From the NCBI GenBank assembly GCA_024235715.1, contig JACKLW010000006.1:186001-250000 (forward strand): a stretch of 64,000 nt of DNA. Reading direction: 5' to 3'. Below, piece after piece: positions 1 to 64,000 of the stretch. The position numbers were made by a program, and so were the translations under genes. This stretch comes from Accumulibacter sp. GTDB lineage: Bacteria > Pseudomonadota > Gammaproteobacteria > Burkholderiales > Rhodocyclaceae. The notes below the pieces were generated by a model, which saw only the letters and a list, made by a program, of their open reading frames with translations, was not told the DNA's origin and made no database searches. The first letter of the stretch is position 1, and the number at the start of each line of letters is the position of its first letter.

Positions 1-1151
<1,151 letters not shown>

Positions 1152-1616
1152 TCTGGGAACGGTAAAGGAAGCTGCGAAGTTAGGATGGGAACCCTTGTCA
1201 TATAGCGGCGGCAGCACATTGCCGCGGCGAAAAATGGAGAGCCAATGGTGAGCAATTCGGATCTGGGCGCCGCAAGAGGCAGGATGACAGGATCGGCGTT
1301 GCATGTGCCGCGCGGCATGGATACTACCTTCAAGACTCGGTCGACGCAATTCTGGTATCGCCGGGCGTCTGTTGCCGGCGAGCATGGCTGCCGTCAAACG
1401 GCGTCATCTGCGCCTGCTTCTTCCGCTGGCGCGCACGGCGACGGCCTTGTGCAGCGCCGGGCCACGAAGCAGGGAGTCGGTGTCGCCAGCCAGCGGGCAG
1501 GCCGGCTGTGGCGGCGATCATTACCGGCAGACGCGGGGGAAACGTCACAGCGCTTGTCAGAAGGGAAAAACAGGTGCTTTAATCGTTCTATCGTAACCCA
1601 CCTGAGGAGTCACGAC
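1152..1616. other. Intergenic spacer between divergent secA and the CBS gene
   Basis: This 465-base stretch separates the secA start (minus) from the CBS-domain gene (plus) and should hold both promoters. A frame open from 1245 runs into the CBS gene, but its translation is arginine-rich, low in hydrophobics and unlike any family I know, so I do not call it coding. I see no tRNA cloverleaf, long inverted repeat or convincing terminator. Confidence 0.5.
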
Positions 1617-2216
1617 ATGCCCGATAGTCACTTCAAGCCTCTGCCCTGGACCCGGCTCAAGAGAGGCGTCCCGTGTTACCTGCCGAAGGCTGCCGTGGGC
1701 GCTCGGGTTTCTGCCGATTCCCCGGCGCTGGCGGTGATGACCGATTTTCGTCGCTTTGCTCCGGTGACGATTGCGCGGGACGCCGCGCTGGACGAGGCCA
1801 GCCGGCTGATGACGCTGTGCGGCGTGCATTACCTGCTGGTCGGCGACGAGCAGCGGCAGCTGCTGGGAATCGTCACCGAGGCCAGCACCAAGGGGCACCG
1901 GCCACTTGCGGTAGCGCACGCGATGGGAATTCGCCCGCGCGAGCTGGTGGTCGGCAATGTGATGATCAACAAGCACGATGACGCGGAGGTGGTGCACCTC
2001 AAGGACGTTGACGGGGCGAAGGTTGGCAACGTCGTGGCCACGCTCAAGGCGCTGGGGACCCCCAGCTGTCTGGTCGTCGAGCACGATGAAGCTGACCACC
2101 ACATCCTTTGCGGCGCCTTCTTCCTGCCTCAGATCGAGCGCCAGCTGGGCGGCGAGCCGACAACCGAAGAAATCGCGCACACCTTCTCGCAAGTGGTCAG
2201 CTCGCTGGGGCGCTGA
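1617..2216 (+). CDS. CBS-domain protein
   Basis: This 199-residue soluble protein contains a CBS-type segment (VMTDFRRFAPVTIARDAALDEASRLM, then HYLLVGDEQRQLLGIVTEAS). A second, more degenerate half contains VGNVMINKHDD and SCLVVEHDEADHHILCGAFF. CBS pairs usually bind adenosine nucleotides and regulate partner domains. None is attached here, so it is a free-standing CBS protein of unknown target. The start at 1617 is chosen because the site TGAGGAG at 1603-1609 sits about eight bases upstream. The same frame is open back to 1245, but that extension looks non-coding. It stands alone between divergent secA and the convergent GntR gene. Confidence 0.75.
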   Translation: MPDSHFKPLPWTRLKRGVPCYLPKAAVGARVSADSPALAVMTDFRRFAPVTIARDAALDEASRLMTLCGVHYLLVGDEQRQLLGIVTEASTKGHRPLAVAHAMGIRPRELVVGNVMINKHDDAEVVHLKDVDGAKVGNVVATLKALGTPSCLVVEHDEADHHILCGAFFLPQIERQLGGEPTTEEIAHTFSQVVSSLGR

Positions 2217-2282
2217 GCACCGGTCCGCAGCTCGCGGCGCCGCTGCTCAGCGAGGCCTTGTCGGTCTCCGCATCAGCGGGGT

Positions 2283-3050
2283 TCAGAGCTGCGTCAGGCC
2301 ATGGCTGGCGAGCAACTCGACCAGCATGCGCCCGCTCTTTTCGCGATGGGCGTAGTGGATTTCCCGGGCACGCGTGGCGTCGTGGGCTTCGAGGGCGTCC
2401 ACCACTGCTTCGTGATCGCGGTTGGAGGTCTGGGGCCTGGGCCGCAGGCGCAGGGTCTGCATGCGCACCCGGTGCGACTGGCCGACATAGGTCTGCACCA
2501 GCTCGCTCAGCCGCCGGTTTCCGGCTGCCGCGACCAACAAGGTGTGGAATCGCTCGTCAGCCGCCGCCCAGGCCAGCAGGTCGTCGTTTTCGAGCGCCGA
2601 GTCCATGTCACGGATTGCCGCGCGCAACTGGCTGATCGCTTCGCCCTGGTCGGCGCGGGCGGCAGCCAGGGCGGCAGCGGTTGATTCAAGCGCCGTGAGT
2701 ACTTCGTAGATTTCGCGCATGTCGACCATGGACACCGGTCTTACCCGCATGCCGTGCCGCGGGCGAACTTCGACCAGGCCTTCGCTGGCCAGACGCAGCA
2801 TCGCTTCACGGGTCGGCGTGCGGCTCATGTGCAACAGGGCCGCCAGTTCGGCTTCGGTGTATTGCTCGCCTGAAGGCATGCGGTTGTCCAGGATGCGCGT
2901 CCGCAATTCCCGGTAAGCCTGGTCGGCGAAGGGTTCGCGCACGCGGCGGCTGCCAGCCCGTGCCGCGGCTGTTGTCACCTTGGCGGCGGCAGGCGGCGGT
3001 CTGGCCGCGCTGCGCGGCGGACTGGCGCTACGGGTAGTGGATGATTTCAT
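2283..3050 (-). CDS. GntR-family (FadR/FCD) transcriptional regulator
   Basis: This 255-residue one-component repressor has an alanine/proline-rich N-terminal tail and a winged-helix GntR domain (residues about 45-110, with AELAALLHMSRTPTREAMLRL and GLVEVRPRHGMRV). A C-terminal all-helical FCD effector domain follows, containing the metal/ligand histidines of the type DERFH and DHEAVVDAL. FCD regulators commonly sense organic or sugar acids. It is the last gene of the minus-strand sugar-acid cluster and probably controls it through the palindrome at 7977-7992. Start: ATG at 3050 is preferred over an in-frame TTG at 3068; neither has a strong ribosome site. Confidence 0.85.
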   Translation of the reverse strand: MKSSTTRSASPPRSAARPPPAAAKVTTAAARAGSRRVREPFADQAYRELRTRILDNRMPSGEQYTEAELAALLHMSRTPTREAMLRLASEGLVEVRPRHGMRVRPVSMVDMREIYEVLTALESTAAALAAARADQGEAISQLRAAIRDMDSALENDDLLAWAAADERFHTLLVAAAGNRRLSELVQTYVGQSHRVRMQTLRLRPRPQTSNRDHEAVVDALEAHDATRAREIHYAHREKSGRMLVELLASHGLTQL

Positions 3051-3087
3051 TGGCGTCGACCTGCCCAATTGTATTCGCTGCGGCGTG

Positions 3088-3378
3088 TCAATCGTCGATC
3101 AGTTGGTACGAGTGGACGGTCTTTGCGGCCACCATGCCTTGCGCCGCGGCGTCGAAAGCCCGGAAATGCTGCGTCGCCAGGTGCGCTTCGAAGGCCGCGC
3201 GGTCGTCGTACAACTCGTAGAGGAAGACATGTTGCCGCTGCTGCGGGTCCTGGCACACGTCGAAGCGCCGGCAGCCTGCTTCGCGCTCGCGCGAAACGCG
3301 CGCGTTGTCGAGCAGCAGGGGCATGAATGCCATCAGATGCTGCTGGTGAACCATGAAATCGACAGCAATGACGTACAT
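3088..3378 (-). CDS. Antibiotic biosynthesis monooxygenase (ABM) domain protein
   Basis: This 96-residue protein is a single ABM/YgiN-type dimeric alpha-beta domain (MYVIAVDFMVHQQHLMAF, then REREAGCRRFDVCQDPQQRQHVFLYELYDD, then FEAHLATQHF). Such small proteins act on quinones or are found as accessory enzymes in catabolic operons, and the substrate cannot be told from sequence. GAGGA lies a few bases before the ATG at 3378. It sits 10 bases after the aldolase gene and 37 bases before the GntR gene, so it is part of the same operon. Confidence 0.85.
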   Translation of the reverse strand: MYVIAVDFMVHQQHLMAFMPLLLDNARVSREREAGCRRFDVCQDPQQRQHVFLYELYDDRAAFEAHLATQHFRAFDAAAQGMVAAKTVHSYQLIDD

Positions 3379-3388
3379 CGCGTGGTCC

Positions 3389-4024
3389 TCATGAAGGGTG
3401 GCGCCGACGCAGCTCGGCGACCTGTTCGGATGAGAGCAGGCGCAGCGGCTGGCCGCGCAGCAGCAGGTACAGCCGTGCGGTCGCTTCGAGTTCCTCGATG
3501 GCGTCGGTGGCCGCGGAAAGCGAACTGCCGGCAACCACCGGGCCGTGATTGGCGAGCAACAGCGCATGGTGCTTGCCGGCCAGTCCGCGAACGGCGTCGG
3601 CCAGCGCCGTGTCCCCGGGCGGGAAATAGGGTACCAGCGGCAGGCGGCCAATGCGCATCACGTAGTAGGCGGTGAGCGGCGGCAACAAATCCTGCGGATC
3701 GAGTTCGGCAAGCACCGACACGGCCACCGAATGCGTCGAATGCAGGTGCACCACCGCGCCGCTGCCCGGCCGTTGCCGATACATGGCCAGATGCAGGAAG
3801 GACTCCTTGGTCGGTCTGTCGCCGGCCAGGTGCCGGCCGTCGCTGTCGAGCCGCGCCAGGCGTGCCGGATCGAGTGCGCCAAGGGAGACGCCGGTCGGGC
3901 TCAGCAGATAGCCATCGTCAAGGCGGAGGCTCAGATTGGCGGTCGAGCCGTGCGTCAGTCCGCGCTCGTACAGCGAGAGCGCGGTGCGGCACAGGACGTC
4001 GCGCGCTGCCGATTCGGCGCTCAT
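3389..4024 (-). CDS. otnC: Class II aldolase/adducin family protein, OtnC-like
   Basis: This 211-residue protein resembles L-fuculose-phosphate aldolase relatives. It has the substrate/metal signature HGSTANLSLRL near residue 25, the metal histidines VVHLHSTHS, and a third histidine in LLANHGPVVAG. OtnC enzymes decarboxylate 3-keto-tetronate 4-phosphate to dihydroxyacetone phosphate, downstream of the OtnK kinase. Its ATG at 4022-4024 overlaps the kinase stop codon (ATGA), the usual arrangement for translationally coupled otnK-otnC. The frame is also open upstream in register with the oxidoreductase at 5779, so a naive caller would fuse the two. The aldolase itself looks complete. Confidence 0.85.
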   Translation of the reverse strand: MSAESAARDVLCRTALSLYERGLTHGSTANLSLRLDDGYLLSPTGVSLGALDPARLARLDSDGRHLAGDRPTKESFLHLAMYRQRPGSGAVVHLHSTHSVAVSVLAELDPQDLLPPLTAYYVMRIGRLPLVPYFPPGDTALADAVRGLAGKHHALLLANHGPVVAGSSLSAATDAIEELEATARLYLLLRGQPLRLLSSEQVAELRRRHPS

Positions 4025-5104
4025 TGCACCATCGCCAGCGCACGGCTGAAGAAGTCGGGCGCGCCGAAGTTGCCCGACTTGAGCGCCAGCAACAGCGGTT
4101 GAGGACCGAGTACGCGTGTCCAGGGAACGCCGGGGTCGATCTGCGGGCCGATGGCCAGTGCCTGCACGCCGAGCGCGGCGACCACCGCGCCCGAGGTTTC
4201 GCCGCCGGCGATCACCAGCCGCCGCACCTGCCGGGCGAGCAGCGCTCTTGCCAGTTCGGCGAAGGTGTCCTCCACCAGTGCGGCTGCCTGCGCCTGTCCA
4301 AGCCGCGACTGGACCGCGGCGATGGTCGCCGGGTCGGCGCTGGAGTAGAAGAGCACAGTCTCGCCGCGGCCCAGTGCGCTGGCGGCCTTGTGCAGTGCTG
4401 AGGCAGCGATCGCGGCGGCGCTGTCGGCGGCCAGCGGGTCGATCAGCACGCTCGGGTGGCAGCTTGCCATCGCCGCCACCTGCGTCCGGGTGGCTTGCGA
4501 GCAGCTGCCGGCAAGGACGGCAGCCGTGCCACCGACGCGCCCCAGCGAATCGCTCTCTGGCCGATCGGCGAGCAGGCCGGCGGCGCGGAAGTTCTGCGGC
4601 AGGCCAAGCGCCAGCCCCGCACCGCCGGTCAGAAGACGCAGGTTTCGACACGCCGCGCCGAGCGTGAACAAATCGTCGTCGCGCAGCGCATCGGCGACGG
4701 CATGGCGCACGCCCTGCGCCGGCAGCGCTGCCAGCGCCTCCTCCGTCGCCGTTACACCAGCGCTGACGACTGCCCACGGCAGCAGTCCGACGGGGTGCCG
4801 GCTTTGCCGGCCGAGTACGCGTACCAGGCTGGCGTCGGTCATGGGCGTCAGCGGATGATTGCGCATCGGTGAATCCGAAAGCAGGGTCTCGCCGACAAAC
4901 AGGTGTCCCTGAAAGACCGTTCGCCCGTTCGCCGGGTAGGCCGGACAGACCACCGCGATCTTCTCGCCGAGGGCATCGAGCAGGGCGTCGGCCACCTGGC
5001 CGATGTTTCCGGCATCGGTCGAGTCGAAGGTCGAGCAGACCTTGAAGAAGAACTGTCGTACGCCGCGTGCCTGCAGCCATTCGAGCGCTGCCAGTGACTG
5101 TGGA
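4021..5104 (-). pseudogene. otnK: OtnK (four-carbon acid-sugar kinase) fragment lacking its N-terminus
   Basis: OtnK phosphorylates 3-keto-tetronates with ATP. From about 5104 down, this frame reads continuous OtnK sequence: QSLAALEWLQARGVRQFFFK, CSTFDSTDAGNIGQV, CPAYPANGRTVFQGHLFV, RNHPLTPMTD, and the C-terminal nucleotide-binding IAGGETSGAV. About 360 residues remain of the family's ~420. Roughly the first 60, including the ADDFTGATD-type motif, are missing, and no start codon or ribosome site of the right kind precedes the homology. The sequence immediately upstream is oxidoreductase in a different frame. The first in-frame ATG (4995) would give only 324 residues. Either the locus carries a real deletion or the assembly collapsed here. 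Confidence 0.8.
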
Positions 5105-5779
5105 GTCGTACTCGAACACGATGTAGGCCGCGTCCTCGCCGGCGATCACCGGATTGATCCGGCGCAGCCGCGCATAGACCGCGGCGACCTCGCCGATCAG
5201 GAAGCGAAAGGTGTCGATCCAGTGAATGGCCGTTTCATAGACGAGCAGGCGCGGCATCTGCTGGAAATACGGCTGCCGGTCGAGATAGGCCTGCGCACCC
5301 TGACCGTCACCCGGACGCAGGCGGAAAGCGGCGCTGTGCAGAACGCCCAGCCGGCCGGCGTCGATCAGCCGCCTGGCCTCGCGATACCACGGCTGCCAGC
5401 GGAAGTTCTCGTGCACGACCAGCGGGATGCCCGCCTGCTCGGCTATCTCGACCAGCTGCACGGCTTCGCCGAAGCTGCGCCCGAAAGGTTTCTGGCAGAT
5501 CACCGCGATCCCGCGCTGCGCGGCGGCGGCGATGTACTGGCGGTAGGTGGCCGGCGTGGTGATGATATCCAGCAGGTCGGGGCGTTCTCTGTCGAGCATT
5601 TCCTCGACCTGGCCGTAGACCCTTGGCACGCCGTAGCGAGCGGCCAGCGCCTGCCCCTTGGCAAGGTCGCGATTGGTCAGTGCGCTGATGTCGACGGCGT
5701 CGATGTTGCGCCAGCCCTGATACTGGAACTGGCTGAAGTAACCGGCGCCGACGGCGACTACCCTGAGTTTCCTGTCCAT
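5105..5779 (-). pseudogene. Gfo/Idh/MocA oxidoreductase, truncated N-terminal part
   Basis: These NAD(P)-dependent dehydrogenases act on sugars and sugar acids. The start ATG at 5777-5779 is followed by a normal Rossmann fold (VVAVGAGYFSQFQYQGW, then TTPATYRQYIAAA) and the catalytic-motif region CQKPFGRS. The second domain begins normally (ENFRWQPWYREARRL, AIHWIDTFRFL, AGEDAAYIVFEYD) and stops matching after about residue 225. Roughly the last 110-120 residues of a typical ~340-residue protein are missing. Beyond 5105 the same frame stays open for hundreds of codons only because it runs out of register through otnK. The product is probably non-functional. It lies six bases after the upstream dehydrogenase gene. 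Confidence 0.8.
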
Positions 5780-5784
5780 GCGCT

Positions 5785-6903
5785 TCAGGCCGGCGCCGAG
5801 CGCCGCTCGAGAGCGTCGCCAATGGCCCCGGCGATGCGCTGCGTGCCGTCACTGCCACCCGTCTCGACGGAACGCAGGCGGCCGCTGGCGAAGGCGGCAT
5901 CGACCGCCCGGACCAGGCGAGCCCCGGTGGCCGTCACTTCCGGCAGGGCGTGTTTTTCGCCCAGCCATTCGAGCATCATCGCCGCCGACAGGATCATCGC
6001 TGTCGGATTGGCCTTGCCCTGCCCGGCGATATCCGGGGCGCTGCCATGGCTGGGTTGAAACAGCCCGTAGCGGTCGCCGATGTCGCCGGAGGGAGACATT
6101 CCGAGGCCGCCGATCAGGCCGGCGGCAAGATCGGAAAGGATGTCACCGAACTGGTTTTCGGTGGGCAGCATGTCGTAGTCCCAGGGGTGTTTGAGCAGGT
6201 TCAGGGCCATTGCATCGACGTAGCAGTGGTCGGCCGTGATGTCCGCATTGAGGGCGGCACGCTGCCAGTAGATCTTGTGGAAGAAAGCCATGCTGTTCAG
6301 AACGTTGGCCTTGTCCACACAGGTCACGCGGCCCTTGGCCGGATTGCTGGCGTGGCGCTGACGCGCCAGGCGGAAGGCGAAATCGAACAGTCGCTCGGAG
6401 GCCTTGCGCGAGATGCGCCCGAGATCGAAGGCCTCTTCGTCGTTCGCCGGTGGTTGTTTTTCAGGGTACAGGCGGCCGTAGAAGAGGCCCTCCGACTGTT
6501 CGCGAATCAAGACGAAATCGATGCCTGCCGCACGCGGGTCGGCCAGCGTCGAGGGCACGCCCGGGATGGCACGTATCGGGCGGACACCCGCATAGAGGTC
6601 GAAATCCTTGCGCAGGCCGAGCTGAGGATTGACTTCGGTGCCATCCGGGTAGCGAATGTGCGGCAATCCCATGGCGCCAAAGAGAATCGCATCGGCGTTT
6701 TCGCACTGGCGAAGCGTGTCGTCGGGCAGCGCGACGCCCTTGTCGGCGTAGTGCTGGGCGCCGCCCGGACAGGCGACATAGTCCAGAGCGAGGGGCGACT
6801 GATTGCCCAGCAGGCGATGCAGCACTTCAATGCAGGCGGCCATGATCTCCTTGCCGATACCGTCGCCGGGCAGGACGGCTACCTTGAAAATATGCTTGCT
6901 CAC
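5785..6903 (-). CDS. Isocitrate/isopropylmalate dehydrogenase-family enzyme (tartrate/malate dehydrogenase-like)
   Basis: This 372-residue NAD-dependent beta-decarboxylating dehydrogenase has the family N-terminus ([13 protein letters not shown]), the substrate loop ([15 protein letters not shown]), the tyrosine region EQSEGLFYG and the metal aspartates ([20 protein letters not shown]). The NAD-binding [15 protein letters not shown] is also present. It groups by eye with the tartrate/D-malate branch rather than LeuB. In this operon it probably oxidises a hydroxy-acid intermediate. Start: GTG at 6901-6903, because the matching N-terminus begins there and GAGGA lies about eight bases upstream. 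Confidence 0.85.
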
Positions 6904-6965
6904 GTTGTTGTTCCTCGGTGGGAGTTCCAGGGCGAAGCTTGTCGCACGCGCTGCGTAAAGGCAGC

Positions 6966-7946
6966 TCAGAAGTGCCAGTGGTACGGCGGATGCCCGGCCA
7001 CTGGCGAGTCGAAGCAGGCAACGCGATCGTCGAGCAGGCAACCGAGGAAGGCGGTACGCAGGCCGGGACCGCCGAAGGCCAGGCTGGAGATGTTCTTCAG
7101 CAGGCGCCCGCGCGCCTTGTCGAGATGCGGGCGGCCCATTTCGCCGGCCAGGAAGGCCTGCTCCACCCAGTCCACGTGCAGCGGATCGCAATCTTCGAGA
7201 ATCAGCTCCTGACGGCCGTCGGGGAGGACGCGGATGACCCGGTTGGAGACGATCGAGGTGATCCAGATGGCGCCTTCGACATCGAAACTGAGGCCGTCCG
7301 GGTAAGTGCCGTGACCAAAAGTGGTGACCGTTTCACGGTCCGACAGTCCGCCGTCAGGGGCGATGCGAAAGCGCGTCAGGCGGCGGGCGAAGGTCTCATT
7401 GACATACAGCCACTGCCCGTCGGGACTTGGCACCGCCTCGTTGGTGTAGCACAGGCCGTCGGCAACGATGCGCGCACCGTGCTGGTCGACGACGGCAATG
7501 TAACCGTCGGCAATATCGCTGCGATAGGCCAGCGCACGTGGTTGCTGCCGTGTGCTGACGGTGACCCAGGTGCGCTTGCCGTCCTCGACGACGAAATTCG
7601 ACGGCGGCAGGGGCACGCCGTCGATGGCCTCGAGAAAGGGCGCCACAGTGCCGTCGCGCTGCAGGTGAAAGATGCCGCCCTGGCTGTCACCCAGGTCGGC
7701 CAGCAGGAAGCTGCCGTCCGCACGCAGGGCGATGCCGTTGGGTTTGAGTTGGCGGCCGTCCGGCAGCCTGGCAAGAAACAGCTTCTGGCTGCCGTCGCGG
7801 AACGTCTGGGCGACGCCACCACGCCAGTCGGCGGTGTACAAGGCACCTCTGGCTGTCGCCAGGACGCATTCGGGACGTTGCAGGTCGCTGCCGGCGAACT
7901 CCAGGGCGGCGAGCGATATGCGCGGGGCAATGGATTCTGTTGGCAC
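6966..7946 (-). CDS. SMP-30/gluconolactonase/LRE family lactonase
   Basis: This 326-residue cytoplasmic six-bladed beta-propeller is expected to hydrolyse a sugar lactone to its acid, the entry step of this operon. Family features are the first metal glutamate (RPECVLATARGALYTADW), the asparagine motif LKPNGIALRADG, the YTNEAVPSPDGQWLYVNET blade and the aspartate in TYPDGLSFDVEGAIWITS. No signal peptide is visible. The start is GTG at 7944-7946, with AGGAGG/AGGAG nine to twelve bases upstream. It is the first gene after the promoter at 7979-8007. Confidence 0.85.
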   Translation of the reverse strand: MPTESIAPRISLAALEFAGSDLQRPECVLATARGALYTADWRGGVAQTFRDGSQKLFLARLPDGRQLKPNGIALRADGSFLLADLGDSQGGIFHLQRDGTVAPFLEAIDGVPLPPSNFVVEDGKRTWVTVSTRQQPRALAYRSDIADGYIAVVDQHGARIVADGLCYTNEAVPSPDGQWLYVNETFARRLTRFRIAPDGGLSDRETVTTFGHGTYPDGLSFDVEGAIWITSIVSNRVIRVLPDGRQELILEDCDPLHVDWVEQAFLAGEMGRPHLDKARGRLLKNISSLAFGGPGLRTAFLGCLLDDRVACFDSPVAGHPPYHWHF

Positions 7947-7976
7947 TGCGACCGCTCCTCCTGTTGTTTGTCGGCA

Positions 7977-7992
7977 ATAACGTATGCGTTAT
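7977..7992. promoter_or_regulatory. Palindromic operator, probably for the operon's GntR regulator
   Basis: The sequence ATAACG-TATG-CGTTAT is a perfect 6-base inverted repeat around a 4-base centre. It covers the predicted -10 of the sugar-acid operon, so a bound repressor would block transcription. FCD-type GntR proteins typically bind palindromes of this size, and the only regulator in the operon is of that type (2283-3050). The binding assignment is inference. Confidence 0.55.
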
Positions 7993-8007
7993 GTTCGGCA
8001 TTGTCAA
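7979..8007 (-). promoter_or_regulatory. Sigma70-type promoter of the sugar-acid operon
   Basis: Read on the minus strand, TTGACA (8002-8007, a perfect -35) is followed by a 17-base spacer and TACGTT (7979-7984) as -10. That predicts transcription starting near 7972, about 25 bases before the SMP-30 start codon. No competing promoter of similar quality is visible on this strand before the operon. Confidence 0.65.
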
Positions 8008-8214
8008 CGGGCGGTTTGCCGAGGCGCTGCCGCAAGCCGTGTTGCCGCGCTCAAGGCAGGCACGGCGGTGACGATCGTGGCTGGCCGGGCCGCCGTGCAC
8101 TGGCGGCGTCTTCTCGCACGTGGCCGGGAGGGCGCCGTTTTTGCCGGCGATGGCTCTTCGCGTCTGGTGATGGCGATAAAATATGACGCCTCCCTTCTGA
8201 AAGCGACCCAGCGC

Positions 8215-9405
8215 ATGAGTACCGGTAAAGCAGCCTCGAAAATTTCCTTTGACGACCCGGGGCGGCACGCGATGACCCAGCGCTGCACGTGGATCAGCGT
8301 GGCGGTCAACGTGCTGCTGACGGCCGCGCAGGTTGTCGCCGGCATGGTCGCCAACTCGCAGGCGCTGATCGCCGATGGCATGCATTCGCTGTCCGATCTC
8401 GTCTGTGACTTTCTGGTGCTCTTTGCCGCCCATCACAGCAAGGACCCGGCCGACGAGAGGCATCCTTACGGTCACGCGCGCATCGAGACGGCGGCATCGT
8501 TTGCCCTGGGCGCAATCCTGGCCGCTACCGGTGGGGCCATCATCTGGAGCGCGGCCATGAAGCTGCAGGATCCCGGCAGCCTGCCGCCGGTGGCGCCGCT
8601 CGCGCTGTGGACGGCGCTTCTCGCGCTGGTCGCCAAGGAAGGACTGTTTCGCTACATGCTGCACGTCGGTGAAAGCCTGCGCTCGCCGATGCTGATCGCC
8701 AACGCCTGGCATGCGCGCTCGGATGCCGCCTCGTCACTGGTGGTCGCCGTGGGGATCGGCGGTAACCTGATGGGCTTCGTCTTTGCCGATTCGCTGGCCG
8801 CGGTGATCGTCGGCTTCATGATCGTGCGCATGGGGGTGGTCTTTTCCTGGGAGGCGCTGCAGGAACTGATCGATACCGGCTTGTCGGTCGAGGAGGTGGA
8901 CAGCATTCGCCAGGTGATCATCGACACGCAGGGCGTGGGCAGCCTGCACGAACTGCGCACTCGGCGCATGGCCCATCGCTCGCTGGTCGATGCGCATGTC
9001 TGCGTCGATCCGAGGATCAGCGTCTCGGAGGGGCATCGCATTGCCGAGGCGACCCGCAAGCGCGTGCTCGACAGTCACCCGACGGTTTCCGACGTGCTCG
9101 TCCATGTCGACGTCGAAGACGACGAGGATCATGACAGCACGAGCCAGAACATGCCCGACCGCGGCGAACTGATGAATTTCCTGGCACCGGTGCTGGCGGC
9201 GCTGCCGAAACCGCAGCGAGTGGTCCTGCACTACCTCAGAGGCCGCGTCGAAGCCGAAGTCTATCTGCCCTGCGATGTGCTCGCCGACCCGGCGCTGGTG
9301 CGCGCCGCGGAACGCCAGTTCGTCGAGCGCCTGCGCGAGCGGCCCGTGCTCAGCGTCCTGTCGATAAACTACCGCCAGCGAATCTTTCCCGTTCGCCACG
9401 ACTGA
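8215..9405 (+). CDS. Cation diffusion facilitator (CDF) metal exporter with extended C-terminus
   Basis: This 396-residue inner-membrane protein exports divalent cations (Zn, Fe, Mn type) by proton antiport. Both intramembrane metal-site signatures are present: H57-S-L-S-D61 in the second helix and H166-A-R-S-D170 in the fifth. The cytoplasmic domain follows (HRSLVDAHVCVDPRISVSEGH, VLVHVDVEDDEDHD). About 75 further residues (from NMPDRGELMNFL on) go beyond the usual ~300-residue family end and look like a second, degenerate alpha-beta cytoplasmic domain. The start is uncertain: ATG 8215 is preferred, and an in-frame ATG at 8170 is possible. It is transcribed divergently from the sugar-acid operon but shows no functional link to it. 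Confidence 0.88.
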   Translation: MSTGKAASKISFDDPGRHAMTQRCTWISVAVNVLLTAAQVVAGMVANSQALIADGMHSLSDLVCDFLVLFAAHHSKDPADERHPYGHARIETAASFALGAILAATGGAIIWSAAMKLQDPGSLPPVAPLALWTALLALVAKEGLFRYMLHVGESLRSPMLIANAWHARSDAASSLVVAVGIGGNLMGFVFADSLAAVIVGFMIVRMGVVFSWEALQELIDTGLSVEEVDSIRQVIIDTQGVGSLHELRTRRMAHRSLVDAHVCVDPRISVSEGHRIAEATRKRVLDSHPTVSDVLVHVDVEDDEDHDSTSQNMPDRGELMNFLAPVLAALPKPQRVVLHYLRGRVEAEVYLPCDVLADPALVRAAERQFVERLRERPVLSVLSINYRQRIFPVRHD

Positions 9406-9588
9406 GCCCGATCTGGAAATCGCTGGTCGGCGAGTTGCAGGCGGGTCGTCGCGCCGGCTTCCCTTCGGTCCCGGGTTCGGCGACGAGGAATACGGCTGAG
9501 CCTGGCTGCGCCTGGCCGACGACGGGCCGCAGCGGGGCCGGCGGTGCATGTTACAATCCCTTTTTTTTCAAGGCTTGAGAGGCGTACG

Positions 9589-10848
9589 ATGTTTTCGGCT
9601 AACGACACACTGGCGAAGGTGGATCCCGAGATCTGGCAGGCGATCGAAGACGAGAATCGGCGTCAGGAAGCGCATATCGAGCTCATAGCCTCGGAGAACT
9701 ACGTCAGCCACGCGGTGATGGCCGCGCAAGGCTCGCAGTTGACCAACAAGTACGCCGAAGGCTACCCGGGCAAACGCTACTACGGCGGCTGCGAGTACGT
9801 CGATGTCGCCGAGCTGCTGGCAATCAGTCGCCTCAAGAAGCTGTTTTCCGCCGAGGCGGCCAACGTCCAGGCCAATTCCGGATCGCAGGCCAATCAGGCG
9901 GTTCTGATGGCTTTTGCCAAGCCGGGCGACACGATCATGGGGATGAGCCTGGCCGAAGGTGGCCACCTCACGCACGGCATGCCGCTGAACATGTCCGGCA
10001 AGTGGTTCAATGTCGTCGCCTACGGTCTCGACAAGCATGAAGCGATCGATTACGAAAAAATGGCAGCGCTGGCCCGCGAGCACAGGCCGCGGATCCTGAT
10101 CGCCGGCGCTTCGGCCTACTCGCTGCGCATCGATTTCGAGCGTTTCGCGCGCGTCGCCAGGGAAGTCGGCGCGATTTTCATGGTCGACATGGCGCACTAC
10201 GCGGGTCTGATCGCCGCCGGCTGCTACCCGAACCCGGTTCCGCACGCCGATGTGGTGACCTCGACGACGCACAAGACGCTGCGCGGCCCGCGTGGCGGCG
10301 TCATCCTGATGAAGGCAGAGCATGAGAAGGCGATCAACTCGGCGGTCTTTCCCGGTTTGCAGGGCGGGCCGCTGATGCATGTGATCGCCGCCAAGGCGGT
10401 CGCTTTCAAGGAGGCGCTGAAGCCGGGCTTTGCCAAGTACCAGGAGCAGGTTCTCGCCAACGCGCGCGTTCTGTCGCGGGTGCTGGCGGAAGAGCGCGGC
10501 ATGCGCATTGTTTCCGGCCGCACCGAATCGCACGTCTTCCTGGTCGATCTGCGCGCCAAGAACATCACCGGCAAGGAAGCCGAGGCTGCCCTGGGCGCCG
10601 CGCACATCACGGTAAACAAGAATGCCATCCCGAACGATCCGCAGAAGCCTTTCGTCACTTCCGGAATCCGCATCGGTTCGCCGGCGATGACCACGCGTGG
10701 TTTTACCGAGATCGAATCCGAACAGGTCGGCCACATGATCGCCGACGTGCTCGATGCGCCCGCTGATGAAAAGGTCCTGGCCAGAGTGCGTGCCGACGGT
10801 GCGGCGCTGTGCAGGAAATTCCCCGTCTACGGTGGTCGGGCGGGATGA
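9589..10848 (+). CDS. glyA: Serine hydroxymethyltransferase
   Basis: This PLP enzyme interconverts serine plus tetrahydrofolate with glycine plus methylene-tetrahydrofolate, the main one-carbon source. The 419 residues match the family length. Signatures are [38 protein letters not shown], the PLP-lysine motif [15 protein letters not shown] and the C-terminal [20 protein letters not shown] precedes the ATG at 9589. Its stop overlaps the nrdR start (ATGA), so glyA, nrdR and ribD form one operon. Upstream, TTACAAT followed by a T-run at about 9551-9568 is AT-rich and may hold the promoter. Confidence 0.98.
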
Positions 10849-11315
10849 AGTGCCCGTTCTGCGGCGCTGACGAAACGACCGTCGCGGACACCCGGATCAA
10901 CGACGACGGCGACATCGTTCGCCGTCGTCGGCGCTGTCTGAAATGCGACAAGCGCTTCACGACCTACGAGCGGGCCGAACTGCGCATGCCGCAGGTGATC
11001 AAGAAGAACGGCTCACGCGTCGATTTCGACCCCGGGAAGCTTGCCGCCAGCCTCTGGCTGGCGCTGCGCAAGCGAGCGGTGGCGACCGAAGCGGTCGAGG
11101 CCGCGATCGCCTGCATCGAGGGAAAGCTTCTGGCGCTCGGTGAGCGCGAGCTCGCGTCAGAGAAGATCGGCGAGATGGTCATGCTCGAGTTGAAGAAACT
11201 CGACAAGGTGGCCTACGTTCGCTTCGCTTCGGTGTATCGCAATTTCGAGGACGTGGACGAGTTCTCCAAGCTGATACGCGAAGTTTCGCGCTCGCCACAG
11301 AAAATCGGGCGCTGA
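10845..11315 (+). CDS. nrdR: Transcriptional repressor NrdR
   Basis: NrdR senses ATP/dATP and represses ribonucleotide reductase genes. The 156 residues show the N-terminal zinc ribbon (MKCPFC, C3/C6 and CLKC, C31/C34) and the conserved linker [15 protein letters not shown]. The ATP-cone domain follows ([20 protein letters not shown], then [18 protein letters not shown]). It starts at ATG 10845 inside the glyA stop and ends by one-base overlap with ribD. Position next to ribD is common in proteobacteria. Confidence 0.97.
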
Positions 11316-12421
11316 TGTCGCCGGGCTTCAGTAGCGCCGACCACGAACTGATGGCACGGGCGCTGCGTCTGGCCGAACGCGGTCTGTACACCACGACGCC
11401 GAATCCACGCGTCGGCTGCGTCATCGTCAATGATGGTCGCATCGTCGGTGAAGGCTGGCATCTGCGCGCCGGCGGGCGGCATGCCGAAGTGCATGCCCTG
11501 CAGGCCGCTGGCGGCAGCGCGCGCGGGGCCACCGTGTATGTCACCCTCGAACCATGCAGCCACCATGGTCGCACGCCCCCTTGTGCCGACGCGCTGCTGG
11601 CCGCCGGGGTACAGCGGGTCGTCGCTGCGATTGCGGATCCCAATCCGCTGGTCGCCGGGCGGGGGCTGGCCCTTCTTCGCGCCGCCGGCGTGCGCGCCGA
11701 AGAGGGCCTCCTGGCTGAGCAGGCGCAGGAGATCAATATCGGCTTCATTGCGCGCATGACGCGTGCCCGCCCCTGGCTGCGCATCAAGGTCGCGGCGAGT
11801 CTCGACGGCAAGACCGCGCTGCGCAACGGCAGCAGCCAGTGGCTTACCGGTCCGCAAGCCCGCCAGGACGGACACCGCTGGCGGGCCCGCGCCTGCGCCA
11901 TCCTGACCGGCAGCGGCACGGTCCGTCATGACGACCCGCAGCTCAGTGTGCGCGGCGTCAAAGGGCAGGGCAATTATTCGCGGCAGCCGCTCAAGGTCGT
12001 CGTCGATAGCCGGCTCGAACTGCGGCCGGACGCCAGATTGCTGCGCGACGGCAACGTCCTGGTCGCCGCCGCCGTCGCCGAGCCGAACCGGATCACCGCC
12101 CTCCGGCAACTTGGCGCCGAGGTCGTTCTCGTCCCGGGGTCCGACGGGCAGGTCGATCTGCCTGCGCTGCTCGCCGAACTTGCCCGCCGCGGCATCAATG
12201 AAGTGCACGGCGAAGCGGGATGCCGGCTCAGTGGTTCGCTGCTGCGCGCCGGGCTGGTCGACGAACTGCTGCTCTACCTGGCGCCTTGCCTGGTCGGCGA
12301 TGCGGCACGCGGCATGTTCGACTTGCCGGCGCTCGACTCGCTGGCCGGCAAACGCAGCCTGCTCATCCGCGATCTGCGCCCGGTGGGTTCCGATCTGCGT
12401 CTGCTGGCGCGCCTTGGCTGA
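11315..12421 (+). CDS. ribD: Bifunctional riboflavin deaminase/reductase RibD
   Basis: RibD carries out the second and third steps of riboflavin synthesis: deamination of the GTP-derived pyrimidine and then NADPH reduction of its ribosyl side chain. The 368 residues contain the deaminase zinc site (HAEVHAL at 56-62, EPCSHHGRTPPC at 79-90). The reductase domain follows (RPWLRIKVAASLDGKTAL, ILTGSGTVRHDDPQLSVR, EVHGEAGCRLSGSLL). ATG at 11315 overlaps the nrdR stop by one base. Its last 59 bases overlap the convergent ThiF/MoeB gene. Confidence 0.97.
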   Translation: MSPGFSSADHELMARALRLAERGLYTTTPNPRVGCVIVNDGRIVGEGWHLRAGGRHAEVHALQAAGGSARGATVYVTLEPCSHHGRTPPCADALLAAGVQRVVAAIADPNPLVAGRGLALLRAAGVRAEEGLLAEQAQEINIGFIARMTRARPWLRIKVAASLDGKTALRNGSSQWLTGPQARQDGHRWRARACAILTGSGTVRHDDPQLSVRGVKGQGNYSRQPLKVVVDSRLELRPDARLLRDGNVLVAAAVAEPNRITALRQLGAEVVLVPGSDGQVDLPALLAELARRGINEVHGEAGCRLSGSLLRAGLVDELLLYLAPCLVGDAARGMFDLPALDSLAGKRSLLIRDLRPVGSDLRLLARLG

Positions 12422-13172
12422 CGCTGGCGGGCGCGCAGACCGGACACTGCGGGTCCCTGCCAAAGTTCACGCTGCGCCATTCCATCGACAGCCCGTCGAG
12501 TAGCCACAGGCGGCCAAGGACGACTTCGCCGGCACCGGCGATCAGCTTCAGCGCTTCCGCGGCCTGCATCGCGCCAATAATGCCGGTGAGCGGCGCGAAT
12601 ACCCCCATCACCGCACAGCGCTCCTCCTCGACATCATCAGCTTCAGGGAACAGGCAGCTGTAGCAGGGCGTGTTGTCCTGCCGGCTGTCGAACACGGCCA
12701 GCTGTCCGGCGAAGCGGATCGCCGCGCCGGAGACCAGCGGCGTGCGCTGCCTGACGCAGGCCAGATTGACGGCATGGCGCGTGGCAAAGTTGTCGCAACA
12801 GTCAAGGACCACGTCGGCCTCGGCGACCAGCCTGGCCAGCGTTGCGCCGGCCAGGCGGCTGCTGATCGCTTCGACGCGCACCTCGGGGTTGATTTGCGCC
12901 AGCGCCACCTGCCCCGACAGGGCTTTCGACTGACCGATGCGCTCCTGCGTATGCAGGATCTGGCGTTGCAGATTGGTGAGATCGACCTGATCGCCGTCGG
13001 CGAGAGTGATCTGCCCAAGCCCGGCAGCCGCCAGATAGAGGGCCGCGGGTGAGCCAAGGCCACCGGCACCGACGATCAGTGCTTTGCCGTTGATCAGGCG
13101 TTGCTGCCCTTCGATGCCGATCTCGTCGAGCAGGATGTGGCGGCTGTAGCGAAGCAACTGCGCGTCGTTCAT
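12363..13172 (-). CDS. ThiF/MoeB/HesA family adenylyltransferase
   Basis: This E1-like enzyme adenylates the C-terminal glycine of a small sulfur carrier (ThiS, MoaD or similar). The 269 residues begin RYSRHILLDEIGIEGQQRL and contain the ATP-binding loop GAGGLGS (35-41), the motif DGDQVDLTNLQRQILH, the metal cysteines CYSC and CPVC, and a cysteine in EERCAVMGVFAPLTG. Sequence alone does not separate MoeB from ThiF. A ThiS gene lies at 41.7 kb, so either partner is possible. The ATG at 13172 is followed directly by typical family sequence. The last ~20 residues, past RDPQCPVC, lie over the ribD end and are unconserved-looking. Confidence 0.9.
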   Translation of the reverse strand: MNDAQLLRYSRHILLDEIGIEGQQRLINGKALIVGAGGLGSPAALYLAAAGLGQITLADGDQVDLTNLQRQILHTQERIGQSKALSGQVALAQINPEVRVEAISSRLAGATLARLVAEADVVLDCCDNFATRHAVNLACVRQRTPLVSGAAIRFAGQLAVFDSRQDNTPCYSCLFPEADDVEEERCAVMGVFAPLTGIIGAMQAAEALKLIAGAGEVVLGRLWLLDGLSMEWRSVNFGRDPQCPVCAPASVSQGAPADADRNPPGADRG

Positions 13173-13197
13173 CGGGCTGGCGCCGGCGGTGCCGGGA

Positions 13198-13623
13198 TCA
13201 CTTGTACTCGCGCCACTCCGGCGGTGTGTCGTCGTGGTCGCCGTGCGGGTGGCGTTCCCAGGCATGGGTGTAGGCCTCCGACTGCGAGCGTTTTAGCAGC
13301 CGCTCGGGGGCGTCGAGGTTGTGCAGCTGGGTTTCCTCGACGTAGTAGATCAGCGCCCGCATCATCTTGCTCATCAGGGTGTTGTCGAGGTGGTAGCCCT
13401 GGTCTTCGAGCGTGCCTTCGAGTTCCTGCAGCGAGTGCTGGTGGAGGTCGTAGGCGACGCCGACCGCACGCTCCTGCTCGCGTTGCTCGACTTCGAGCTG
13501 CTCGATCCGGCCGAGAAAGTCGCTGGCTGCAGGCACCTGGTCCGGGGGGAACTTGGCAAACAGAATGTTCCGCTGCTTGCGGATCGGTGCTTTCCTGTCG
13601 CTGGCCGGCGCCGGTCGTTTCAC
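13198..13623 (-). CDS. Hypothetical soluble protein, 141 residues
   Basis: I do not recognise the family. The protein has a basic N-terminus (MKRPAPASDRKAPIRKQRN), then a glutamate/glutamine-rich helical stretch likely to form a coiled coil (FLGRIEQLEVEQREQERAV). A conserved-looking helical core follows (YHLDNTLMSKMMRALIYYVEETQLHNL), with a histidine-rich C-terminal tail containing HPHGDHDD. No signal peptide or membrane segment is visible. It sits 22 bases after ctpA and 25 bases before the ThiF/MoeB gene on the same strand, so it is probably transcribed with them. Codon use is like that of its neighbours. Confidence 0.65.
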   Translation of the reverse strand: MKRPAPASDRKAPIRKQRNILFAKFPPDQVPAASDFLGRIEQLEVEQREQERAVGVAYDLHQHSLQELEGTLEDQGYHLDNTLMSKMMRALIYYVEETQLHNLDAPERLLKRSQSEAYTHAWERHPHGDHDDTPPEWREYK

Positions 13624-13645
13624 GTTCCTTCCCCGGAGAACAAGG

Positions 13646-15049
13646 TCAGGGCTTGTTGCGCATGATCTGCATGCCCTTGAGAAGATTCAAGGCCTGCGTC
13701 AGCTGGTAGTCCTTCTTGGAAGCCAGCTCGCGGCTCGGAAGTTCGGCGGTCTCGTCGCCTTCTTCCTGCGGCGCCTTGGATTCGGGCTTGTTCGGGGCCG
13801 GGAGCTTGCCTGCCGGCCTGGCCGGCGCGGCCGTGTCGTCGGTGTTGTTCTCGAGGTGGTGATCGAGGTTGGCCTCGCGCAAGCGCTGCGCCGAACGCCC
13901 ATTGGCACTTTCCTCGACGACGATGTCCGGGACGATGCCTTTGGCCTGGATCGAGCGCCCCGACGGCGTGAAGTAGCGCGCGGTCGTCAGCTTGATCGCC
14001 GTGTTACCCGGCAAGGGCAGAACGGTCTGTACCGAGCCCTTGCCGAAGGTCGTCGTGCCGACGACGACGGCGCGCTTGTGATCCTGCAGCGCTCCGGCGA
14101 CGATTTCGGACGCCGACGCCGAGCCGCCATTGACCAGCACCACCATCGGCACATTGCGCGCTTCCGCCGGCAGTCGCTTGATGTAGTCATCCCGGCTGCC
14201 GCGCAGGTAGTCGGCGGGCGACGCATGAAACTCGTGCTTGGCATCGGGCGCACGCCCGTCGGTCGAGGTGATCAGGATATCCGGTGGCAGGAAGGCGGCC
14301 GACACGCCGACGGCGCTGTTCAGCAAGCCGCCGGGATCGTTGCGCAGGTCGAGAACCAGTCCCTTCAGCGGCGCCGGCTTGGCCAGGGCGTTGAGGTGCT
14401 TGACCACGGCGGCGCCGGTGTTCTCCTGGAAGGAAGTGATGCGCAGATAGCCGTAGCCGTCTTCGACCAGTTTCGACTTGACGCTCTGCACCTTGATCAC
14501 TTCTCGCGTCAGCGTGACGTCCACCGGTTTTTCCTCGCCCTTGCGCAGGATCGACAGGCGGATCTGCGACTTCGGCTTGCCCCGCATGCGCTTGACGGCT
14601 TCGGTCAGGGTCAGGCCCTTGACCAGGGTGTCGTCGATCTTGAAGATCAGGTCGCCGGGCTTGACGCCGGCGCGGTCGGCCGGCGTGTCTTCTATCGGCG
14701 AGACGACCTTGACCAGTCCGTCCTCCATTCCCACTTCGATGCCGATGCCGCCGAACTCGCCTTGCGTGCCGACCTGCAAGTCCTTGAAGGCGTCGACGTC
14801 AAGATAGGTCGAGTGCGGATCGAGGTTGGAGAGCATGCCGCTGATTGCGTGCGTGATCAGGGTCTTGTCGTCAACCGGCTCGACATAGCCCTTCTTGATG
14901 GCGTTGAATACTTCGGCAAGCGTGCGCAATTCCTCGACGGGCAGGCTGGCGCGCGTCTCCTTCTCGGCCAGTGCCGAAACCTGAATGCTGATCAGAATGC
15001 CACCAAGGACACCGGCGCAAAGCAGCCCGGCCTGTTTCCACTTGCTCAT
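13646..15049 (-). CDS. ctpA: S41 carboxyl-terminal processing peptidase
   Basis: This periplasmic serine protease of the CtpA/Prc family has about 467 residues. It has an N-terminal signal/anchor helix (AGLLCAGVLGGILISIQVSALA) and the family motif MLSNLDPHSTYLD. A PDZ domain follows (EFGGIGIEV to about residue 185). The protease core carries the serine motif GGSASASE (308-315) and catalytic lysine in FGKGSVQ (near 337). A proline/glutamate-rich tail and a short C-terminal helix follow. ATG at 15049 is preferred over an in-frame GTG at 15058 because GGAG lies eight bases before it. It follows envC by 21 bases. envC-ctpA pairs are a common arrangement for peptidoglycan turnover control. Confidence 0.95.
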   Translation of the reverse strand: MSKWKQAGLLCAGVLGGILISIQVSALAEKETRASLPVEELRTLAEVFNAIKKGYVEPVDDKTLITHAISGMLSNLDPHSTYLDVDAFKDLQVGTQGEFGGIGIEVGMEDGLVKVVSPIEDTPADRAGVKPGDLIFKIDDTLVKGLTLTEAVKRMRGKPKSQIRLSILRKGEEKPVDVTLTREVIKVQSVKSKLVEDGYGYLRITSFQENTGAAVVKHLNALAKPAPLKGLVLDLRNDPGGLLNSAVGVSAAFLPPDILITSTDGRAPDAKHEFHASPADYLRGSRDDYIKRLPAEARNVPMVVLVNGGSASASEIVAGALQDHKRAVVVGTTTFGKGSVQTVLPLPGNTAIKLTTARYFTPSGRSIQAKGIVPDIVVEESANGRSAQRLREANLDHHLENNTDDTAAPARPAGKLPAPNKPESKAPQEEGDETAELPSRELASKKDYQLTQALNLLKGMQIMRNKP

Positions 15050-15070
15050 TCGTTTCACTCCGTGCGCAGC

Positions 15071-16537
15071 TCATTTCTCACTGACCCATGCCAGCGGGTC
15101 CAGTGGTTTCCCTTGATGACGAATTTCAAAGTATAAACCGGATTCAGGATTGCCACCGGTGTTGCCCACGGTGGCGATGCTCTCTCCACGGTCCACGTCA
15201 TCGCCGACCTGTTTCAGCAGCGAATCGTTATTGGCATAGATGGACAGGTAGTCGCTGCCATGGTCGACAATCAGCAGATTGCCGAAGCCGCGCATCCATT
15301 CGGCAAAGACGACGCGGCCGTTGGCAATGCTATGCACTTCGCTGCCGGCGCCGGCCCGGATGAAGAGCCCTTTCCAGGTCGTACCCTCCTGTCGCCGGCT
15401 GCCAAAGCGATTGCTCACCGAGCCTCTGGCCGGCAGGCGCAGCCGGCCCTTCATTCTTGCCAGATCGCCGACGAATGGCTCCGGCGGCGGTGCTTCCTGG
15501 CGTGCTTCGCGGCGTTCCTCGCGGGCCGGCGGCGGCTCGCCTGGGGGTACCACGCGTTCACGGACGGCATGATCGGGCCGGGGTTGCTCCTGCTGCAGCG
15601 CTTCCTGTCGCGCAAGTTCCTGCCGGGCTTTCTCCTGCCGGGCCTGTGCCTGCCGCGCCAGCAGCGCCCGCCGTTCTGCTTCCCGGGCTGCCGCGCGCGC
15701 TTCGGCCGCCCGGGCGGCAATGATTTTCGACAGGCGATCGATCAGCTTGCCGAGTTGCTTTTCATCGCGCTGCAGCTTGCCGATTTCGCGCCGCTGCGCG
15801 GCGATCTGTTGCGACTGGCTGTCGAGCGTCGCCTGACGTTGTGCTCGCTGCTCCAGCAGCTTGGCGTGTTCCTGCTGTTGCCGGTGCTCCGCGACCGCGA
15901 GTTCTGTCGCCCGCTGCCGGATGTCGGTGGCCAGCGCCTTCTGGCGGTGCAGGCTGGACTCGATGTCGAGCAGCAGTTGGCTGCGTGCCCGTCCGATGGC
16001 TTGCAGATAGTGCAGATCCCGCGCCAACTGATGCGCATCGTCACCGTTGAGAAACAGCCGCAGCGCATCGGGGTTGCCGCGCAGGTACTGCCGATAGAGC
16101 AGCCCTTCCAGTTGCCCCTGTTGCGTTGCCAGTTGTTGCGCGAGTGCGTCGGACTGACCGTCGAGTTCCTTGAGCCGCGCTTGCAGGGTCGCAATCTGCG
16201 TCGCCAGTTGATGCAGTTCTCTCTGCGTGGACGATATCGCCCGCTCGGCGTCTTTCAGCTGATCGATCGAATCCTGGCGAGCCCCTTCCGCAGCGACCAT
16301 CTCCTGGCGCAGCGCTTCGATCTGGGCGCGCAAGGATTTCAGATCGCTCTGCTTGTCGGCGACCTCGCGCGGCGACGCGGCATCCGTGTCCTGCTTCGAC
16401 CGTTTGCTGTCGGCGGCCGAGGCCGCTGGCAGGAGGAACACGGCCAACAGCACGGCGAGCAGCACGCGCCAGAGCCGCCAGCCCGGCCGATGCCGCCGGC
16501 CAGGGTTGGTCAGGGCCCGGTGCGAGCCGTTCGCCAT
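15071..16537 (-). CDS. envC: EnvC-like murein hydrolase activator
   Basis: This 488-residue periplasmic protein has a signal peptide (WRLWRVLLAVLLAVFLLPAASAA) and two long coiled-coil blocks (about residues 55-180 and 195-330). A glutamine/glutamate/arginine-rich linker and a C-terminal LytM/M23 fold follow. The LytM domain lacks the first zinc histidine and the HxxxD arrangement (GLFIRAGAGSEVHSIANG), so it should be non-catalytic. EnvC works by activating amidases during daughter-cell separation. The start at 16537 is chosen because the signal peptide follows it. The frame is open further upstream without coding character. Confidence 0.92.
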   Translation of the reverse strand: MANGSHRALTNPGRRHRPGWRLWRVLLAVLLAVFLLPAASAADSKRSKQDTDAASPREVADKQSDLKSLRAQIEALRQEMVAAEGARQDSIDQLKDAERAISSTQRELHQLATQIATLQARLKELDGQSDALAQQLATQQGQLEGLLYRQYLRGNPDALRLFLNGDDAHQLARDLHYLQAIGRARSQLLLDIESSLHRQKALATDIRQRATELAVAEHRQQQEHAKLLEQRAQRQATLDSQSQQIAAQRREIGKLQRDEKQLGKLIDRLSKIIAARAAEARAAAREAERRALLARQAQARQEKARQELARQEALQQEQPRPDHAVRERVVPPGEPPPAREERREARQEAPPPEPFVGDLARMKGRLRLPARGSVSNRFGSRRQEGTTWKGLFIRAGAGSEVHSIANGRVVFAEWMRGFGNLLIVDHGSDYLSIYANNDSLLKQVGDDVDRGESIATVGNTGGNPESGLYFEIRHQGKPLDPLAWVSEK

Positions 16538-16798
16538 CGGTTTTTCCGTTGGCGGCCGGCGGCGCTGCCCCGGCGGCAGCCCTGCGGCAAGGTTCGGCGC
16601 GCTGGCCGCGGCTTTCGGCCTGCTGCCGGGAAGCGTGGTGGCGGTGGTGTATGTCAATGAGAGTGAACGGCGCACGTCTGACGGCACGTGGGTTGGCTGG
16701 GCGGGACTGACAAATGGGAGCAAAGTCGACGGGGGCGAGGTCGAGGGGGAGAGGTCGAAGGCGGCTGCAGCACACACCCTGACGCAGGGCTTTTGTTC

Positions 16799-16815
16799 TA
16801 TAATCGCGGATTATA
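16799..16815. promoter_or_regulatory. Palindromic promoter/operator of the ArsR-rhodanese operon
   Basis: TATAATC-GCG-GATTATA is a perfect 7-base inverted repeat with a 3-base centre, 26 bases before the regulator's start codon. Its left arm is itself an ideal -10 (TATAAT, 16799-16804). An alternative -10 (TATGAT, 16814-16819) with TTTTGT at 16791-16796 is also possible. No good -35 matches the first option. An AT-rich dyad over the promoter is typical of autoregulated ArsR operons. The rest of the 303-base gap 16538-16840 shows nothing further; the envC promoter must lie in it too. Confidence 0.65.
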
Positions 16816-16840
16816 TGATAAACGGCGAGTCTGGCGTAAC

Positions 16841-17149
16841 GTGCCTATCCGGACCAGCATCATCGACAAGCAGGAGCATATCGAACAGGCGGCACGTGCG
16901 CTGAAATCGATATCACATCCGCTGCGCCTCAAGATCCTGTGTGTGATCGGTGATCAGGATGCCTGTGTACAAGAGATCGTCGACGCGGTGGGTACTTCGC
17001 AAAGCAATATCTCCCAGCACCTCGCAATCCTTCGCGAAAAGGGCGTTCTGCTCGCACGCAAGGACGCCAACCGGGTTTACTATCGCGTCGGCGACGCGCG
17101 CACGCTGCAGTTGATCGGCATGATGCGCGAAGTGTTCTGCGGCGATTAG
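16841..17149 (+). CDS. ArsR-family repressor, BigR/SqrR-like (predicted persulfide sensor)
   Basis: This 102-residue winged-helix repressor has the core SHPLRLKILCVIGDQ and recognition helix region TSQSNISQHLAILREKGVL. The wing is KDANRVYYRV. Two cysteines, C34 (LKILC) and C100 (REVFC), line up with the pair that in BigR/SqrR proteins forms a polysulfide bridge on exposure to persulfide. A third, C42, is extra. The metal-binding ELCVCDL-type motif of arsenic sensors is absent. The start is GTG at 16841, where the conserved N-terminus (PIRTSIIDKQEHIEQAARAL) begins. It lies upstream of rhodanese and glutaredoxin, which fits sulfur-stress control. Persulfide sensing is inference from the cysteines and neighbours. 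Confidence 0.8.
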   Translation: MPIRTSIIDKQEHIEQAARALKSISHPLRLKILCVIGDQDACVQEIVDAVGTSQSNISQHLAILREKGVLLARKDANRVYYRVGDARTLQLIGMMREVFCGD

Positions 17150-17248
17150 CGGCGCCTCGCCGCCGCCCGGCTTGCCCCTGGCGGTGGGTTGAGTCGGGTT
17201 TCGTTTCGGGCCTCGTGCCATTTGCCGCGTCAATTTCTGGAGCTTCGA

Positions 17249-17668
17249 TTGGAATTCATACAGCAGAATCTACTTCTGGTGGCTGTCGCCGTGGTCAGCG
17301 GCACGCTGCTGCTCGGCCTTTCGTTCCGCCGCCCGGGTGGCGCGCGATCGCTGACACCTGCGCAGGCAACGCTGCTGATCAACCGCGAGAACGCCCAGTT
17401 GCTGGACGTCCGCGAACCGAACGAGTACGTCGCCGGTCACCCGTCCGACTCGCGCAATATTCCCGTGGGCTCGCTTGTCGAGCGCGCCGACGAACTGGCG
17501 CAGTTCAAGGACACACCGGTGATTCTGATCTGTCAGTCGGGTGCGCGTTCGTCGTCCGCCTGCGCCAAGCTCGCCAAGCTCGGATTCACACGGCTGCACT
17601 CCCTGGAGGGTGGCATCACGGCATGGGCCGAAGCCGGCCTGCCGCTGAAAAAGGGTTCGCGCAGGTGA
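17249..17668 (+). CDS. Membrane-anchored rhodanese-domain sulfurtransferase
   Basis: This 139-residue protein has an N-terminal membrane helix (NLLLVAVAVVSGTLLLGL) and one rhodanese domain. The active-site cysteine is C95 in ICQSGARSS, preceded by the LLDVREPNEY motif. Rhodaneses move sulfane sulfur between thiols. It is probably attached to the inner membrane, but which side the domain faces cannot be decided. The start is TTG at 17249, since GGAG (17239-17242) is six bases upstream and the family begins at this FIQQN sequence. An in-frame upstream ATG/GTG would add an unlikely extension. Its stop overlaps the glutaredoxin start. Confidence 0.85.
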   Translation: MEFIQQNLLLVAVAVVSGTLLLGLSFRRPGGARSLTPAQATLLINRENAQLLDVREPNEYVAGHPSDSRNIPVGSLVERADELAQFKDTPVILICQSGARSSSACAKLAKLGFTRLHSLEGGITAWAEAGLPLKKGSRR

Positions 17669-17940
17669 GTGGGTCGCCGCGGGTGCTGATGTACGCGACC
17701 GCCGTCTGCCCGTTCTGCATCCGGGCCGAGCGGCTGTTGCATGCCAGAGGGGTCGTCGCCATCGACAAGATACGCATCGACCTCGATCCTGCGCGGCGTA
17801 CCGAAATGGTCGAAAAGACCGCCCGGCGCACGGTCCCGCAGATATACATCGGCGAGACGCACGTCGGTGGTTTCGACGATCTGCAGGCGTTCGACCGGGC
17901 GGGCAAGTTACTGCCTCTGCTGGCGGGCGGCGCTGTCTGA
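17665..17940 (+). CDS. grxC: Glutaredoxin 3 (GrxC type)
   Basis: This 91-residue dithiol glutaredoxin has the active site CPFC (C15/C18). It also has the glutathione-binding TVPQIYIG and the GGFDDL motif. It reduces disulfides and mixed glutathione disulfides in the cytoplasm. The GTG start at 17665 overlaps the rhodanese TGA (GTGA), so the two are translationally coupled. The glutaredoxin-secB-gpsA order is typical of betaproteobacteria. Here it is preceded by a sulfur-transfer gene and a thiol-type regulator, so a shared redox role is likely. Confidence 0.93.
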   Translation: MSGSPRVLMYATAVCPFCIRAERLLHARGVVAIDKIRIDLDPARRTEMVEKTARRTVPQIYIGETHVGGFDDLQAFDRAGKLLPLLAGGAV

Positions 17941-17992
17941 CGCCTGCTCTCCCACCTTCATTCACCACTAATCCATAGGCTGAAAGATCACC

Positions 17993-18487
17993 ATGAGCGA
18001 ACAAGAGACCCCGAACCCCGTTTTTGCTATCGAGAAGATCTACGTCAAGGACCTCTCGGTCGAAGTGCCGAACGCACCGCAGATCTTTCTCGACCGCGAG
18101 ACGCCGAACATCAATATCCAGCTGCAGACCAAGGCACAGGGTATTGGCGAGGGACTGTTCGAGGTGGCCCTGACGGCCACGGTAACGTCAAAGATCGGGG
18201 AAAAGACCGTCTTCCTCGTCGAAGTCGGTCAGGCCGGCATCTTCCGCGTGCAGAACGTGCCGAGCGAGAACATGGATCCCTTGCTGTCGATCGCCTGTCC
18301 GAACATTCTCTATCCCTACGCACGTGAAGTCGTCTCCGATGCCGTGACCCGCGCCGGCTTCGCGCCGGTGATGCTGCAGCCGGTCAATTTCGAAGCGCTC
18401 TACATGCAGCGCCTGCAACAGCAGGAGGAGGCTGCGGCCAAGGAGGCGGCGACGACGGAGGCTTCCGGCGATAACACCATCCAGTAG
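17993..18487 (+). CDS. secB: Protein-export chaperone SecB
   Basis: SecB binds unfolded preproteins as a tetramer and hands them to SecA. The 164 residues contain all the family landmarks: FAIEKIYVKDLSVEVPNAP, FLVEVGQAGIF, ACPNILYPYAREVVSDA and GFAPVMLQPVNFEALY. The C-terminal tail is longer and more alanine/glutamate-rich than in E. coli. It lies 52 bases after grxC and is probably in the same transcript. Confidence 0.98.
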   Translation: MSEQETPNPVFAIEKIYVKDLSVEVPNAPQIFLDRETPNINIQLQTKAQGIGEGLFEVALTATVTSKIGEKTVFLVEVGQAGIFRVQNVPSENMDPLLSIACPNILYPYAREVVSDAVTRAGFAPVMLQPVNFEALYMQRLQQQEEAAAKEAATTEASGDNTIQ

Positions 18488-18515
18488 CAGCAGGCCAGGT
18501 CGGCAGGCGAGCTGC

Positions 18516-18950
18516 ATGAGGCGGCTGCTGACTTTGCTGCTTGCGGCAGGCCTTTGCGCGCCGTCGCTGGCGGTCGAGTTCCGTACCGTCGACGCGGCGA
18601 CGCTGCTCTACGACGCACCTTCGCAGCGAGGCAAGAGGCTTTTCGTCATCAAGCGAGGTACGCCGGTCGAGTTGGTCGTTCATCTCGAAGGCTGGGCAAA
18701 GGTGCGCGATTCCGAAGGCGGCATGGCCTGGATCGAGACCAGGTATCTCGACAAGCGGCATACCGTGGTTGTTACCGCGTCGCGTGCCCAGATTCGGGAA
18801 AGGGCAGACGAAGCTGCGCCGGTGGTCTTCGAGGCCGAGCAGAACGTGGCGCTCGACTATCTCGAAATGGCACCCGGTGGCTGGGTAAGAGTGCGTCACG
18901 CGGACGGGCAATCGGGCTACGTGCGTGCCGACCAGGTCTGGGGCGTCTGA
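18516..18950 (+). CDS. Exported bacterial SH3-domain protein
   Basis: This 144-residue protein has a signal peptide ([19 protein letters not shown]) and two SH3b-type repeats. The first is around residues 25-80 ([45 protein letters not shown]). The second is around 85-140 ([43 protein letters not shown]). Such periplasmic domains often bind cell-wall or protein partners. The specific role is unknown. It lies between secB and gpsA, five bases before the gpsA start, and is a regular member of this operon type in related bacteria. Confidence 0.88.
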
Positions 18951-18955
18951 GAGTC

Positions 18956-19945
18956 ATGAAACTGACCGTCGTTGGTGCCGGCGCGTGGGGCAGCGCGCTG
19001 GCAGGTGCCTTCTGCGACCGGCACAGCGTCACGCTGTGGGCGCGCGAGCCGGAAATTCGTCGCGCCTTGCGCGACCGCCGCGAGAACCCGCGCTTTCTTC
19101 CCGGCCAGCGCTTGCCCGAGACCCTGCATGTCGGCGACGATTTCGAGACCGCCGTGGCCGGCGCCGAGCTGTTGCTGATTGCCACCCCGATCGCCGGCCT
19201 GCGGCCGACTCTTCGCCGCCTGCGTGATGCCCATGTGCTGCGCCCGCTGCTCTGGGCGTGCAAGGGGCTGGAGGCCGAAACAGCCAAACTGCCGCACCAG
19301 ATTGTCGCCGAAGAGCTCGGCGCGCAGCTCCCCTGTGGCGCCCTGTCGGGACCGAGCTTCGCCGAAGAGGTGGCGCGCGGTCTGCCAACGGCGGTCACGC
19401 TGGCCGCCAACGATACCGCTTTCGGGCAGCGAACGGCGTGCGCCCTGCACAGTCCGCGCTTTCGCATCTATGCCAACGAAGACCTGCCCGGTGTCGAGGT
19501 CGGCGGCGCGGTGAAGAACATCATGGCCATTGCCACTGGCGTCTGCGACGGCCTTGGCCTTGGTCTCAATGCCCGGGCGGCCCTGATCACGCGCGGCCTG
19601 GCCGAGATAGCGCGTTTTGGCGTGGCCCTCGGAGGCCAGACGCAGACCTTCATGGGCCTTGCCGGGATGGGAGACCTGATACTCACCTGTACTGGCGACC
19701 TCTCGCGCAATCGGCGTGTCGGTCTGGAACTCGCCGCCGGCAAGACGCTGTCGCAGATCCTCCTCGACCTCGGTCATGTCGCCGAGGGTGTCAGCACGAC
19801 GCGTGAGGTGGCTCGTCTGGCGAGCCAGCTGGCGATCGAGATGCCGATCACCCAGGCCGTCGACGCCATCCTCTACCGTGACGAACCCGCGTTGTCGGCG
19901 GTCGACAAACTGCTGAACCGGGATCCGAAGAGCGAGGAAAGCTAG
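18956..19945 (+). CDS. gpsA: NAD(P)H-dependent glycerol-3-phosphate dehydrogenase
   Basis: GpsA reduces dihydroxyacetone phosphate to sn-glycerol 3-phosphate for phospholipid synthesis. The 329 residues include the Rossmann motif [10 protein letters not shown] and [20 protein letters not shown]. They also include the catalytic lysine region [22 protein letters not shown] and the substrate motif [21 protein letters not shown]. The ATG at 18956 is five bases from the upstream stop. Probable last gene of the operon; no T-rich terminator hairpin is obvious after it. Confidence 0.98.
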
Positions 19946-20364
19946 CCGTCGGTGATCGCCACCGCGGTCGGACCGCGCGCAATGATTCCTCTCCCGCAGC
20001 GAACTTTTCCGTACAATGCGCGTCCGATTGCCGTTGTTCATCGGGCCGCAATCGTCTGCTGGGTGCAGTCGCCGGTCCGCTGTACTGTCGCATTTCCGCA
20101 CAACGCCATGTTGTGCTGGCTCGCTGCCACACATTCGCAACCTGTAGCGCCCATGATTCGATCGCCGTCCAGCGTCTGTTCGCTGCGCTCATCATGAGGC
20201 TCCCGCTGATCCCCAGAACGCCGCACAGATCGCCCGCTCGCCAGGATGGCGAAGCGCGCTGGCGGTGGATCACCCCGACAAACACGCAGTAAGGCTGATG
20301 GTTTCCGGGCACGGAAATTGCTGAGCTTCTGATATGCCCGGCCATCAACGGAGGTAGGAAAAAG
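19946..20364. other. Intergenic region with a perfect inverted repeat (20098-20116)
   Basis: This 419-base gap lies between gpsA and the Old Yellow Enzyme gene. It holds GCACAAC-GCCAT-GTTGTGC, a perfect 7-base inverted repeat at 20098-20116, which could be a regulator site. TACAAT at 20012-20017 would serve as a -10. A strong ribosome site (GGAGGTAGG, about 20350) precedes the next gene. Short open frames here have no recognisable product. Confidence 0.4.
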
Positions 20365-21486
20365 ATGTCCAGAAAACTGTTTTCTCGTCATTCGCTCGGC
20401 GGCAAGCTGCTGCCGAACCGCGTCGTGATGGCGCCAATGAACCGCAATCGCGCGACCGACTGGCAACTCGCTCCGCGCGCGATGACCGCCAAGTACTATG
20501 CACAGCGCGCCTCGGCCGGCCTGATTGTCGCCGAAGGGACGCCCGTCTCGCCACAGGCCCGCGGCTGCGCCCGCACGCCAGGCATCTACAGCGGCCGGCA
20601 GGTGGCCGGCTGGCGAAAGGTCACCGCGGCGGTGCACGAGGGCGGCGGTCGCATCTATCTGCAGCTCTGGCACGTCGGGCGCGTCGGGCACTGCAGCCTG
20701 CGTGCCGACGGCTCGCCACCGGTCGGGCCGAGCACCAAGGCACTGCACAGTGACCGCGTGCCGATTCTCAACGGCAGCAGCGAGCCGGTGCTGGTGCCGT
20801 GCGACCCGCCGCGCGCGCTGGCCACCGACGAAGTCCGGCTGATCGTCGCCGATTTCGTTCGCGCCGCGCACAACGCCATCGCCGCCGGCTTCGACGGCGT
20901 CGAGATCCATGCCGCCAACGGCTATCTGTTCGACCAGTTTCGTTGTCCCTACCTGAACGACCGCGTCGACCAGTATGGTGGTACGACCAGCAATCGCTGG
21001 CGCTTCCTGCTGGAGACGGTGCAGGCCGTCGCCGAGGCCATTGGCGGCGCCCGCGTCGGCGTGCGCATCTCGCCGCTGGGTAGCGCGCACGAGATGCTGC
21101 CCGACCCTGATCCGCTGGTGACCTTCGGCTATCTCGCCACACGCCTGGGGCAGCTGAAGATCGGCCACCTGCACGTCTATGATCAGGAAGGCAGCTGGAT
21201 CCACGATCGGCAGGGAGAACTGCTGCCGCACCTGCGGGCCTGCTTCCCGGGGACGATGATCCTTTGCGGCGGTTTCGATCGTGAGCGCGCGGAATCCGCG
21301 CTGCGCGCCGGATGCGGCGATCTGATCGCCTTCGGCAAGCATTTCATCGCCAATCCCGATCTGGTTCAGCGTCTGCGCATCGGCGCACCGTTGGCAACGT
21401 GGAACTCGACAACCGTCTACAAGGGCGGGGCGAAGGGCTACATCGACTACCCGGCGCTCGATGCGGCTGCCATCACGGCGGCGTGA
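20365..21486 (+). CDS. NADH:flavin oxidoreductase, Old Yellow Enzyme family (NemA-like)
   Basis: This 373-residue FMN-dependent TIM-barrel ene-reductase is expected to reduce activated alkenes such as enals, enones or maleimides with NAD(P)H. Signatures are the N-terminal strand PNRVVMAPMNRNRA, QLWHVGRVGH, the substrate-binding HAANGYLFDQF and PYLNDRVDQYGGT. FMN-phosphate contacts are visible in CGGFDRERAESAL and FGKHFIANPDL. It resembles N-ethylmaleimide reductase more than YqjM-type enzymes. The physiological substrate is unknown. Strong GGAGG precedes ATG 20365. It ends 24 bases before a convergent gene. Confidence 0.92.
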   Translation: MSRKLFSRHSLGGKLLPNRVVMAPMNRNRATDWQLAPRAMTAKYYAQRASAGLIVAEGTPVSPQARGCARTPGIYSGRQVAGWRKVTAAVHEGGGRIYLQLWHVGRVGHCSLRADGSPPVGPSTKALHSDRVPILNGSSEPVLVPCDPPRALATDEVRLIVADFVRAAHNAIAAGFDGVEIHAANGYLFDQFRCPYLNDRVDQYGGTTSNRWRFLLETVQAVAEAIGGARVGVRISPLGSAHEMLPDPDPLVTFGYLATRLGQLKIGHLHVYDQEGSWIHDRQGELLPHLRACFPGTMILCGGFDRERAESALRAGCGDLIAFGKHFIANPDLVQRLRIGAPLATWNSTTVYKGGAKGYIDYPALDAAAITAA

Positions 21487-21510
21487 GTGCCGGCGCGCCA
21501 TGGCCTGCTC

Positions 21511-22992
21511 TCATTCTCCAATGATCAGCACGCCATGGCCGCGGCGATTGGAAAAATGAGCAAGTATCCGTCTATGCCGTTGCGTCAACCAGGCCTGTAG
21601 CTCGGGATCGTCAGCCTGGCCGTTGATGACCAGGTAACGGTACGGCTTCGACTGCTCGCCAAGCATCATCACTTCGCGCGTCGGCAGGTCGGTGGGAAAC
21701 CCTCGACCCGCGTAGTAGGCGATTCGCGAGTCCTCGTAGAAGATCGTGTCGGACCTCTGCGTGTGCTCCGCAAGCCAGGCGCTGGCTTCGAGGAAGTGCG
21801 TCTTCTTGGCACCAAAGCTGACGACGTTGTGCAGCATGACGGCCAGGGCCAGGATCACAAAGGCTTTCGAGAAGCGCGCAAAGCGTCGCACGAACAGGAC
21901 GCTCGCCATGGTCAGCAGCGGCACCGCAAGCCAGTGCAGGAAGCTGACATAGCGTGAGTTGACGAAGCGCTGTTGGACGAAGAAGATCAGAAGTACGCCG
22001 AAATAGAGCAGGCAGGTCCAGGCAAAGGGCCTGAGTTTGCGCCAGTAGTCGCCAACGGCAACCCAGTTCGTCGGGAAAAGCAGGGGCAGCGCGAATGGCC
22101 CGCTCAGGGTCAGGAACTTGACCAGAACGACGGTCGACAGGCCGGAAAATATGATCAGCCGGGCATCATCTCTGGAATATTTTTCCAGCGCCGATTCGGC
22201 CAGGGCATTGGCCATCAGATCGAAACGATCCCACAACAGGTGCGGATCGAGCAGGGAAACGTAGTAAAGCATGCGTTCGGGCGAAGATGCGCCGCCGAAG
22301 AGCAGCAAAGACCCGAACAGGACCATTGCGGCAAGAGGTACGGCGTTGAGTTGCAACAGCCGCAGCCAGCCCTGGCGGGTCGACAGTTCGCCGAGCAGGC
22401 AGAGCACGAGAGCCGCCGTCAGCATCACCGCTTCGAGGCGAAAGAGGGCTGCGCAGCCGATGACGGTCTGGATCAACGCCGCGCGCAGCCATCCGCCGGC
22501 CGCGAACCAGCGCTGTGCCAGCCAGAGCGCGAGGATCGAGAAGAACCAGAAGCCGAATTCTCTGAGGATGTCGCCACGAAACTGGTTGAACGCGGGTAGG
22601 GAGAGCACCACCAGACAGGCCCAGTAGCCACTGCCGGAAAGGAAACGCTGCGTGAGCAAGACCAGCAGGGCGCAGGTTCCGGCCATGAAGAACGCACACC
22701 AGAGGTAGGCCGCGAGTTCCAGCGAAACGCCGGACAGCCAATGGGTCCCGGCGAGCAACAGCGAGAACCAGGGCCAGGAAAAGATCTGGAACGCCACGCC
22801 GGGACCTTTTGCGAGAACCTGCTGCGCGATATCCAGGTAGAACGCGGCATCCTTGCCGACGGTCACTTCGCCGCCGATGGCGATCAGCGACAACAACAGG
22901 CTTGCCAGGAAGGCCAGCGCCGGCGGCGGTGTTCGCTCCACGAGTTTGCGCGCAACCGGCATCCAGCGCGACGTCGGAATTGGTCGTTTCAC
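21511..22992 (-). CDS. Polytopic membrane protein, probable GT-C/GT39-like glycosyltransferase
   Basis: This protein has 493 residues with about ten hydrophobic segments. A short acidic luminal loop follows the first helix (GGEVTVGKDAAFYLDIAQQVL), as in GT-C enzymes that use polyprenyl-phosphate sugars. A soluble C-terminal domain of about 90 residues follows the last helix (AWLAEHTQRSDTIFYEDSRIAYYAGRG). I cannot assign a substrate, and the GT-C call rests on topology and the acidic loop. It starts with GTG at 22990-22992, four bases after the stop of the GT2 gene, so the two form an operon, probably for envelope glycan. Confidence 0.65.
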   Translation of the reverse strand: MKRPIPTSRWMPVARKLVERTPPPALAFLASLLLSLIAIGGEVTVGKDAAFYLDIAQQVLAKGPGVAFQIFSWPWFSLLLAGTHWLSGVSLELAAYLWCAFFMAGTCALLVLLTQRFLSGSGYWACLVVLSLPAFNQFRGDILREFGFWFFSILALWLAQRWFAAGGWLRAALIQTVIGCAALFRLEAVMLTAALVLCLLGELSTRQGWLRLLQLNAVPLAAMVLFGSLLLFGGASSPERMLYYVSLLDPHLLWDRFDLMANALAESALEKYSRDDARLIIFSGLSTVVLVKFLTLSGPFALPLLFPTNWVAVGDYWRKLRPFAWTCLLYFGVLLIFFVQQRFVNSRYVSFLHWLAVPLLTMASVLFVRRFARFSKAFVILALAVMLHNVVSFGAKKTHFLEASAWLAEHTQRSDTIFYEDSRIAYYAGRGFPTDLPTREVMMLGEQSKPYRYLVINGQADDPELQAWLTQRHRRILAHFSNRRGHGVLIIGE

Positions 22993-22996
22993 GAGT

Positions 22997-23905
22997 TCAG
23001 CTTCCAGCCAGCAGGCGGATGGACTTGCGCAGGTAGGTCCAGCGCAGGGCCTGCAGGGGGCTCAAGCGCAAGGCGTGGCGATAGTAGCGCCTGGCGGTCG
23101 ACCGCTCGCCGGCCAGCAAGGCGCTTCGAAACAGAGAGAGGTAACGCTGCGCCGCGTAGCGCTGGCGCAGCGTCTGGCATTCGGCGGGCAGGCCGGCGAA
23201 CACTTCATGGACCATCATCGCTGCGCGTTGCTCTTCGTTCTGCCGGTCGTGCCGCAGGCTGTCCGCATGTTTGTGGATGCGCGCCAGTGGCGCATTGGTG
23301 ACCACCGCCGGGCCACTGACCAGGACGTGGGCGAAAACCGGGATGTCCTCGCCGCCGCGAAGATTCTCGGGGTAGGGGCGTTGCAGGAGCAGGTCGCGGC
23401 GAAAGAGCGAGCAGCAATGCGAGATCGAGATGCGTTTGGTGAGCAGATAGCGTCGGGTCAACTCCCTTGGCGAGGCGGCGTCAACCGGCGTCGGCAGACG
23501 CAAGCGCTCGCGACCGTCCGCATAGACCGAAATCTGCGCGCCGAGAATCATTGCCACTGCCGGGTTTGCTGCCAGCAGTGCGCGCAGTTTCTCCAGGGCG
23601 TCGGGCAGCAGTTCGTCATCCGCGTCGAGGAGCAGCGCATACGGGGCACGCGCCAGGCGAATGCCGTGGTTGCGGGCGGCGCTGGCGCCGGCATTGGCTT
23701 GACGGACGACCCGCAACTGCGGATAGCGCGCCGTGCATTCGTGCAGTACCTCGGCCGTATTGTCCGTCGAGCCGTCGTCGACGACGATCACCTCGACATC
23801 CGCTGCCGGCGGCGTCATCGCCGAATCCACCGCGCGGGTCACGAGATGCGCGTAGTTGTAGGTCGGAATGATGACGCTGATCAGCGCTGCGTCTGACTCA
23901 GCCAT
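22997..23905 (-). CDS. Family 2 glycosyltransferase
   Basis: This inverting GT-A transferase uses nucleotide sugars at the cytoplasmic membrane face. The 302 residues show the GT2 start SVIIPTYNYAHLV, VEVIVVDDGSTDNT, ANAGASAARNHGI and the metal DxD-type motif LLLDADDEL. A catalytic-region acidic motif RGGEDIPVF and a basic helical C-terminal region follow. Start: ATG at 23905, eleven residues before the conserved strand. An in-frame ATG at 23938 is equally possible. Acceptor unknown. Confidence 0.88.
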   Translation of the reverse strand: MAESDAALISVIIPTYNYAHLVTRAVDSAMTPPAADVEVIVVDDGSTDNTAEVLHECTARYPQLRVVRQANAGASAARNHGIRLARAPYALLLDADDELLPDALEKLRALLAANPAVAMILGAQISVYADGRERLRLPTPVDAASPRELTRRYLLTKRISISHCCSLFRRDLLLQRPYPENLRGGEDIPVFAHVLVSGPAVVTNAPLARIHKHADSLRHDRQNEEQRAAMMVHEVFAGLPAECQTLRQRYAAQRYLSLFRSALLAGERSTARRYYRHALRLSPLQALRWTYLRKSIRLLAGS

Positions 23906-24366
23906 GCCGGTCCGGATGCCGTTCGCCAGCTGTGGCATTGCCTTCGCCGCCCTTTCGTGTCGCCGACGCGATGTGCTTGCGCCGGGGCGCGCAGAATGAA
24001 GTGCTGGCAGGCAAAATCGACAACCTCGCGGTGAGGGGGGGCCCGAACGATTGCCGGGGCGACGAGAGGATATTTTCCTTGATCTGCAGGGCGATGCAAA
24101 GCCATCGCGCAATCGTGGAGGCTGTTTTTCGCGTCAGGAAGATCGTTTGCGCAGTCGCGGGGTATGCCAGGGACGTGCAAAAGCGGTACATTTCCCTCTT
24201 TTCCGGAGAGTGTGGGGATGCAGGCGAGGCGGCCACCAGGAGACCAGGCGGCGTTTGGCGATAGCGGCCGCTCGGCTGTGGTCGGCGCCGGGGAGTGCCT
24301 CGGCAGCATCGGCGGCGCCGGATCGCCGCAACGCGACGACCCTGCTCACGCGGCGCCGGCGGGCGC
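23906..24366. other. Intergenic region between divergent envelope genes
   Basis: This 461-base region lies between the GT2 gene (minus) and mig-14-like gene (plus) and should contain both promoters. It is locally less GC-rich around 24060-24210. Overlapping short frames on both strands translate to arginine-rich, unfamiliar peptides and are not called. I find no tRNA, terminator or convincing dyad. Confidence 0.4.
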
Positions 24367-25263
24367 ATGCTGAATCGGCTGCGCGTCTGGCGCGAACGCG
24401 GCTGGACGGAAATCGACGCAACAGCGTACGCCGCCGCCTGGCAGCGCTACGGCGGCAGCGTGTTCACCCATCCCGTGGTCGTCGAGCGGCTTGCCGCGCT
24501 GGCGGGAATTCCGGTTCGCTACCTCGCCTGTTTTTCCGGCGAGCAGTTGCTGGCGGCGATTCCCTGCTGGGGGCCTTATCTGGCGCTTTCCAAGGAAGTG
24601 CTCAAGAAACGTCGCCAGCGCGGCCTCTTCGATCTGGGCAACGCCGAGGTCATCCTGCCGATTGCCGCACAGGCCTGCGTGCCGGTGCGTCAGCGCATGC
24701 GCTATGTGTCCGAACTGAACGCCGGGCGCATCAGCGGTCTCCGAACGCAGCCCGAGGGACTGGCGCTGGCGCGCCCCCCCGAGGACTACACGAAGAAGTT
24801 TCGCTACAACCAGCGCCGCGAGCTGCGTCTGCTCGAAGAGGCTGGCGGGCAGGCGAGGCAGATGCTGGACTTCTCGCCGGGCGAGCAAGCCGCCATGTAT
24901 GCCGATCTATTCCGGCGCCGCTGGGGTTTCGCGGCCAGGGGTGCCGAGCATCTGGGCGAGGTATTCGCACTGCTGCGCGAGTTCATGACCGGCGCCATCC
25001 TGTTTCGCAAGGATCAGCCGATCGCCATCCAGATCCTCTACCGGGTCGAAGCGCCAGCGTGGATTTCCCTGGAGTACATCAACGGCGGCGTCGCCCCTGA
25101 AACCCGTGACTTCAGCCCTGGCAGCGTGCTCAGTTTCATCAACACGCAAAATGCCTGGGCAGAGGCCCGCGCGCTCGGCAAGCCCTTGCGCTATTCCTTC
25201 GGCCGCGCCGACCGCGAGTACAAGGATCGCTGGTGCCACCGCGTGCCGGCGTATCAGGTCTAG
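24367..25263 (+). CDS. mig-14: Mig-14 family protein (antimicrobial peptide resistance type)
   Basis: This 298-residue protein matches Mig-14 along its whole length. Matches include FTHPVVVERLAALAGIPVRY, CWGPYLALSKEVLKK, the stretch FDLGNAEVILPIA and KKFRYNQRRELRLLEEAGG. ISLEYINGGVAPETRDFSPG and YSFGRADREYKDRWC also match. The fold is GNAT-like. In Salmonella, Mig-14 is inner-membrane associated and needed for resistance to cationic antimicrobial peptides; the biochemical activity is unknown. ATG 24367 is chosen because homology begins there. The frame is open to 24295 without homology. The neighbours are glycosyltransferases and a PIG-L deacetylase, which suggests surface modification. Confidence 0.88.
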   Translation: MLNRLRVWRERGWTEIDATAYAAAWQRYGGSVFTHPVVVERLAALAGIPVRYLACFSGEQLLAAIPCWGPYLALSKEVLKKRRQRGLFDLGNAEVILPIAAQACVPVRQRMRYVSELNAGRISGLRTQPEGLALARPPEDYTKKFRYNQRRELRLLEEAGGQARQMLDFSPGEQAAMYADLFRRRWGFAARGAEHLGEVFALLREFMTGAILFRKDQPIAIQILYRVEAPAWISLEYINGGVAPETRDFSPGSVLSFINTQNAWAEARALGKPLRYSFGRADREYKDRWCHRVPAYQV

Positions 25264-25321
25264 CGTCCACCACTGCGCAGCGCATTGCCCGCCGCCCGGC
25301 GAGCGGGGTCACCGCCAGAGA

Positions 25322-26728
25322 ATGCCCATGAGCTCACGAAAACAGCTACTGCTGAAGCGTCATCGCCGACAGAAACGGTTCTTCCTGCTGGCGGCGCTGT
25401 CATTGCTTGCCGCCCTCGGGTTGTTCATCGCCTGGTGGCTGCTGCCGGTCTTGCTGGTGCTCGGCTGGCTGGCTCACGAAGCCTGGTTCGCCGATCACCT
25501 GTTCTATTCGGCTCAGGACGATTACCAATATCGTTTTCCGGCGGCGACCCCGCGGCAGCGCGTCTCGCTGAGCGGCGGACGCGTGCAGCTGAGCGAGCCG
25601 CTGGCGGCCGGCGAGACGCTTGTCCTCGAGCTGCATGTGCAGAGTACCGGCCTCGGCCACTGCTTCGACCCGCGGGTACTGCTCGGTGACGACCGGCAGG
25701 ATTTCGAGCGCGGAGTGCGCGGCCGTCGCTATCTGAACGCCTCCGGCCAGGCGGCGGCACTGGCCGGCGGGGATCTCTCGATCCGCGGGCGATTCTGCCG
25801 TCTGCCGGGCACTGCCACGCTCTACAGCATGGCAAATCCGGACTACGCGCGGCAGCGAATGATGCTCATTGCGCCGCACGCCGACGACGCCGAACTGGCG
25901 GCATTCGGCCTCTACCGCCGGGCCGCCGAGCTCAGCATCGTCACCTTGACGCAGGGCGAGATCGAAGCCGGTCGCTATCGTTGCCTGGGGCTCGATGCGG
26001 CGGCCGCGGCGCGTCTGAAGGGGCGTCTGCGCAGCTGGGACAGCATGGCCGTGCCGCTCTGGGGGGGGGTGCCACAGAGCCGCTGCGTGCAGCTGGGTTA
26101 CTACTGCCTGCAACTCCCGGCGATGCTCGCCGAGCCACGGCAGGCGTTTGCGTCGCGTGAATCCGGTGACGCCGACGTGCGCGACGCGCGGGCCCACAAT
26201 CCGTTCGCCCTGCCCGGCGATGACGATGGCAAGCCGTGCGGGGAAAACCTGCTCGCCGATCTGGTGGCGCTGCTCGAGCACTTTCGTCCGCAGGTCGTCG
26301 TTACGCCGCACCCCGAGCTCGATCCGCACGCCGACCACGTCGCCTGCACGCAGGCGCTCTTGCAGGCGGTACAGCAGTCGTTCTGGAAGCCTGAAACGGC
26401 TCTGCTCTACGCCAACCACCTGCACGACAACGATCGCTGGCCGATGGGGCCGGCCGGGCAGGGCATCGCCCTGCCGCCGGTGCTGGCGCCGCTGCCCGCC
26501 GACACCCTGTGGAGCCCCTGCCTGAGCCGAGCGGTGCAGCTCGACAAGGCCATGGCGCTGGCCATGCAGCACGACCTGCAGGGGAGGCTGCCGTTCAAGA
26601 AGCGCCTGCGACGCATCATCCAGCAAGCGCTCGCCGGCCGCCAGTGGCCGGCCAGCGGCGAAAACGAATTCTTCCGCAAGGCCGTTCGCCGTCATGAACT
26701 GTTCTGGGTGCGCAGGCTTGATCGGTGA
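25322..26728 (+). CDS. Membrane-anchored PIG-L/LmbE family deacetylase
   Basis: This protein has about 468 residues. Two N-terminal hydrophobic segments (residues ~20-55) are followed by a beta-rich region of about 120 residues with no family I know. A PIG-L deacetylase domain comes next. It has the zinc motif PHADDAELAAFG and the second metal histidine cluster HPELDPHADHVA. PIG-L enzymes remove N-acetyl groups from GlcNAc-containing glycolipids or small molecules. The aspartate in HADDAE is the usual general base. Starts at ATG 25322 and 25328 are equally likely. It lies 58 bases after mig-14 in the same direction. Confidence 0.85.
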   Translation: MPMSSRKQLLLKRHRRQKRFFLLAALSLLAALGLFIAWWLLPVLLVLGWLAHEAWFADHLFYSAQDDYQYRFPAATPRQRVSLSGGRVQLSEPLAAGETLVLELHVQSTGLGHCFDPRVLLGDDRQDFERGVRGRRYLNASGQAAALAGGDLSIRGRFCRLPGTATLYSMANPDYARQRMMLIAPHADDAELAAFGLYRRAAELSIVTLTQGEIEAGRYRCLGLDAAAAARLKGRLRSWDSMAVPLWGGVPQSRCVQLGYYCLQLPAMLAEPRQAFASRESGDADVRDARAHNPFALPGDDDGKPCGENLLADLVALLEHFRPQVVVTPHPELDPHADHVACTQALLQAVQQSFWKPETALLYANHLHDNDRWPMGPAGQGIALPPVLAPLPADTLWSPCLSRAVQLDKAMALAMQHDLQGRLPFKKRLRRIIQQALAGRQWPASGENEFFRKAVRRHELFWVRRLDR

Positions 26729-27009
26729 GCCGGAACGGGACACGCAGCAATCACGGCGGCGTCGCGGACCGCCTCTCTCCGGTCGCCGGCGAGGGGGCAA
26801 TGCCTGAACCCGATGTCGCCATATCCCCGTCAGCAGATTGCCGAGCCCGACGCTCTCGATGCACGGGAATTGTCGCCAGCAGATTGTCGCCAAGACTCGC
26901 CTGCTCAAGGCCGGGCCGCTATACTCGCCGACACGCGCAGAGCCGGAAACAGAGAACAAGAAAATGCGACAGCGCCCCGACTGACCACAGCCGCCAAGCA
27001 ACCGACGCC

Positions 27010-27765
27010 ATGAACTACTACAGCGATCCTCAGCACCATCAGCCAAGCCGTTCTACCAGCGGTGGTCCGTGTCCCAGTTGCCAGGCGCCGATGACGATCC
27101 AGCGTTTCAAACGCCAGCTCAACGGCGTCGTCTCTCTGGACATCTGCTTTCCCTGCCAGGGCATCTGGTTCGATGAATACGAGAGCGCCCAGCTGGCGCC
27201 GGCCGGCGTCCTCGAACTGTTCCGGCTGCTGCACGAACACCAGGCCGACCTTCGCCAACCCTGGCGCGACGTGCTGCAGTGCCCGCGCTGTCGCGAACGC
27301 CTGATGCACCGGCTCGACAGTACGCGCAGCGGACGCTTTGCCTACAGCCGTTGCCCGCAGCACCACGGCCGCTACACCGCCTTTGCGGCGTTCATGATCG
27401 AGAAGGGTTTCGTCCGCCAGCTCAACGGCGCCGAAGTCGCCGAACTCGCGCGCCAGGTGCAGACCATCCGCTGCTCGGGTTGCGGCGCGCCGGTCGACAT
27501 CCGCCGCGACAACGTATGTTCACATTGCCGTTCGCCGATCGTCGTCCTCGACCCGGACGCGGTGCAGGACGCGCTCGACAATTTCGGTGAAAGAGCGAGC
27601 CGGCAGGAACACCTCAACCCGCACGCCGTCGCCGACGCACTGGTCGCCAACGAGCGCGCCAAGTCCATGCGCAGCCGCGAAAAGCGCAGGAGTTTCCTCG
27701 AGGAGGACATCTCCGATCTGGTGCTGGGCGGTATCGAAACCGTCTGGAAGCTGTTGCGGCGGTAG
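27010..27765 (+). CDS. Zinc-ribbon (zf-TFIIB-like) protein
   Basis: This 251-residue cytoplasmic protein has three zinc ribbons. The first (CPSCQAPM, then ICFPCQGIWFDEYE, residues 21-55) is the zf-TFIIB type. The second (CPRCRERL, residue 91) pairs with a later cysteine. The third (CSGCGAPVDIRRDNVCSHC, about 155-175) is a classic zinc ribbon. A helical C-terminal region follows, ending in an amphipathic helix. Function unknown. TATACT at 26920-26925 may be its -10, about 85 bases upstream of ATG 27010. The translation between 26725 and 27010 in the same frame looks non-coding. Confidence 0.78.
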   Translation: MNYYSDPQHHQPSRSTSGGPCPSCQAPMTIQRFKRQLNGVVSLDICFPCQGIWFDEYESAQLAPAGVLELFRLLHEHQADLRQPWRDVLQCPRCRERLMHRLDSTRSGRFAYSRCPQHHGRYTAFAAFMIEKGFVRQLNGAEVAELARQVQTIRCSGCGAPVDIRRDNVCSHCRSPIVVLDPDAVQDALDNFGERASRQEHLNPHAVADALVANERAKSMRSREKRRSFLEEDISDLVLGGIETVWKLLRR

Positions 27766-28055
27766 CGAGGACGGTGATGGCCCGCCTGCACCGGAGGCCT
27801 TGCGAGCGTCTGCAAGCGCATCATGCGGACGCGCAGGCCGTTCGGCGTTGGCCCCGGGTCCCAGCCAGCGTCTCCGCCTGGTCGGCTGCAGGCGAGACAT
27901 TCGCGCCAGGCTGGCAGCAGCTGACATCCGGGCCCTTGCGGAGCCCGGTAGAGGAAGCGCTGGCGGCCACGCAGCCAAGGAAGCTGCTCGCCGGCACGGG
28001 ATGAGCGGTCGCGCGGCGCGCGGCCCGGCCGTCTCGCTGCAGACTACTCAAAACG

Positions 28056-28086
28056 CTCGCCTTTTCTATACAGGCGAGTCTTTTTC
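28056..28086 (+). terminator. Intrinsic terminator-like hairpin
   Basis: CTCGCC (28056-28061) pairs with GGCGAG (28073-28078) across an 11-base loop and is followed by TCTTTTTC. The stem is short, but the T-run is good for this genome. It probably ends transcription from the zinc-ribbon side before the argD promoter. A regulatory leader role is possible if transcription starts upstream. Confidence 0.5.
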
Positions 28087-28180
28087 CCGTAGAATCCTGC
28101 CCCTTGTAATACGGTGTGTGAACCCCTGTTGACGCACGCCGGAACGGACCGATTCTGGTTCCAGTGCGTATCTCGTTATC

Positions 28181-28198
28181 CGGCGGCGCAAGCCGCCG
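28181..28198 (+). other. GNRA-tetraloop hairpin in the argD leader
   Basis: CGGCGGC (28181-28187) and GCCGCCG (28192-28198) form a perfect 7-base stem closing a GCAA loop, followed by TTTCAGTTTC. It stands 34 bases before the argD start. It could be an mRNA leader element, a weak terminator, or the 3' end of a small RNA begun near 28102. Confidence 0.5.
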
Positions 28199-28231
28199 TT
28201 TCAGTTTCAAGTGCTTTGCAATGGGTGGTCC

Positions 28232-29404
28232 ATGTCGCACCTGATGAATACCTACGCTCGCCTGCCCATCGCCTTCAGTCATGGCGACGGCAGCTGGGTG
28301 ACCGATACCGACGGCAAGTGCTACCTCGACGCGCTGGCCGGAATCGCCGTGTCGACGCTCGGGCACAACCACCCGGCGCTGGTTGCGGCGATTGCTGCGC
28401 AGGCCGGACGCATTCTCCACTCGTCGAACCTCTACCGCATTCCGCAGCAGGAGCAGCTGGCCGAAAAGCTGGCGACGCTGGCAGGGATGGACGAGGTCTT
28501 TTTCTGCAATTCCGGTTGCGAAGCCAACGAAGCGGCGATCAAGCTGGCGCGCTATCACGGTCACCAGCGGGATATCGAGCGGCCGGCGATCGTGGTCATG
28601 GAGAAGGCGTTCCACGGGCGGACCATGGCGACGCTCTCGGCGACCGGCAATCGCAAGGCTCAGGCGGGTTTTGAACCGCTGGTGTCGGGTTTCGTGCGCG
28701 TTCCGTACAACGACCTCGAAGCGATCCGGGCGGTGGCCCGATCGAATCACAACGTTGCGGCGGTGATGCTCGAAATCGTCCAGGGCGAGGGTGGCATCAA
28801 CATCGCCGACGTCGATTTCCAGCGTGGTCTGCGTGCTCTCTGCGACGAGAACGATTGGCTGCTGATCTGCGATGAAGTGCAGTGTGGCACGGGCCGCACC
28901 GGCACCTGGTTCGGTTTTCAGCACTCGGGTATCCGCCCGGACGTGGTGACGCTGGCCAAGGGGCTTGGTGGCGGCGTGCCGATTGGCGCCTGTCTGACGG
29001 CCGGCCGGGCGACGGGCCTGTTCAAGCCTGGCAAGCATGGTTCGACTTTCGGTGGCAACCAGCTGGCGTCGACCGCAGCGCTGACGACCATCGGCGTGAT
29101 CGAAGACGAGGGCCTGATCGACAACGCCGTGGCCATTGGCAGGCTGATCCGTGAGGGTCTGTCGCAGGCCTTGGCCGGTCGTGAAGGGCTGGTCGATATT
29201 CGCGGTCAGGGCCTGATGATCGGCATCGAGCTTGGTCGCCCCTGCGGCGAACTGGTGACGCGTGCGCTCGACGTCGGCCTGCTGATCAACGTTACTGCCG
29301 ATCGTGTCGTCCGCCTGCTGCCGCCGCTGAACTTCAGCGCCGACGAGGCGCGCGAACTGGTCGCGCGCCTGGCCGGACTGATTGGCGATTTTCTCGCCAC
29401 CTGA
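28232..29404 (+). CDS. argD: Acetylornithine aminotransferase
   Basis: This PLP class III aminotransferase converts N-acetylglutamate semialdehyde to N-acetylornithine in arginine synthesis (and can act in lysine synthesis). The 390 residues show MNTYARLPIAFSHGDG, LGHNHPALVAAIAAQ, FFCNSGCEANEAAIKLAR and the PLP aspartate in ICDEVQCGTGRTG. The catalytic lysine region VTLAKGLGGGVPIGA and STFGGNQLA are also present. ATG 28232 is preferred; an ATG four codons later is possible. It is first of argD-argF-argG, with 12- and 30-base gaps. Confidence 0.96.
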   Translation: MSHLMNTYARLPIAFSHGDGSWVTDTDGKCYLDALAGIAVSTLGHNHPALVAAIAAQAGRILHSSNLYRIPQQEQLAEKLATLAGMDEVFFCNSGCEANEAAIKLARYHGHQRDIERPAIVVMEKAFHGRTMATLSATGNRKAQAGFEPLVSGFVRVPYNDLEAIRAVARSNHNVAAVMLEIVQGEGGINIADVDFQRGLRALCDENDWLLICDEVQCGTGRTGTWFGFQHSGIRPDVVTLAKGLGGGVPIGACLTAGRATGLFKPGKHGSTFGGNQLASTAALTTIGVIEDEGLIDNAVAIGRLIREGLSQALAGREGLVDIRGQGLMIGIELGRPCGELVTRALDVGLLINVTADRVVRLLPPLNFSADEARELVARLAGLIGDFLAT

Positions 29405-29416
29405 CAGAGATCTGTG

Positions 29417-30352
29417 ATGGACCGCATCAAACATTTTCTGCAGTTCAAGGACTTCACGCGTGCGGAGTTCGACCACCTCTTCGAACGCTCGCGCTGGATC
29501 AAGGCGCAGTTCAAGTCGTACCGGAAATACTGGCCGCTCAGCGACCGTACCCTGGTGATGATTTTCGAGAAGGCCAGCACGCGCACCCGCCTGTCTTTCG
29601 AGGCGGGGATGCAGCAGCTCGGCGGTTCGGCGATCTATCTGAACAGTCGCGATTCGCAGCTGCAGCGCGGCGAGTCCGTGGAAGACGCGGCGCAGGTGAT
29701 CTCGCGGATGAGCGACGTGGTCATGATTCGTACCTTCGAGCAGGAGATGATCGAGCGCTTTGCCGCCAATTCGCGGGTGCCGGTGATCAACGGCCTGACC
29801 AACGAGTATCATCCCTGCCAGATCGTCGCCGACATCTTCACCTTCATCGAGCATCGCGGTCCGATCCAGGGCAAGACGGTGGCCTGGATCGGCGACTCGA
29901 ACAACGTCTGCAACACCTGGCTGCAGGCCGCCGAAGTGCTCGACTTCAACGTCCATGTATCGACGCCGCCCGGCTACGAGGTCGAGCCGTCGCGCGCCGG
30001 ACTGTACGGCACCGACCACTTCGAGCATTTCACCGATCCGATGGATGCCGCGCGCGGCGCCGATCTGGTGACTACCGATGTGTGGACGTCGATGGGTTTC
30101 GAAGCGGAGAACGCAGAACGCCGGCGTGACTTTGCCGACTGGCAGGTTGACCTGGACATGATGCATGCCGCCGGCCCCGCGTCGCTGTTCATGCACTGCC
30201 TGCCGGTGCATCGCGGCGAGGAGGTCGAGGCTGCGGTCATCGATGGCGCGCAGAGCGTCGTCTGGGACGAGGCCGAGAACCGCATGCACACCCAGAAGGC
30301 CTTGCTCGAGTATGTGCTCCTGGGCCGGGTCGACGCGCCAAAATCCAACTAG
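29417..30352 (+). CDS. argF: Ornithine carbamoyltransferase
   Basis: ArgF condenses ornithine with carbamoyl phosphate to citrulline. The 311 residues contain the carbamoyl-phosphate loop FEKASTRTRLSFE, the motif YHPCQIVADIFT and the ornithine-binding DVWTSMG. The catalytic cysteine region MHCLPVHRGEEV and the C-terminal NRMHTQKALLEYVL are also present. The start is ATG 29417 (a GTG codon immediately precedes it in frame), with AGAGA upstream. Confidence 0.98.
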   Translation: MDRIKHFLQFKDFTRAEFDHLFERSRWIKAQFKSYRKYWPLSDRTLVMIFEKASTRTRLSFEAGMQQLGGSAIYLNSRDSQLQRGESVEDAAQVISRMSDVVMIRTFEQEMIERFAANSRVPVINGLTNEYHPCQIVADIFTFIEHRGPIQGKTVAWIGDSNNVCNTWLQAAEVLDFNVHVSTPPGYEVEPSRAGLYGTDHFEHFTDPMDAARGADLVTTDVWTSMGFEAENAERRRDFADWQVDLDMMHAAGPASLFMHCLPVHRGEEVEAAVIDGAQSVVWDEAENRMHTQKALLEYVLLGRVDAPKSN

Positions 30353-30382
30353 CTGAATCAGCTGCCTTAGCAGGGAAATCTC

Positions 30383-31612
30383 ATGAGTGACGTCAAGAAA
30401 GCGGTACTGGCCTATTCGGGCGGTCTCGATACTTCGGTGATCCTGAAGTGGTTGCAGGATACCTATCAATGCGAAGTGGTGACCTTCACCGCCGACGTCG
30501 GCCAGGGCGACGAACTCGAGGCGGCGCGACCCAAGGCGCTGCAGTTCGGCATCAAGCCGGAAAACATCTACATCGACGACCTGCGCGAAGAGTTCGTTCG
30601 CGACTTCGTGTTTCCGATGTTTCGGGCCAATACCGTTTACGAAGGTGAATACCTTCTCGGTACGTCGATCGCCAGGCCCTTGATTGCCAAGCGGATGATC
30701 GAAATCGTCGAGCTGACGGGTTCCGATGCCGTGGTTCATGGGGCGACGGGCAAGGGCAATGACCAGGTCCGTTTCGAACTTGGTGCCTATGCGCTCAAGC
30801 CGGACATCCGGATCATTGCCCCGTGGCGCGAATGGGACCTGCTGTCGCGCGAGAAGCTGCTGGCCTACGCCGAGCAGCACGGCATTCCCGTCGAGATGAA
30901 GCACCGCCAGGGCGGTTCACCGTACTCGATGGACGCCAACCTGCTGCACATCAGTTACGAGGGCCGCCACCTGGAAGATCCGGCTGCCGAAGCCGAGGAG
31001 TCGATGTGGCGCTGGACGGTGTCGCCGGAAGCAGCGCCGGACGCGGCCGAGTATGTGGAGTTGGAATTCGAGAGCGGCGACCTGGTGGCCATCAACGGCA
31101 CGCGCATGCCGGCGCACGAATTGCTTGCGCTGCTCAACCGGTTGGCCGGCAAGCACGGCATCGGCCGCATCGATCTGGTCGAGAACCGCTATGTGGGCAT
31201 GAAGTCGCGCGGTTGCTACGAGACCCCGGGTGGAACCATCCTCTTGCCGGCGCACAGGGCCATCGAGTCGATCACCCTCGACCGCGAAGTCGCTCATCTC
31301 AAGGACGACCTGATGGCGCGCTACGCCAGCCTGATCTACAACGGCTACTGGTGGAGCCCCGAGCGTCTTGCCCTGCAGGCCCTGATCGACCATACCCAGC
31401 AACCGGTGAATGGCTGGGTACGGGTCAAACTCTACAAGGGCAACGTAATTGTCGTCGGCCGCGATTCGAAGACCAATTCCCTGTTCGATGCGACCATCGC
31501 CACGTTCGAGGACGATGCCGGCGCCTACGACCAGAAGGACGCCGGCGGCTTCATCAAGCTGAACGCACTGCGCATGCGTATTGCCGCAAAACTGGCGAAA
31601 CGCGCACGCTGA
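30383..31612 (+). CDS. argG: Argininosuccinate synthase
   Basis: ArgG joins citrulline and aspartate using ATP. The 409 residues match the family. The ATP pyrophosphatase loop [14 protein letters not shown] is at the N-terminus. [30 protein letters not shown] and [19 protein letters not shown] follow. It is third in the arginine operon and 18 bases before the DUF2788 gene. Confidence 0.99.
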
Positions 31613-31630
31613 TCTGGAGATGAGCCCGCC

Positions 31631-31840
31631 ATGTTTGGGCTGACGGAAGAGCAGATATCGGATTTTGGCATGACCTTCGGGATCGGTGCCTTCATGCTCT
31701 TCATGCTGTTCATCATCGGCGAGATTGCGTGGAAAGCGAAGGCCGGACGGACGGGAACGATCGTCCTGTTCTTCGTCCTCTCGTTCGGGATGCTTGGCTT
31801 CATTGCCAAGGCGATCATGGAAAAATTCTGGGGGTTGTGA
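31631..31840 (+). CDS. DUF2788 small inner-membrane protein
   Basis: This 69-residue protein has two transmembrane helices (about 16-34 and 43-62) joined by a short basic loop (WKAKAGRTG). It begins MFGLTEEQISDFGMTFGIG, the pattern I know from DUF2788 proteins of betaproteobacteria. Function unknown. It lies 18 bases after argG and two bases before ppnP, so it is likely co-transcribed. Confidence 0.8.
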   Translation: MFGLTEEQISDFGMTFGIGAFMLFMLFIIGEIAWKAKAGRTGTIVLFFVLSFGMLGFIAKAIMEKFWGL

Positions 31841-31842
31841 GC

Positions 31843-32154
31843 ATGCCGCAGTTCGATAACGTCAGCGTGATCAAGCAGGCCAACGTCTATTTCGACGGCA
31901 AGTGCATCAGCCACACGCTGCAGATGGCGGATGGAACCCGCAAGAGCATTGGCGTGATCCTGCCGTCGTCGCTGACCTTCAGCACCGGCGTCGCCGAGGT
32001 GATGGAAGGTGTCGGCGGTTCGTGCCGCGTACGGCTCAGCGGCGACGAACAGTGGACAGCCTACGGGGCGGGCCAGTCATTTTCGGTGCCGGCCAACTCA
32101 TCTTTCGAGATCGTCTGCGATGACGCCTATCACTACGTCTGCCACTATGGCTAG
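31843..32154 (+). CDS. ppnP: Pyrimidine/purine nucleoside phosphorylase PpnP
   Basis: This 103-residue single cupin-like domain protein was formerly DUF1255/YaiE. It phosphorolyses a broad range of nucleosides. Family stretches include ANVYFDGKCISHTLQMADG, KSIGVILP and FSTGVAEVMEGVGGSCRVRL. FSVPANSSFEI and the C-terminal YHYVCHYG are also present. Its ATG is two bases past the DUF2788 stop. Confidence 0.93.
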   Translation: MPQFDNVSVIKQANVYFDGKCISHTLQMADGTRKSIGVILPSSLTFSTGVAEVMEGVGGSCRVRLSGDEQWTAYGAGQSFSVPANSSFEIVCDDAYHYVCHYG

Positions 32155-32248
32155 GCCTTGCGCCTGGATTTACCGTATCACCCGGGCGACCTGCGCGTGA
32201 TGAGCGGCATTCGGTGTCCATGATCGTTGATAATTCCGTCAACTGCCC

Positions 32249-34231
32249 ATGAGAGATCCTGCAGCAAGCTTGGATGTCCGTGCTCTGGAAGGGAGTGCCA
32301 GCCTCGAACCGACTGAAGCGCGGCATTTGACGCATCCAAGGTACCGTCCGGATATTGATGGCTTGCGTGGCTTGGCGGTGCTGATGGCTGTCATCTACCA
32401 CGCCTTTCCGAAGACGCTTCCCGGTGGCTTCATCGGCGTCGAACTCTTCTTCGTGGTCTCTGGCTACCTGATCAGCACCATCGTTTTCGGCAATCTGGAG
32501 AACGGCAGCTTCAGTATCGCGGAGTTTTATGCGCGCAGAGTTCGCAGGATATTCCCGGCATTGGTTCTCGTTCTGGCGGCTGGTCTGGCGCTCGGTTGGT
32601 ATATTCTGTTCGTCGACGAACAGCAAACACTGGGCAAGCATGTCGCAGCAGGCGCGGGATTTATTTCAAATTTTGTGCTCTGGACTGAAGCAAGTTACTT
32701 CGACAGCGACGCAACCAGTAAACCGTTCCTGCATCTATGGTCTCTTGGTGTGGAAGAGCAGTTCTACATCTTCTGGCCTCTCCTTCTGGTGCTGGTATGG
32801 AGGAAGAAGTACAACTTCCTCGCCATAACCGTTCTCATCGCGGTCCTCTCGTTTTCTGCCAGTATTCTCATGGTGAAATCCGACCCGGTCGCCGCTTTCT
32901 ATTCGCCATGGGCGCGTTTTTGGGAGTTGATGATGGGCGGTATACTTGCCTACGTCGCCTTGCACCATCCGGAACGCCTTAGAATCAACGCAAACTGGCA
33001 ATCGGCGATCGGCCTGTTGATGATCGCCATTGCGCTGGGACTGCTGAACAAGAAGGCCGCCTTCCCGGGTTGGTGGGCGGTATTGCCGACGATCGGCACC
33101 TGCCTTGTCATCTCCGCAGGGCCGGGCGCCTGGCTGAACAGGAAGTTCCTGAGCAGCCGTCCCGTGGTGTGGGTGGGGCTGATCAGCTATCCGCTGTATC
33201 TCTGGCATTGGCTGCTGCTGTCGTTTGCGTGGATAGCGCGAGGAAAGACGCCGCCGCCGGGGGTCAGGGGGGCGCTGGTGATGGTCAGCTTCCTGCTGGC
33301 CTATTTGACCTATCGTTTCGTTGAAAAGCGGGCCAGAGCCGCCGGCAACACGATGGCTGTGGCGTTGGTCGCGGTGATGATTTGCCTGGGCTTGACGGGG
33401 CTGGTCACCTACTCCGGGGCCATTTCCCCGAGAAACGACAGCAAGGCGATCGGCCCGATCCTGGAGGCGCTACACGACTGGGACTATCCGGATGGTTTTG
33501 AAAAGACGGTTTTTGCAGGGGTTTCAGTCAGATCGATACCGGCGGGCGAAAAGACCGTTCTGTTCATTGGTGATTCACATCTTGAGCAATATGGACCCCG
33601 CGTCGTGCAGTCTCTGGAGAGTAATCCTGACCAGTACAATTCTGCCATCTTTCTGACCAGTCCCGGTTGTTCTCCGATTCCGGGAACTGCGCAGACCAAC
33701 AGTTATCACGTCGAAACATGCAGGGTTTTCCGGGAGCAAGTCGCGGAACTTGTTCTACGCCCGGAAATCAGTGCTGTAGTCATTGCCGCCGGCTGGAGCA
33801 TGTATTTCGTGGAATCCAGTTCGCAAGCGCCCGAGAATCTTGATCTCTCTTTCGAGTTGAACGCCCTTCAGACGTTTATCGAGTCGATCGTGTCGCAGAA
33901 GAAGGTGTATGTTCTACTCGATAATCCAAGTGGGCCACCGTTCGAGCCTCGCCATTTCTTTGTCGGTACCCGGCTGACCAGCCTGACGGTCAAACCATTT
34001 CAGGAGCAGGTTACGCTTGACAAGGATCAGAACGCCTTGCGTCTGCGCCTGGCCGAAGCCGCGGCCGCAGCCGGGGCGCTCGTGATTGATCCCGTTGAAC
34101 ACCTTTGTGTCAATAACCGCTGTCCGGTGGTTACCGCCGATGGCAGGCCAATCTACAAGGATGATAATCACTACCGGCCTTTCTACGTCAAGGAAAATGC
34201 CGGGTTCGTCGATCTGACCCTGCAGAATTGA
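32249..34231 (+). CDS. OafA/YrhL-type acyltransferase with C-terminal SGNH domain
   Basis: This 660-residue membrane enzyme is predicted to O-acylate a surface polysaccharide. The N-terminal acyltransferase-3 domain (residues ~30-370) has about ten helices. It shows the start motif YRPDIDGLRGLAVLMAVIYHAFP, with catalytic histidine, and FIGVELFFVVSGYLIS. FYARRVRRIFPAL and SLGVEEQFYIFWPLLL are also typical. The C-terminal periplasmic SGNH domain has the nucleophile motif LFIGDSHLEQYG and the catalytic DDNHYRPF. Much of 32.6-34.2 kb is less GC-rich than its neighbours. That is common for surface-polysaccharide genes and may reflect transfer. Confidence 0.9.
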   Translation: MRDPAASLDVRALEGSASLEPTEARHLTHPRYRPDIDGLRGLAVLMAVIYHAFPKTLPGGFIGVELFFVVSGYLISTIVFGNLENGSFSIAEFYARRVRRIFPALVLVLAAGLALGWYILFVDEQQTLGKHVAAGAGFISNFVLWTEASYFDSDATSKPFLHLWSLGVEEQFYIFWPLLLVLVWRKKYNFLAITVLIAVLSFSASILMVKSDPVAAFYSPWARFWELMMGGILAYVALHHPERLRINANWQSAIGLLMIAIALGLLNKKAAFPGWWAVLPTIGTCLVISAGPGAWLNRKFLSSRPVVWVGLISYPLYLWHWLLLSFAWIARGKTPPPGVRGALVMVSFLLAYLTYRFVEKRARAAGNTMAVALVAVMICLGLTGLVTYSGAISPRNDSKAIGPILEALHDWDYPDGFEKTVFAGVSVRSIPAGEKTVLFIGDSHLEQYGPRVVQSLESNPDQYNSAIFLTSPGCSPIPGTAQTNSYHVETCRVFREQVAELVLRPEISAVVIAAGWSMYFVESSSQAPENLDLSFELNALQTFIESIVSQKKVYVLLDNPSGPPFEPRHFFVGTRLTSLTVKPFQEQVTLDKDQNALRLRLAEAAAAAGALVIDPVEHLCVNNRCPVVTADGRPIYKDDNHYRPFYVKENAGFVDLTLQN

Positions 34232-34307
34232 CCTCTGCTGGGCGGCAGCCAGGCAATCATGTCTGATCGCCTTGCTCACCAAAACCACTCGCGATTGGAG
34301 TTCACAC

Positions 34308-34802
34308 ATGCCTTCATTTGATTTTTCTTCAGAAGCCGACATGGCGGCCCTGCACAATGCGATAGATGTGGCCAAGCGGGCCATCGACAATCGTTACGAC
34401 TTCAAGGCGACCAGCGCCAAGGTGGAGTTGAACGAAAAGGACAAGCTGATCATCCTGCACGGTGACTCCGATTTTCAGCTCGGCCAGATCAAGGATCTGC
34501 TTTTTCCAGCCATGGAAAAGAAAGAAAAGGAGAGCACCAAGCGGCTGGACGCTCAGCCAGTCCAGACCATCTCCGGCAACAAGGTGAAGCAGGAACTGAA
34601 GATCAGGATCGGCATCGAGTCCGATCTGGCGAAGAAGATCGTCAAGCTGATCAAGGACTCGAAACTCAAGGTGCAGGCGTCGATTCAGGGTGACGCGGTG
34701 CGCGTCAGCGGCGCCAAACGTGATGAACTGCAGGCGTGCATCGCGACGGTCACCAAGGCGATCACCGATTTTCCGATCAAGTATGGCAATTTCCGGGACT
34801 GA
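34308..34802 (+). CDS. yajQ: YajQ family nucleotide-binding protein
   Basis: This 164-residue cytoplasmic protein has two similar alpha-beta halves. Family landmarks are MPSFDFSSEADMAALHNAID, NRYDFKATSAKVEL and GNKVKQELKIRIGIESDLAKK. IVKLIKDSKLKVQASIQGD, VRVSGAKRDELQA and the C-terminal FPIKYGNFRD complete it. YajQ proteins bind nucleotides, and some bind cyclic di-GMP and act with LysR regulators. Here no partner is adjacent. GGAG precedes the ATG. Confidence 0.96.
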   Translation: MPSFDFSSEADMAALHNAIDVAKRAIDNRYDFKATSAKVELNEKDKLIILHGDSDFQLGQIKDLLFPAMEKKEKESTKRLDAQPVQTISGNKVKQELKIRIGIESDLAKKIVKLIKDSKLKVQASIQGDAVRVSGAKRDELQACIATVTKAITDFPIKYGNFRD

Positions 34803-34999
34803 GGGAAGCACCATGTCGCCGCCCTCGCCATGGCCGATCTGGTGCCTGCGCAGAGTCAAGGATAGGGTGTTGGCGAATTCGATCCGGCGGTATCGGGCGC
34901 ACGCCCCGTTGCCCATTCGTCTGGCGGCCGACGGCCGCGCCGGTCGGCACAAACGGCGGGCGCGTGTGGACGTCAGTGGGCACGGGAGCAGCGTCTGAT

Positions 35000-36754
35000 A
35001 TGTACATCCTGGGGATTCACACCGGCCACGACGCCGGCGCCTGTCTTTTTGCCGACGATATGCTGCTGGCTTTTTGCAAGGAAGAGCGACTGAACCGGGT
35101 CAAGAACGATGGCGGTTTCTTTGACCTGCAGTCGGTAGACGAAGTCCTGCAGATTGCCGGCATCCAGCGTTCCCAGGTCGATGCGGTGGCTTTTACACGG
35201 ATGAAGTTTCCGGTCTCGTGTTTCAGGATTGGCGCCGTGCCTTTCCAGGACCTGCGCCGCAAGCTGCTGGGTCAGCGGCGTGACCGCTCGCTGGCCAGCC
35301 TGATGATCCGTCGCGGGAGTCTCGACGCCAGCGTTTTCCTCGATCTGCCGAAGCTGTGCAGGTACATGGGCTTGCGCCCCGACGTCAGCCTGCACTTCTG
35401 CAACCACCACCGCGCGCACGTGCTGTCGTCACTGCGCTACTGCGACTGGACGGACGACGTCCTGCTGGTCAGTTGTGATGGCGGCGGCGACGCCGCTCAC
35501 TACTCGGCCTGCCTCTATGCGGACCGACAACTGCACGAAATCTGGGGTGGTGAGGAAACGCTGCTTGGCCATCCGCAGAACGGCGGGGCCTCGATCGGTT
35601 TGGCCTATGCCTTCGCCACCGCTGCGTGTGGCTTCAGACCCAATCGCCATGAAGGCAAGCTGACGGGTCTGGCTGCTTTCGGTCAGCCGCGAGTCGCCGC
35701 GCAGATCGTCGCCCTGTTTCCGGTCGACGAGAACGGACATATCCATAATGAACTGGCCGACAGCAAGGCGCTGCAGCGGACATTGGCGGAGTTCTTCCAG
35801 GGCCTTTCAAGAGAGGATATTGCGGCCTCGATCCAGATCGCCACCGAGCAGGTGGTTGTTGGTTGGCTGCAAGCTCTGCTGAAAAAGCATCCGGCCAGGT
35901 ATGTCGCGATGAGTGGTGGCGTCTTCTCAAACGTGCGCCTGAATCAACTGGTGGCGGCGCTGCCAGGAATTGACGAGGTCTTCGTCTTCCCGGCAATGGG
36001 CGACGAAGGCCTGCCGGTGGGCGCCTGTGTCGACTACTGGATCGCCAGTCAGGGCATGGCGCGCTTGACCCGCGACCGCCTGCCTCATCTCTATTTCGGC
36101 CGTCCCTATACCGGCGAAGATCTGCTGAGCGCTGGCGAGCGTCTGCACTTTCGCGTCGAGCGGAGCGCGGCGTATGTCGAGAGGACCGCGCAACTGCTGG
36201 CGGGCAAACACATCGGAGCGATCTTCTACGGGGCCATGGAAATGGGGCCACGCGCCCTCGGCGCACGCTCGATTCTGGCCAGCCCGGCACGGCGTGAAGT
36301 CAACGACAGCGTCAACAAGCGCCTGCAACGTACCGAGTTCATGCCATTTGCGCCCTATGTGCTGGATGTCGATGCCGAGCAGCTGTACGAGGTCGATGAG
36401 CGCAACCGCTATGCCTGTCGTTTCATGACCATAACCACTCGCGTCAAGGCCGACTGGCTGACGAGGATCCCGGCGGTCGTGCATGTCGACGGCACTGCGC
36501 GCCCGCAGATCGTCGAGCGCGCGAGCAACCCCTTGTATTACGACATCCTCGATGCCTTCAAACGTCTTACAGGCTTGCCGACCCTGGTCAACACCAGCTT
36601 CAACGTCCACGAAGAACCGATCATCAACACCCCGGAGGAGGCCTTGCAGGCCCTGGCCGACGATCGCGTCGACTTCCTGGTGTGCGATGGCGGCATGGTC
36701 TTTCCAGCCGGCGCACAGGCCGGCGCACCGGCCGGCGTACAAGACGGCGACTGA
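35000..36754 (+). CDS. NodU/CmcH-type carbamoyltransferase
   Basis: This 584-residue enzyme should transfer a carbamoyl group from carbamoyl phosphate, via carbamoyl-AMP, to a hydroxyl on a sugar or secondary metabolite. The N-terminal Kae1-like domain has GIHTGHDAGACLF, the metal histidines FCNHHRAHVLS, DGGGDAAHYSA, NRHEGKLTGLAAFG and SGGVFSNVRLNQL. The C-terminal YrdC-like domain has GAMEMGPRALGARSIL and NTSFNVHEEPIINTPEEA. The C-terminal tail holds an imperfect 12-base repeat coding GA/V-Q/PAG. It stands alone between yajQ and the SNF2 gene, with no biosynthetic cluster, so the acceptor is unknown. Confidence 0.92.
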   Translation: MYILGIHTGHDAGACLFADDMLLAFCKEERLNRVKNDGGFFDLQSVDEVLQIAGIQRSQVDAVAFTRMKFPVSCFRIGAVPFQDLRRKLLGQRRDRSLASLMIRRGSLDASVFLDLPKLCRYMGLRPDVSLHFCNHHRAHVLSSLRYCDWTDDVLLVSCDGGGDAAHYSACLYADRQLHEIWGGEETLLGHPQNGGASIGLAYAFATAACGFRPNRHEGKLTGLAAFGQPRVAAQIVALFPVDENGHIHNELADSKALQRTLAEFFQGLSREDIAASIQIATEQVVVGWLQALLKKHPARYVAMSGGVFSNVRLNQLVAALPGIDEVFVFPAMGDEGLPVGACVDYWIASQGMARLTRDRLPHLYFGRPYTGEDLLSAGERLHFRVERSAAYVERTAQLLAGKHIGAIFYGAMEMGPRALGARSILASPARREVNDSVNKRLQRTEFMPFAPYVLDVDAEQLYEVDERNRYACRFMTITTRVKADWLTRIPAVVHVDGTARPQIVERASNPLYYDILDAFKRLTGLPTLVNTSFNVHEEPIINTPEEALQALADDRVDFLVCDGGMVFPAGAQAGAPAGVQDGD

Positions 36755-36852
36755 TACGGTCTGGCATCCGAGGGCTGTCATTGCTTGGGCAAGGGCCGGC
36801 GTGCTGGCCGCATGATCGAGCAGCATCCCTGCGAGCGTTTTCGAATGCATCT

Positions 36853-36880
36853 TTGCATCAACTCGCTGCCGCCTTATGCT
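36853..36880 (+). promoter_or_regulatory. Predicted sigma70 promoter upstream of the SNF2 gene
   Basis: TTGCAT (36853-36858) and TATGCT (36875-36880) are separated by 16 bases. This is the best promoter-like sequence in the 292-base gap 36755-37046. It leaves a leader of about 160 bases before the helicase start. Prediction only; the rest of the gap shows no structure I can name. Confidence 0.4.
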
Positions 36881-37046
36881 ACCCTGACGGGTTCTTGTTC
36901 CCCCGCTGAGCTGCGCTGGCGTGCGCACCGAAGCCGCGGACGGCCGATCGCTGTTGTCTTGCGAGTCCAGATGTTGAGAGTTCTGCCAATCAGCTTGTTT
37001 CGTCGATTCGTGTTCCGGCACATCACCACCAGTGCCACTTGCGCCC

Positions 37047-40000
37047 ATGGTGTTGCCCTTGTATAACCCGCCCGAGGGTTCAGAGCCGGCCGAGCGCGCC
37101 GAGCCCGGTGCACTTTCCTGGACCGAAGAACTGCGCCGGGTGGCGATGGCGGTCAGCAAGAAGGACCGCAGTCCGTCAGCCAATCGTCAGCGCCTGTTCT
37201 ATCTCTTGCAGTGGACGGCCGACGCCCGCGGTTTCGGTGTGACCGTGAACAAGGGCCGCGATCCGGAGAGTGCCGAAGCGATCTGGAGCCTGGATCGCGC
37301 GTTGAGCAAGCCGCCGCGTTTCGTCAGCGACGAAGATCGCGCCATTCTGCGCCTCTTGTGGGCCGAGCGTTCATTCGACACCGGACTTCGCGTTTTCGGT
37401 CTTGGGCCGGCGCACGGCAGCGAGGTCCTGCGACTGATGGCCGAGACTGGCCGACTGTGCCGCAAGGACGACTTCTCCAGCCTGACGCTCGCCGTGGCGC
37501 GTCCGGCGGAAGTCAGCTGGCGGAACAACGCCGAGGGGCGTCGCGTGCCGGTGTTGCGAGCGGAACCCGAGTCCTGCGTGGTCATTCCGCTGCCGACGCC
37601 GTGGTACATCGATCTCGACAGGCGTCTGATCGGGCCCCTGAAGGTGGATGGCAACCCGGCGGTCGTCGCTCGCCTTTTCTCCTTGCCGCCGCTGTCGGCA
37701 ACCGCGGCGGCGCTGGTCGGCGAGGCCTTGAGCGAGCCCGCCTGCGAACTTCCCGGCGACGCCGAGGCCAGCAGCGGCAACCTGCGCAACATCAGTGCCG
37801 ACCCCGTTCCGGTGCTGCGCCTGCAAACGCTGGATACGCACGGCAACCGCGGCTGGCGAGAGTACGCCACCAACTTCGGCGTCTCCTCGTTCGACGTAGC
37901 GCTGCCGGTCTTTCGCTACGGGGATGTCGAGGTGAAACCTGACGACACCCGTGATTTTTCGATCCTCCCGAGCGGAGAAATGGTGCACATCGAGCGGCAG
38001 CGTGCGTTCGAAGAGCAGTTGATGGACGAGTCGGCGGCTGCCGGCCTCGAGAAGGTTCCGGGCTATGTGCTGCAGACGCTCGGCAGGCCGCCGGACAACG
38101 CTTATGGCCTGGCCTTCGAGGGCCTTTGGTCGGCGTTCATGCACGAGGAGTTGCCGCACTTGCGCGACGCCGGCTGGCAGGTCGAGTTCGCCGACGATTT
38201 CCGCCATCGCCAGCTCGAGGTCGAGGCCTGGGATGCCGATCTGGTCGAGTCCGAGAACGGCTGGTTCGATCTCGACATGGGAATCTTCGTCGAAGGCGAA
38301 CGCCTGCCGCTGGCGCCGCTGCTTGCTGCCCTCTTCCGCCGTGACGGGCGCTGGCTGGATACCGCTCTGCTGGGGCAGATCGCGGACGACGAGATGATCG
38401 AACTGGTGACCCCGACCGGCCAGCGCGTGCGTGCGCCGGCCTGGCGCCTGAAGCCGCTGGCGGGAACGCTGATCGACCTGTTCGATGGTTTTCCCGGCGG
38501 CAACACCTTGCGCCTGTCACGTTTCGATGCGCCGCGCCTCGCGGAACTCAACGACAGCAGTCGCTGGCAGTTCCGCGGGCAGGGTGACGTGCTGGCACTG
38601 GCCGATCAGCTGAACGCAGCGCAGGGCATCAGTCACATCGATCCGCCTGTCGGACTGGGCCTCGAACTGCGCCACTACCAGACCGAAGGCATCGCCTGGC
38701 TGCAGTTTCTGCGTGCCCAGAAACTCTCCGGGATTCTTGCCGACGACATGGGTCTGGGAAAGACTGCGCAGACCCTGGCGCACCTGTTGCTCGAAAAGGA
38801 AGGTGGGCGACTCGATCGCCCGGCCCTGGTCGTTCTGCCGACCTCCTTGATCTTCAACTGGAAGAACGAGGCGGCGCGTTTCGCGCCTGGCCTGTCGATC
38901 CTCTCGCTGCACGGCCCCGAACGCAAGAGTCGTTTCGCCGAGATCGCGCAGCACGACGTGGTGTTGACCACCTACCCCTTGCTCTGGCGCGACGCCGCGC
39001 AGCTGACCAGATACTGCTACCACCTCCTGATTCTCGATGAAGCGCAGACCGTAAAGAATGCACGCAGTCAGGGTGCCGAGGTGGTGCGCAAGATCACCGC
39101 CCGCCATCGCCTGTGCCTGACCGGCACGCCGCTGGAAAACCACCTCGGCGAGCTGTGGAGCCAGTTCGACTTCCTGTTGCCCGGCTTTCTCGGCAGCAAT
39201 CAGAACTTCACCAAGTACTGGCGCACGCCGATCGAGAAGCAGGACGACACGCTTCGTCGCGAGCTGCTCTCCCGCCGACTGCGTCCGTTCATCCTGCGTC
39301 GCAGGAAGGAGGAGGTGGCGCGCGAGCTGCCCCCGAAGACGATCATCGTGCGCAAGGTCGAACTCGCCGGCAGTCAGCGTGATCTGTATGAGACGGTGCG
39401 CGTCGCGATGGACGAGAAGGTGCGCTTCGAAATTGCCAGCAAGGGTTTCAACCGCAGTCAGATCGTCATTCTCGACGCGCTCCTGAAACTGCGCCAGGTC
39501 TGCTGCGACCCGCGCCTGGTCAAGGCGAAGGCGGCACAGAAGGTCAGGGAACGCGCCAAGCTCGATCTCCTGATGACCATGCTCCCGGAGCAGGTCGAAG
39601 AGGGGCGCCGGATCCTGCTCTTCTCGCAGTTCACCAGCATGCTGGCGCTGATCGAGAAGGAACTCAGGCAGGCCGATATCGGCTACGTTCTTCTGACCGG
39701 CGACACCAAGGATCGCGAAGAGCAGGTCCGCCGCTTCCAGACGGGCGAGGTGCCGGTCTTCCTGATCAGCCTCAAGACCGGTGGCGTCGGACTCAATCTG
39801 ACCGCCGCCGATACCGTCATTCACTACGATCCGTGGTGGAACCCGGCTGCCGAGAACCAGGCCACCGATCGTGCCCATCGCCTCGGCCAGGACAAGCCGG
39901 TCTTCGTCTACAAGCTGATCGTCGCCGGCAGCATCGAGGAGAAGATCCTTGCCCTCCAGGAGCGCAAGGCCGAGCTCGCGGCGAGCATTCTGTCGGCCGA

Positions 40001-40067
40001 CAGCAGCGTCCGGGCCAAGTTCGGCAGCGACGACATCGCCGCGCTGTTCGCGCCGCTTCCCAGCTGA
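37047..40067 (+). CDS. SNF2-family DNA/RNA helicase-like ATPase
   Basis: This protein has about 1006 residues. The first ~520 form a large N-terminal region with no clear motif, and no SWIM zinc finger is visible. The SNF2 ATPase follows: motif I ILADDMGLGKTAQT (about 567), motif II LLILDEAQTVKN (about 664) and motif III LTGTPLENHLGELWSQFDFL. Helicase motifs V and VI are LKTGGVGLNLTAADTVIHYDPWWNP and TDRAHRLGQ. Such bacterial proteins remodel protein-DNA or RNA polymerase complexes; the role here is unknown. ATG 37047 is preferred, and an in-frame GTG lies at 37032. Neither has a clear ribosome site. Confidence 0.9.
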   Translation: MVLPLYNPPEGSEPAERAEPGALSWTEELRRVAMAVSKKDRSPSANRQRLFYLLQWTADARGFGVTVNKGRDPESAEAIWSLDRALSKPPRFVSDEDRAILRLLWAERSFDTGLRVFGLGPAHGSEVLRLMAETGRLCRKDDFSSLTLAVARPAEVSWRNNAEGRRVPVLRAEPESCVVIPLPTPWYIDLDRRLIGPLKVDGNPAVVARLFSLPPLSATAAALVGEALSEPACELPGDAEASSGNLRNISADPVPVLRLQTLDTHGNRGWREYATNFGVSSFDVALPVFRYGDVEVKPDDTRDFSILPSGEMVHIERQRAFEEQLMDESAAAGLEKVPGYVLQTLGRPPDNAYGLAFEGLWSAFMHEELPHLRDAGWQVEFADDFRHRQLEVEAWDADLVESENGWFDLDMGIFVEGERLPLAPLLAALFRRDGRWLDTALLGQIADDEMIELVTPTGQRVRAPAWRLKPLAGTLIDLFDGFPGGNTLRLSRFDAPRLAELNDSSRWQFRGQGDVLALADQLNAAQGISHIDPPVGLGLELRHYQTEGIAWLQFLRAQKLSGILADDMGLGKTAQTLAHLLLEKEGGRLDRPALVVLPTSLIFNWKNEAARFAPGLSILSLHGPERKSRFAEIAQHDVVLTTYPLLWRDAAQLTRYCYHLLILDEAQTVKNARSQGAEVVRKITARHRLCLTGTPLENHLGELWSQFDFLLPGFLGSNQNFTKYWRTPIEKQDDTLRRELLSRRLRPFILRRRKEEVARELPPKTIIVRKVELAGSQRDLYETVRVAMDEKVRFEIASKGFNRSQIVILDALLKLRQVCCDPRLVKAKAAQKVRERAKLDLLMTMLPEQVEEGRRILLFSQFTSMLALIEKELRQADIGYVLLTGDTKDREEQVRRFQTGEVPVFLISLKTGGVGLNLTAADTVIHYDPWWNPAAENQATDRAHRLGQDKPVFVYKLIVAGSIEEKILALQERKAELAASILSADSSVRAKFGSDDIAALFAPLPS

Positions 40068-40071
40068 AGCC

Positions 40072-40461
40072 TTGTCGTCGCGGCGGCTGCTGAGGCAGTT
40101 CCTTTCCTTCGCCCTGATCGGCGTGCTGGGCACGGCAACGCATTTCCTGGTTCTCTACGCGCTTGTTTCGCTGCTCGGCCTTGGCCCGCTGGCCGGATCG
40201 AGTCTGGGCGCGCTGGCTGGCGCACTGGTCAACTATGGCCTCAACTACCGGCTGACGTTCCGCAGCCGCAGGAAGCACCGTGACGCACTCCCCCGCTTCG
40301 CCGTGGTCGCCGGCGGGGGCTGGTTGCTGAATGGGGCGCTGATGGCTATCCTGTTATCCCACCTCGATATCCATTATCTGCTGGTGCAAGTCATAGTCTC
40401 CGGCATCGTTCTGGTCTGGAATTTCCTTGCCAACCGCTTCTGGACGTTCAGCGAGGGCTGA
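40072..40461 (+). CDS. GtrA-like membrane protein
   Basis: This 129-residue protein has four transmembrane helices, typical of the GtrA/DPMS family proposed to flip or present polyprenyl-linked sugars. Typical stretches are FLSFALIGVLGTATHFLVLYAL, ALAGALVNYGLNYRLTFRS and VWNFLANRFWTFSEG. The only suitable start is TTG at 40072, four bases after the SNF2 stop. No ATG or GTG lies close enough upstream of the first helix. It is followed 66 bases later by its usual partner, a polyisoprenyl-phosphate glycosyltransferase. Confidence 0.85.
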   Translation: MSSRRLLRQFLSFALIGVLGTATHFLVLYALVSLLGLGPLAGSSLGALAGALVNYGLNYRLTFRSRRKHRDALPRFAVVAGGGWLLNGALMAILLSHLDIHYLLVQVIVSGIVLVWNFLANRFWTFSEG

Positions 40462-40527
40462 GGGCTGAGGGCAGATGGCCGGGGAGCAGCCACGCCATTG
40501 CCTGGAGGCGGTCCTTGATCGAGGGCG

Positions 40528-41616
40528 ATGTCGTGCATTTCCATCAAACACGGGCAGGTGCTAGCGGTGACGAAACGACAGGAACGGAGCGCGCAGTCGC
40601 CGGCGGTGAGCGCTGAACAAGCCAGGCTCAGGCCGCGCGCGGACGACGCGCTGCCAAGCATTTCGGTGGTCGCGCCTGCCTACAACGAGCAGGAAGTGAT
40701 CGAGGAGTTTCATCGCCGGGTAAGCGGAATCCTGGTGGACCTGGGTGCTTCCTACGAGCTGGTGCTGGTCAATGACGGCAGCACCGACGATACGCTGGCC
40801 CTGATGCACGCCCTGCAAGCGAGTGATCCGCAGGTGATGGTCGTCGACCTGTCGAGGAACTTCGGCAAGGAGGTCGCGCTGAGTGCCGGCCTCGACCATT
40901 GCAGTGGAGAGGTGGTGGTGGTCCTCGATGCAGACCTGCAGGATCCGCCCGAACTGATTCCGGAGATGCTGGCGGGCTGGCGCGAGGGCTACGACGTCAT
41001 TTATGGCGTGCGCAGCCACCGCGATGGAGAAAGCTGGCTGAAAAAGGGCACCGCTAAGCTTTTCTATCGTCTGATCGGCAGCGTAAGCCGCGTGGAAATT
41101 CCTCCAGATACCGGCGATTTTCGTCTGATGACGCGGCGAGTGGTGCGCGAACTGTCGCGTCTGCGCGAGGAACACCGCTTCATGAAAGGGCTGTTCGCAT
41201 GGGTCGGCTTCCCGTCCAGGCCGATCCGCTATCGGCGCAGTCCCCGCGCAGCGGGGATCACGAAATGGAGCTACTGGAAGCTCTGGAACCTGGCTCTGGA
41301 GGGAATCACTTCCTTCACCATCGGACCCCTGAAGATTGCCACCTACCTGGGGCTGTCGGTGGCCCTCCTGTCCCTGCTGTACGCTGCCTTCGTGATCTGG
41401 AAGACGCTGATTTACGGCGATCCGGTCAGAGGCTATCCGTCGCTGATGGTGGTGGTGCTCTTCCTTGGCGGTGTGCAGCTGATCTCGGTCGGCGTCCTCG
41501 GCGAGTACATCGGACGGATATTCAACGAGGTCAAGGGACGGCCGTTGTATCTGGTCAATCGCATTCTTCCGTCGCAGCTGCACACGAGGACACGTCCTCC
41601 GGGTGAGTCGGGCTGA
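40528..41616 (+). CDS. Polyisoprenyl-phosphate glycosyltransferase (GtrB/DPM1-like)
   Basis: This 362-residue GT2 enzyme makes polyprenyl-phosphate sugar. The catalytic domain has ISVVAPAYNEQEVIEEFHRR, YELVLVNDGSTDDT and LSRNFGKEVALSAGL. The DxD-type VVVLDADLQDPPELI, PPDTGDFRLMTRRVV and the stretch EEHRFMKGLFAWVGF complete it. Two C-terminal membrane helices follow (about 265-330). Together with GtrA it would supply sugar for modifying lipid A or a polysaccharide; the transferase that would use it is not adjacent. ATG 40528 is chosen because GAGGG lies just before it. Confidence 0.92.
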   Translation: MSCISIKHGQVLAVTKRQERSAQSPAVSAEQARLRPRADDALPSISVVAPAYNEQEVIEEFHRRVSGILVDLGASYELVLVNDGSTDDTLALMHALQASDPQVMVVDLSRNFGKEVALSAGLDHCSGEVVVVLDADLQDPPELIPEMLAGWREGYDVIYGVRSHRDGESWLKKGTAKLFYRLIGSVSRVEIPPDTGDFRLMTRRVVRELSRLREEHRFMKGLFAWVGFPSRPIRYRRSPRAAGITKWSYWKLWNLALEGITSFTIGPLKIATYLGLSVALLSLLYAAFVIWKTLIYGDPVRGYPSLMVVVLFLGGVQLISVGVLGEYIGRIFNEVKGRPLYLVNRILPSQLHTRTRPPGESG

Positions 41617-41702
41617 TTGCTGCGCAGTGGACGCTGGCCGGCGGCGTGGTTGCCGGTGCGCTGCCGGGCGATCCTGTCGTGGCGTGGTAAAATCGTGTTC
41701 GT

Positions 41703-41903
41703 ATGGAACTCGTGATCAATGGCGAAAGCCGCCAATTTCCCTCGCCGTTGACGGTCGCCGGACTGGTTGCAGCGCTGAACCATGTTGGCAAGCGGATCGC
41801 CGTCGAACGCAATGGTGACATCGTGCCGCGCGGCCGCCACGCGGAAACGGCACTGGCCGATGGCGACCGCATCGAGATCGTCGTCGCGGTCGGTGGTGGC
41901 TGA
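41703..41903 (+). CDS. thiS: Thiamine sulfur carrier ThiS
   Basis: This 66-residue ubiquitin-like protein begins MELVINGESRQFPSPLTVAGL and ends in the required Gly-Gly (VAVGGG, with one extra glycine). Its C-terminus is adenylated and thiocarboxylated to give sulfur to ThiG. The adenylating partner may be the ThiF/MoeB protein at 12.4 kb. It lies 24 bases before thiG. Confidence 0.94.
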   Translation: MELVINGESRQFPSPLTVAGLVAALNHVGKRIAVERNGDIVPRGRHAETALADGDRIEIVVAVGGG

Positions 41904-41927
41904 GCCTCATTCGGAAGACAAGGACGC

Positions 41928-42719
41928 ATGCACGCTTCTCCCCACCGCCTGACGGTTGCCGGCAGGACCTATCGTTCGCGCCTGCTCGTCGGTACCGGCA
42001 AGTATCAGGATTTCGCCGAGACGCGGGCGGCGATCGATGCCTCTGGCGCCGAGATCGTCACTGTCGCCATTCGTCGCACCAACATCGGCCAGAATGCCGG
42101 CGAGCCGAACCTGCTGGACGTGCTGCCGCCGTCGCAGTTCACCATCCTGCCAAATACCGCCGGCTGCTACACCGCGGCGGACGCGGTGCGCACCCTGCGC
42201 CTGGCGCGCGAACTGCTCGACGGCCATCCCCTGTGCAAGCTCGAAGTTCTGGGCGATCCCACCAACCTCTTCCCGAACATGCCGGAAACGCTGAAGGCGG
42301 CGGAGACGCTGGTCAGCGAGGGTTTCGAGGTGATGGTCTACTGCGCCGACGATCCGATCCAGGCCAAAATGCTCGAGGAGATCGGCTGCGTCGCGGTGAT
42401 GCCGCTGGCTTCGCTGATCGGCTCCGGGATGGGCATCGTCAATCCGTGGAACCTCCGTCTGATCATCGACAACGCCAAGGTGCCGGTGCTGGTGGATGCC
42501 GGCGTCGGTACCGCTTCCGATGCGGCGATCGCCATGGAACTCGGTTGCGATGGCGTGCTGATGAACACCGCCATTGCGCACGCGCGTGATCCGCTGCTGA
42601 TGGCCAGTGCGATGAAGAAAGCGGTCGAGGCCGGGCGCGAGGCGTTCCTTGCCGGGCGCATGCCGCGCAAGTACTATGCCGCCGATCCCTCTTCGCCGAC
42701 GAGCGGTCTGATCGGGTAG
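41928..42719 (+). CDS. thiG: Thiazole synthase
   Basis: ThiG forms the thiazole phosphate of thiamine from deoxyxylulose phosphate, dehydroglycine and ThiS thiocarboxylate. The 263-residue TIM barrel shows [69 protein letters not shown] and [36 protein letters not shown] is also present. It lies five bases before trmB. Confidence 0.98.
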
Positions 42720-42724
42720 TAGGC

Positions 42725-43483
42725 ATGGACACGGCACAGACCGGCGCCGGCGTGGACCGGCCGGGGCATATCCGCAGCTTCGTACGCCGCCAGGGACGAG
42801 TCTCGGCCGCCCAGCAGCGCTATCGAGACGAGATGATGGGTCGCATTGGCGTTCCCTACGTCGCGGCGCGCGTCGACCTCGACGCCCTGTTCGGACGTTC
42901 GGCACCACAGATTCTCGAAATCGGTTTCGGCATGGGCGAGACCTCGGCGGCGATTGCTGCCGGACATCCCGATAACGACTATCTGGGCATCGAGGTACAC
43001 ACGCCTGGTGTCGGCAGCCTGTGCAAGCTGGTGGCCGAGATGGGTCTCGGCAATCAGCGCATCATCCAGCACGATGCGGTCGAGGTACTGCGCGAGATGA
43101 TCGCGCCGGCCACGCTGGCCGGCATTCATATCTTCTTTCCCGATCCCTGGCCGAAGAAGCGTCACCACAAGAGACGCCTGCTGCAGCCGGCGCTTGTCAG
43201 CCTGCTGGCGAGCAGGTTGCGGCCCGGCGGCTATCTGCACAGTGCCACCGATTGGCAGGACTATGCGCAGCAGATGCTGGCCGTGCTGTCGTCCGAAGCG
43301 CTGCTCGAAAACACTGCGCCGGGCTACGCGCCGCGCCCGGCGCATCGCCCGCAGACCAAGTTCGAACAGCGTGGACTGCGGCTTGGGCACGGTGTCTGGG
43401 ATCTGGTCTTCCGGCGTCGGCCGACGTCGGGTCAGCCGCGCTCACTCGAGGCGGAAGATGACCGGCAGGATCAATTCACGTGA
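42725..43483 (+). CDS. trmB: tRNA (guanine-N7-)-methyltransferase
   Basis: TrmB methylates G46 in the tRNA variable loop with S-adenosylmethionine. The 252 residues include [17 protein letters not shown], the SAM motif [28 protein letters not shown], and the family hallmark [37 protein letters not shown] is near the end. The last 42 bases overlap the convergent TonB-like gene. Confidence 0.97.
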
Positions 43484-43969
43484 GTGCGCCCAGTTCACCT
43501 TGCCCATCGACCAGGCGGCTCTCTCGGCCGCCTTGTCGAGCAGCGCATGGCCGCTGCTGACGCCGACGTGAACGTCGACGATGCTGCCGTCGTCGCCTAC
43601 CGTCAGGATCAGCCGGACTTCGCCTTCGATACCCCGGGCGACCGCTTCCGGCGGGTAGTAAAGGTGTTGCGAAAGCTTCCGCTGCGCCGCCTCGACTTCT
43701 CGCCTGGCGACAGCTTTGGCGGCGGGCTGGCGGTGTACGGCCACTTTCGGGGGCGGCGGTTTGACGGCGGCCGGTGCTTCGGCGGTCGCCAGGGTGTCCT
43801 TCAAGAGCGCGTCGGTGCTGCGCTCGGGCGGCTTGACCGGCGGAAGCAGCAGCGCCTGCAGTAGCGGTTGTCGTGGCGGCGGCGTACCGCGCTCGATAGC
43901 GTCTGGAAGGAGAAGGCTGGCGTGCAGGGCGAGTGACAGCGCGAGGGCGAGAATCAGGCTGGACGGCAT
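43442..43969 (-). CDS. TonB-like energy transducer
   Basis: This 175-residue protein has an N-terminal membrane anchor ([17 protein letters not shown]) and a proline/lysine-rich periplasmic spacer ([19 protein letters not shown]). A C-terminal TonB-type domain follows ([33 protein letters not shown], then [15 protein letters not shown]). Such proteins pass proton-motive energy to outer-membrane receptors. No exbB/exbD or receptor gene is nearby. The start is ambiguous: ATG 43969 fits the anchor, and an in-frame ATG at 44014 is possible. Divergent from the ankyrin gene. Confidence 0.85.
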
Positions 43970-44060
43970 GGACTCGACATTGTGAACGAAAAGCGTGCGA
44001 CAGAACACACGCATCCGACGCGAAAAAGTGACCGCTGCCTGGTCCGCATGGAGGAGTATT

Positions 44061-45233
44061 GTGAGCTATCTTGAACGGCACGCGTGCAGCATGTTCGGCA
44101 ACTGGCTGTTGCTCGTGGTCTGCCTGTTTGGCGGATCGGCGCTTGCGCAGATGTCGACGCCAGCGCCGGACCCGATCACCTTCGGCTATGCCGTCGAACG
44201 TGGCGACCTGGGCACGGTGACCCGCTGGCTCGACGACGGCCTGGACCCCGAATACGAAGCGGCGCATGTCGGCACGGGTCTGATGGTTGCCGCCTGGTAT
44301 GGCAACATCGAGATGATGGCCCTGTTCGTCGAACGCGGTGCCGATCTGCGGCGCAGCAACCGCAACGGCGAGCAAGCGCTGCAACTGGCCGCCTGGAACG
44401 GTCATCGCGAAGCAGTGCGCTGGCTGCTGGCGCACGGCGCGCCGCTCGAACGCCAGGGCAACAAATGGGGCGCTCTGCATTACGCGGTCTTCAACGGTCA
44501 CCAGGAACTGGTCGAGGAACTGATCGCGCTAGGCGCCAACGTCAATGCCCGTTCCCCGAACCTGTCGACGCCGCTGATCCTCGCCGCCCGAGAAGGCCAC
44601 GACGAGCTGGCGCGACGCCTGCTCGAAGCGGGTGCTGACGTGACGTCGCGGAATGACTGGGGCGACAATGCGCTGACCATGGCCATGCGCTACGACAATC
44701 TGCGCCTGGCGAAGATGATTTCGTCGCCGGAGGAGTTCGAGATTGCCGTCAAGGCGCCGAAAGAAAGCTTTGGGGAAGCCGTTCGCTCGGCGGCTGTGCC
44801 GCGCGAGATCGACGAGATCCTGAAGGCGATCCGCGCTGCCGAAGCCGAAGGCCGGCCGAGCGTCGACCTGCACAGGAAGCTCCTGGCGACCAGCCAGGCC
44901 CTGCAGCGAGCAAGTACGCGACCTGCGGCGCAGCATCCGATGCCGCGCCCCTACATGCCCCCGTCAATGGTCATTACGGCCCGGCGCGGCCGGCCGGGTG
45001 CCGAGCGTGCGCAGCTGATGGTTGCGGGTAAGCCGGCTGCACAGGGCGTCGCGGCGACGGCCGGGCCGGCAGGCAAGGCGGCCGGATCGGTCGGACCTTC
45101 GCGAGCACAAAGCGCGGCGGCAGCGGCGCTGGTTTCGGATCTGTTGCGCCAGATTCGTCTTGCCGAGGCGCAGGGGCAACCCGCCGACGAACTCAGGCAG
45201 AAGCTGTATCAGGCGGTCGAGGCGATGCAATAG
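44061..45233 (+). CDS. Exported ankyrin-repeat protein
   Basis: This 390-residue protein has a signal sequence (WLLLVVCLFGGSALAQ) and five or six ankyrin repeats (about residues 45-215). Examples are TGLMVAAWYGNIEMMALFVERGAD, EQALQLAAWNGHREAVRWLLAHGA, GALHYAVFNGHQELVEELIALGA and TPLILAAREGHDELARRLLEAGA. A low-complexity alanine/proline/arginine region follows, then two similar helical motifs, RAAEAEGRPSVDLHRKLLA and RLAEAQGQPADELRQKLYQ. The start is GTG 44061, because GGAGGAG lies five bases before it. An ATG at 44091 also precedes the signal helix. Function unknown; it probably acts as a periplasmic protein-binding scaffold. Confidence 0.85.
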   Translation: MSYLERHACSMFGNWLLLVVCLFGGSALAQMSTPAPDPITFGYAVERGDLGTVTRWLDDGLDPEYEAAHVGTGLMVAAWYGNIEMMALFVERGADLRRSNRNGEQALQLAAWNGHREAVRWLLAHGAPLERQGNKWGALHYAVFNGHQELVEELIALGANVNARSPNLSTPLILAAREGHDELARRLLEAGADVTSRNDWGDNALTMAMRYDNLRLAKMISSPEEFEIAVKAPKESFGEAVRSAAVPREIDEILKAIRAAEAEGRPSVDLHRKLLATSQALQRASTRPAAQHPMPRPYMPPSMVITARRGRPGAERAQLMVAGKPAAQGVAATAGPAGKAAGSVGPSRAQSAAAAALVSDLLRQIRLAEAQGQPADELRQKLYQAVEAMQ

Positions 45234-45246
45234 CTGGCCGGCCTGC

Positions 45247-46515
45247 TCAGGAACGCCGGTCGGTGTCGGCGAGAAAGCGCGCCAGAAGCTGATTGAGAAA
45301 GCGCCGGCCGCGATCGCTTGGGGCGATGCGTTGCGCATTTCGTTCCAGCAGGCCGTCGCGTTCGGCCTGTCGCAGTTCGCTCTCGATGCTGATCAGTGGC
45401 CGCGACGTCCGGGCTTCGAACAATGACGCATCGAAGCCCTCTATCAGGCGCATGGCGTTGAGCATGAACTCGAACGGCAGGTCGGTGGCGGCGACGGCGA
45501 ACGCCTGTTGCAGCGGGGTCCCCGTCGCGACCCTGGCCAGATACTGTTCGGGCCGCTTCCAGCGCATTTGCCGCAGCACCTGGTCGTGCAGGGTCAATTT
45601 GCTGTGGGCGCCCGCGCCGATTCCCAGGTAGTCGCCGAAATGCCAGTAGTTGAGGTTGTGCCGGCACTCCTGCCCGGTACGGGCGAAGGCCGAGGTTTCG
45701 TAATGATGGTAGCCGGCAGCGGCCAGCCTGGCCTCGATGGCGTCCTGCATGTCGGCGCAGATGTCGGCTTCGGGCAGGATGGGCGGCCGCGCCGCGAACG
45801 CGGTGTTCGCCTCGATCGTCAGTTGATAGCACGACAGGTGCGGTGGCGCGAAGGAGAGTGCGGTCTCGATGTCGTCGATCGCCTCGGCGAGTGTCTGCCC
45901 GGGCAGGCCGTAGATCAGGTCGAGATTGAAATTCTCGAAGTGCCGGGCTGCGATTTCCACCGCCGTCCTGGATTCGCGGTCGTCGTGGGCGCGGCCGAGC
46001 GCCACGAGGTGGCGTGGATTGAAGCTCTGGATGCCGATCGACAAGCGGTTGACGCCAGCGGCACGAAAGGCGGCGAACTTGCCGGCTTCAACGCTTGCCG
46101 GGTTGGCCTCAAGGGTGATTTCGGCACTGGGCAGCAAGGGCAGGCGACTGCGCAAGGCAGCCAGCAGCGTATCGACGCCCGCGCCGGAGAGCAGACTGGG
46201 TGTGCCGCCGCCCAGGAAGACGCTGTCCACCCGGCGTCCCCAGATCATCGGCAGCGCGGATTCGAGATCGGCGATCAGCGCCGCCAGGTAGTCATCTTCG
46301 GGGATCGCCGGTGGCGATCGATCGGCGTTCGGTGCTGCCGGCACGGGGTGCGAGTTGAAGTCGCAATAGGGGCACTTCTGCACGCACCAGGGGATATGGA
46401 CGTAGAGCGCCAGCGGCGGCGGGCTGCGGAAGTGGACCTCCTGGCGGGCTGCCGCTGCTGCACTGCGGTGCGGGATCAGCGGGATGATGACCTGGCGCCT
46501 CGTCGGCTCGGGCAT
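45247..46515 (-). CDS. hemW: HemW-type radical SAM protein
   Basis: This 422-residue radical SAM protein is related to coproporphyrinogen III dehydrogenase. The cluster motif is CVQKCPYCDFNSH, preceded by ALYVHIPW. SVFLGGGTPSLLSGAG, RLSIGIQSFN, NLDLIYGLPGQT and the C-terminal HemW domain (YLGIGAGAHSKL, FEFMLNAMRLIEGF) follow. HemW is now regarded as a heme chaperone rather than the oxidase. The first ~35 residues before the core are longer than usual. The start ATG shares one base with the rdgB stop (TGATG). Confidence 0.94.
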   Translation of the reverse strand: MPEPTRRQVIIPLIPHRSAAAAARQEVHFRSPPPLALYVHIPWCVQKCPYCDFNSHPVPAAPNADRSPPAIPEDDYLAALIADLESALPMIWGRRVDSVFLGGGTPSLLSGAGVDTLLAALRSRLPLLPSAEITLEANPASVEAGKFAAFRAAGVNRLSIGIQSFNPRHLVALGRAHDDRESRTAVEIAARHFENFNLDLIYGLPGQTLAEAIDDIETALSFAPPHLSCYQLTIEANTAFAARPPILPEADICADMQDAIEARLAAAGYHHYETSAFARTGQECRHNLNYWHFGDYLGIGAGAHSKLTLHDQVLRQMRWKRPEQYLARVATGTPLQQAFAVAATDLPFEFMLNAMRLIEGFDASLFEARTSRPLISIESELRQAERDGLLERNAQRIAPSDRGRRFLNQLLARFLADTDRRS

Positions 46516-47102
46516 CAGCGATGTGCCAGCAGCTGCTCGACGAGGCGGGCAAGCGCCTGGCCGCGGTGCGAGCGGCGGTTCTTTTCGGCAGCGTCGAGTT
46601 CTGCGGCGCTCTGCTCGAGTTCGCGAACCCAGAACAGCGGATCGTAGCCAAAGCCGCTGTCGCCGCGCGCTGCCGGCAGGATCTCGCCGTGCCATTCGCC
46701 CTCGGCGATGATCGGCTGCGGGTCGTGCGCGTGGCGCACGAAAACGATGACCGACACGTAGTGAGCGGCGCGCTGCCGGTTCTCGCCAAGCTCGGCGAGC
46801 AGCTTTTCGTTGTTGCGTGCGTCGGATCGCGGCTCGCCCGCGTAGCGTGCGGATTGCACACCCGGCGCGCCGCCGAAGGCGTCCACGCACAAGCCCGAGT
46901 CGTCGGCCAGTGCGGGCAGGCCGGTCAACTGCGCTGCGTGGCGTGCTTTCGCCAGGGCATTCTCGACGAAGGTGCAGTGCGGCTCATCCACTTCCGGAAC
47001 GTCGAGTTGACCCTGAGGGACGAGTTCCCAGCCGAGTGGCGCAAGGATGGCGTCCAGTTCCTTCAGTTTCTTGGTGTTGTTGGAAGCGAGGACGAGTCTC
47101 AT
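46515..47102 (-). CDS. rdgB: dITP/XTP pyrophosphatase (Ham1/RdgB)
   Basis: RdgB hydrolyses dITP, dXTP and ITP so that deaminated purines do not enter nucleic acids. The 195 residues contain [17 protein letters not shown], the catalytic [24 protein letters not shown], and GFGYDPLFW. The motif SHRGQAL is near the end. It overlaps rph by four bases and hemW by one, forming rph-rdgB-hemW. Confidence 0.97.
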
Positions 47103-47815
47103 TGGGCGAGCGAGGCTTTCTGGTGGGCAATCAGGCGGTCGATGCCGGCACCGGCAAGGTCGAGCATGTCGTTCATCTGCGCCCGCGTAAAGGGCTCACC
47201 TTCGGCGGTTCCCTGCACCTCGACGATGCCCCCGCTGCCGGTCATCACCACATTCATGTCGGTGTCACAGCCGGAGTCCTCGGCGTAGTCAAGGTCGAGC
47301 ACCGGCTGGCCCCGGTAGACGCCGACCGACACTGCGGCGACATGATCGCGAAGCGGATTGCTGGCCACCTTGCCTTTGCCCAACAGTTGCTCGCAGGCGT
47401 CGTTGAGCGCCAGCCAGGCGCCGGTGATTGCCGCACAGCGCGTACCCCCGTCGGCCTGCAGGACGTCGCAGTCGAGCGTGATCTGGCGCTCGCCAAGTGC
47501 TTTCAGGTCGGTGACCGCGCGCAGCGCGCGCCCGATCAGGCGCTGGATCTCCTGCGTGCGCCCCGACTGCTTGCCCTTGGCGGCTTCACGGCCGCTGCGC
47601 GTGTGCGTCGAGCGCGGCAGCATGCCGTATTCGGCCGTCACCCAGCCCTGACCGCCGCCGCGCAGAAAAGCGGGGACCGACTCTTCTATGCTGGCTGTGC
47701 ACAGAACGCGCGTGTCGCCCATTTCGATCAGTACCGAGCCTTCGGCATGGCGGGTGAATCGGCGTGCAATGCGCACGTTGCGCAACTGCGATGGTTGACG
47801 GTGGCTGGGGCGCAT
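47099..47815 (-). CDS. rph: Ribonuclease PH
   Basis: RNase PH is a phosphorolytic 3'-5' exoribonuclease that trims tRNA precursors. The 238 residues contain [68 protein letters not shown] and the stretch [17 protein letters not shown]. It lies eight bases after the PP2C gene on the same strand, so all five minus-strand genes from the kinase to hemW may share transcripts. Confidence 0.98.
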
Positions 47816-47823
47816 GCAGATTC

Positions 47824-48741
47824 CTATCTGGCGTACTTCTGGATGGTCGAGCGGATTTCCTCGATGGCGAGTTCGATCTCTTCCTCGGTGAGTTCGGTCT
47901 TCTGGCGCGGGTTGCGCCCGAATTCGTCCAGTCGGGTAGTGACCGTGTCGCGAGGCATTGACTTGGTCGTCACCAGGCTGCTGCCGGTGCTGTCGTCGAC
48001 GTAGGTGTCCTGCCAGCGTACGGCGATCATCGACAGGTTGTCGGCATGCGGGCCGCCGCGATCCTCTGCCTGGTCAAGCAACACGGGCACGGTGCGCATC
48101 AGGTTGCCGGTCTTCAGGGCGGTCGCCAGCATGTCGCCCGGCAATTCGCTCCAGGCGCCGTCGGTACACAGCAGCAGCACGTCTTCGGCGTCGAGAGTCG
48201 TCTTGCGCGAGAACTCGATTTCCGGGGTTTGCTGGCCGCCAAGGCAGCCGTAGATCTTGTTGCGGTCGGGGTGAGTGCTGGCCTCGTCTACGCTGATCAC
48301 CCCCTGTTCGAGCAGGAGCCGGACGCGTGAGTGGTCCTTCGTTTGCGCGAGGACCCTTCCCTTGCGCAGCAGGTACAGCCGCGAATCACCCGAGTGTGCC
48401 CAGTAGGCAACGTTGTTCTGAACGATGCAGGCGACGCAGGTGGTGCGTGGCGAGTCCTGAAGATCGTGCTTGCCGGCAAAGTCGAGAATTGCGCGGTGTG
48501 CATTGAGCATACCGGTCTGCAGGAACAGGAAAGGGTCCCGAATCGTGGTCTTGACGAGGCGCTGAAACGCCTCGGTCAGCGTCTGCACGGCAATTTGGGC
48601 GGCGACTTCGCCGTAGTAGTGCCCCCCCATGCCGTCGGCGACGACCATCAGCAGGCTGTCGCGCGAATAGCAGTGCGCCAGCCTGTCTTCGTTATTGGCC
48701 CGCTTGCCGGTGCGGCTTTCCTGGTAGATGGTGAATTTCAT
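47824..48741 (-). CDS. PP2C-type serine/threonine phosphatase
   Basis: This 305-residue metal-dependent phosphatase shows the conserved acidic residues in [18 protein letters not shown] (36-45), [22 protein letters not shown] and [13 protein letters not shown]-terminal extension of about 60 residues, rich in Thr/Arg and then Glu ([18 protein letters not shown]), has no family match. ATG 48741 overlaps the kinase stop by four bases, so kinase and phosphatase are coupled and probably act on the same targets. Confidence 0.93.
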
Positions 48742-49706
48742 GGGTTTATGGATTTCTTGAGTTTGCCGACCACCTGGTCGAGCCAGGTTTCCTTCGGCAG
48801 CGGCGACGGGGCAATGACCGCTTCGGTAAGCGCCTTCTGCAGGGCAAAGACGCTCTGCGGCCGGTAGCGGTGGTTGAGGCACAGGCACCAATCGATGGTC
48901 TCGAGCAACTGGTCCGAGTACTGGCCTTCCCAGCGCACCATCGCCGGTACCAGGCGGTCCTTTTCGAGGCGGCTGTCGGCGGCTTGCGGCGTGCTTCCGG
49001 AGATGCACGCATACATTGATGCGCCGACGCTGTAGATGTCGCTCCACGGGCCGAGCAGTTCGCGCTGGTGGTAATGCTCCGGCGAGGCGAAGCCCGGCGT
49101 GTACATCGGTTTGAGCATCGGTGTGTCGCAAGCAAGCGTCTGACGGGCCGCGCCAAAATCGATCAGCACCGGCACATGGTTGTTGCGCATGTAGATGTTC
49201 GATGGCTTGAGGTCGAGATGGAGCAAGCGGTGCGAGTGTACCTCGCGCAGGCCATTGAGCATCTTGGTGAAGACGTTGCGGATGAAGTTTTCGGTGACCC
49301 CGGCCCTGTTCTTCTGGATCAGTTCCTGCAGCGTGCGCCCATGCTCGTATTCCATGACCATATACACCGTGTCGTTGGCACGAAAGAAGTTCAGCACGCG
49401 AATCACGTTCGGATGAGAAAGGCCGGCGAGTGACCGGCCTTCTTCGAAGAAACACTTCATCCCATAGCGAAAAGCCGGCAGATGATCCTCGGCAATGACT
49501 GGCGCCGTCCTTCCTTCGCCCCGCAAGGCCAGCGTGTTCGGCAGATATTCCTTGATGGCGACGCGGTTGCCCTGGCTGTCGGTGGCGACATAGACAATCG
49601 AAAACCCACCCAGTGAGAGCTGTCGCTCGATGCAGTACTCGTCGAGTTGGAACGTGGCAGGAAGGGGGTGGTTCGCTTGTTGCACCATCGGTGTCAAAGC
49701 TATCAT
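48738..49706 (-). CDS. Hanks-type serine/threonine protein kinase
   Basis: This soluble protein of about 322 residues is essentially one kinase domain with no membrane segment or sensor domain. The glycine loop is LSLGGFSIVY and the ATP lysine is K52 (AIKEYLP). The catalytic loop is HLDLKPSN (163-170, HLD instead of HRD) and the metal motif is DFGAA (183-187). SPEHYH and SDIYSVGASMY follow. The HLD change keeps the catalytic Asp, so activity is expected. Starts at ATG 49706 and 49688 are both possible. It is divergent from yicC with an 84-base spacer holding both promoters. Confidence 0.92.
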   Translation of the reverse strand: MIALTPMVQQANHPLPATFQLDEYCIERQLSLGGFSIVYVATDSQGNRVAIKEYLPNTLALRGEGRTAPVIAEDHLPAFRYGMKCFFEEGRSLAGLSHPNVIRVLNFFRANDTVYMVMEYEHGRTLQELIQKNRAGVTENFIRNVFTKMLNGLREVHSHRLLHLDLKPSNIYMRNNHVPVLIDFGAARQTLACDTPMLKPMYTPGFASPEHYHQRELLGPWSDIYSVGASMYACISGSTPQAADSRLEKDRLVPAMVRWEGQYSDQLLETIDWCLCLNHRYRPQSVFALQKALTEAVIAPSPLPKETWLDQVVGKLKKSINP

Positions 49707-49790
49707 TCAGAGTGTCGGCCATTGTCCGGTCTTTCGGGGTGGGCTGTAAAGCCGGCTGCGAACCATTACCGTCCACACGTCAGGATTTCC

Positions 49791-50657
49791 ATGATCAACA
49801 GCATGACCGGCTATGCCGCAGTGACGCGCACCGTCAAAGGCGGCGCCCTGCATATGGAGTTGAAAAGCGTCAATTCGCGCTATCTCGACTATCAGTTTCG
49901 AATCTGTGATGAACTCCGCATCGTCGAACCCGCGCTGCGCGAACTGATCGGTGCGCGGCTTGTCCGCGGCAAGCTGGAGTGTCGGCTCGGCTTTGTAGCC
50001 GCGGCGGCTACCGGGCCGCAAGCGAATTTGAATGCCGATTTGCTTGGACGCCTGACGCTGTTCGACGCCGAGATCCGAAGGGTATTGCCGCTTGCGGCGC
50101 CACTGGCAGTCAGCGACGTGTTGCGTTGGCCGGGCATCTTTGGCGACGACGGTCTCGATATCGAGACCCTGATGCCTGCGTGTCTGGCGCTGGCCAGCGA
50201 CGCGCTCGACGAGTTCGCCGCGTGTCGGGCGCGGGAGGGTGCAAAACTGGCCGCTGTAATCGTCGAGAGGGTCGATTGCATGCGGGCCCTGCTGCGCGAC
50301 GTCGAGCCGCGAGTCCCGGCTGCACTGGCAGCGTTCAACGACAGATTGCGGCAGCGCCTGCTCGATGCGGCGGCGACGGTCGATGATGAAAGGATCCGCC
50401 AGGAAGTCGCCGTCTTCGCCGCACGCATCGATGTCGCCGAGGAACTGTCGCGCTTGTCCACCCATCTCGACGAAGTCGAGCGGGTGCTGGCGACCGGCGG
50501 CGCGAGCGGCAAACGCCTGGACTTTCTGATGCAGGAACTCACGCGTGAAGCCAACACCTTTGGTTCCAAGTCGCTGGTCGCGGACCTGTCGCGACTGGCG
50601 GTCGAGTTCAAACTGCTCATCGAACAGATGCGCGAGCAGGTTCAGAATCTCGAATGA
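49791..50657 (+). CDS. yicC: YicC family endoribonuclease
   Basis: The 288 residues match YicC/YloC proteins, recently recognised as endoribonucleases. Matches include MINSMTGYAAVTRTV, LELKSVNSRYLD-like LHMELKSVNSRYLDYQFR, and LRELIGARLVRGKLECRL. The C-terminal DUF1732 region RLSTHLDEVERVL, GKRLDFLMQELTREANTFGSK and EFKLLIEQMREQVQNLE also matches. CAGGA precedes ATG 49791. It is commonly near gmk, which here follows 1.3 kb downstream with small exported proteins inserted between. Confidence 0.95.
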   Translation: MINSMTGYAAVTRTVKGGALHMELKSVNSRYLDYQFRICDELRIVEPALRELIGARLVRGKLECRLGFVAAAATGPQANLNADLLGRLTLFDAEIRRVLPLAAPLAVSDVLRWPGIFGDDGLDIETLMPACLALASDALDEFAACRAREGAKLAAVIVERVDCMRALLRDVEPRVPAALAAFNDRLRQRLLDAAATVDDERIRQEVAVFAARIDVAEELSRLSTHLDEVERVLATGGASGKRLDFLMQELTREANTFGSKSLVADLSRLAVEFKLLIEQMREQVQNLE

Positions 50658-50796
50658 CGGACCACCGGGCTCCGTTCGTCAGTGTGACGAAACATCGCCT
50701 CGACCAGGTTCCCAGGCACTGGCGCAGGGCAAGATTCACTTCAAACACTCCCTGAGCTGTGGTAGCGTGGGAACTCCTGCAATGGAGGAGAAGACG

Positions 50797-51189
50797 ATGG
50801 CTACTGGATTGAGTTGCATTACGTTGAGAAAGGCTGTTGCTGCTGCGTGCGTGGCATTGCTGGTGGTTTGCGGCAAGGCTGGCGCGGTCGAGGGGACGCT
50901 GGTAAATGGCACCCACTGGACGAAGTCGTCGCCGGAGGTCAAGAAGGCGTATCTGATCGGTCTGGCCAACGCCATTCAGGTCGACGTGGCTTATCAGGCA
51001 GACAACCCACAGGCGAGCATGAGTGACTTTTCGCCGAAAGTGACCAAGGGGATGCAGGGTCAGACCCTGGACACGGCGCTCGCAACCATCGACAAATGGT
51101 ATGCGGCGCATCCCGATCAGCTGCAACGCCCGGTGGTCGAGACGATCTGGTTCGAGATGGTCGTCCCGGGACTCGACAACAGCAAATAA
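50797..51189 (+). CDS. Hypothetical exported protein, 130 residues
   Basis: A signal peptide (RKAVAAACVALLVVCGKAGA) is followed by about 100 mostly helical residues (THWTKSSPEVKKAYLIGLANAIQVDVAYQ, then LDTALATIDKWYAAHPDQLQRPVVETIWFEMV). There are no cysteines in the mature part. I do not recognise the family. ATG 50797 is chosen because GGAGGAG lies six bases upstream; ATG 50782 overlaps that site. A possible promoter is TTCAAA (50740-50745), 17 bases, TAGCGT (50763-50768). It is 12 bases before the lipoprotein gene. Confidence 0.75.
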   Translation: MATGLSCITLRKAVAAACVALLVVCGKAGAVEGTLVNGTHWTKSSPEVKKAYLIGLANAIQVDVAYQADNPQASMSDFSPKVTKGMQGQTLDTALATIDKWYAAHPDQLQRPVVETIWFEMVVPGLDNSK

Positions 51190-51201
51190 CGGAGGCGAGA
51201 A

Positions 51202-51435
51202 ATGAACAGAACTGGATTGGCCCTGGCGGTTGCGGCACTGACCGTTCTCGGTTGTACGAACATGACCCCGCGCGAGCAGGGTACGGTCAGTGGTGCGGCG
51301 ATCGGCGCCGCTGCCGGCGCCGGCATAGCTGCCATTTCTGGCGGTAACGGCTGGACCGGCGCGGCCATTGGTGGCGTTCTTGGCGGAACCGTGGGCAATA
51401 TCAAGGGCAAGAACCAGCAGCAGCGAGGCTACTGA
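51202..51435 (+). CDS. Glycine-zipper outer-membrane lipoprotein
   Basis: This 77-residue protein has a lipoprotein signal (LALAVAALTVLGC, lipobox cysteine at 18). A glycine-zipper segment follows (GAAIGAAAGAGIAAISGG, GAAIGGVLGGTVGNIKG), of the YMGG/Gly-zipper type that inserts in the outer membrane. The tail is short and polar (KNQQQRGY). GGAGG is ten bases before the ATG. Probable structural or stress lipoprotein. The terminator at 51481 follows. Confidence 0.85.
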   Translation: MNRTGLALAVAALTVLGCTNMTPREQGTVSGAAIGAAAGAGIAAISGGNGWTGAAIGGVLGGTVGNIKGKNQQQRGY

Positions 51436-51480
51436 GTTCCCATCCCGCTTTCCGTTCAGGGGAAGTCGATTGTTAGTCGA

Positions 51481-51508
51481 AGAGCCGCGTCAGCGGCTCT
51501 TTCTATTT
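51481..51508 (+). terminator. Intrinsic terminator between convergent genes
   Basis: AGAGCCGC (51481-51488) and GCGGCTCT (51493-51500) form a perfect 8-base stem with a GTCA loop, followed by TTCTATTT. It ends the plus-strand exported-protein operon. It also lies directly after the stop of the minus-strand gene (51503-51505), so it may act on both strands, more weakly on the minus. Confidence 0.85.
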
Positions 51509-51862
51509 GGTGATCTCCTCGTTGCGTCCTGAAAACTTGTCGCTCAGGCGAAATGCCGCATCGCTGAAGTCGCCACGCGGGTTTTCGTTGCAATAGCGCG
51601 TGATGTGCTTCTCGACGGTTCCGCTGGACATCGTCGACACTTGCTGGCGCCGGCTGACGTAATTGTGGCCGGTGAGGACGCCGCGCACCCAGGCGATGTT
51701 GAGTGCACGGTCGTCAGCGTCACCACTGGAGGCCTTCCAGGCGCTACACGACATGTCGTCGAGTCCGAGAATCTTGACCGGAATCCCGGCGGCGCCAGCA
51801 GTGCCGGCGGCCGTCGCCGTCAGAATCAGGACAGTGCTTTGCATCAACTTCCATCGGGACAT
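51503..51862 (-). CDS. Hypothetical exported protein, 119 residues
   Basis: A signal peptide (STVLILTATAAGTAGAAG) precedes a small helical domain with two cysteines that could pair (MSCSAW and RYCNENP). The arrangement, with Trp-Val-Arg-Gly in the middle (NIAWVRGVLTGHNYV), recalls HdeA/Rap1a-like periplasmic proteins, but I cannot claim membership. ATG 51862 has GAGGAGC about ten bases upstream. It is read toward the terminator at 51481 and away from gmk. Confidence 0.7.
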   Translation of the reverse strand: MSRWKLMQSTVLILTATAAGTAGAAGIPVKILGLDDMSCSAWKASSGDADDRALNIAWVRGVLTGHNYVSRRQQVSTMSSGTVEKHITRYCNENPRGDFSDAAFRLSDKFSGRNEEITK

Positions 51863-52000
51863 CGAGCCTTGCTCCTCGCTAGTGAAGATCTGAAGGGCCC
51901 GATTCTCCCCCGTACGGCGCGGGTAGTCCATGCCAACCTGATCAAGGCGCTCGCGCGCCAGGTGTACAATTGTTCCTTAGCTTTCGGTTGGCCCATACCA

Positions 52001-52609
52001 ATGATCGGAAACCTCTACATCGTCACCGCCCCGTCTGGCGCCGGCAAGACGACGCTGGTGCGGCATTTGCTCGAGAACGATCCGGCGATCCGGCTGTCAA
52101 TTTCTCACACCACGCGGGCGCCGCGTGCTGGTGAGCGGGATGGTTTCGCGTACCACTTCGTCGGTGTCCAGGACTTCCTCGAAAAGGTCCGTGGTAACGA
52201 ATTCCTTGAGTGGGCGCAGGTGCATGGCAACTACTACGGTACATCGACCAGCGACATCGACGCTGCGCTGCAGGCCGGCCAGGACGTGCTCCTGGAGATC
52301 GACTGGCAGGGTGCACAGCAGGTGCGCCGGGCATTTCCCGAGGCAATCGGTGTCTTCATCCTGCCACCGTCGATGGCCGAACTCGAGCGCCGTCTTTGCG
52401 CGCGCGCGACCGACAGTGCCGAGACGATTGCTCGCCGCGTCGCCGCCGCGCGCGAAGAGATGCGGCATGTCGACGAATTCGACTATGTTATTATCAACGA
52501 TGATCTGCAGCACGCGCTGTACGACCTCTTGGCGGTGGTTCGGGCCTCGCGGCTCCGTTACCCTGCGCAGCGCCAGCGCCATTCCAGTCTGTTCTCAACA
52601 ATGCTTTGA
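52001..52609 (+). CDS. gmk: Guanylate kinase
   Basis: This enzyme phosphorylates GMP to GDP with ATP. The 202 residues show the P-loop [13 protein letters not shown], the GMP-binding [36 protein letters not shown] and [20 protein letters not shown]-like [15 protein letters not shown] is also present. It is 19 bases before rpoZ, in the standard gmk-rpoZ-spoT order. TGTACAAT at about 51962-51969 may be part of its promoter. Confidence 0.98.
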
Positions 52610-52628
52610 TTCTCATGGGGAGATTCGC

Positions 52629-52835
52629 ATGGCACGAGTGACCGTAGACGACTGTCTGCACCGTATTCCAAACCGTTTTCAGATGACCCTGGCGGCGACC
52701 TACCGCGCGCGGCAGCTTACTGCCGGCGCATCACCGTTGGTCGATGCCGGCCGCGACAAGCCGACGGTAATCGCCCTGCGCGAACTGGCCGCTGGCGAGG
52801 TCGGCCTGGAAGTTCTCAACCGCGGTCAAGCCTGA
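52629..52835 (+). CDS. rpoZ: RNA polymerase omega subunit
   Basis: This 68-residue protein matches omega: [30 protein letters not shown], then [17 protein letters not shown]. Omega helps assemble beta' and, in proteobacteria, forms part of a ppGpp site. That fits its place next to spoT, 40 bases downstream. GGGGAGA precedes the ATG. Confidence 0.97.
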
Positions 52836-52875
52836 CTCTTGCAAGCTGCTTTTCCAGTGCGCAATCGTCAATTCA

Positions 52876-55071
52876 GTGGCCGCAACCAACACCTCTGTTG
52901 AGCTGCCGGTGGCTGACGGCCCTACAGACTTGCTCCCTGCCGAGGACGATCCGGCTTACCAGGTCTTCATCGACAGCCTGAGCTACCTCACGCCGGAAGA
53001 AATCGAGCTTGTTCGCGAGGCGTATCTGTTCGGCGAGGAGGCGCATCGCGGCCAGTTCCGTCAGTCTGGAGAGCCGTATATAACCCACCCCCTGGCGGTG
53101 GCCGGAGCGATTGCCGAGTGGCAGATCGACGTTGAAGGGGTGGTGGCGGCGCTGTTGCACGACGTGATGGAAGATACGCGCGTTGGCAAGGCCGAGATTG
53201 CCGAACGCTTCGGCAACCCGGTCGCCGATCTCGTCGATGGCCTGTCGAAGCTCGACAAGATCGAGTTTCAGTCGCAGGAAGAAGCGCAGGCCGAGAACTT
53301 CCGAAAGATGCTGATGGCCATGGCCCACGACCTGCGCGTGGTGCTCATCAAGCTTGCCGACCGCCATCACAACCTGCAGACGATGGCCGCGGTGGGCGCG
53401 GAAAAGCGTCGCCGCGTGGCCCGCGAAACACTCGAGATCTACGCGCCGATTGCCAGTCGGCTGGGCCTCAACACGCTCTTTGGTGAGCTGCAGGATCTCT
53501 CGTTCCAGCTCATTTACCCGATGCGCGCGCGTGTCCTCGGACGCGCGCTGAAGGCTGCGCGGGGTAACCGGCGCGCCTTGCTGTCGAAAACTCTCGAAGG
53601 CATCACGGACAAGCTCAAGGCCACCGATATCAAGGCTCAGGTTTTCGGTCGCGAGAAAAGCCTCTATTCGATTTATCGCAAGATGCTGGACAAGCGCCTG
53701 TCGTTCTCGCAGGTGCTCGATGTCTATGGTTTTCGCGTCGTGGTCGGTGATGTGCCCACTTGCTATCTCGCCCTGGGCGCGCTGCACGAACTCTTCAAGC
53801 CGGTGCCCGGGAAGTTCAAGGACTACATCGCCATCCCCAAGACCAATGGCTACCAGTCCCTGCATACGACGCTGATCGGCCCGTACGGAACGCCGTTCGA
53901 GTTGCAGATACGGACAGCGGCAATGGACAATGTGGCTCAGGAAGGGATCGCCTCGCACTGGTTGTACAAGGACAGCGAATCGTTCGGGGTCGACCTGCAA
54001 CAGAAGACGACAAAGTGGTTTCACTCCTTGCTGGAACTGCAGAGCGCCGGCGGTGATTCTTCCGAGTTCCTCGAACACCTCAAGGTCGATCTTTTTCCGC
54101 ACGAGATCTACGTCTTCACGCCGAAAGGCAAGATCATTCCGTTGCCGCGTGGTGCGACGGCGGTTGACCTCGCCTACGCCGTGCACACCGACATCGGCAA
54201 TCACAGCGTCATTGCCCGGGTCAACTTCAATCTGGTGCCGCTGGCGACCGAGCTGACCAATGGTGACCGCGTCGAGATCGTCACCGCGGCCGATGCGCAT
54301 CCGATTGCTGACTGGCTCAACCACGTCAAGACCGGCCGGGCGCGCAGCAAGATTCGCCATTACCTGAAGACTGCGCACCGGGACGAGCCGACAGCGCTCG
54401 GCGAGAAGATGCTTGGGCAGGAACTGCGGGCGCTCGGTGTGGCGGCCTCCGATGTGCCGGTCGCCAGGTGGAAGAGCGTGCTGCGCGATTCGGGAAACCG
54501 CCTGGTCAAGGAGGTGTATACCGACATCGGCCTCGGATTTCGTCTGGCCGGCGTGGTCGCTCGCCGACTGCTGAGCAAGGAGCACCCGCCGCACCTGTCG
54601 GACAAGTCGGATTCCTCCCTGGTCATACGTGGCACCGAGGGAATGGCCGTTCAGTTCGCACCCTGCTGCCAGCCGATCCCGGGCGATCCGGTCATCGGTT
54701 CGATCTGGAAGGGCAAGGGCCTGGTCATCCACACCCATGACTGCCCGGCGATCCGCAAGGCGCGTCGTGCCAGACCGGCGAAGTGGATCGATGTCGAGTG
54801 GGCACCGGAGCCCGGCCAACTGTTCAACGTGCGCCTGCTGATCATGGTACAGAACACGCTTGGCGCCCTGGGCAAGATCGCTACCGAGATATCGAGCTCG
54901 GGAACCAATATCGTGACCATCAATATGGACGACAAGCATCCCGGCTTGTACACGACGCTGCGTTTCACGGTCCAGGTGAGCGATCGTACCGCTTTGGCGC
55001 GCCTGATGCGCAGCCTGCGGCGCATCCCGGAAGTGGTGCGTATTGCGAGGGAGCAAGGGCTTCCTGCCTGA
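52876..55071 (+). CDS. spoT: Bifunctional (p)ppGpp synthetase/hydrolase
   Basis: This 731-residue stringent-response enzyme has an HD hydrolase with its metal motif LLHDVMEDTRVG and HRGQFRQSGEPYITHPLAVA. The synthetase domain has YGFRVVVGDVPTCYLALGALH, FKDYIAIPKTNGYQSLHTT and GTPFELQIRT. The TGS domain (VFTPKGKIIPLPRGATAVDLAYAVHTDIG), a zinc-finger/RIS region with CCQPIPGD, and a C-terminal ACT domain follow. The intact HD makes it Rel/SpoT-like and bifunctional. It starts with GTG at 52876, with no strong ribosome site. Confidence 0.97.
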   Translation: MAATNTSVELPVADGPTDLLPAEDDPAYQVFIDSLSYLTPEEIELVREAYLFGEEAHRGQFRQSGEPYITHPLAVAGAIAEWQIDVEGVVAALLHDVMEDTRVGKAEIAERFGNPVADLVDGLSKLDKIEFQSQEEAQAENFRKMLMAMAHDLRVVLIKLADRHHNLQTMAAVGAEKRRRVARETLEIYAPIASRLGLNTLFGELQDLSFQLIYPMRARVLGRALKAARGNRRALLSKTLEGITDKLKATDIKAQVFGREKSLYSIYRKMLDKRLSFSQVLDVYGFRVVVGDVPTCYLALGALHELFKPVPGKFKDYIAIPKTNGYQSLHTTLIGPYGTPFELQIRTAAMDNVAQEGIASHWLYKDSESFGVDLQQKTTKWFHSLLELQSAGGDSSEFLEHLKVDLFPHEIYVFTPKGKIIPLPRGATAVDLAYAVHTDIGNHSVIARVNFNLVPLATELTNGDRVEIVTAADAHPIADWLNHVKTGRARSKIRHYLKTAHRDEPTALGEKMLGQELRALGVAASDVPVARWKSVLRDSGNRLVKEVYTDIGLGFRLAGVVARRLLSKEHPPHLSDKSDSSLVIRGTEGMAVQFAPCCQPIPGDPVIGSIWKGKGLVIHTHDCPAIRKARRARPAKWIDVEWAPEPGQLFNVRLLIMVQNTLGALGKIATEISSSGTNIVTINMDDKHPGLYTTLRFTVQVSDRTALARLMRSLRRIPEVVRIAREQGLPA

Positions 55072-55215
55072 ATCGGAACAGCGCTTGGCCCATTCACCTG
55101 TCCTGGAGCTTTCACTGCCTGCGTACGGCGTCGCGCGCCGCGAAGCGGCGGCCGTGCGGCTTGCCGGCGAACAGCCCGAAGGGCTCGTCGGTCGCATGTC
55201 GCCGCGGTTTTCAGC

Positions 55216-56451
55216 GTGAAAGTCCTGCTCCTCGGCGCGGGTGTCGTCGGTGTCACCAGCGCGTGGTATCTGGCCAGGGCGGGACATCAGGTGACGGTGC
55301 TGGACCGCCAGGCCGCTGCCGGCCTGGAGACCAGCTTCGCCAACGGCGGGCAGATCTCCGTTTCGCACGCCGAGCCGTGGGCGAACCCGCATGCACCGCT
55401 GCGTGCTCTGGCCTGGATGGGTCGCGAGGACGCGCCCCTCCTGTTCCGTTTGCGCCGGGATGCCGCTTTGCTGGACTGGAGTGTGCGTTTCTTGCGCGAG
55501 TGCATGCCGCGGCGGACGCGGGCCAATATCCGGGACATCGTCACGCTTGCCCTCTACAGCCGCCGCCAGTTGCAGGCGCTGCGTGCGGAAACCTCGCTGG
55601 ACTACGATCATCTGGAACGTGGCATCCTGCATGTCTACACCGATCGACGCGAGTTTGCGGCGGCGACCGCGGCGGCCGTGGTGATGCGTGAATTCGGCTG
55701 TGAGCGACGAACGGTGACGGTCGATGAATGCCTGGCCATCGAGCCGGCGCTGGGCTCGGCGAAGCGGCTGTTGGTCGGCGGCGACTATACCGTCGACGAT
55801 GAGTCCGGTGACGCACATCGCTTCACGCAGCAACTCGCCGCCCGTTGTGCGGCCAGCGGTGTGGCTTTTGTCTATGGCGCCAGGGTGGACCGGCTGACCA
55901 CTGCCGCCGGCCGTGTAACCGGTGTGCTGGTTGCCGGCGAGCTACATCAAGCGGATGCGTATGTCGTCGCACTTGGCAGCTACACGCCCCTGTTGCTGCG
56001 TCCGCTCGGCCTGCGTCTGCCGGTCTATCCGGCGAAGGGCTATTCGGCGACCCTGGCGCTGGGCGCGGACAGCGTAGCGCCGAGCGTCAGCCTCACCGAT
56101 GACGGCCACAAGATCGTCTTTTCGCGCCTTGGCCAGCGTCTGCGGATCGCCGGCACCGCCGAGTTCAATGGTTACAATACCGAGCTCAATGCCGTGCGTT
56201 GCGATGCCTTGATGCGCCGGGCCGGCGAGCTCTTTCCCGACCTGCGCCCGGCCGGTGAGGCGCAATTCTGGTGTGGCCTGCGTCCGGCTACGCCATCCAA
56301 CGTGCCGCTGATCGGGCGCTCGACGATCAGCAATCTGTATGTCAACACCGGCCACGGCACGCTCGGCTGGACGATGGCCTGCGGCTCGGGCGCTGCTCTG
56401 GCCGACATCGTCAGCGGTCGCTTGCCCGAACCGCATTTCCGGTTTCTCTGA
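55216..56451 (+). CDS. dadA: D-amino acid dehydrogenase small subunit-like FAD protein
   Basis: This 411-residue FAD oxidoreductase deaminates D-amino acids (D-alanine type) and feeds electrons to quinone. It has the FAD motif LLLGAGVVGVTSAWYLARAG and TSFANGGQISVSHAEPWANP. PAKGYSATL and the C-terminal GLRPATPSNVPLIGRS and NTGHGTLGWTMACGSG are also typical of DadA. It starts with GTG at 55216. The alanine racemase usually paired with dadA is absent here. The 144-base gap after spoT shows nothing notable. Confidence 0.93.
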   Translation: MKVLLLGAGVVGVTSAWYLARAGHQVTVLDRQAAAGLETSFANGGQISVSHAEPWANPHAPLRALAWMGREDAPLLFRLRRDAALLDWSVRFLRECMPRRTRANIRDIVTLALYSRRQLQALRAETSLDYDHLERGILHVYTDRREFAAATAAAVVMREFGCERRTVTVDECLAIEPALGSAKRLLVGGDYTVDDESGDAHRFTQQLAARCAASGVAFVYGARVDRLTTAAGRVTGVLVAGELHQADAYVVALGSYTPLLLRPLGLRLPVYPAKGYSATLALGADSVAPSVSLTDDGHKIVFSRLGQRLRIAGTAEFNGYNTELNAVRCDALMRRAGELFPDLRPAGEAQFWCGLRPATPSNVPLIGRSTISNLYVNTGHGTLGWTMACGSGAALADIVSGRLPEPHFRFL

Positions 56452-56593
56452 GTTCGCCACAGCCAGCACAGGAGAGCGCAAGTGAAGGATTGTCGACGTC
56501 ATCAGTGGCCAGGCATGCCGCCCGGCGCGGCAAGGCGCCTGCTTCGCCCGCCGCGATCACTGCATGCTGCCGCCGGAAAAGCGGGAGGTTGCG

Positions 56594-57439
56594 ATGCTGG
56601 TTGATACCCACTGCCACCTTGCTGCCGCCGAGTTCGCCGGTGATCGTGACGCAGTGGCGGCGGCGGCGCACGCTGCCGGTGTGTCGACAATCGTTGTGCC
56701 GGCGGTCGATGTCGCCAGCTTCGCCGAGGTGCGCGCCTGCTGCGCGTGCTACCCGGGCTGTGCGCCTGCGTATGGAATTCATCCGCTGTACGTCCGGAAT
56801 GCCAGGTCTGCGGATCTGGCGGCCTTGAAGGAATGGCTGCTGCGGCCTTTGCCCGGCTCGCCGCAGCCGGTTGCCGTGGGTGAGATTGGCCTTGATCTGT
56901 TTGTCACCGATTCCGCGTTCGACAGGCAGGAGCAGTTCTTCATTGAGCAGCTCAAGATCGCCCGCGAGATCGACCTTCCCGTGCTCCTGCACGTTCGCCG
57001 GGCGATCGATCCGGTACTCAAGCATCTGCGCCGGATCAGGGTCAGGGGGGGCATCGCGCATGCCTTCAACGGCAGTCGCCAGCAGGCGGACGAGTTCATC
57101 AAGCTGGGCTTCAAGCTCGGTTTCGGTGGCGCCATGACCCATGCCGGCTCGACGCGCATCCGCCGTCTGGCGGCTTCCTTGCCGCTCGCCTCGATCGTGC
57201 TCGAGACCGACGCTCCGGACATGCCTCCGGCGTGGCTGGCGGGCGGCCGCAACACGCCTCTGGCGCTGCCGAGGATCAATGAACTGCTGGCCGGCCTGCG
57301 TGCCATCGACGCCGCTGAGCTGGCTCGCGCGACGACTTCCAACGCGCATGCCGCGCTGCCTCGGTTGCGTTTGCAAGAGCGATCGGGTACGTTACCGCCT
57401 GACGACGGCTTCGGGCTTCCGATTTTTCATAAAGAGTGA
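56594..57439 (+). CDS. TatD family metal-dependent hydrolase
   Basis: This 281-residue TIM-barrel hydrolase of the TatD DNase family has the metal ligands DTHCHL, GEIGLDLF, LLHVRRA and AHAFNGS. ETDAPDMPP carries the final aspartate. Family members act as 3'-5' exonucleases in DNA repair or RNA decay. The start is ATG 56594, where the motif begins and GGGAGG lies upstream. The frame extends to 56564 without homology. It is close to YjjV-type members. Confidence 0.92.
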   Translation: MLVDTHCHLAAAEFAGDRDAVAAAAHAAGVSTIVVPAVDVASFAEVRACCACYPGCAPAYGIHPLYVRNARSADLAALKEWLLRPLPGSPQPVAVGEIGLDLFVTDSAFDRQEQFFIEQLKIAREIDLPVLLHVRRAIDPVLKHLRRIRVRGGIAHAFNGSRQQADEFIKLGFKLGFGGAMTHAGSTRIRRLAASLPLASIVLETDAPDMPPAWLAGGRNTPLALPRINELLAGLRAIDAAELARATTSNAHAALPRLRLQERSGTLPPDDGFGLPIFHKE

Positions 57440-57572
57440 GCAGCGGGCCAGGAAATGAGCAGAACAGGAGACTGGCGCTTCTTCGGGTGGCGCAATTTTT
57501 TGCGTGGATCTCGTCGCGCCTTCCGATCTCCGATGACCTCTTGCGGAAAACCACCATTGGCACTCTCACATA

Positions 57573-58340
57573 ATGAAAACTCACCTGGATCGACCGGCGG
57601 CTACCTGCGTGGCTGTCAAGGAAAGCCTCCCTGATGTACCTCACTACCTGCAGGCGCACTACTGGTGGGCTTATGTTCACCCGCGCGCGGTGCATGTTTT
57701 TGAGAGGCAGTGGCTGGTAAATCTGATTCTCTGGGGCAACTACAAGCGCTTGTGCAATGCGGTACTGCATGACTACGGTCACGACCTGCGTGGCCGTACG
57801 CTGCAGGTCGCCTGTGCCTATGGCGACCTGACACCAAGACTGGTTGATTGCGTGGCGCCCGGCGGTACGCTGGAGGTGGTCGATATCCTGCCGATCCAGC
57901 TCGAAAATCTGGCCAAGAAGTTGCCGAAGGATGCGCCGATCCAGCTGCACTGCATGGACTCTGCGGCGCTTGGCTTTGCCGACGCCAGTTTCGACCGTGC
58001 ATTGCTGTTTTTCCTGTTGCATGAGCAGCCACAAGCCGTGCGCGAAAAGACGCTGGCCGAGGCGCTGCGCGTGCTCCGTCCGGGCGGGACGCTGACCATC
58101 GTCGACTATGCGCCGCTGAGCAAGTTGAACCCCTTGCGCTATTTCTGGAAACCGGTTCTGGACCGGCTGGAGCCGTTTGCACGCGACCTCTTCAGTGAGG
58201 AGGTCGCGGCCTGGCTGCCGACAGACGGTCGCTTCTGCACGGTCAGCAATCAGCGCTTCTTCGGTGGTATGTATCAAATGTTGACCCTCGAGATCGTCGA
58301 ATCCGGAGAGCGATTGGCAGACTCACGAGTGGATGATTAG
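57573..58340 (+). CDS. rquA: Rhodoquinone biosynthesis methyltransferase-like protein RquA
   Basis: RquA replaces a methoxy group of ubiquinone by an amino group, giving rhodoquinone. The 255 residues carry the family's distinctive segments: HYWWAYVHPRAVHVFERQWL (30-49), NLILWGNYKRL, and TLQVACAYGDLTPRLVDCVA (77-96). VVDILPIQLENLAKKL, FDRALLFFLLHEQPQAVREK and VLRPGGTLTIVDY follow. VACAYGD replaces the usual SAM motif I of UbiE-like enzymes, a known RquA trait. The gene directly precedes frdABCD in the same direction (86-base gap). No clear ribosome site precedes ATG 57573. Confidence 0.9.
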   Translation: MKTHLDRPAATCVAVKESLPDVPHYLQAHYWWAYVHPRAVHVFERQWLVNLILWGNYKRLCNAVLHDYGHDLRGRTLQVACAYGDLTPRLVDCVAPGGTLEVVDILPIQLENLAKKLPKDAPIQLHCMDSAALGFADASFDRALLFFLLHEQPQAVREKTLAEALRVLRPGGTLTIVDYAPLSKLNPLRYFWKPVLDRLEPFARDLFSEEVAAWLPTDGRFCTVSNQRFFGGMYQMLTLEIVESGERLADSRVDD

Positions 58341-58426
58341 CCGGCCCTGCGTCAGGAACCGATTCCTGCGGGGCTTCCCTGATGTTGTTCGCTGCCGGCG
58401 ATGCCCGGCGCGAGAAAGGAAGAAGC

Positions 58427-60214
58427 ATGGAGAGTTACAAGGCAGATGTGGTGATTGTGGGCGGCGGCGGAGCGGGCCTCAGGGCAGCCATCGCCGTGGC
58501 GGAGTCCGATCCGGCCCTCAGGATCGCACTGGTTTCCAAGGTCTATCCGATGCGCAGCCATACCGTCGCCGCCGAAGGCGGATCGGCGGGGGTGAAGCTG
58601 CCGACCGATAGTCTCGAGTACCATTTCAACGACACCGTCGGTGGTGGCGACTGGTTGTGCGAGCAGGATGTGGTCGAGTACTTCGTCGCCCATTGCAACG
58701 AAGAACTGACCCAGCTCGAGCACTGGGGATGCCCCTGGAGTCGTACCCCCGATGGGCATGTCAACGTCCGCGCTTTTGGCGGTATGAAGATCGAACGCAC
58801 CTGGTTCGCCGCGGACAAGACCGGTTTTCACATGCTGCACACGCTTTTCCAGACGTCGATCAAGTATCCGTCGATCAAGCGCTTCGACGAGCATTTCTGC
58901 GTCGACCTTGTCGTCGAGCATGGCCGCGTTCAGGGCGTCGTCGCCATCGAGATCGGTTCCGGAGAGTTCACGCTGGTCGAGGGCAGGTCGGTGGTCATCG
59001 CTACCGGTGGCGCTGGCCGCGTTTTTCGCGAGAACACCAATGGTGGCGTGGTCACCGGCGACGGCATGGCGGTGGCGTACCGGCACGGTGTGCCCCTGCG
59101 GGACATGGAGTTCGTCCAGTACCACCCGACCTGCATGCCTGGTACCGGGCTGCTATTCACCGAAGCATGTCGCGGCGAAGGCGGTTTCCTGGTGAACAAG
59201 GACGGCTATCGCTACCTGCAGGATTACGGTCTCGGCCCGGCCGAGCCGTCGCCACGCAACAAGGCGATGGAACTCGGGCCGCGTGACCGCCTCAGCCAGG
59301 CGTTCTGGTACGAGCAGCAGAAGGGTCGTACCATCGAAGGCCAGCATGGTTCGGTCGTGCATCTCGACCTGCGCCATCTCGGCGAGGCCAAGCTGCGCGA
59401 GCGTCTGCCGCAGATCTACGAGCTGGCCGAGCAGTTCCTCGGTGTCGACCCGGCGCGTGCACCGATCCCGGTCCGACCAGCGGTCCACTACACCATGGGC
59501 GGCATTCTGGTTGACGGTCGCTGTGCCTCGCCGCTGCCCGGTCTCTACGCCGCCGGGGAATGTTCCAGCGTCGGCATCCATGGTGCCAATCGCCTGGGCT
59601 CGAACTCCCTGTCGGAGCTGTGCGTCTTTGGCAAGGTGGCCGGCGAAGAAGCCGCCCGTTTTGCCAAGGCGTCCGCGCCGGGAAATTCGGCCAGTCTGCT
59701 CAAGCAGGCGCAGGCGGTCGAACAGCGGGTCAGCGGGCTGAAAACGAAAACCGGCGGCAACGAGCGCATTGCTACGTTGCGCAAGGAAATGGCGCAGACC
59801 ATGGAGGATGGCTGCGGTATCTATCGCCTGGCCGATACCATGCAAAAGACATGCGACAAGCTCGATGAACTCAAGGAGCGCTTCAAGAACGTCAACGTCG
59901 AGGACAAGTCGAGTGTCTGGAATACCGAGTGGCTGCTGGCCATCGAACTCGAGTATCAGCTCGACGTCGCCCAGAGCATGGCCTATTCGGCGTTGAATCG
60001 CCGTGAGTCGCGTGGTGCTCACCAGCGCCTCGACGGCTTCGAGAAGCGTGACGATGAAAACTTCCTGAAGCACTCGCAGGCGCACTATGTTGCTGGCGGT
60101 GCGCCGCGCATCGACTACGGCGACGTGAAGATCACCAAGTCGCAGCCGGGAACGCGCGCCTACGGTGCGGCGGGTGAAAAGGCAGAGCAGGAAAGGAAGG
60201 CAGCCAATGTCTGA
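58427..60214 (+). CDS. frdA: Fumarate reductase flavoprotein subunit
   Basis: This 595-residue catalytic subunit has covalent FAD. It matches E. coli FrdA closely: [26 protein letters not shown] with the flavin-linked H45, and FHDTV-like [75 protein letters not shown], the active-site VHYTMGGI and [11 protein letters not shown] also match. The resemblance is to the menaquinol-type Frd clade rather than aerobic SdhA. AAGGAAG lies before ATG 58427. It overlaps frdB by eight bases. Confidence 0.95.
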
Positions 60215-60962
60215 GAATCAGAGAATCATTGAAATCGAGGTGTTGCGCTATCACCCGGAAAAGGATAAGGCGCCGTACCAGCAGGTTTTCCAGGTGCCCT
60301 TTACCGACGACATGTCGGTATTGCAGGGCGTGCAATACATCAAGGACTATCTCGACGGCTCGCTGAGCTTTCGCTGGTCCTGCCGGATGGCCATCTGCGG
60401 CAGCTGCGGGATGATGATCAACGGCGAACCCAGCCTGTCCTGCGAGACCTTCCTGCGCGACTATTACCCGGCGCGGGTACGCGTCGAGGCACTGGCGCAT
60501 TTTCCGATCGAGCGCGACCTGGTGATCAACATGGAAGGCTTCATCGAGAAACTCGAAAGCATCCAGCCGTACATCATCCCCAAGGAGCCGCGTACGCTGG
60601 CGCAGGGCGAGTACCTGCAGACGCCCGCACAACTGGGTGCCTACGAGCAGTTCAGTTCGTGCATCAACTGCATGTTGTGCTATGCCGCGTGTCCGCAGTT
60701 CGGGCTCAACTCGGAGTTCGTCGGTCCGGCAGCGATGGCGCTGCTGCACCGCTACAATGTCGATTCGCGCGATGGCGGCAAGGCCGAGCGAATGGAATTG
60801 GTCAATTCCGAAGAGGGGGTGTTCAACTGCACCGCCGTCGGCTATTGCTCCGAGGTCTGTCCGAAGCACGTCGACCCGGCCAACGCCGTCAACCAGAACA
60901 AGACCAATAGCGCGGCCGACTATTTCATGCGTTTCCTTACTCCGAAGGGAGGTGCCAAGTGA
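60207..60962 (+). CDS. frdB: Fumarate reductase iron-sulfur subunit
   Basis: This 251-residue subunit carries electrons from quinol to FAD. The 2Fe-2S ligands are C59, C64, C67 and C79 ([11 protein letters not shown]). The 4Fe-4S ligands are C152, C155, C158 (CINCMLC), with C218 in VCPK. The 3Fe-4S ligands include C162, C208 and C214. All clusters look complete. The start ATG 60207 lies inside the frdA end, with AAGGAAGG just before it. Its stop overlaps the frdC start. Confidence 0.95.
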
Positions 60963-61357
60963 GCAAGCGTCGTCCCTATGTTCGTCCGATGGCGGGTTGG
61001 TGGCGCAAGAACCCGTTTTTCGTCGAGTACATGATCCACGAGGGCACCGCCCTCTTCGTTGCCGCCTATGCGCTGATCCTGCTGACCGGACTGGTTTACC
61101 TGGCGCACGGCGAGGCGGCCTGGAACGTCTGGCTCGAAGGGCTCAAGAACCCGTGGTATATCGCTTTCCACTGGCTGGCCCTGGCGGCGATGTGCTACCA
61201 CACCTACACCTGGTTCAAGATCATGCCGCGGACCATGCCGCCGGTAATCGTCGGTGGCAAGCGCCTGCCGGACTTCGCAATCACCGGTAGCGGTCTGGCC
61301 GTCGCCGTGACGGCCAGTCTTGCCATGTTTGGTCTGGTATGGGGGATGGCACGATGA
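60959..61357 (+). CDS. frdC: Fumarate reductase membrane anchor subunit C
   Basis: This 132-residue protein has three transmembrane helices, E. coli FrdC type: [63 protein letters not shown]. With FrdD it forms the quinol site and anchors FrdAB. No heme-ligand pattern like that of cytochrome b anchors is apparent. GTG 60959 overlaps the frdB stop (GTGA), and its stop overlaps frdD. Confidence 0.94.
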
Positions 61358-61722
61358 AACGGCCGCTGAAACGTTCCAACGCACCTATCTTCTGGGCACT
61401 GTTCGGTGCCGGCGGCATGCTGTCGGCGCTGCTCGGCCCGATCCTGGTGTTCATCACCGGCCTGGCCGTTCCGCTCGGGATGTTGCTGCCGGCCGACACC
61501 ATGAGCTACGCGAACATGCAGGCCTTTGCCCAGAACATCATCGGCAAGGGCTTCATCTTCGCAATAATCGCGCTGTTCCTCTGGCATGCCGCGCATCGCA
61601 TCTTCCACAGTCTGCACGACATCGGTATTCACGCCGGTATCGTGGCCAAGCTGATCTGCTACGGCGGTGCGATGGTCGCGACGCTGATTACCGCCTACGA
61701 GCTGCTGGCGATCGGCTTCTAG
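61354..61722 (+). CDS. frdD: Fumarate reductase membrane anchor subunit D
   Basis: This 122-residue protein has three helices: NAPIFWALFGAGGMLSALLGPILVFITGL, GFIFAIIALFLWHAAHRIFHSLHDIGI, and KLICYGGAMVATLITAYELLAIGF. The motif AAHRIFHSLHDIG is that of FrdD. Together the four subunits form a heme-free type D quinol:fumarate reductase. ATG 61354 overlaps the frdC stop (ATGA). A strong hairpin follows the stop. Confidence 0.94.
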   Translation: MKRPLKRSNAPIFWALFGAGGMLSALLGPILVFITGLAVPLGMLLPADTMSYANMQAFAQNIIGKGFIFAIIALFLWHAAHRIFHSLHDIGIHAGIVAKLICYGGAMVATLITAYELLAIGF

Positions 61723-61729
61723 CCTGCCC

Positions 61730-61762
61730 GGATCGGGCGCCGCCAGGCGCGTCGCCCGATCC
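61730..61762. terminator. Strong hairpin after frdD, between convergent genes
   Basis: GGATCGGGCG (61730-61739) pairs perfectly with CGCCCGATCC (61753-61762) over a 13-base loop. It has no T-run, so as an intrinsic terminator it is imperfect. It may serve both frdD and the convergent PilZ gene, or protect the frd mRNA 3' end. Confidence 0.6.
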
Positions 61763-61815
61763 GATCCGTGTGCCGCCGCTGGTCGGCGTCCTGCCGGCCA
61801 GGAATCCTGTCCCTG

Positions 61816-62619
61816 CTATGCCATGCCGCTCAGGCGGGCCTTGCGTTCGCGTTCGATGCGCGTGATGTAGCGCTGCACCATGCTCATCCGGGCGCCGGGG
61901 AGAGCCACGAATTCACAGCCGACCCGGACGTAGCGGGCACCGCCTCGGGTGGTGACGTCAAACTTGTTGCGCACGCAGAGGTTGGCGACCAGCAGGCCCT
62001 CGTCGGGTAGCGTCATCTTGCAGTCGTTGAGGACCGTGCCTCCCGGCAGCAGTGCGGCCAGACTCGGGGTGGCCATCAGGCCGACGCCGCCGCCACTGAT
62101 ATCCAGCAGGGAGGCTTCGGCGATCAGCGTGCTGCCGTCCACGCGCTTGATTGTGGCGATGAATTTGACGGGTTTGGCGATCGGCGTCGACAGGCGAAAA
62201 TACTCGCGACGCTGCAGCCGCAGAACCTTGTCCGGCAGCACTGCGCGGAAGGCCGGCCGCCCCTCGCTACGGGTCTCGGAAAGACCGCGCAGGGTGAACT
62301 GCACCTTCACCTTGTCCACCATCGCGCTCAGGAAGACCTGTTCGGCCTGCAGCGCCTGGCGGTTGATCTCGTCGTCGCGACCCCAATCGAGAACCAGTTC
62401 ACCGCTGTCCGTGGCGACCTCGAGCAGCGAGGTCATGAGAAAATTCCGGCCCGGGTCGAGGTAGGCGCTGACCAGCGCCCGTCGCTGAACAAGCGAGCGA
62501 AGGACGGCCACGATCTCGGCCTTCGAGTGCAGCAGATACTCGCTGTAGTCCTCGGCTCGCTCGATTTCCAAGCGTGGGTTTTCTGCCTCTGTTCCTGGCT
62601 GAACGTCCGTTTCTTCCAT
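61816..62619 (-). CDS. YcgR-like PilZ-domain protein
   Basis: This 267-residue cytoplasmic cyclic-di-GMP effector has an N-terminal YcgR domain (about 15-125: HSKAEIVAVLRSLVQRRALVSAYLDPG). A C-terminal PilZ domain carries both ligand motifs, RREYFR (about 137-142) and DISGGGVGL. In flagellated bacteria YcgR acts as a motility brake. Here no flagellar operon is in view, although an FlhB-like fragment gene is next. The start is ATG 62619. The frame is open further upstream without homology. Confidence 0.9.
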   Translation of the reverse strand: MEETDVQPGTEAENPRLEIERAEDYSEYLLHSKAEIVAVLRSLVQRRALVSAYLDPGRNFLMTSLLEVATDSGELVLDWGRDDEINRQALQAEQVFLSAMVDKVKVQFTLRGLSETRSEGRPAFRAVLPDKVLRLQRREYFRLSTPIAKPVKFIATIKRVDGSTLIAEASLLDISGGGVGLMATPSLAALLPGGTVLNDCKMTLPDEGLLVANLCVRNKFDVTTRGGARYVRVGCEFVALPGARMSMVQRYITRIERERKARLSGMA

Positions 62620-62703
62620 CTGCTTGTCCTGTATTGCCCGGAGGGCGCAGTGTAATGCAAAACCCCCCCGGCCCGGCAAGGGACAGTGCCGAGAATCGGT
62701 GCC

Positions 62704-63021
62704 TCAGCGCTTCTCGCCACGGCCAGAAAGGGACGGCAGCGTTGGCAGCGCCTGACCGTTTTCGAGCTGGTAGATCCATGCGAGCAGTTCGGCGACCGCC
62801 AGATACAGCTGTGGTGGGATGTGCCGATCGAGGTCAACCTGCATCAGCAGCGATACCAGCTCGGCCGATTCATGCACATAGACGCCGTTTTCGTGTGCGC
62901 GGGCGATGATCTGTTCGGCCAGCAGGCCCCGCCCCTTGGCGACCACCCGCGGCGCGGCGTCGGTCTGACTGTAGGCCAGGGCGACGGCGTTCTTCAGCGT
63001 TTCATCCGCGCTTCTTGCCAT
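62704..63021 (-). CDS. FlhB C-terminal domain-like protein (free-standing)
   Basis: This 105-residue protein corresponds only to the cytoplasmic tail of FlhB/EscU export-switch proteins: NAVALAYSQTDAAPRVVAKGRGLLAEQIIARAHENGVYVHES, then VDLDRHIPPQLYLAVAELLAWIY. The NPTH autocleavage motif is absent. Free-standing copies usually follow a fliK-like gene in motile bacteria. No fliK is found upstream, where the next 350 bases are non-coding. It lies 84 bases before the PilZ gene on the same strand. Confidence 0.85.
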   Translation of the reverse strand: MARSADETLKNAVALAYSQTDAAPRVVAKGRGLLAEQIIARAHENGVYVHESAELVSLLMQVDLDRHIPPQLYLAVAELLAWIYQLENGQALPTLPSLSGRGEKR

Positions 63022-63371
63022 GGTCAGCGCGCGCCAGGCAACTGGGCTGTACGGCCGACGCGTGGCGCCGACCTCCTGGTGCCAACGGCAGCACCCTGCC
63101 AGCCTCGCCGGCGGTGAAAGCTTTTTCGGTTAGTATTCGTCATCCGTCGCTGGTCTTCCCCGAATCGGTCGAATGCCGGGCTTGCGCTGATACCTCTGCA
63201 TCTTACCCCGAGTACCCCGCACGCGGTGGCACGGCCAGATCACCGGCCTGGCGTCGGCCGGCGGAACGGCTCGTCAGCGCTTGCTAGCGCGGTGACAAGC
63301 AGAGAATCCCGTTTGTCGCCATGCGGTGCATAATGGTGCGGCTCGGGTTCTATTCAAACATCCTGGAAGCC
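63022..63371. other. Intergenic region between divergent FlhB-like and DegT genes
   Basis: This 350-base spacer should hold the promoters of both genes. TAATGG near 63332 may be a -10 for the aminotransferase, but no -35 is convincing. I see no RNA gene, strong dyad or coding frame; in particular there is no remnant of a fliK gene. Confidence 0.4.
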
Positions 63372-64000
63372 ATGACAGAAAAGCCAACATTCCTTACCCG
63401 GCCCTATCTGCCGCCGTTGGAAGAGTTCCTGCCCTATCTGGCCGAGATCTGGGAAAGCGGCCAGCTTACCAACGGCGGACCGTTTCATCAGCAGTTCGAG
63501 GAGGCGCTCAGGGAGTACCTGGGCGTGCCCTACGTTTCCCTGTTTGCCAACGGCACACTGGCGCTGATGACTGCCTTGCAGGCGCTGCGGGTGACCGGCG
63601 AGGTGATCACCACCCCCTACACTTTTGCCGCGACGACGCACGCGCTGCTGTGGAACGGTATCAAGCCCGTTTTCGTCGACATTCGCGGCGATACCTGCAA
63701 CCTTGACGAGGACCTTGTCGAGGCGGCCATTACCCCACGGACCACCGCCATCCTGCCCGTTCACTGCTACGGAAATCCCTGCACCAGCCAGCGCTTGCAG
63801 CAAATCGCCGATACCTACGGACTGAAGCTGATCTACGATGCGGCGCACGCCTTCGGGGTCAGCATCGGTGGGCATTCGCTGCTCGAGCATGGCGACCTGG
63901 CGATGCTCAGCTTCCACGCAACGAAAGTCTTCAATACTTTCGAGGGCGGTGCGATCATCGGCCACGACCTGAAGATCAAGCAACGTCTCGACTACCTCAA
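63372..64000 (+). CDS. DegT/DnrJ/EryC1 family aminotransferase (5' part, cut by window edge)
   Basis: This PLP-dependent sugar aminotransferase is probably for nucleotide-sugar synthesis feeding a surface polysaccharide. The first 209 residues show RPYLPPLEEFLPYLAEIWESGQLTNGG, SLFANGTLALMTALQAL, TTPYTFAATTHALLWNGIKP and ILPVHCYGNPC. The PLP lysine region SFHATKVFNTFEGG is present. GGAAG precedes ATG 63372. The C-terminal half lies beyond the window. Confidence 0.93.
   Translation, partial: MTEKPTFLTRPYLPPLEEFLPYLAEIWESGQLTNGGPFHQQFEEALREYLGVPYVSLFANGTLALMTALQALRVTGEVITTPYTFAATTHALLWNGIKPVFVDIRGDTCNLDEDLVEAAITPRTTAILPVHCYGNPCTSQRLQQIADTYGLKLIYDAAHAFGVSIGGHSLLEHGDLAMLSFHATKVFNTFEGGAIIGHDLKIKQRLDYL

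Follow-up and report, generated by a model that had tools for sequence, protein, structure and literature searches.

The window, a stretch of 64,000 nucleotides from an Accumulibacter sp. genome, carries rquA directly upstream of a complete frdABCD operon, and the sequence observation reported in an earlier note is confirmed. Judging from protein families and gene context, this locus probably encodes both the maker of rhodoquinone and its likely main user, with rhodoquinol donating electrons to FrdABCD for the reduction of fumarate to succinate without oxygen, a role in which menaquinone serves, alone or in part, in related genomes. The earlier interpretation of the locus as a whole is partly supported. 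The anaerobic-phase electron balance of Accumulibacter in biological phosphorus removal is still disputed, and the rquA-frd locus points to a little-noticed means of electron disposal without oxygen in Ca. Accumulibacter, the phosphorus-removing bacterium of wastewater treatment. Should rhodoquinol prove to be the donor, this balance could be studied by direct measurement of rhodoquinone in sludge lipids.

rquA (57,573–58,340, forward strand, as are all features below) encodes a protein of 255 residues that scored 278.7 bits against the curated RquA model NCBIfam NF038261 (cut-off 175). The highest score among UbiE/MenG-type models was 37.7 bits, from a UbiE-type model, which is far below that value and upholds the identification of the protein as RquA rather than a member of the UbiE family. 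From an alignment of RquA sequences that does not include the Rhodospirillum rubrum protein, we infer that Asp104 (codon at 57,882–57,884) and Asp129 (57,957–57,959) are equivalent to the R. rubrum residues Asp118, which binds SAM, and Asp143. Asp104 is invariant in all 16 aligned sequences, and the Asp129 column contains Asp in 14 and Asn in two. By this equivalence the window protein, which belongs to the same family as R. rubrum RquA, retains both required aspartates; the R. rubrum double mutant D118A/D143A produced no RQ8 (PMC9814641). Motif I of the window protein (LQVACAYG) lacks the usual glycine pattern, as does that of RquA proteins in published work. In one reported case, an rquA from outside Pseudomonadota yielded no rhodoquinone in E. 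coli (PMC13386864). The window rquA is under purifying selection, with dN/dS of 0.08–0.12 against six members of the genus. A presumed difference from the R. rubrum system is that the window rquA directly precedes frdABCD.

The four frd genes are intact and lie in the order A-B-C-D: frdA (58,427–60,214; flavoprotein, 595 residues), frdB (60,207–60,962; iron-sulfur subunit, 251 residues), frdC (60,959–61,357; membrane anchor, 132 residues, GTG start), and frdD (61,354–61,722; membrane anchor, 122 residues), with overlaps of 8, 4, and 4 nt between successive genes. FrdA (TIGR01176, 957.3 versus a cut-off of 932.7), FrdB (PRK12385, 424.9 versus 333), and FrdD (PRK05470, 148.4 versus 60) all exceed curated cut-offs. 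FrdC is a clear member of Pfam Fumarate_red_C (PF02300, 146.6 versus 24.2) but falls below the narrow NCBIfam FrdC equivalog cut-off (100.1 versus 143), a result that we count against our explanation. The top match of every subunit among solved structures is E. coli FrdABCD (1kf6), with E values of 1.8e-257, 1.5e-99, 2.5e-21, and 4.9e-29 for chains A to D, respectively, which bears out the description of the operon as E. coli-type with overlapping subunits. The gene order is the same as in E. coli and Glu29 of E. coli FrdC is kept in the window protein, whereas the adjoining Arg28 is replaced by histidine (His27, codon at 61,037–61,039, by alignment). The window operon further differs from that of E. 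coli in standing beside rquA and in a host genome where we found no intact menaquinone pathway. If it resembles the E. coli enzyme, as its membership in the Fumarate_red_C/D families suggests, the window FrdABCD would be heme-free.

The gap between the rquA stop codon and the frdA ATG spans 58,341–58,426, exactly the 86 nt given previously. rquA was found in 26 of the 28 Ca. Accumulibacter genomes, and in all 24 that have both on one contig it adjoins frd at a near-constant distance, the gap measuring 82–151 nt in the window and 23 other genus loci (one unclear locus, in G026, and the split rquA of G008 are left out of this range). Because adjacency is universal among these 24 genomes, spacing is near-constant, and rquA is constrained as described above, the locus appears to be more than a chance arrangement. 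Upstream, a tatD-like hydrolase gene (56,564–57,439; PRK11449, 206.3 bits, below the cut-off of 481) ends 133 nt before rquA; the nearest neighbours resemble gmk, spoT, dadA, and tatD on this side and ycgR and flhB downstream. Given their adjacency, rquA and frd would most likely be expressed jointly. Two observations count against our explanation on this point: the 86-nt length of the gap, and the finding that no FNR-like site with nine or ten of the ten consensus bases occurs in the 64-kb window. The top score upstream of rquA was 7/10 in the window and 8/10 in some genus loci, approximately 275–316 nt upstream and probably inside tatD.

The choice of electron donor depends on the other quinones of the host. 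In the own genome of the window, which is only 90.5% complete, a point against our explanation, we found neither MenD (E up to 1e-30) nor MqnC (E up to 1e-50), the MqnC cut-off being strict enough that only two of the six control genomes giving a signal passed it. MqnC matches of 294–328 bits, under the cut-off, occurred in five of 68 genomes, none of them in the genus. At the syntenic place where relatives have intact menBC, menB is a broken remnant and menC gave no match, and no further men gene was present among the ORFs scanned at this locus. A MenA-type gene persists in the genome, which we count against our explanation. Because no intact menaquinone pathway was found, the window frd most likely takes rhodoquinol. 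The proposal that an E. coli-type fumarate reductase is driven by rhodoquinol thus holds for the placement of RquA beside Frd and for the menaquinone gene search, and the donor role itself is the most likely reading of these data. UbiU and UbiT of the oxygen-independent ubiquinone synthesis pathway are present in the own genome, and the ORF chosen as the UbiV candidate had no family match. A second U32 match adjoins UbiU.

FrdABCD could instead draw its electrons from menaquinol, like the E. coli enzyme, with RquA serving other enzymes and the adjacency being incidental. Across the genus, MenB and MenD exceed their cut-offs in 14 and 12 of the 28 genomes, respectively, and three family genomes on the same Frd branch (G085, G134, and G168) have MenD and lack RquA; both observations favour this alternative. 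In ten of the 28 genomes rquA is accompanied by both menB and menD, so frd need not use rhodoquinol there. The missing MenD and MqnC and the broken menB of the own genome speak against the menaquinol alternative, as does the recurrence of rquA-frd linkage outside the genus in three arrangements, and we regard it as unlikely for the window.

In the rhodoquinol reading, the chain of events would start with RquA, which, by family and residues, is predicted to swap a ubiquinone methoxy group for an amino group from SAM, giving low-potential rhodoquinone. This methoxy-to-amino chemistry is established for R. rubrum RquA. Without oxygen, electrons from NADH would enter the rhodoquinone pool through a presumed NADH:quinone oxidoreductase, and the adjacent FrdABCD would oxidise rhodoquinol and convert fumarate to succinate. 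That final reaction would be electroneutral if FrdABCD, like the related E. coli enzyme, contains no heme, and any proton-motive force would then come from the dehydrogenase. Since the menaquinone genes are eroded in the own strain, rhodoquinone has probably assumed the role that menaquinone fills or shares in close relatives. A transcript study of the genus from 2025 includes transcribed Accumulibacter frd genes and discusses proton-motive force arising from fumarate reductase; it also describes Accumulibacter as lacking some methylmalonyl-CoA genes, with type I leaning on the ethylmalonyl-CoA pathway (PMC12604563). Its main text contains no word beginning with 'quinone'. These published gaps weaken the suggestion in the earlier note that the reductive succinate branch would matter for propionyl-CoA formation.

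We also considered whether FrdABCD is the only complex II of the strain, working mostly as a succinate dehydrogenase with ubiquinone in air and leaving rhodoquinone a secondary role. No SdhA over the cut-off was present in the own genome, nor SdhC or SdhD save a cross-match to FrdC, and a symbiotic Accumulibacter is reported to have lost SDH and to rely on fumarate reductase (PMC13310139). The expected place of sdhA, however, lies approximately 0.85 kb beyond the end of a contig (C14), and 25 of the 28 genus genomes have SdhA over the cut-off; the absence is therefore probably an assembly edge, and we regard this alternative as quite improbable. Loss of SDH in the own genome is not concluded. 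G027 likewise has no SdhA over the cut-off, and its contig loses colinearity with that of G014.

The pairing is not confined to Accumulibacter. From at least 548 confirmed RquA relatives we took the best 80, ranked by likeness to the window RquA and hence not a random sample, and among the 62 loci from outside the genus an E. coli-type frd stood near rquA in 17, in three arrangements. At least 4 kb of flank was available on both sides in 35 of the 62, 12 of these being linked, and the flanks were shorter in 22 unlinked loci. SDH genes were near rquA in none of the 62 loci, within flanks of up to 8 kb and often less. This repeated joining of rquA and frd, in three different arrangements, speaks for a functional pairing. 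The component parts are known: a 2018 paper already placed rquA no more than 15 genes from those of respiratory complexes, complex II among them, and suggested operons (Stairs et al., PMC5953543), and the Accumulibacter locus adds another case. Erosion of menaquinone genes beside a conserved rquA-frd pair was not found in the consulted part of that paper, and its main text does not contain the word 'Accumulibacter'. For Ca. Thiosymbion oneisti, which has rquA and frdABCD and whose frdA is upregulated without oxygen, rhodoquinone was proposed as a possible stand-in for the missing menaquinone (PMC8269255), the same proposal as ours; adjacency of rquA and frd is not stated in the part of that source consulted. 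At two further rquA loci from Thiosymbion (L173 and L188, the latter short), no complex II gene was found in the flanks retrieved. We found no description of an Accumulibacter rquA in the open-licence literature, where the two terms co-occur in one paper, with rquA in its reference list only.

The earlier note had further suggested horizontal mobility, and a transfer of RquA and FrdABCD jointly as one cassette would account for the order rquA-frdABCD shared by Accumulibacter and eight other loci, including some titled Ramlibacter. The trees argue otherwise. In quick tree searches the genus Frd falls within a set of family relatives whose RquA is unlinked; the Frd lineage of the window is common to several family genera, and the RquA found there is mostly from a different deep lineage. 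At least ten changes of arrangement among the three are needed on the RquA tree, which is weakly supported, and no mobile gene was found among the 20 window ORFs scanned, several of which had no match at all. We consider joint transfer very unlikely, and the mobility claim is not sustained. Because the same Frd lineage pairs with unlinked and mostly deeply different RquA, it looks as though rquA and frd became neighbours and were not transferred as a block. Among 40 fetched frd loci from outside the genus, whose genomes are kin rather than independent, RquA or MenD was present in 21 of the 23 genomes on the same side of the Frd tree as the window enzyme, compared with two of 17 on the B-type branch, which we count in favour of our explanation. 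FrdA Glu50, which we take to be a mark of fumarate reductase, separates nothing here because the B-type branch also has Glu. RquA does not need this Frd enzyme, since among the 61 family genomes with RquA, 37 yielded no match to FrdC at E 1e-8.

With genes for both quinones in some species and men relics in others, the genus provides a natural example in which one low-potential quinone takes over from another. It is possible, and we put this forward only tentatively, that Accumulibacter is part-way through a swap from menaquinone to rhodoquinone on one fumarate reductase, with the quinol site retuned by a change of FrdC Arg28 to His on the RquA-paired branch. Position 27 is His in all 22 aligned genus FrdC sequences and both g12 genomes. 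Of the 20 A-type genomes from outside the genus, 17 share it and the three with MenD and without RquA have Arg, as do 18 of 18 other family genomes. An independent-pairs test, using 77 of 81 rows (two without FrdC, along with G004 and G061, were left out), gave five pairs, about one of them informative. The data did not reject one origin for His (43 rows versus 36, AU p 0.89); holding the His rows together improved the tree by 51.5 log units over the quick one, which is therefore rough. His27 as a strict signature of rhodoquinone use was rejected and is kept as a lead: G036 combines RquA with Arg, G180 carries His although it lacks both RquA and MenD, and the 17 wider rquA-linked loci carry Arg in 12, Met in three, and His in two.

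The rquA gene and frdABCD occupy positions 57573–61722 of the window on the forward strand. The predicted RquA (255 residues) scored 278.7 bits against the curated equivalog model NF038261 (cut-off 175), whereas the top UbiE-type models reached only 37.7 bits. The arrangement described in an earlier note, with rquA directly 5′ of an overlapping E. coli-type frdABCD, was borne out: a gap of 86 nt separates rquA from frdA, and the four frd genes are all intact with successive overlaps of 8, 4, and 4 nt. FrdA, FrdB, and FrdD reach the NCBIfam cut-offs, FrdC reaches that of the Pfam model and not that of the narrow NCBIfam FrdC model, and the E. coli enzyme (1kf6) is the top solved-structure match for each subunit. 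Among the 20 other window ORFs scanned, several of which have no match, gmk, spoT, and dadA, which exceed a cut-off, and a tatD-like gene, which does not, neighbor rquA on its 5′ side, and ycgR-like and flhB-like ORFs, both below cut-offs, follow frdD. A Ser/Thr protein kinase-like ORF on the reverse strand (48738–49706) matched PASTA-kinase and defence-kinase models far below their cut-offs.

The pair is conserved across Ca. Accumulibacter. In 28 genomes of the genus, including the own assembly (25 contigs, 4.14 Mb, 90.5% complete), RquA was found over the cut-off in 26, and in none of 14 control genomes. The exceptions are G016, which is 72% complete, and G004, for which no call on rquA is made because the contig ends inside frdA. 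FrdC was found in all but G003 and G016 (26/28). rquA and frd share a contig in 24 genomes and are adjacent in 24/24, with the FrdC start 2.65–2.70 kb past the RquA match as computed from match positions; in G018 and G003, the contig ends just past and inside frdA, respectively, with rquA in place 5′ of it. The rquA-frdA gap measures 82–151 nt across the window and 23 loci of the genus, and RquA of the genus is 78–88% identical to the window protein. Comparison with six genus members gave a dN/dS of 0.08–0.12 for rquA and 0.03–0.24 for the frd genes; dS was near 1 in two of these comparisons. In G008 (L201 and L132), rquA is split in two frames and the frdA start is unmatched in one frame, reflecting either sequencing error or real decay.

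Linkage recurs outside the genus. A contig scan confirmed 548 RquA relatives, and the best 80 of these were kept, comprising 18 Accumulibacter-level loci (RquA 80–93% identical to that of the window) and 62 others. Among these best 80 of 548, E. coli-type frd was found in the fetched flank of rquA at 17 of the 62, with rquA before frdABCD (8), after it (3), or tail-to-tail (6), and at match distances of 9–228 nt except in L138 (3.3 kb). All four subunits were matched in 16 of the 17, the sequence of L180 stopping short of frdD; the locus end truncates L176 and L181, and the partial frdA match of L139 is separate from frdB. A query SdhA never scored above FrdA in the linked loci and had no match in the fetched flanks of the rest of the 62. 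The RquA tree, which has weak support, implies a minimum of 10 changes of arrangement and 8 of linkage. This recurrent pairing is the strongest sequence evidence for joint function. Rhodoquinone-linked fumarate reduction is already known and rquA near complex II genes has been published (PMC5953543), so that the Accumulibacter pair is a further case of a known linkage; we found no description of rquA in Accumulibacter in the open-licence literature searched. In a Massilia-titled MAG (L136), a lone FrdA-like flavoprotein (6280–8687, 50% identity) lies directly 5′ of rquA, and its flank gave no FrdB, FrdC, or FrdD match.

Across 199 genomes of the family, six of them of the genus, RquA was found over the cut-off in 61, FrdC (E 1e-8) in 46, and both in 24 (Fisher p 5e-4, with genomes treated as independent despite kinship); because the genomes are kin, neither these counts nor those by Frd branch below are independent events. 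All 40 frd loci outside the genus were fetched, with up to ~5 kb ahead of frdC and 2 kb beyond it, and RquA was matched in none of these stretches. In the Frd tree, 23 of the 40 fall on the window side: 20 A-type loci (FrdA 75–85% identical to that of the window), G180 and G208 from one genus (70%), and G209 (65%). RquA is present in 17 of these 23 genomes, MenD without RquA in four (G085, G134, G168, and G209), and neither in two (G061, 82% complete; G180, 99%), MenD having been searched in the family genomes with RquA or FrdC. The other 17 loci (L054–L057 and L059–L071; FrdA 57–60% identical) form a second E. coli-type branch, B-type, with RquA in one genome (G036) and MenD in another (G126). 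In the remaining 15, neither is over the cut-off; two of them (G141 and G181) carry sub-cut-off MqnC-like matches.

Of 20 RquA sequences of the family outside the genus, each from a different genus (21 other genera had a match), three are 49–55% identical to the window RquA and 17 are 30–39% identical; the latter are set apart at 100% SH-aLRT in a quick tree search that carries a long-branch warning. FrdC occurs in six of these 17 genomes, five A-type and one B-type. One reductase lineage is thus paired with different RquA lineages. The earlier suggestion of a horizontally mobile cassette does not agree with this: in Accumulibacter, and in one Dechloromonas-titled MAG (L130) that shares the event, the two genes appear to have been joined locally rather than to have arrived as a ready-made unit.

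A. phosphatis is listed with the classical menaquinone pathway in PMC3914697, and PMC11707229 gives only 5 cases of rhodoquinone together with menaquinone for 84 RquA genomes. In the genus, MenB was found over the cut-off in 14 of 28 genomes and MenD in 12; ten combine both with RquA, one being G008 with its split rquA. Across 68 genomes, 28 of which belong to the genus, MqnC never reached the cut-off (428 bits); five genomes, all outside the genus, gave matches of 294–328 bits. In the own assembly, MenD was not found and MenB did not reach the cut-off. In a relative, G014, intact menB and menC adjoin a histidine kinase gene. At this place, contig C10 of the own genome (L029, 9116–9837) holds a menB remnant: one frame encodes ~148 residues with 72% identity, the part upstream of these can be read only weakly in a second frame, and the C-terminal part is absent. 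The 19 kb fetched there contain no match to menC. G026, the other genome covered by the relic search, has menB broken across frames and menC reduced to a 47-residue tail (L016, 9052–10337). From these relics, menaquinone synthesis was most likely lost in at least two lineages of the genus while rquA-frd was retained, and its loss inside the genus is apparently ongoing. MenA was found in five of seven genomes tested, including the own genome, where a MenA-type prenyltransferase gene (L030, contig C8, 279855–280691) is over the cut-off despite the missing menD and relic menB.

SdhA was found over the cut-off in 25 of 28 genus genomes, the exceptions being the own genome, G016, and G027. Own contig C14 is colinear with G014 up to 961 nt from the contig end. 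Counted from the last aligned base, sdhA would start after ~1.8 kb, which puts it roughly 0.85 kb outside the contig; the missing SdhA therefore carries no inference. In G027, colinearity with G014 is lost near the expected sdh place (L028, contig C106), and real SDH loss is possible.

The genes, their integrity, conservation, and linkage, and the lack of an intact men pathway in the own assembly are established here and can be set beside a probable electron route. RquA converts ubiquinone to rhodoquinone using SAM and Mn2+ (PMC9814641), and experiments in 15 species have confirmed that RquA makes rhodoquinone (PMC11707229). The own genome encodes UbiU (555.8 bits, cut-off 440) and UbiT (130.5 bits, cut-off 46.9) of anaerobic ubiquinone synthesis, which would provide the RquA substrate without oxygen. 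The window RquA, probably co-expressed with frdABCD, would then make rhodoquinone, NADH would supply electrons to the pool, and rhodoquinol would serve as the donor to FrdABCD. This last step to fumarate is predicted to be electroneutral, which bears on the proposal in PMC12604563 that Frd is a source of proton-motive force in Accumulibacter.

His27 of the window FrdC is aligned to Arg28 of E. coli FrdC, adjoining a conserved Glu. We take this Arg28-Glu pair to line the quinol site of the E. coli enzyme; structure 4kx6, also among the FrdC matches, differs at that Glu. Position 28 (E. coli numbering) is His on the A-type branch bearing RquA and Arg in three MenD-only A-type relatives. Other rquA-linked Frd carry Arg or Met, for which reason His27 was rejected as a rhodoquinone signature; it may serve as a testable lead on quinol preference.
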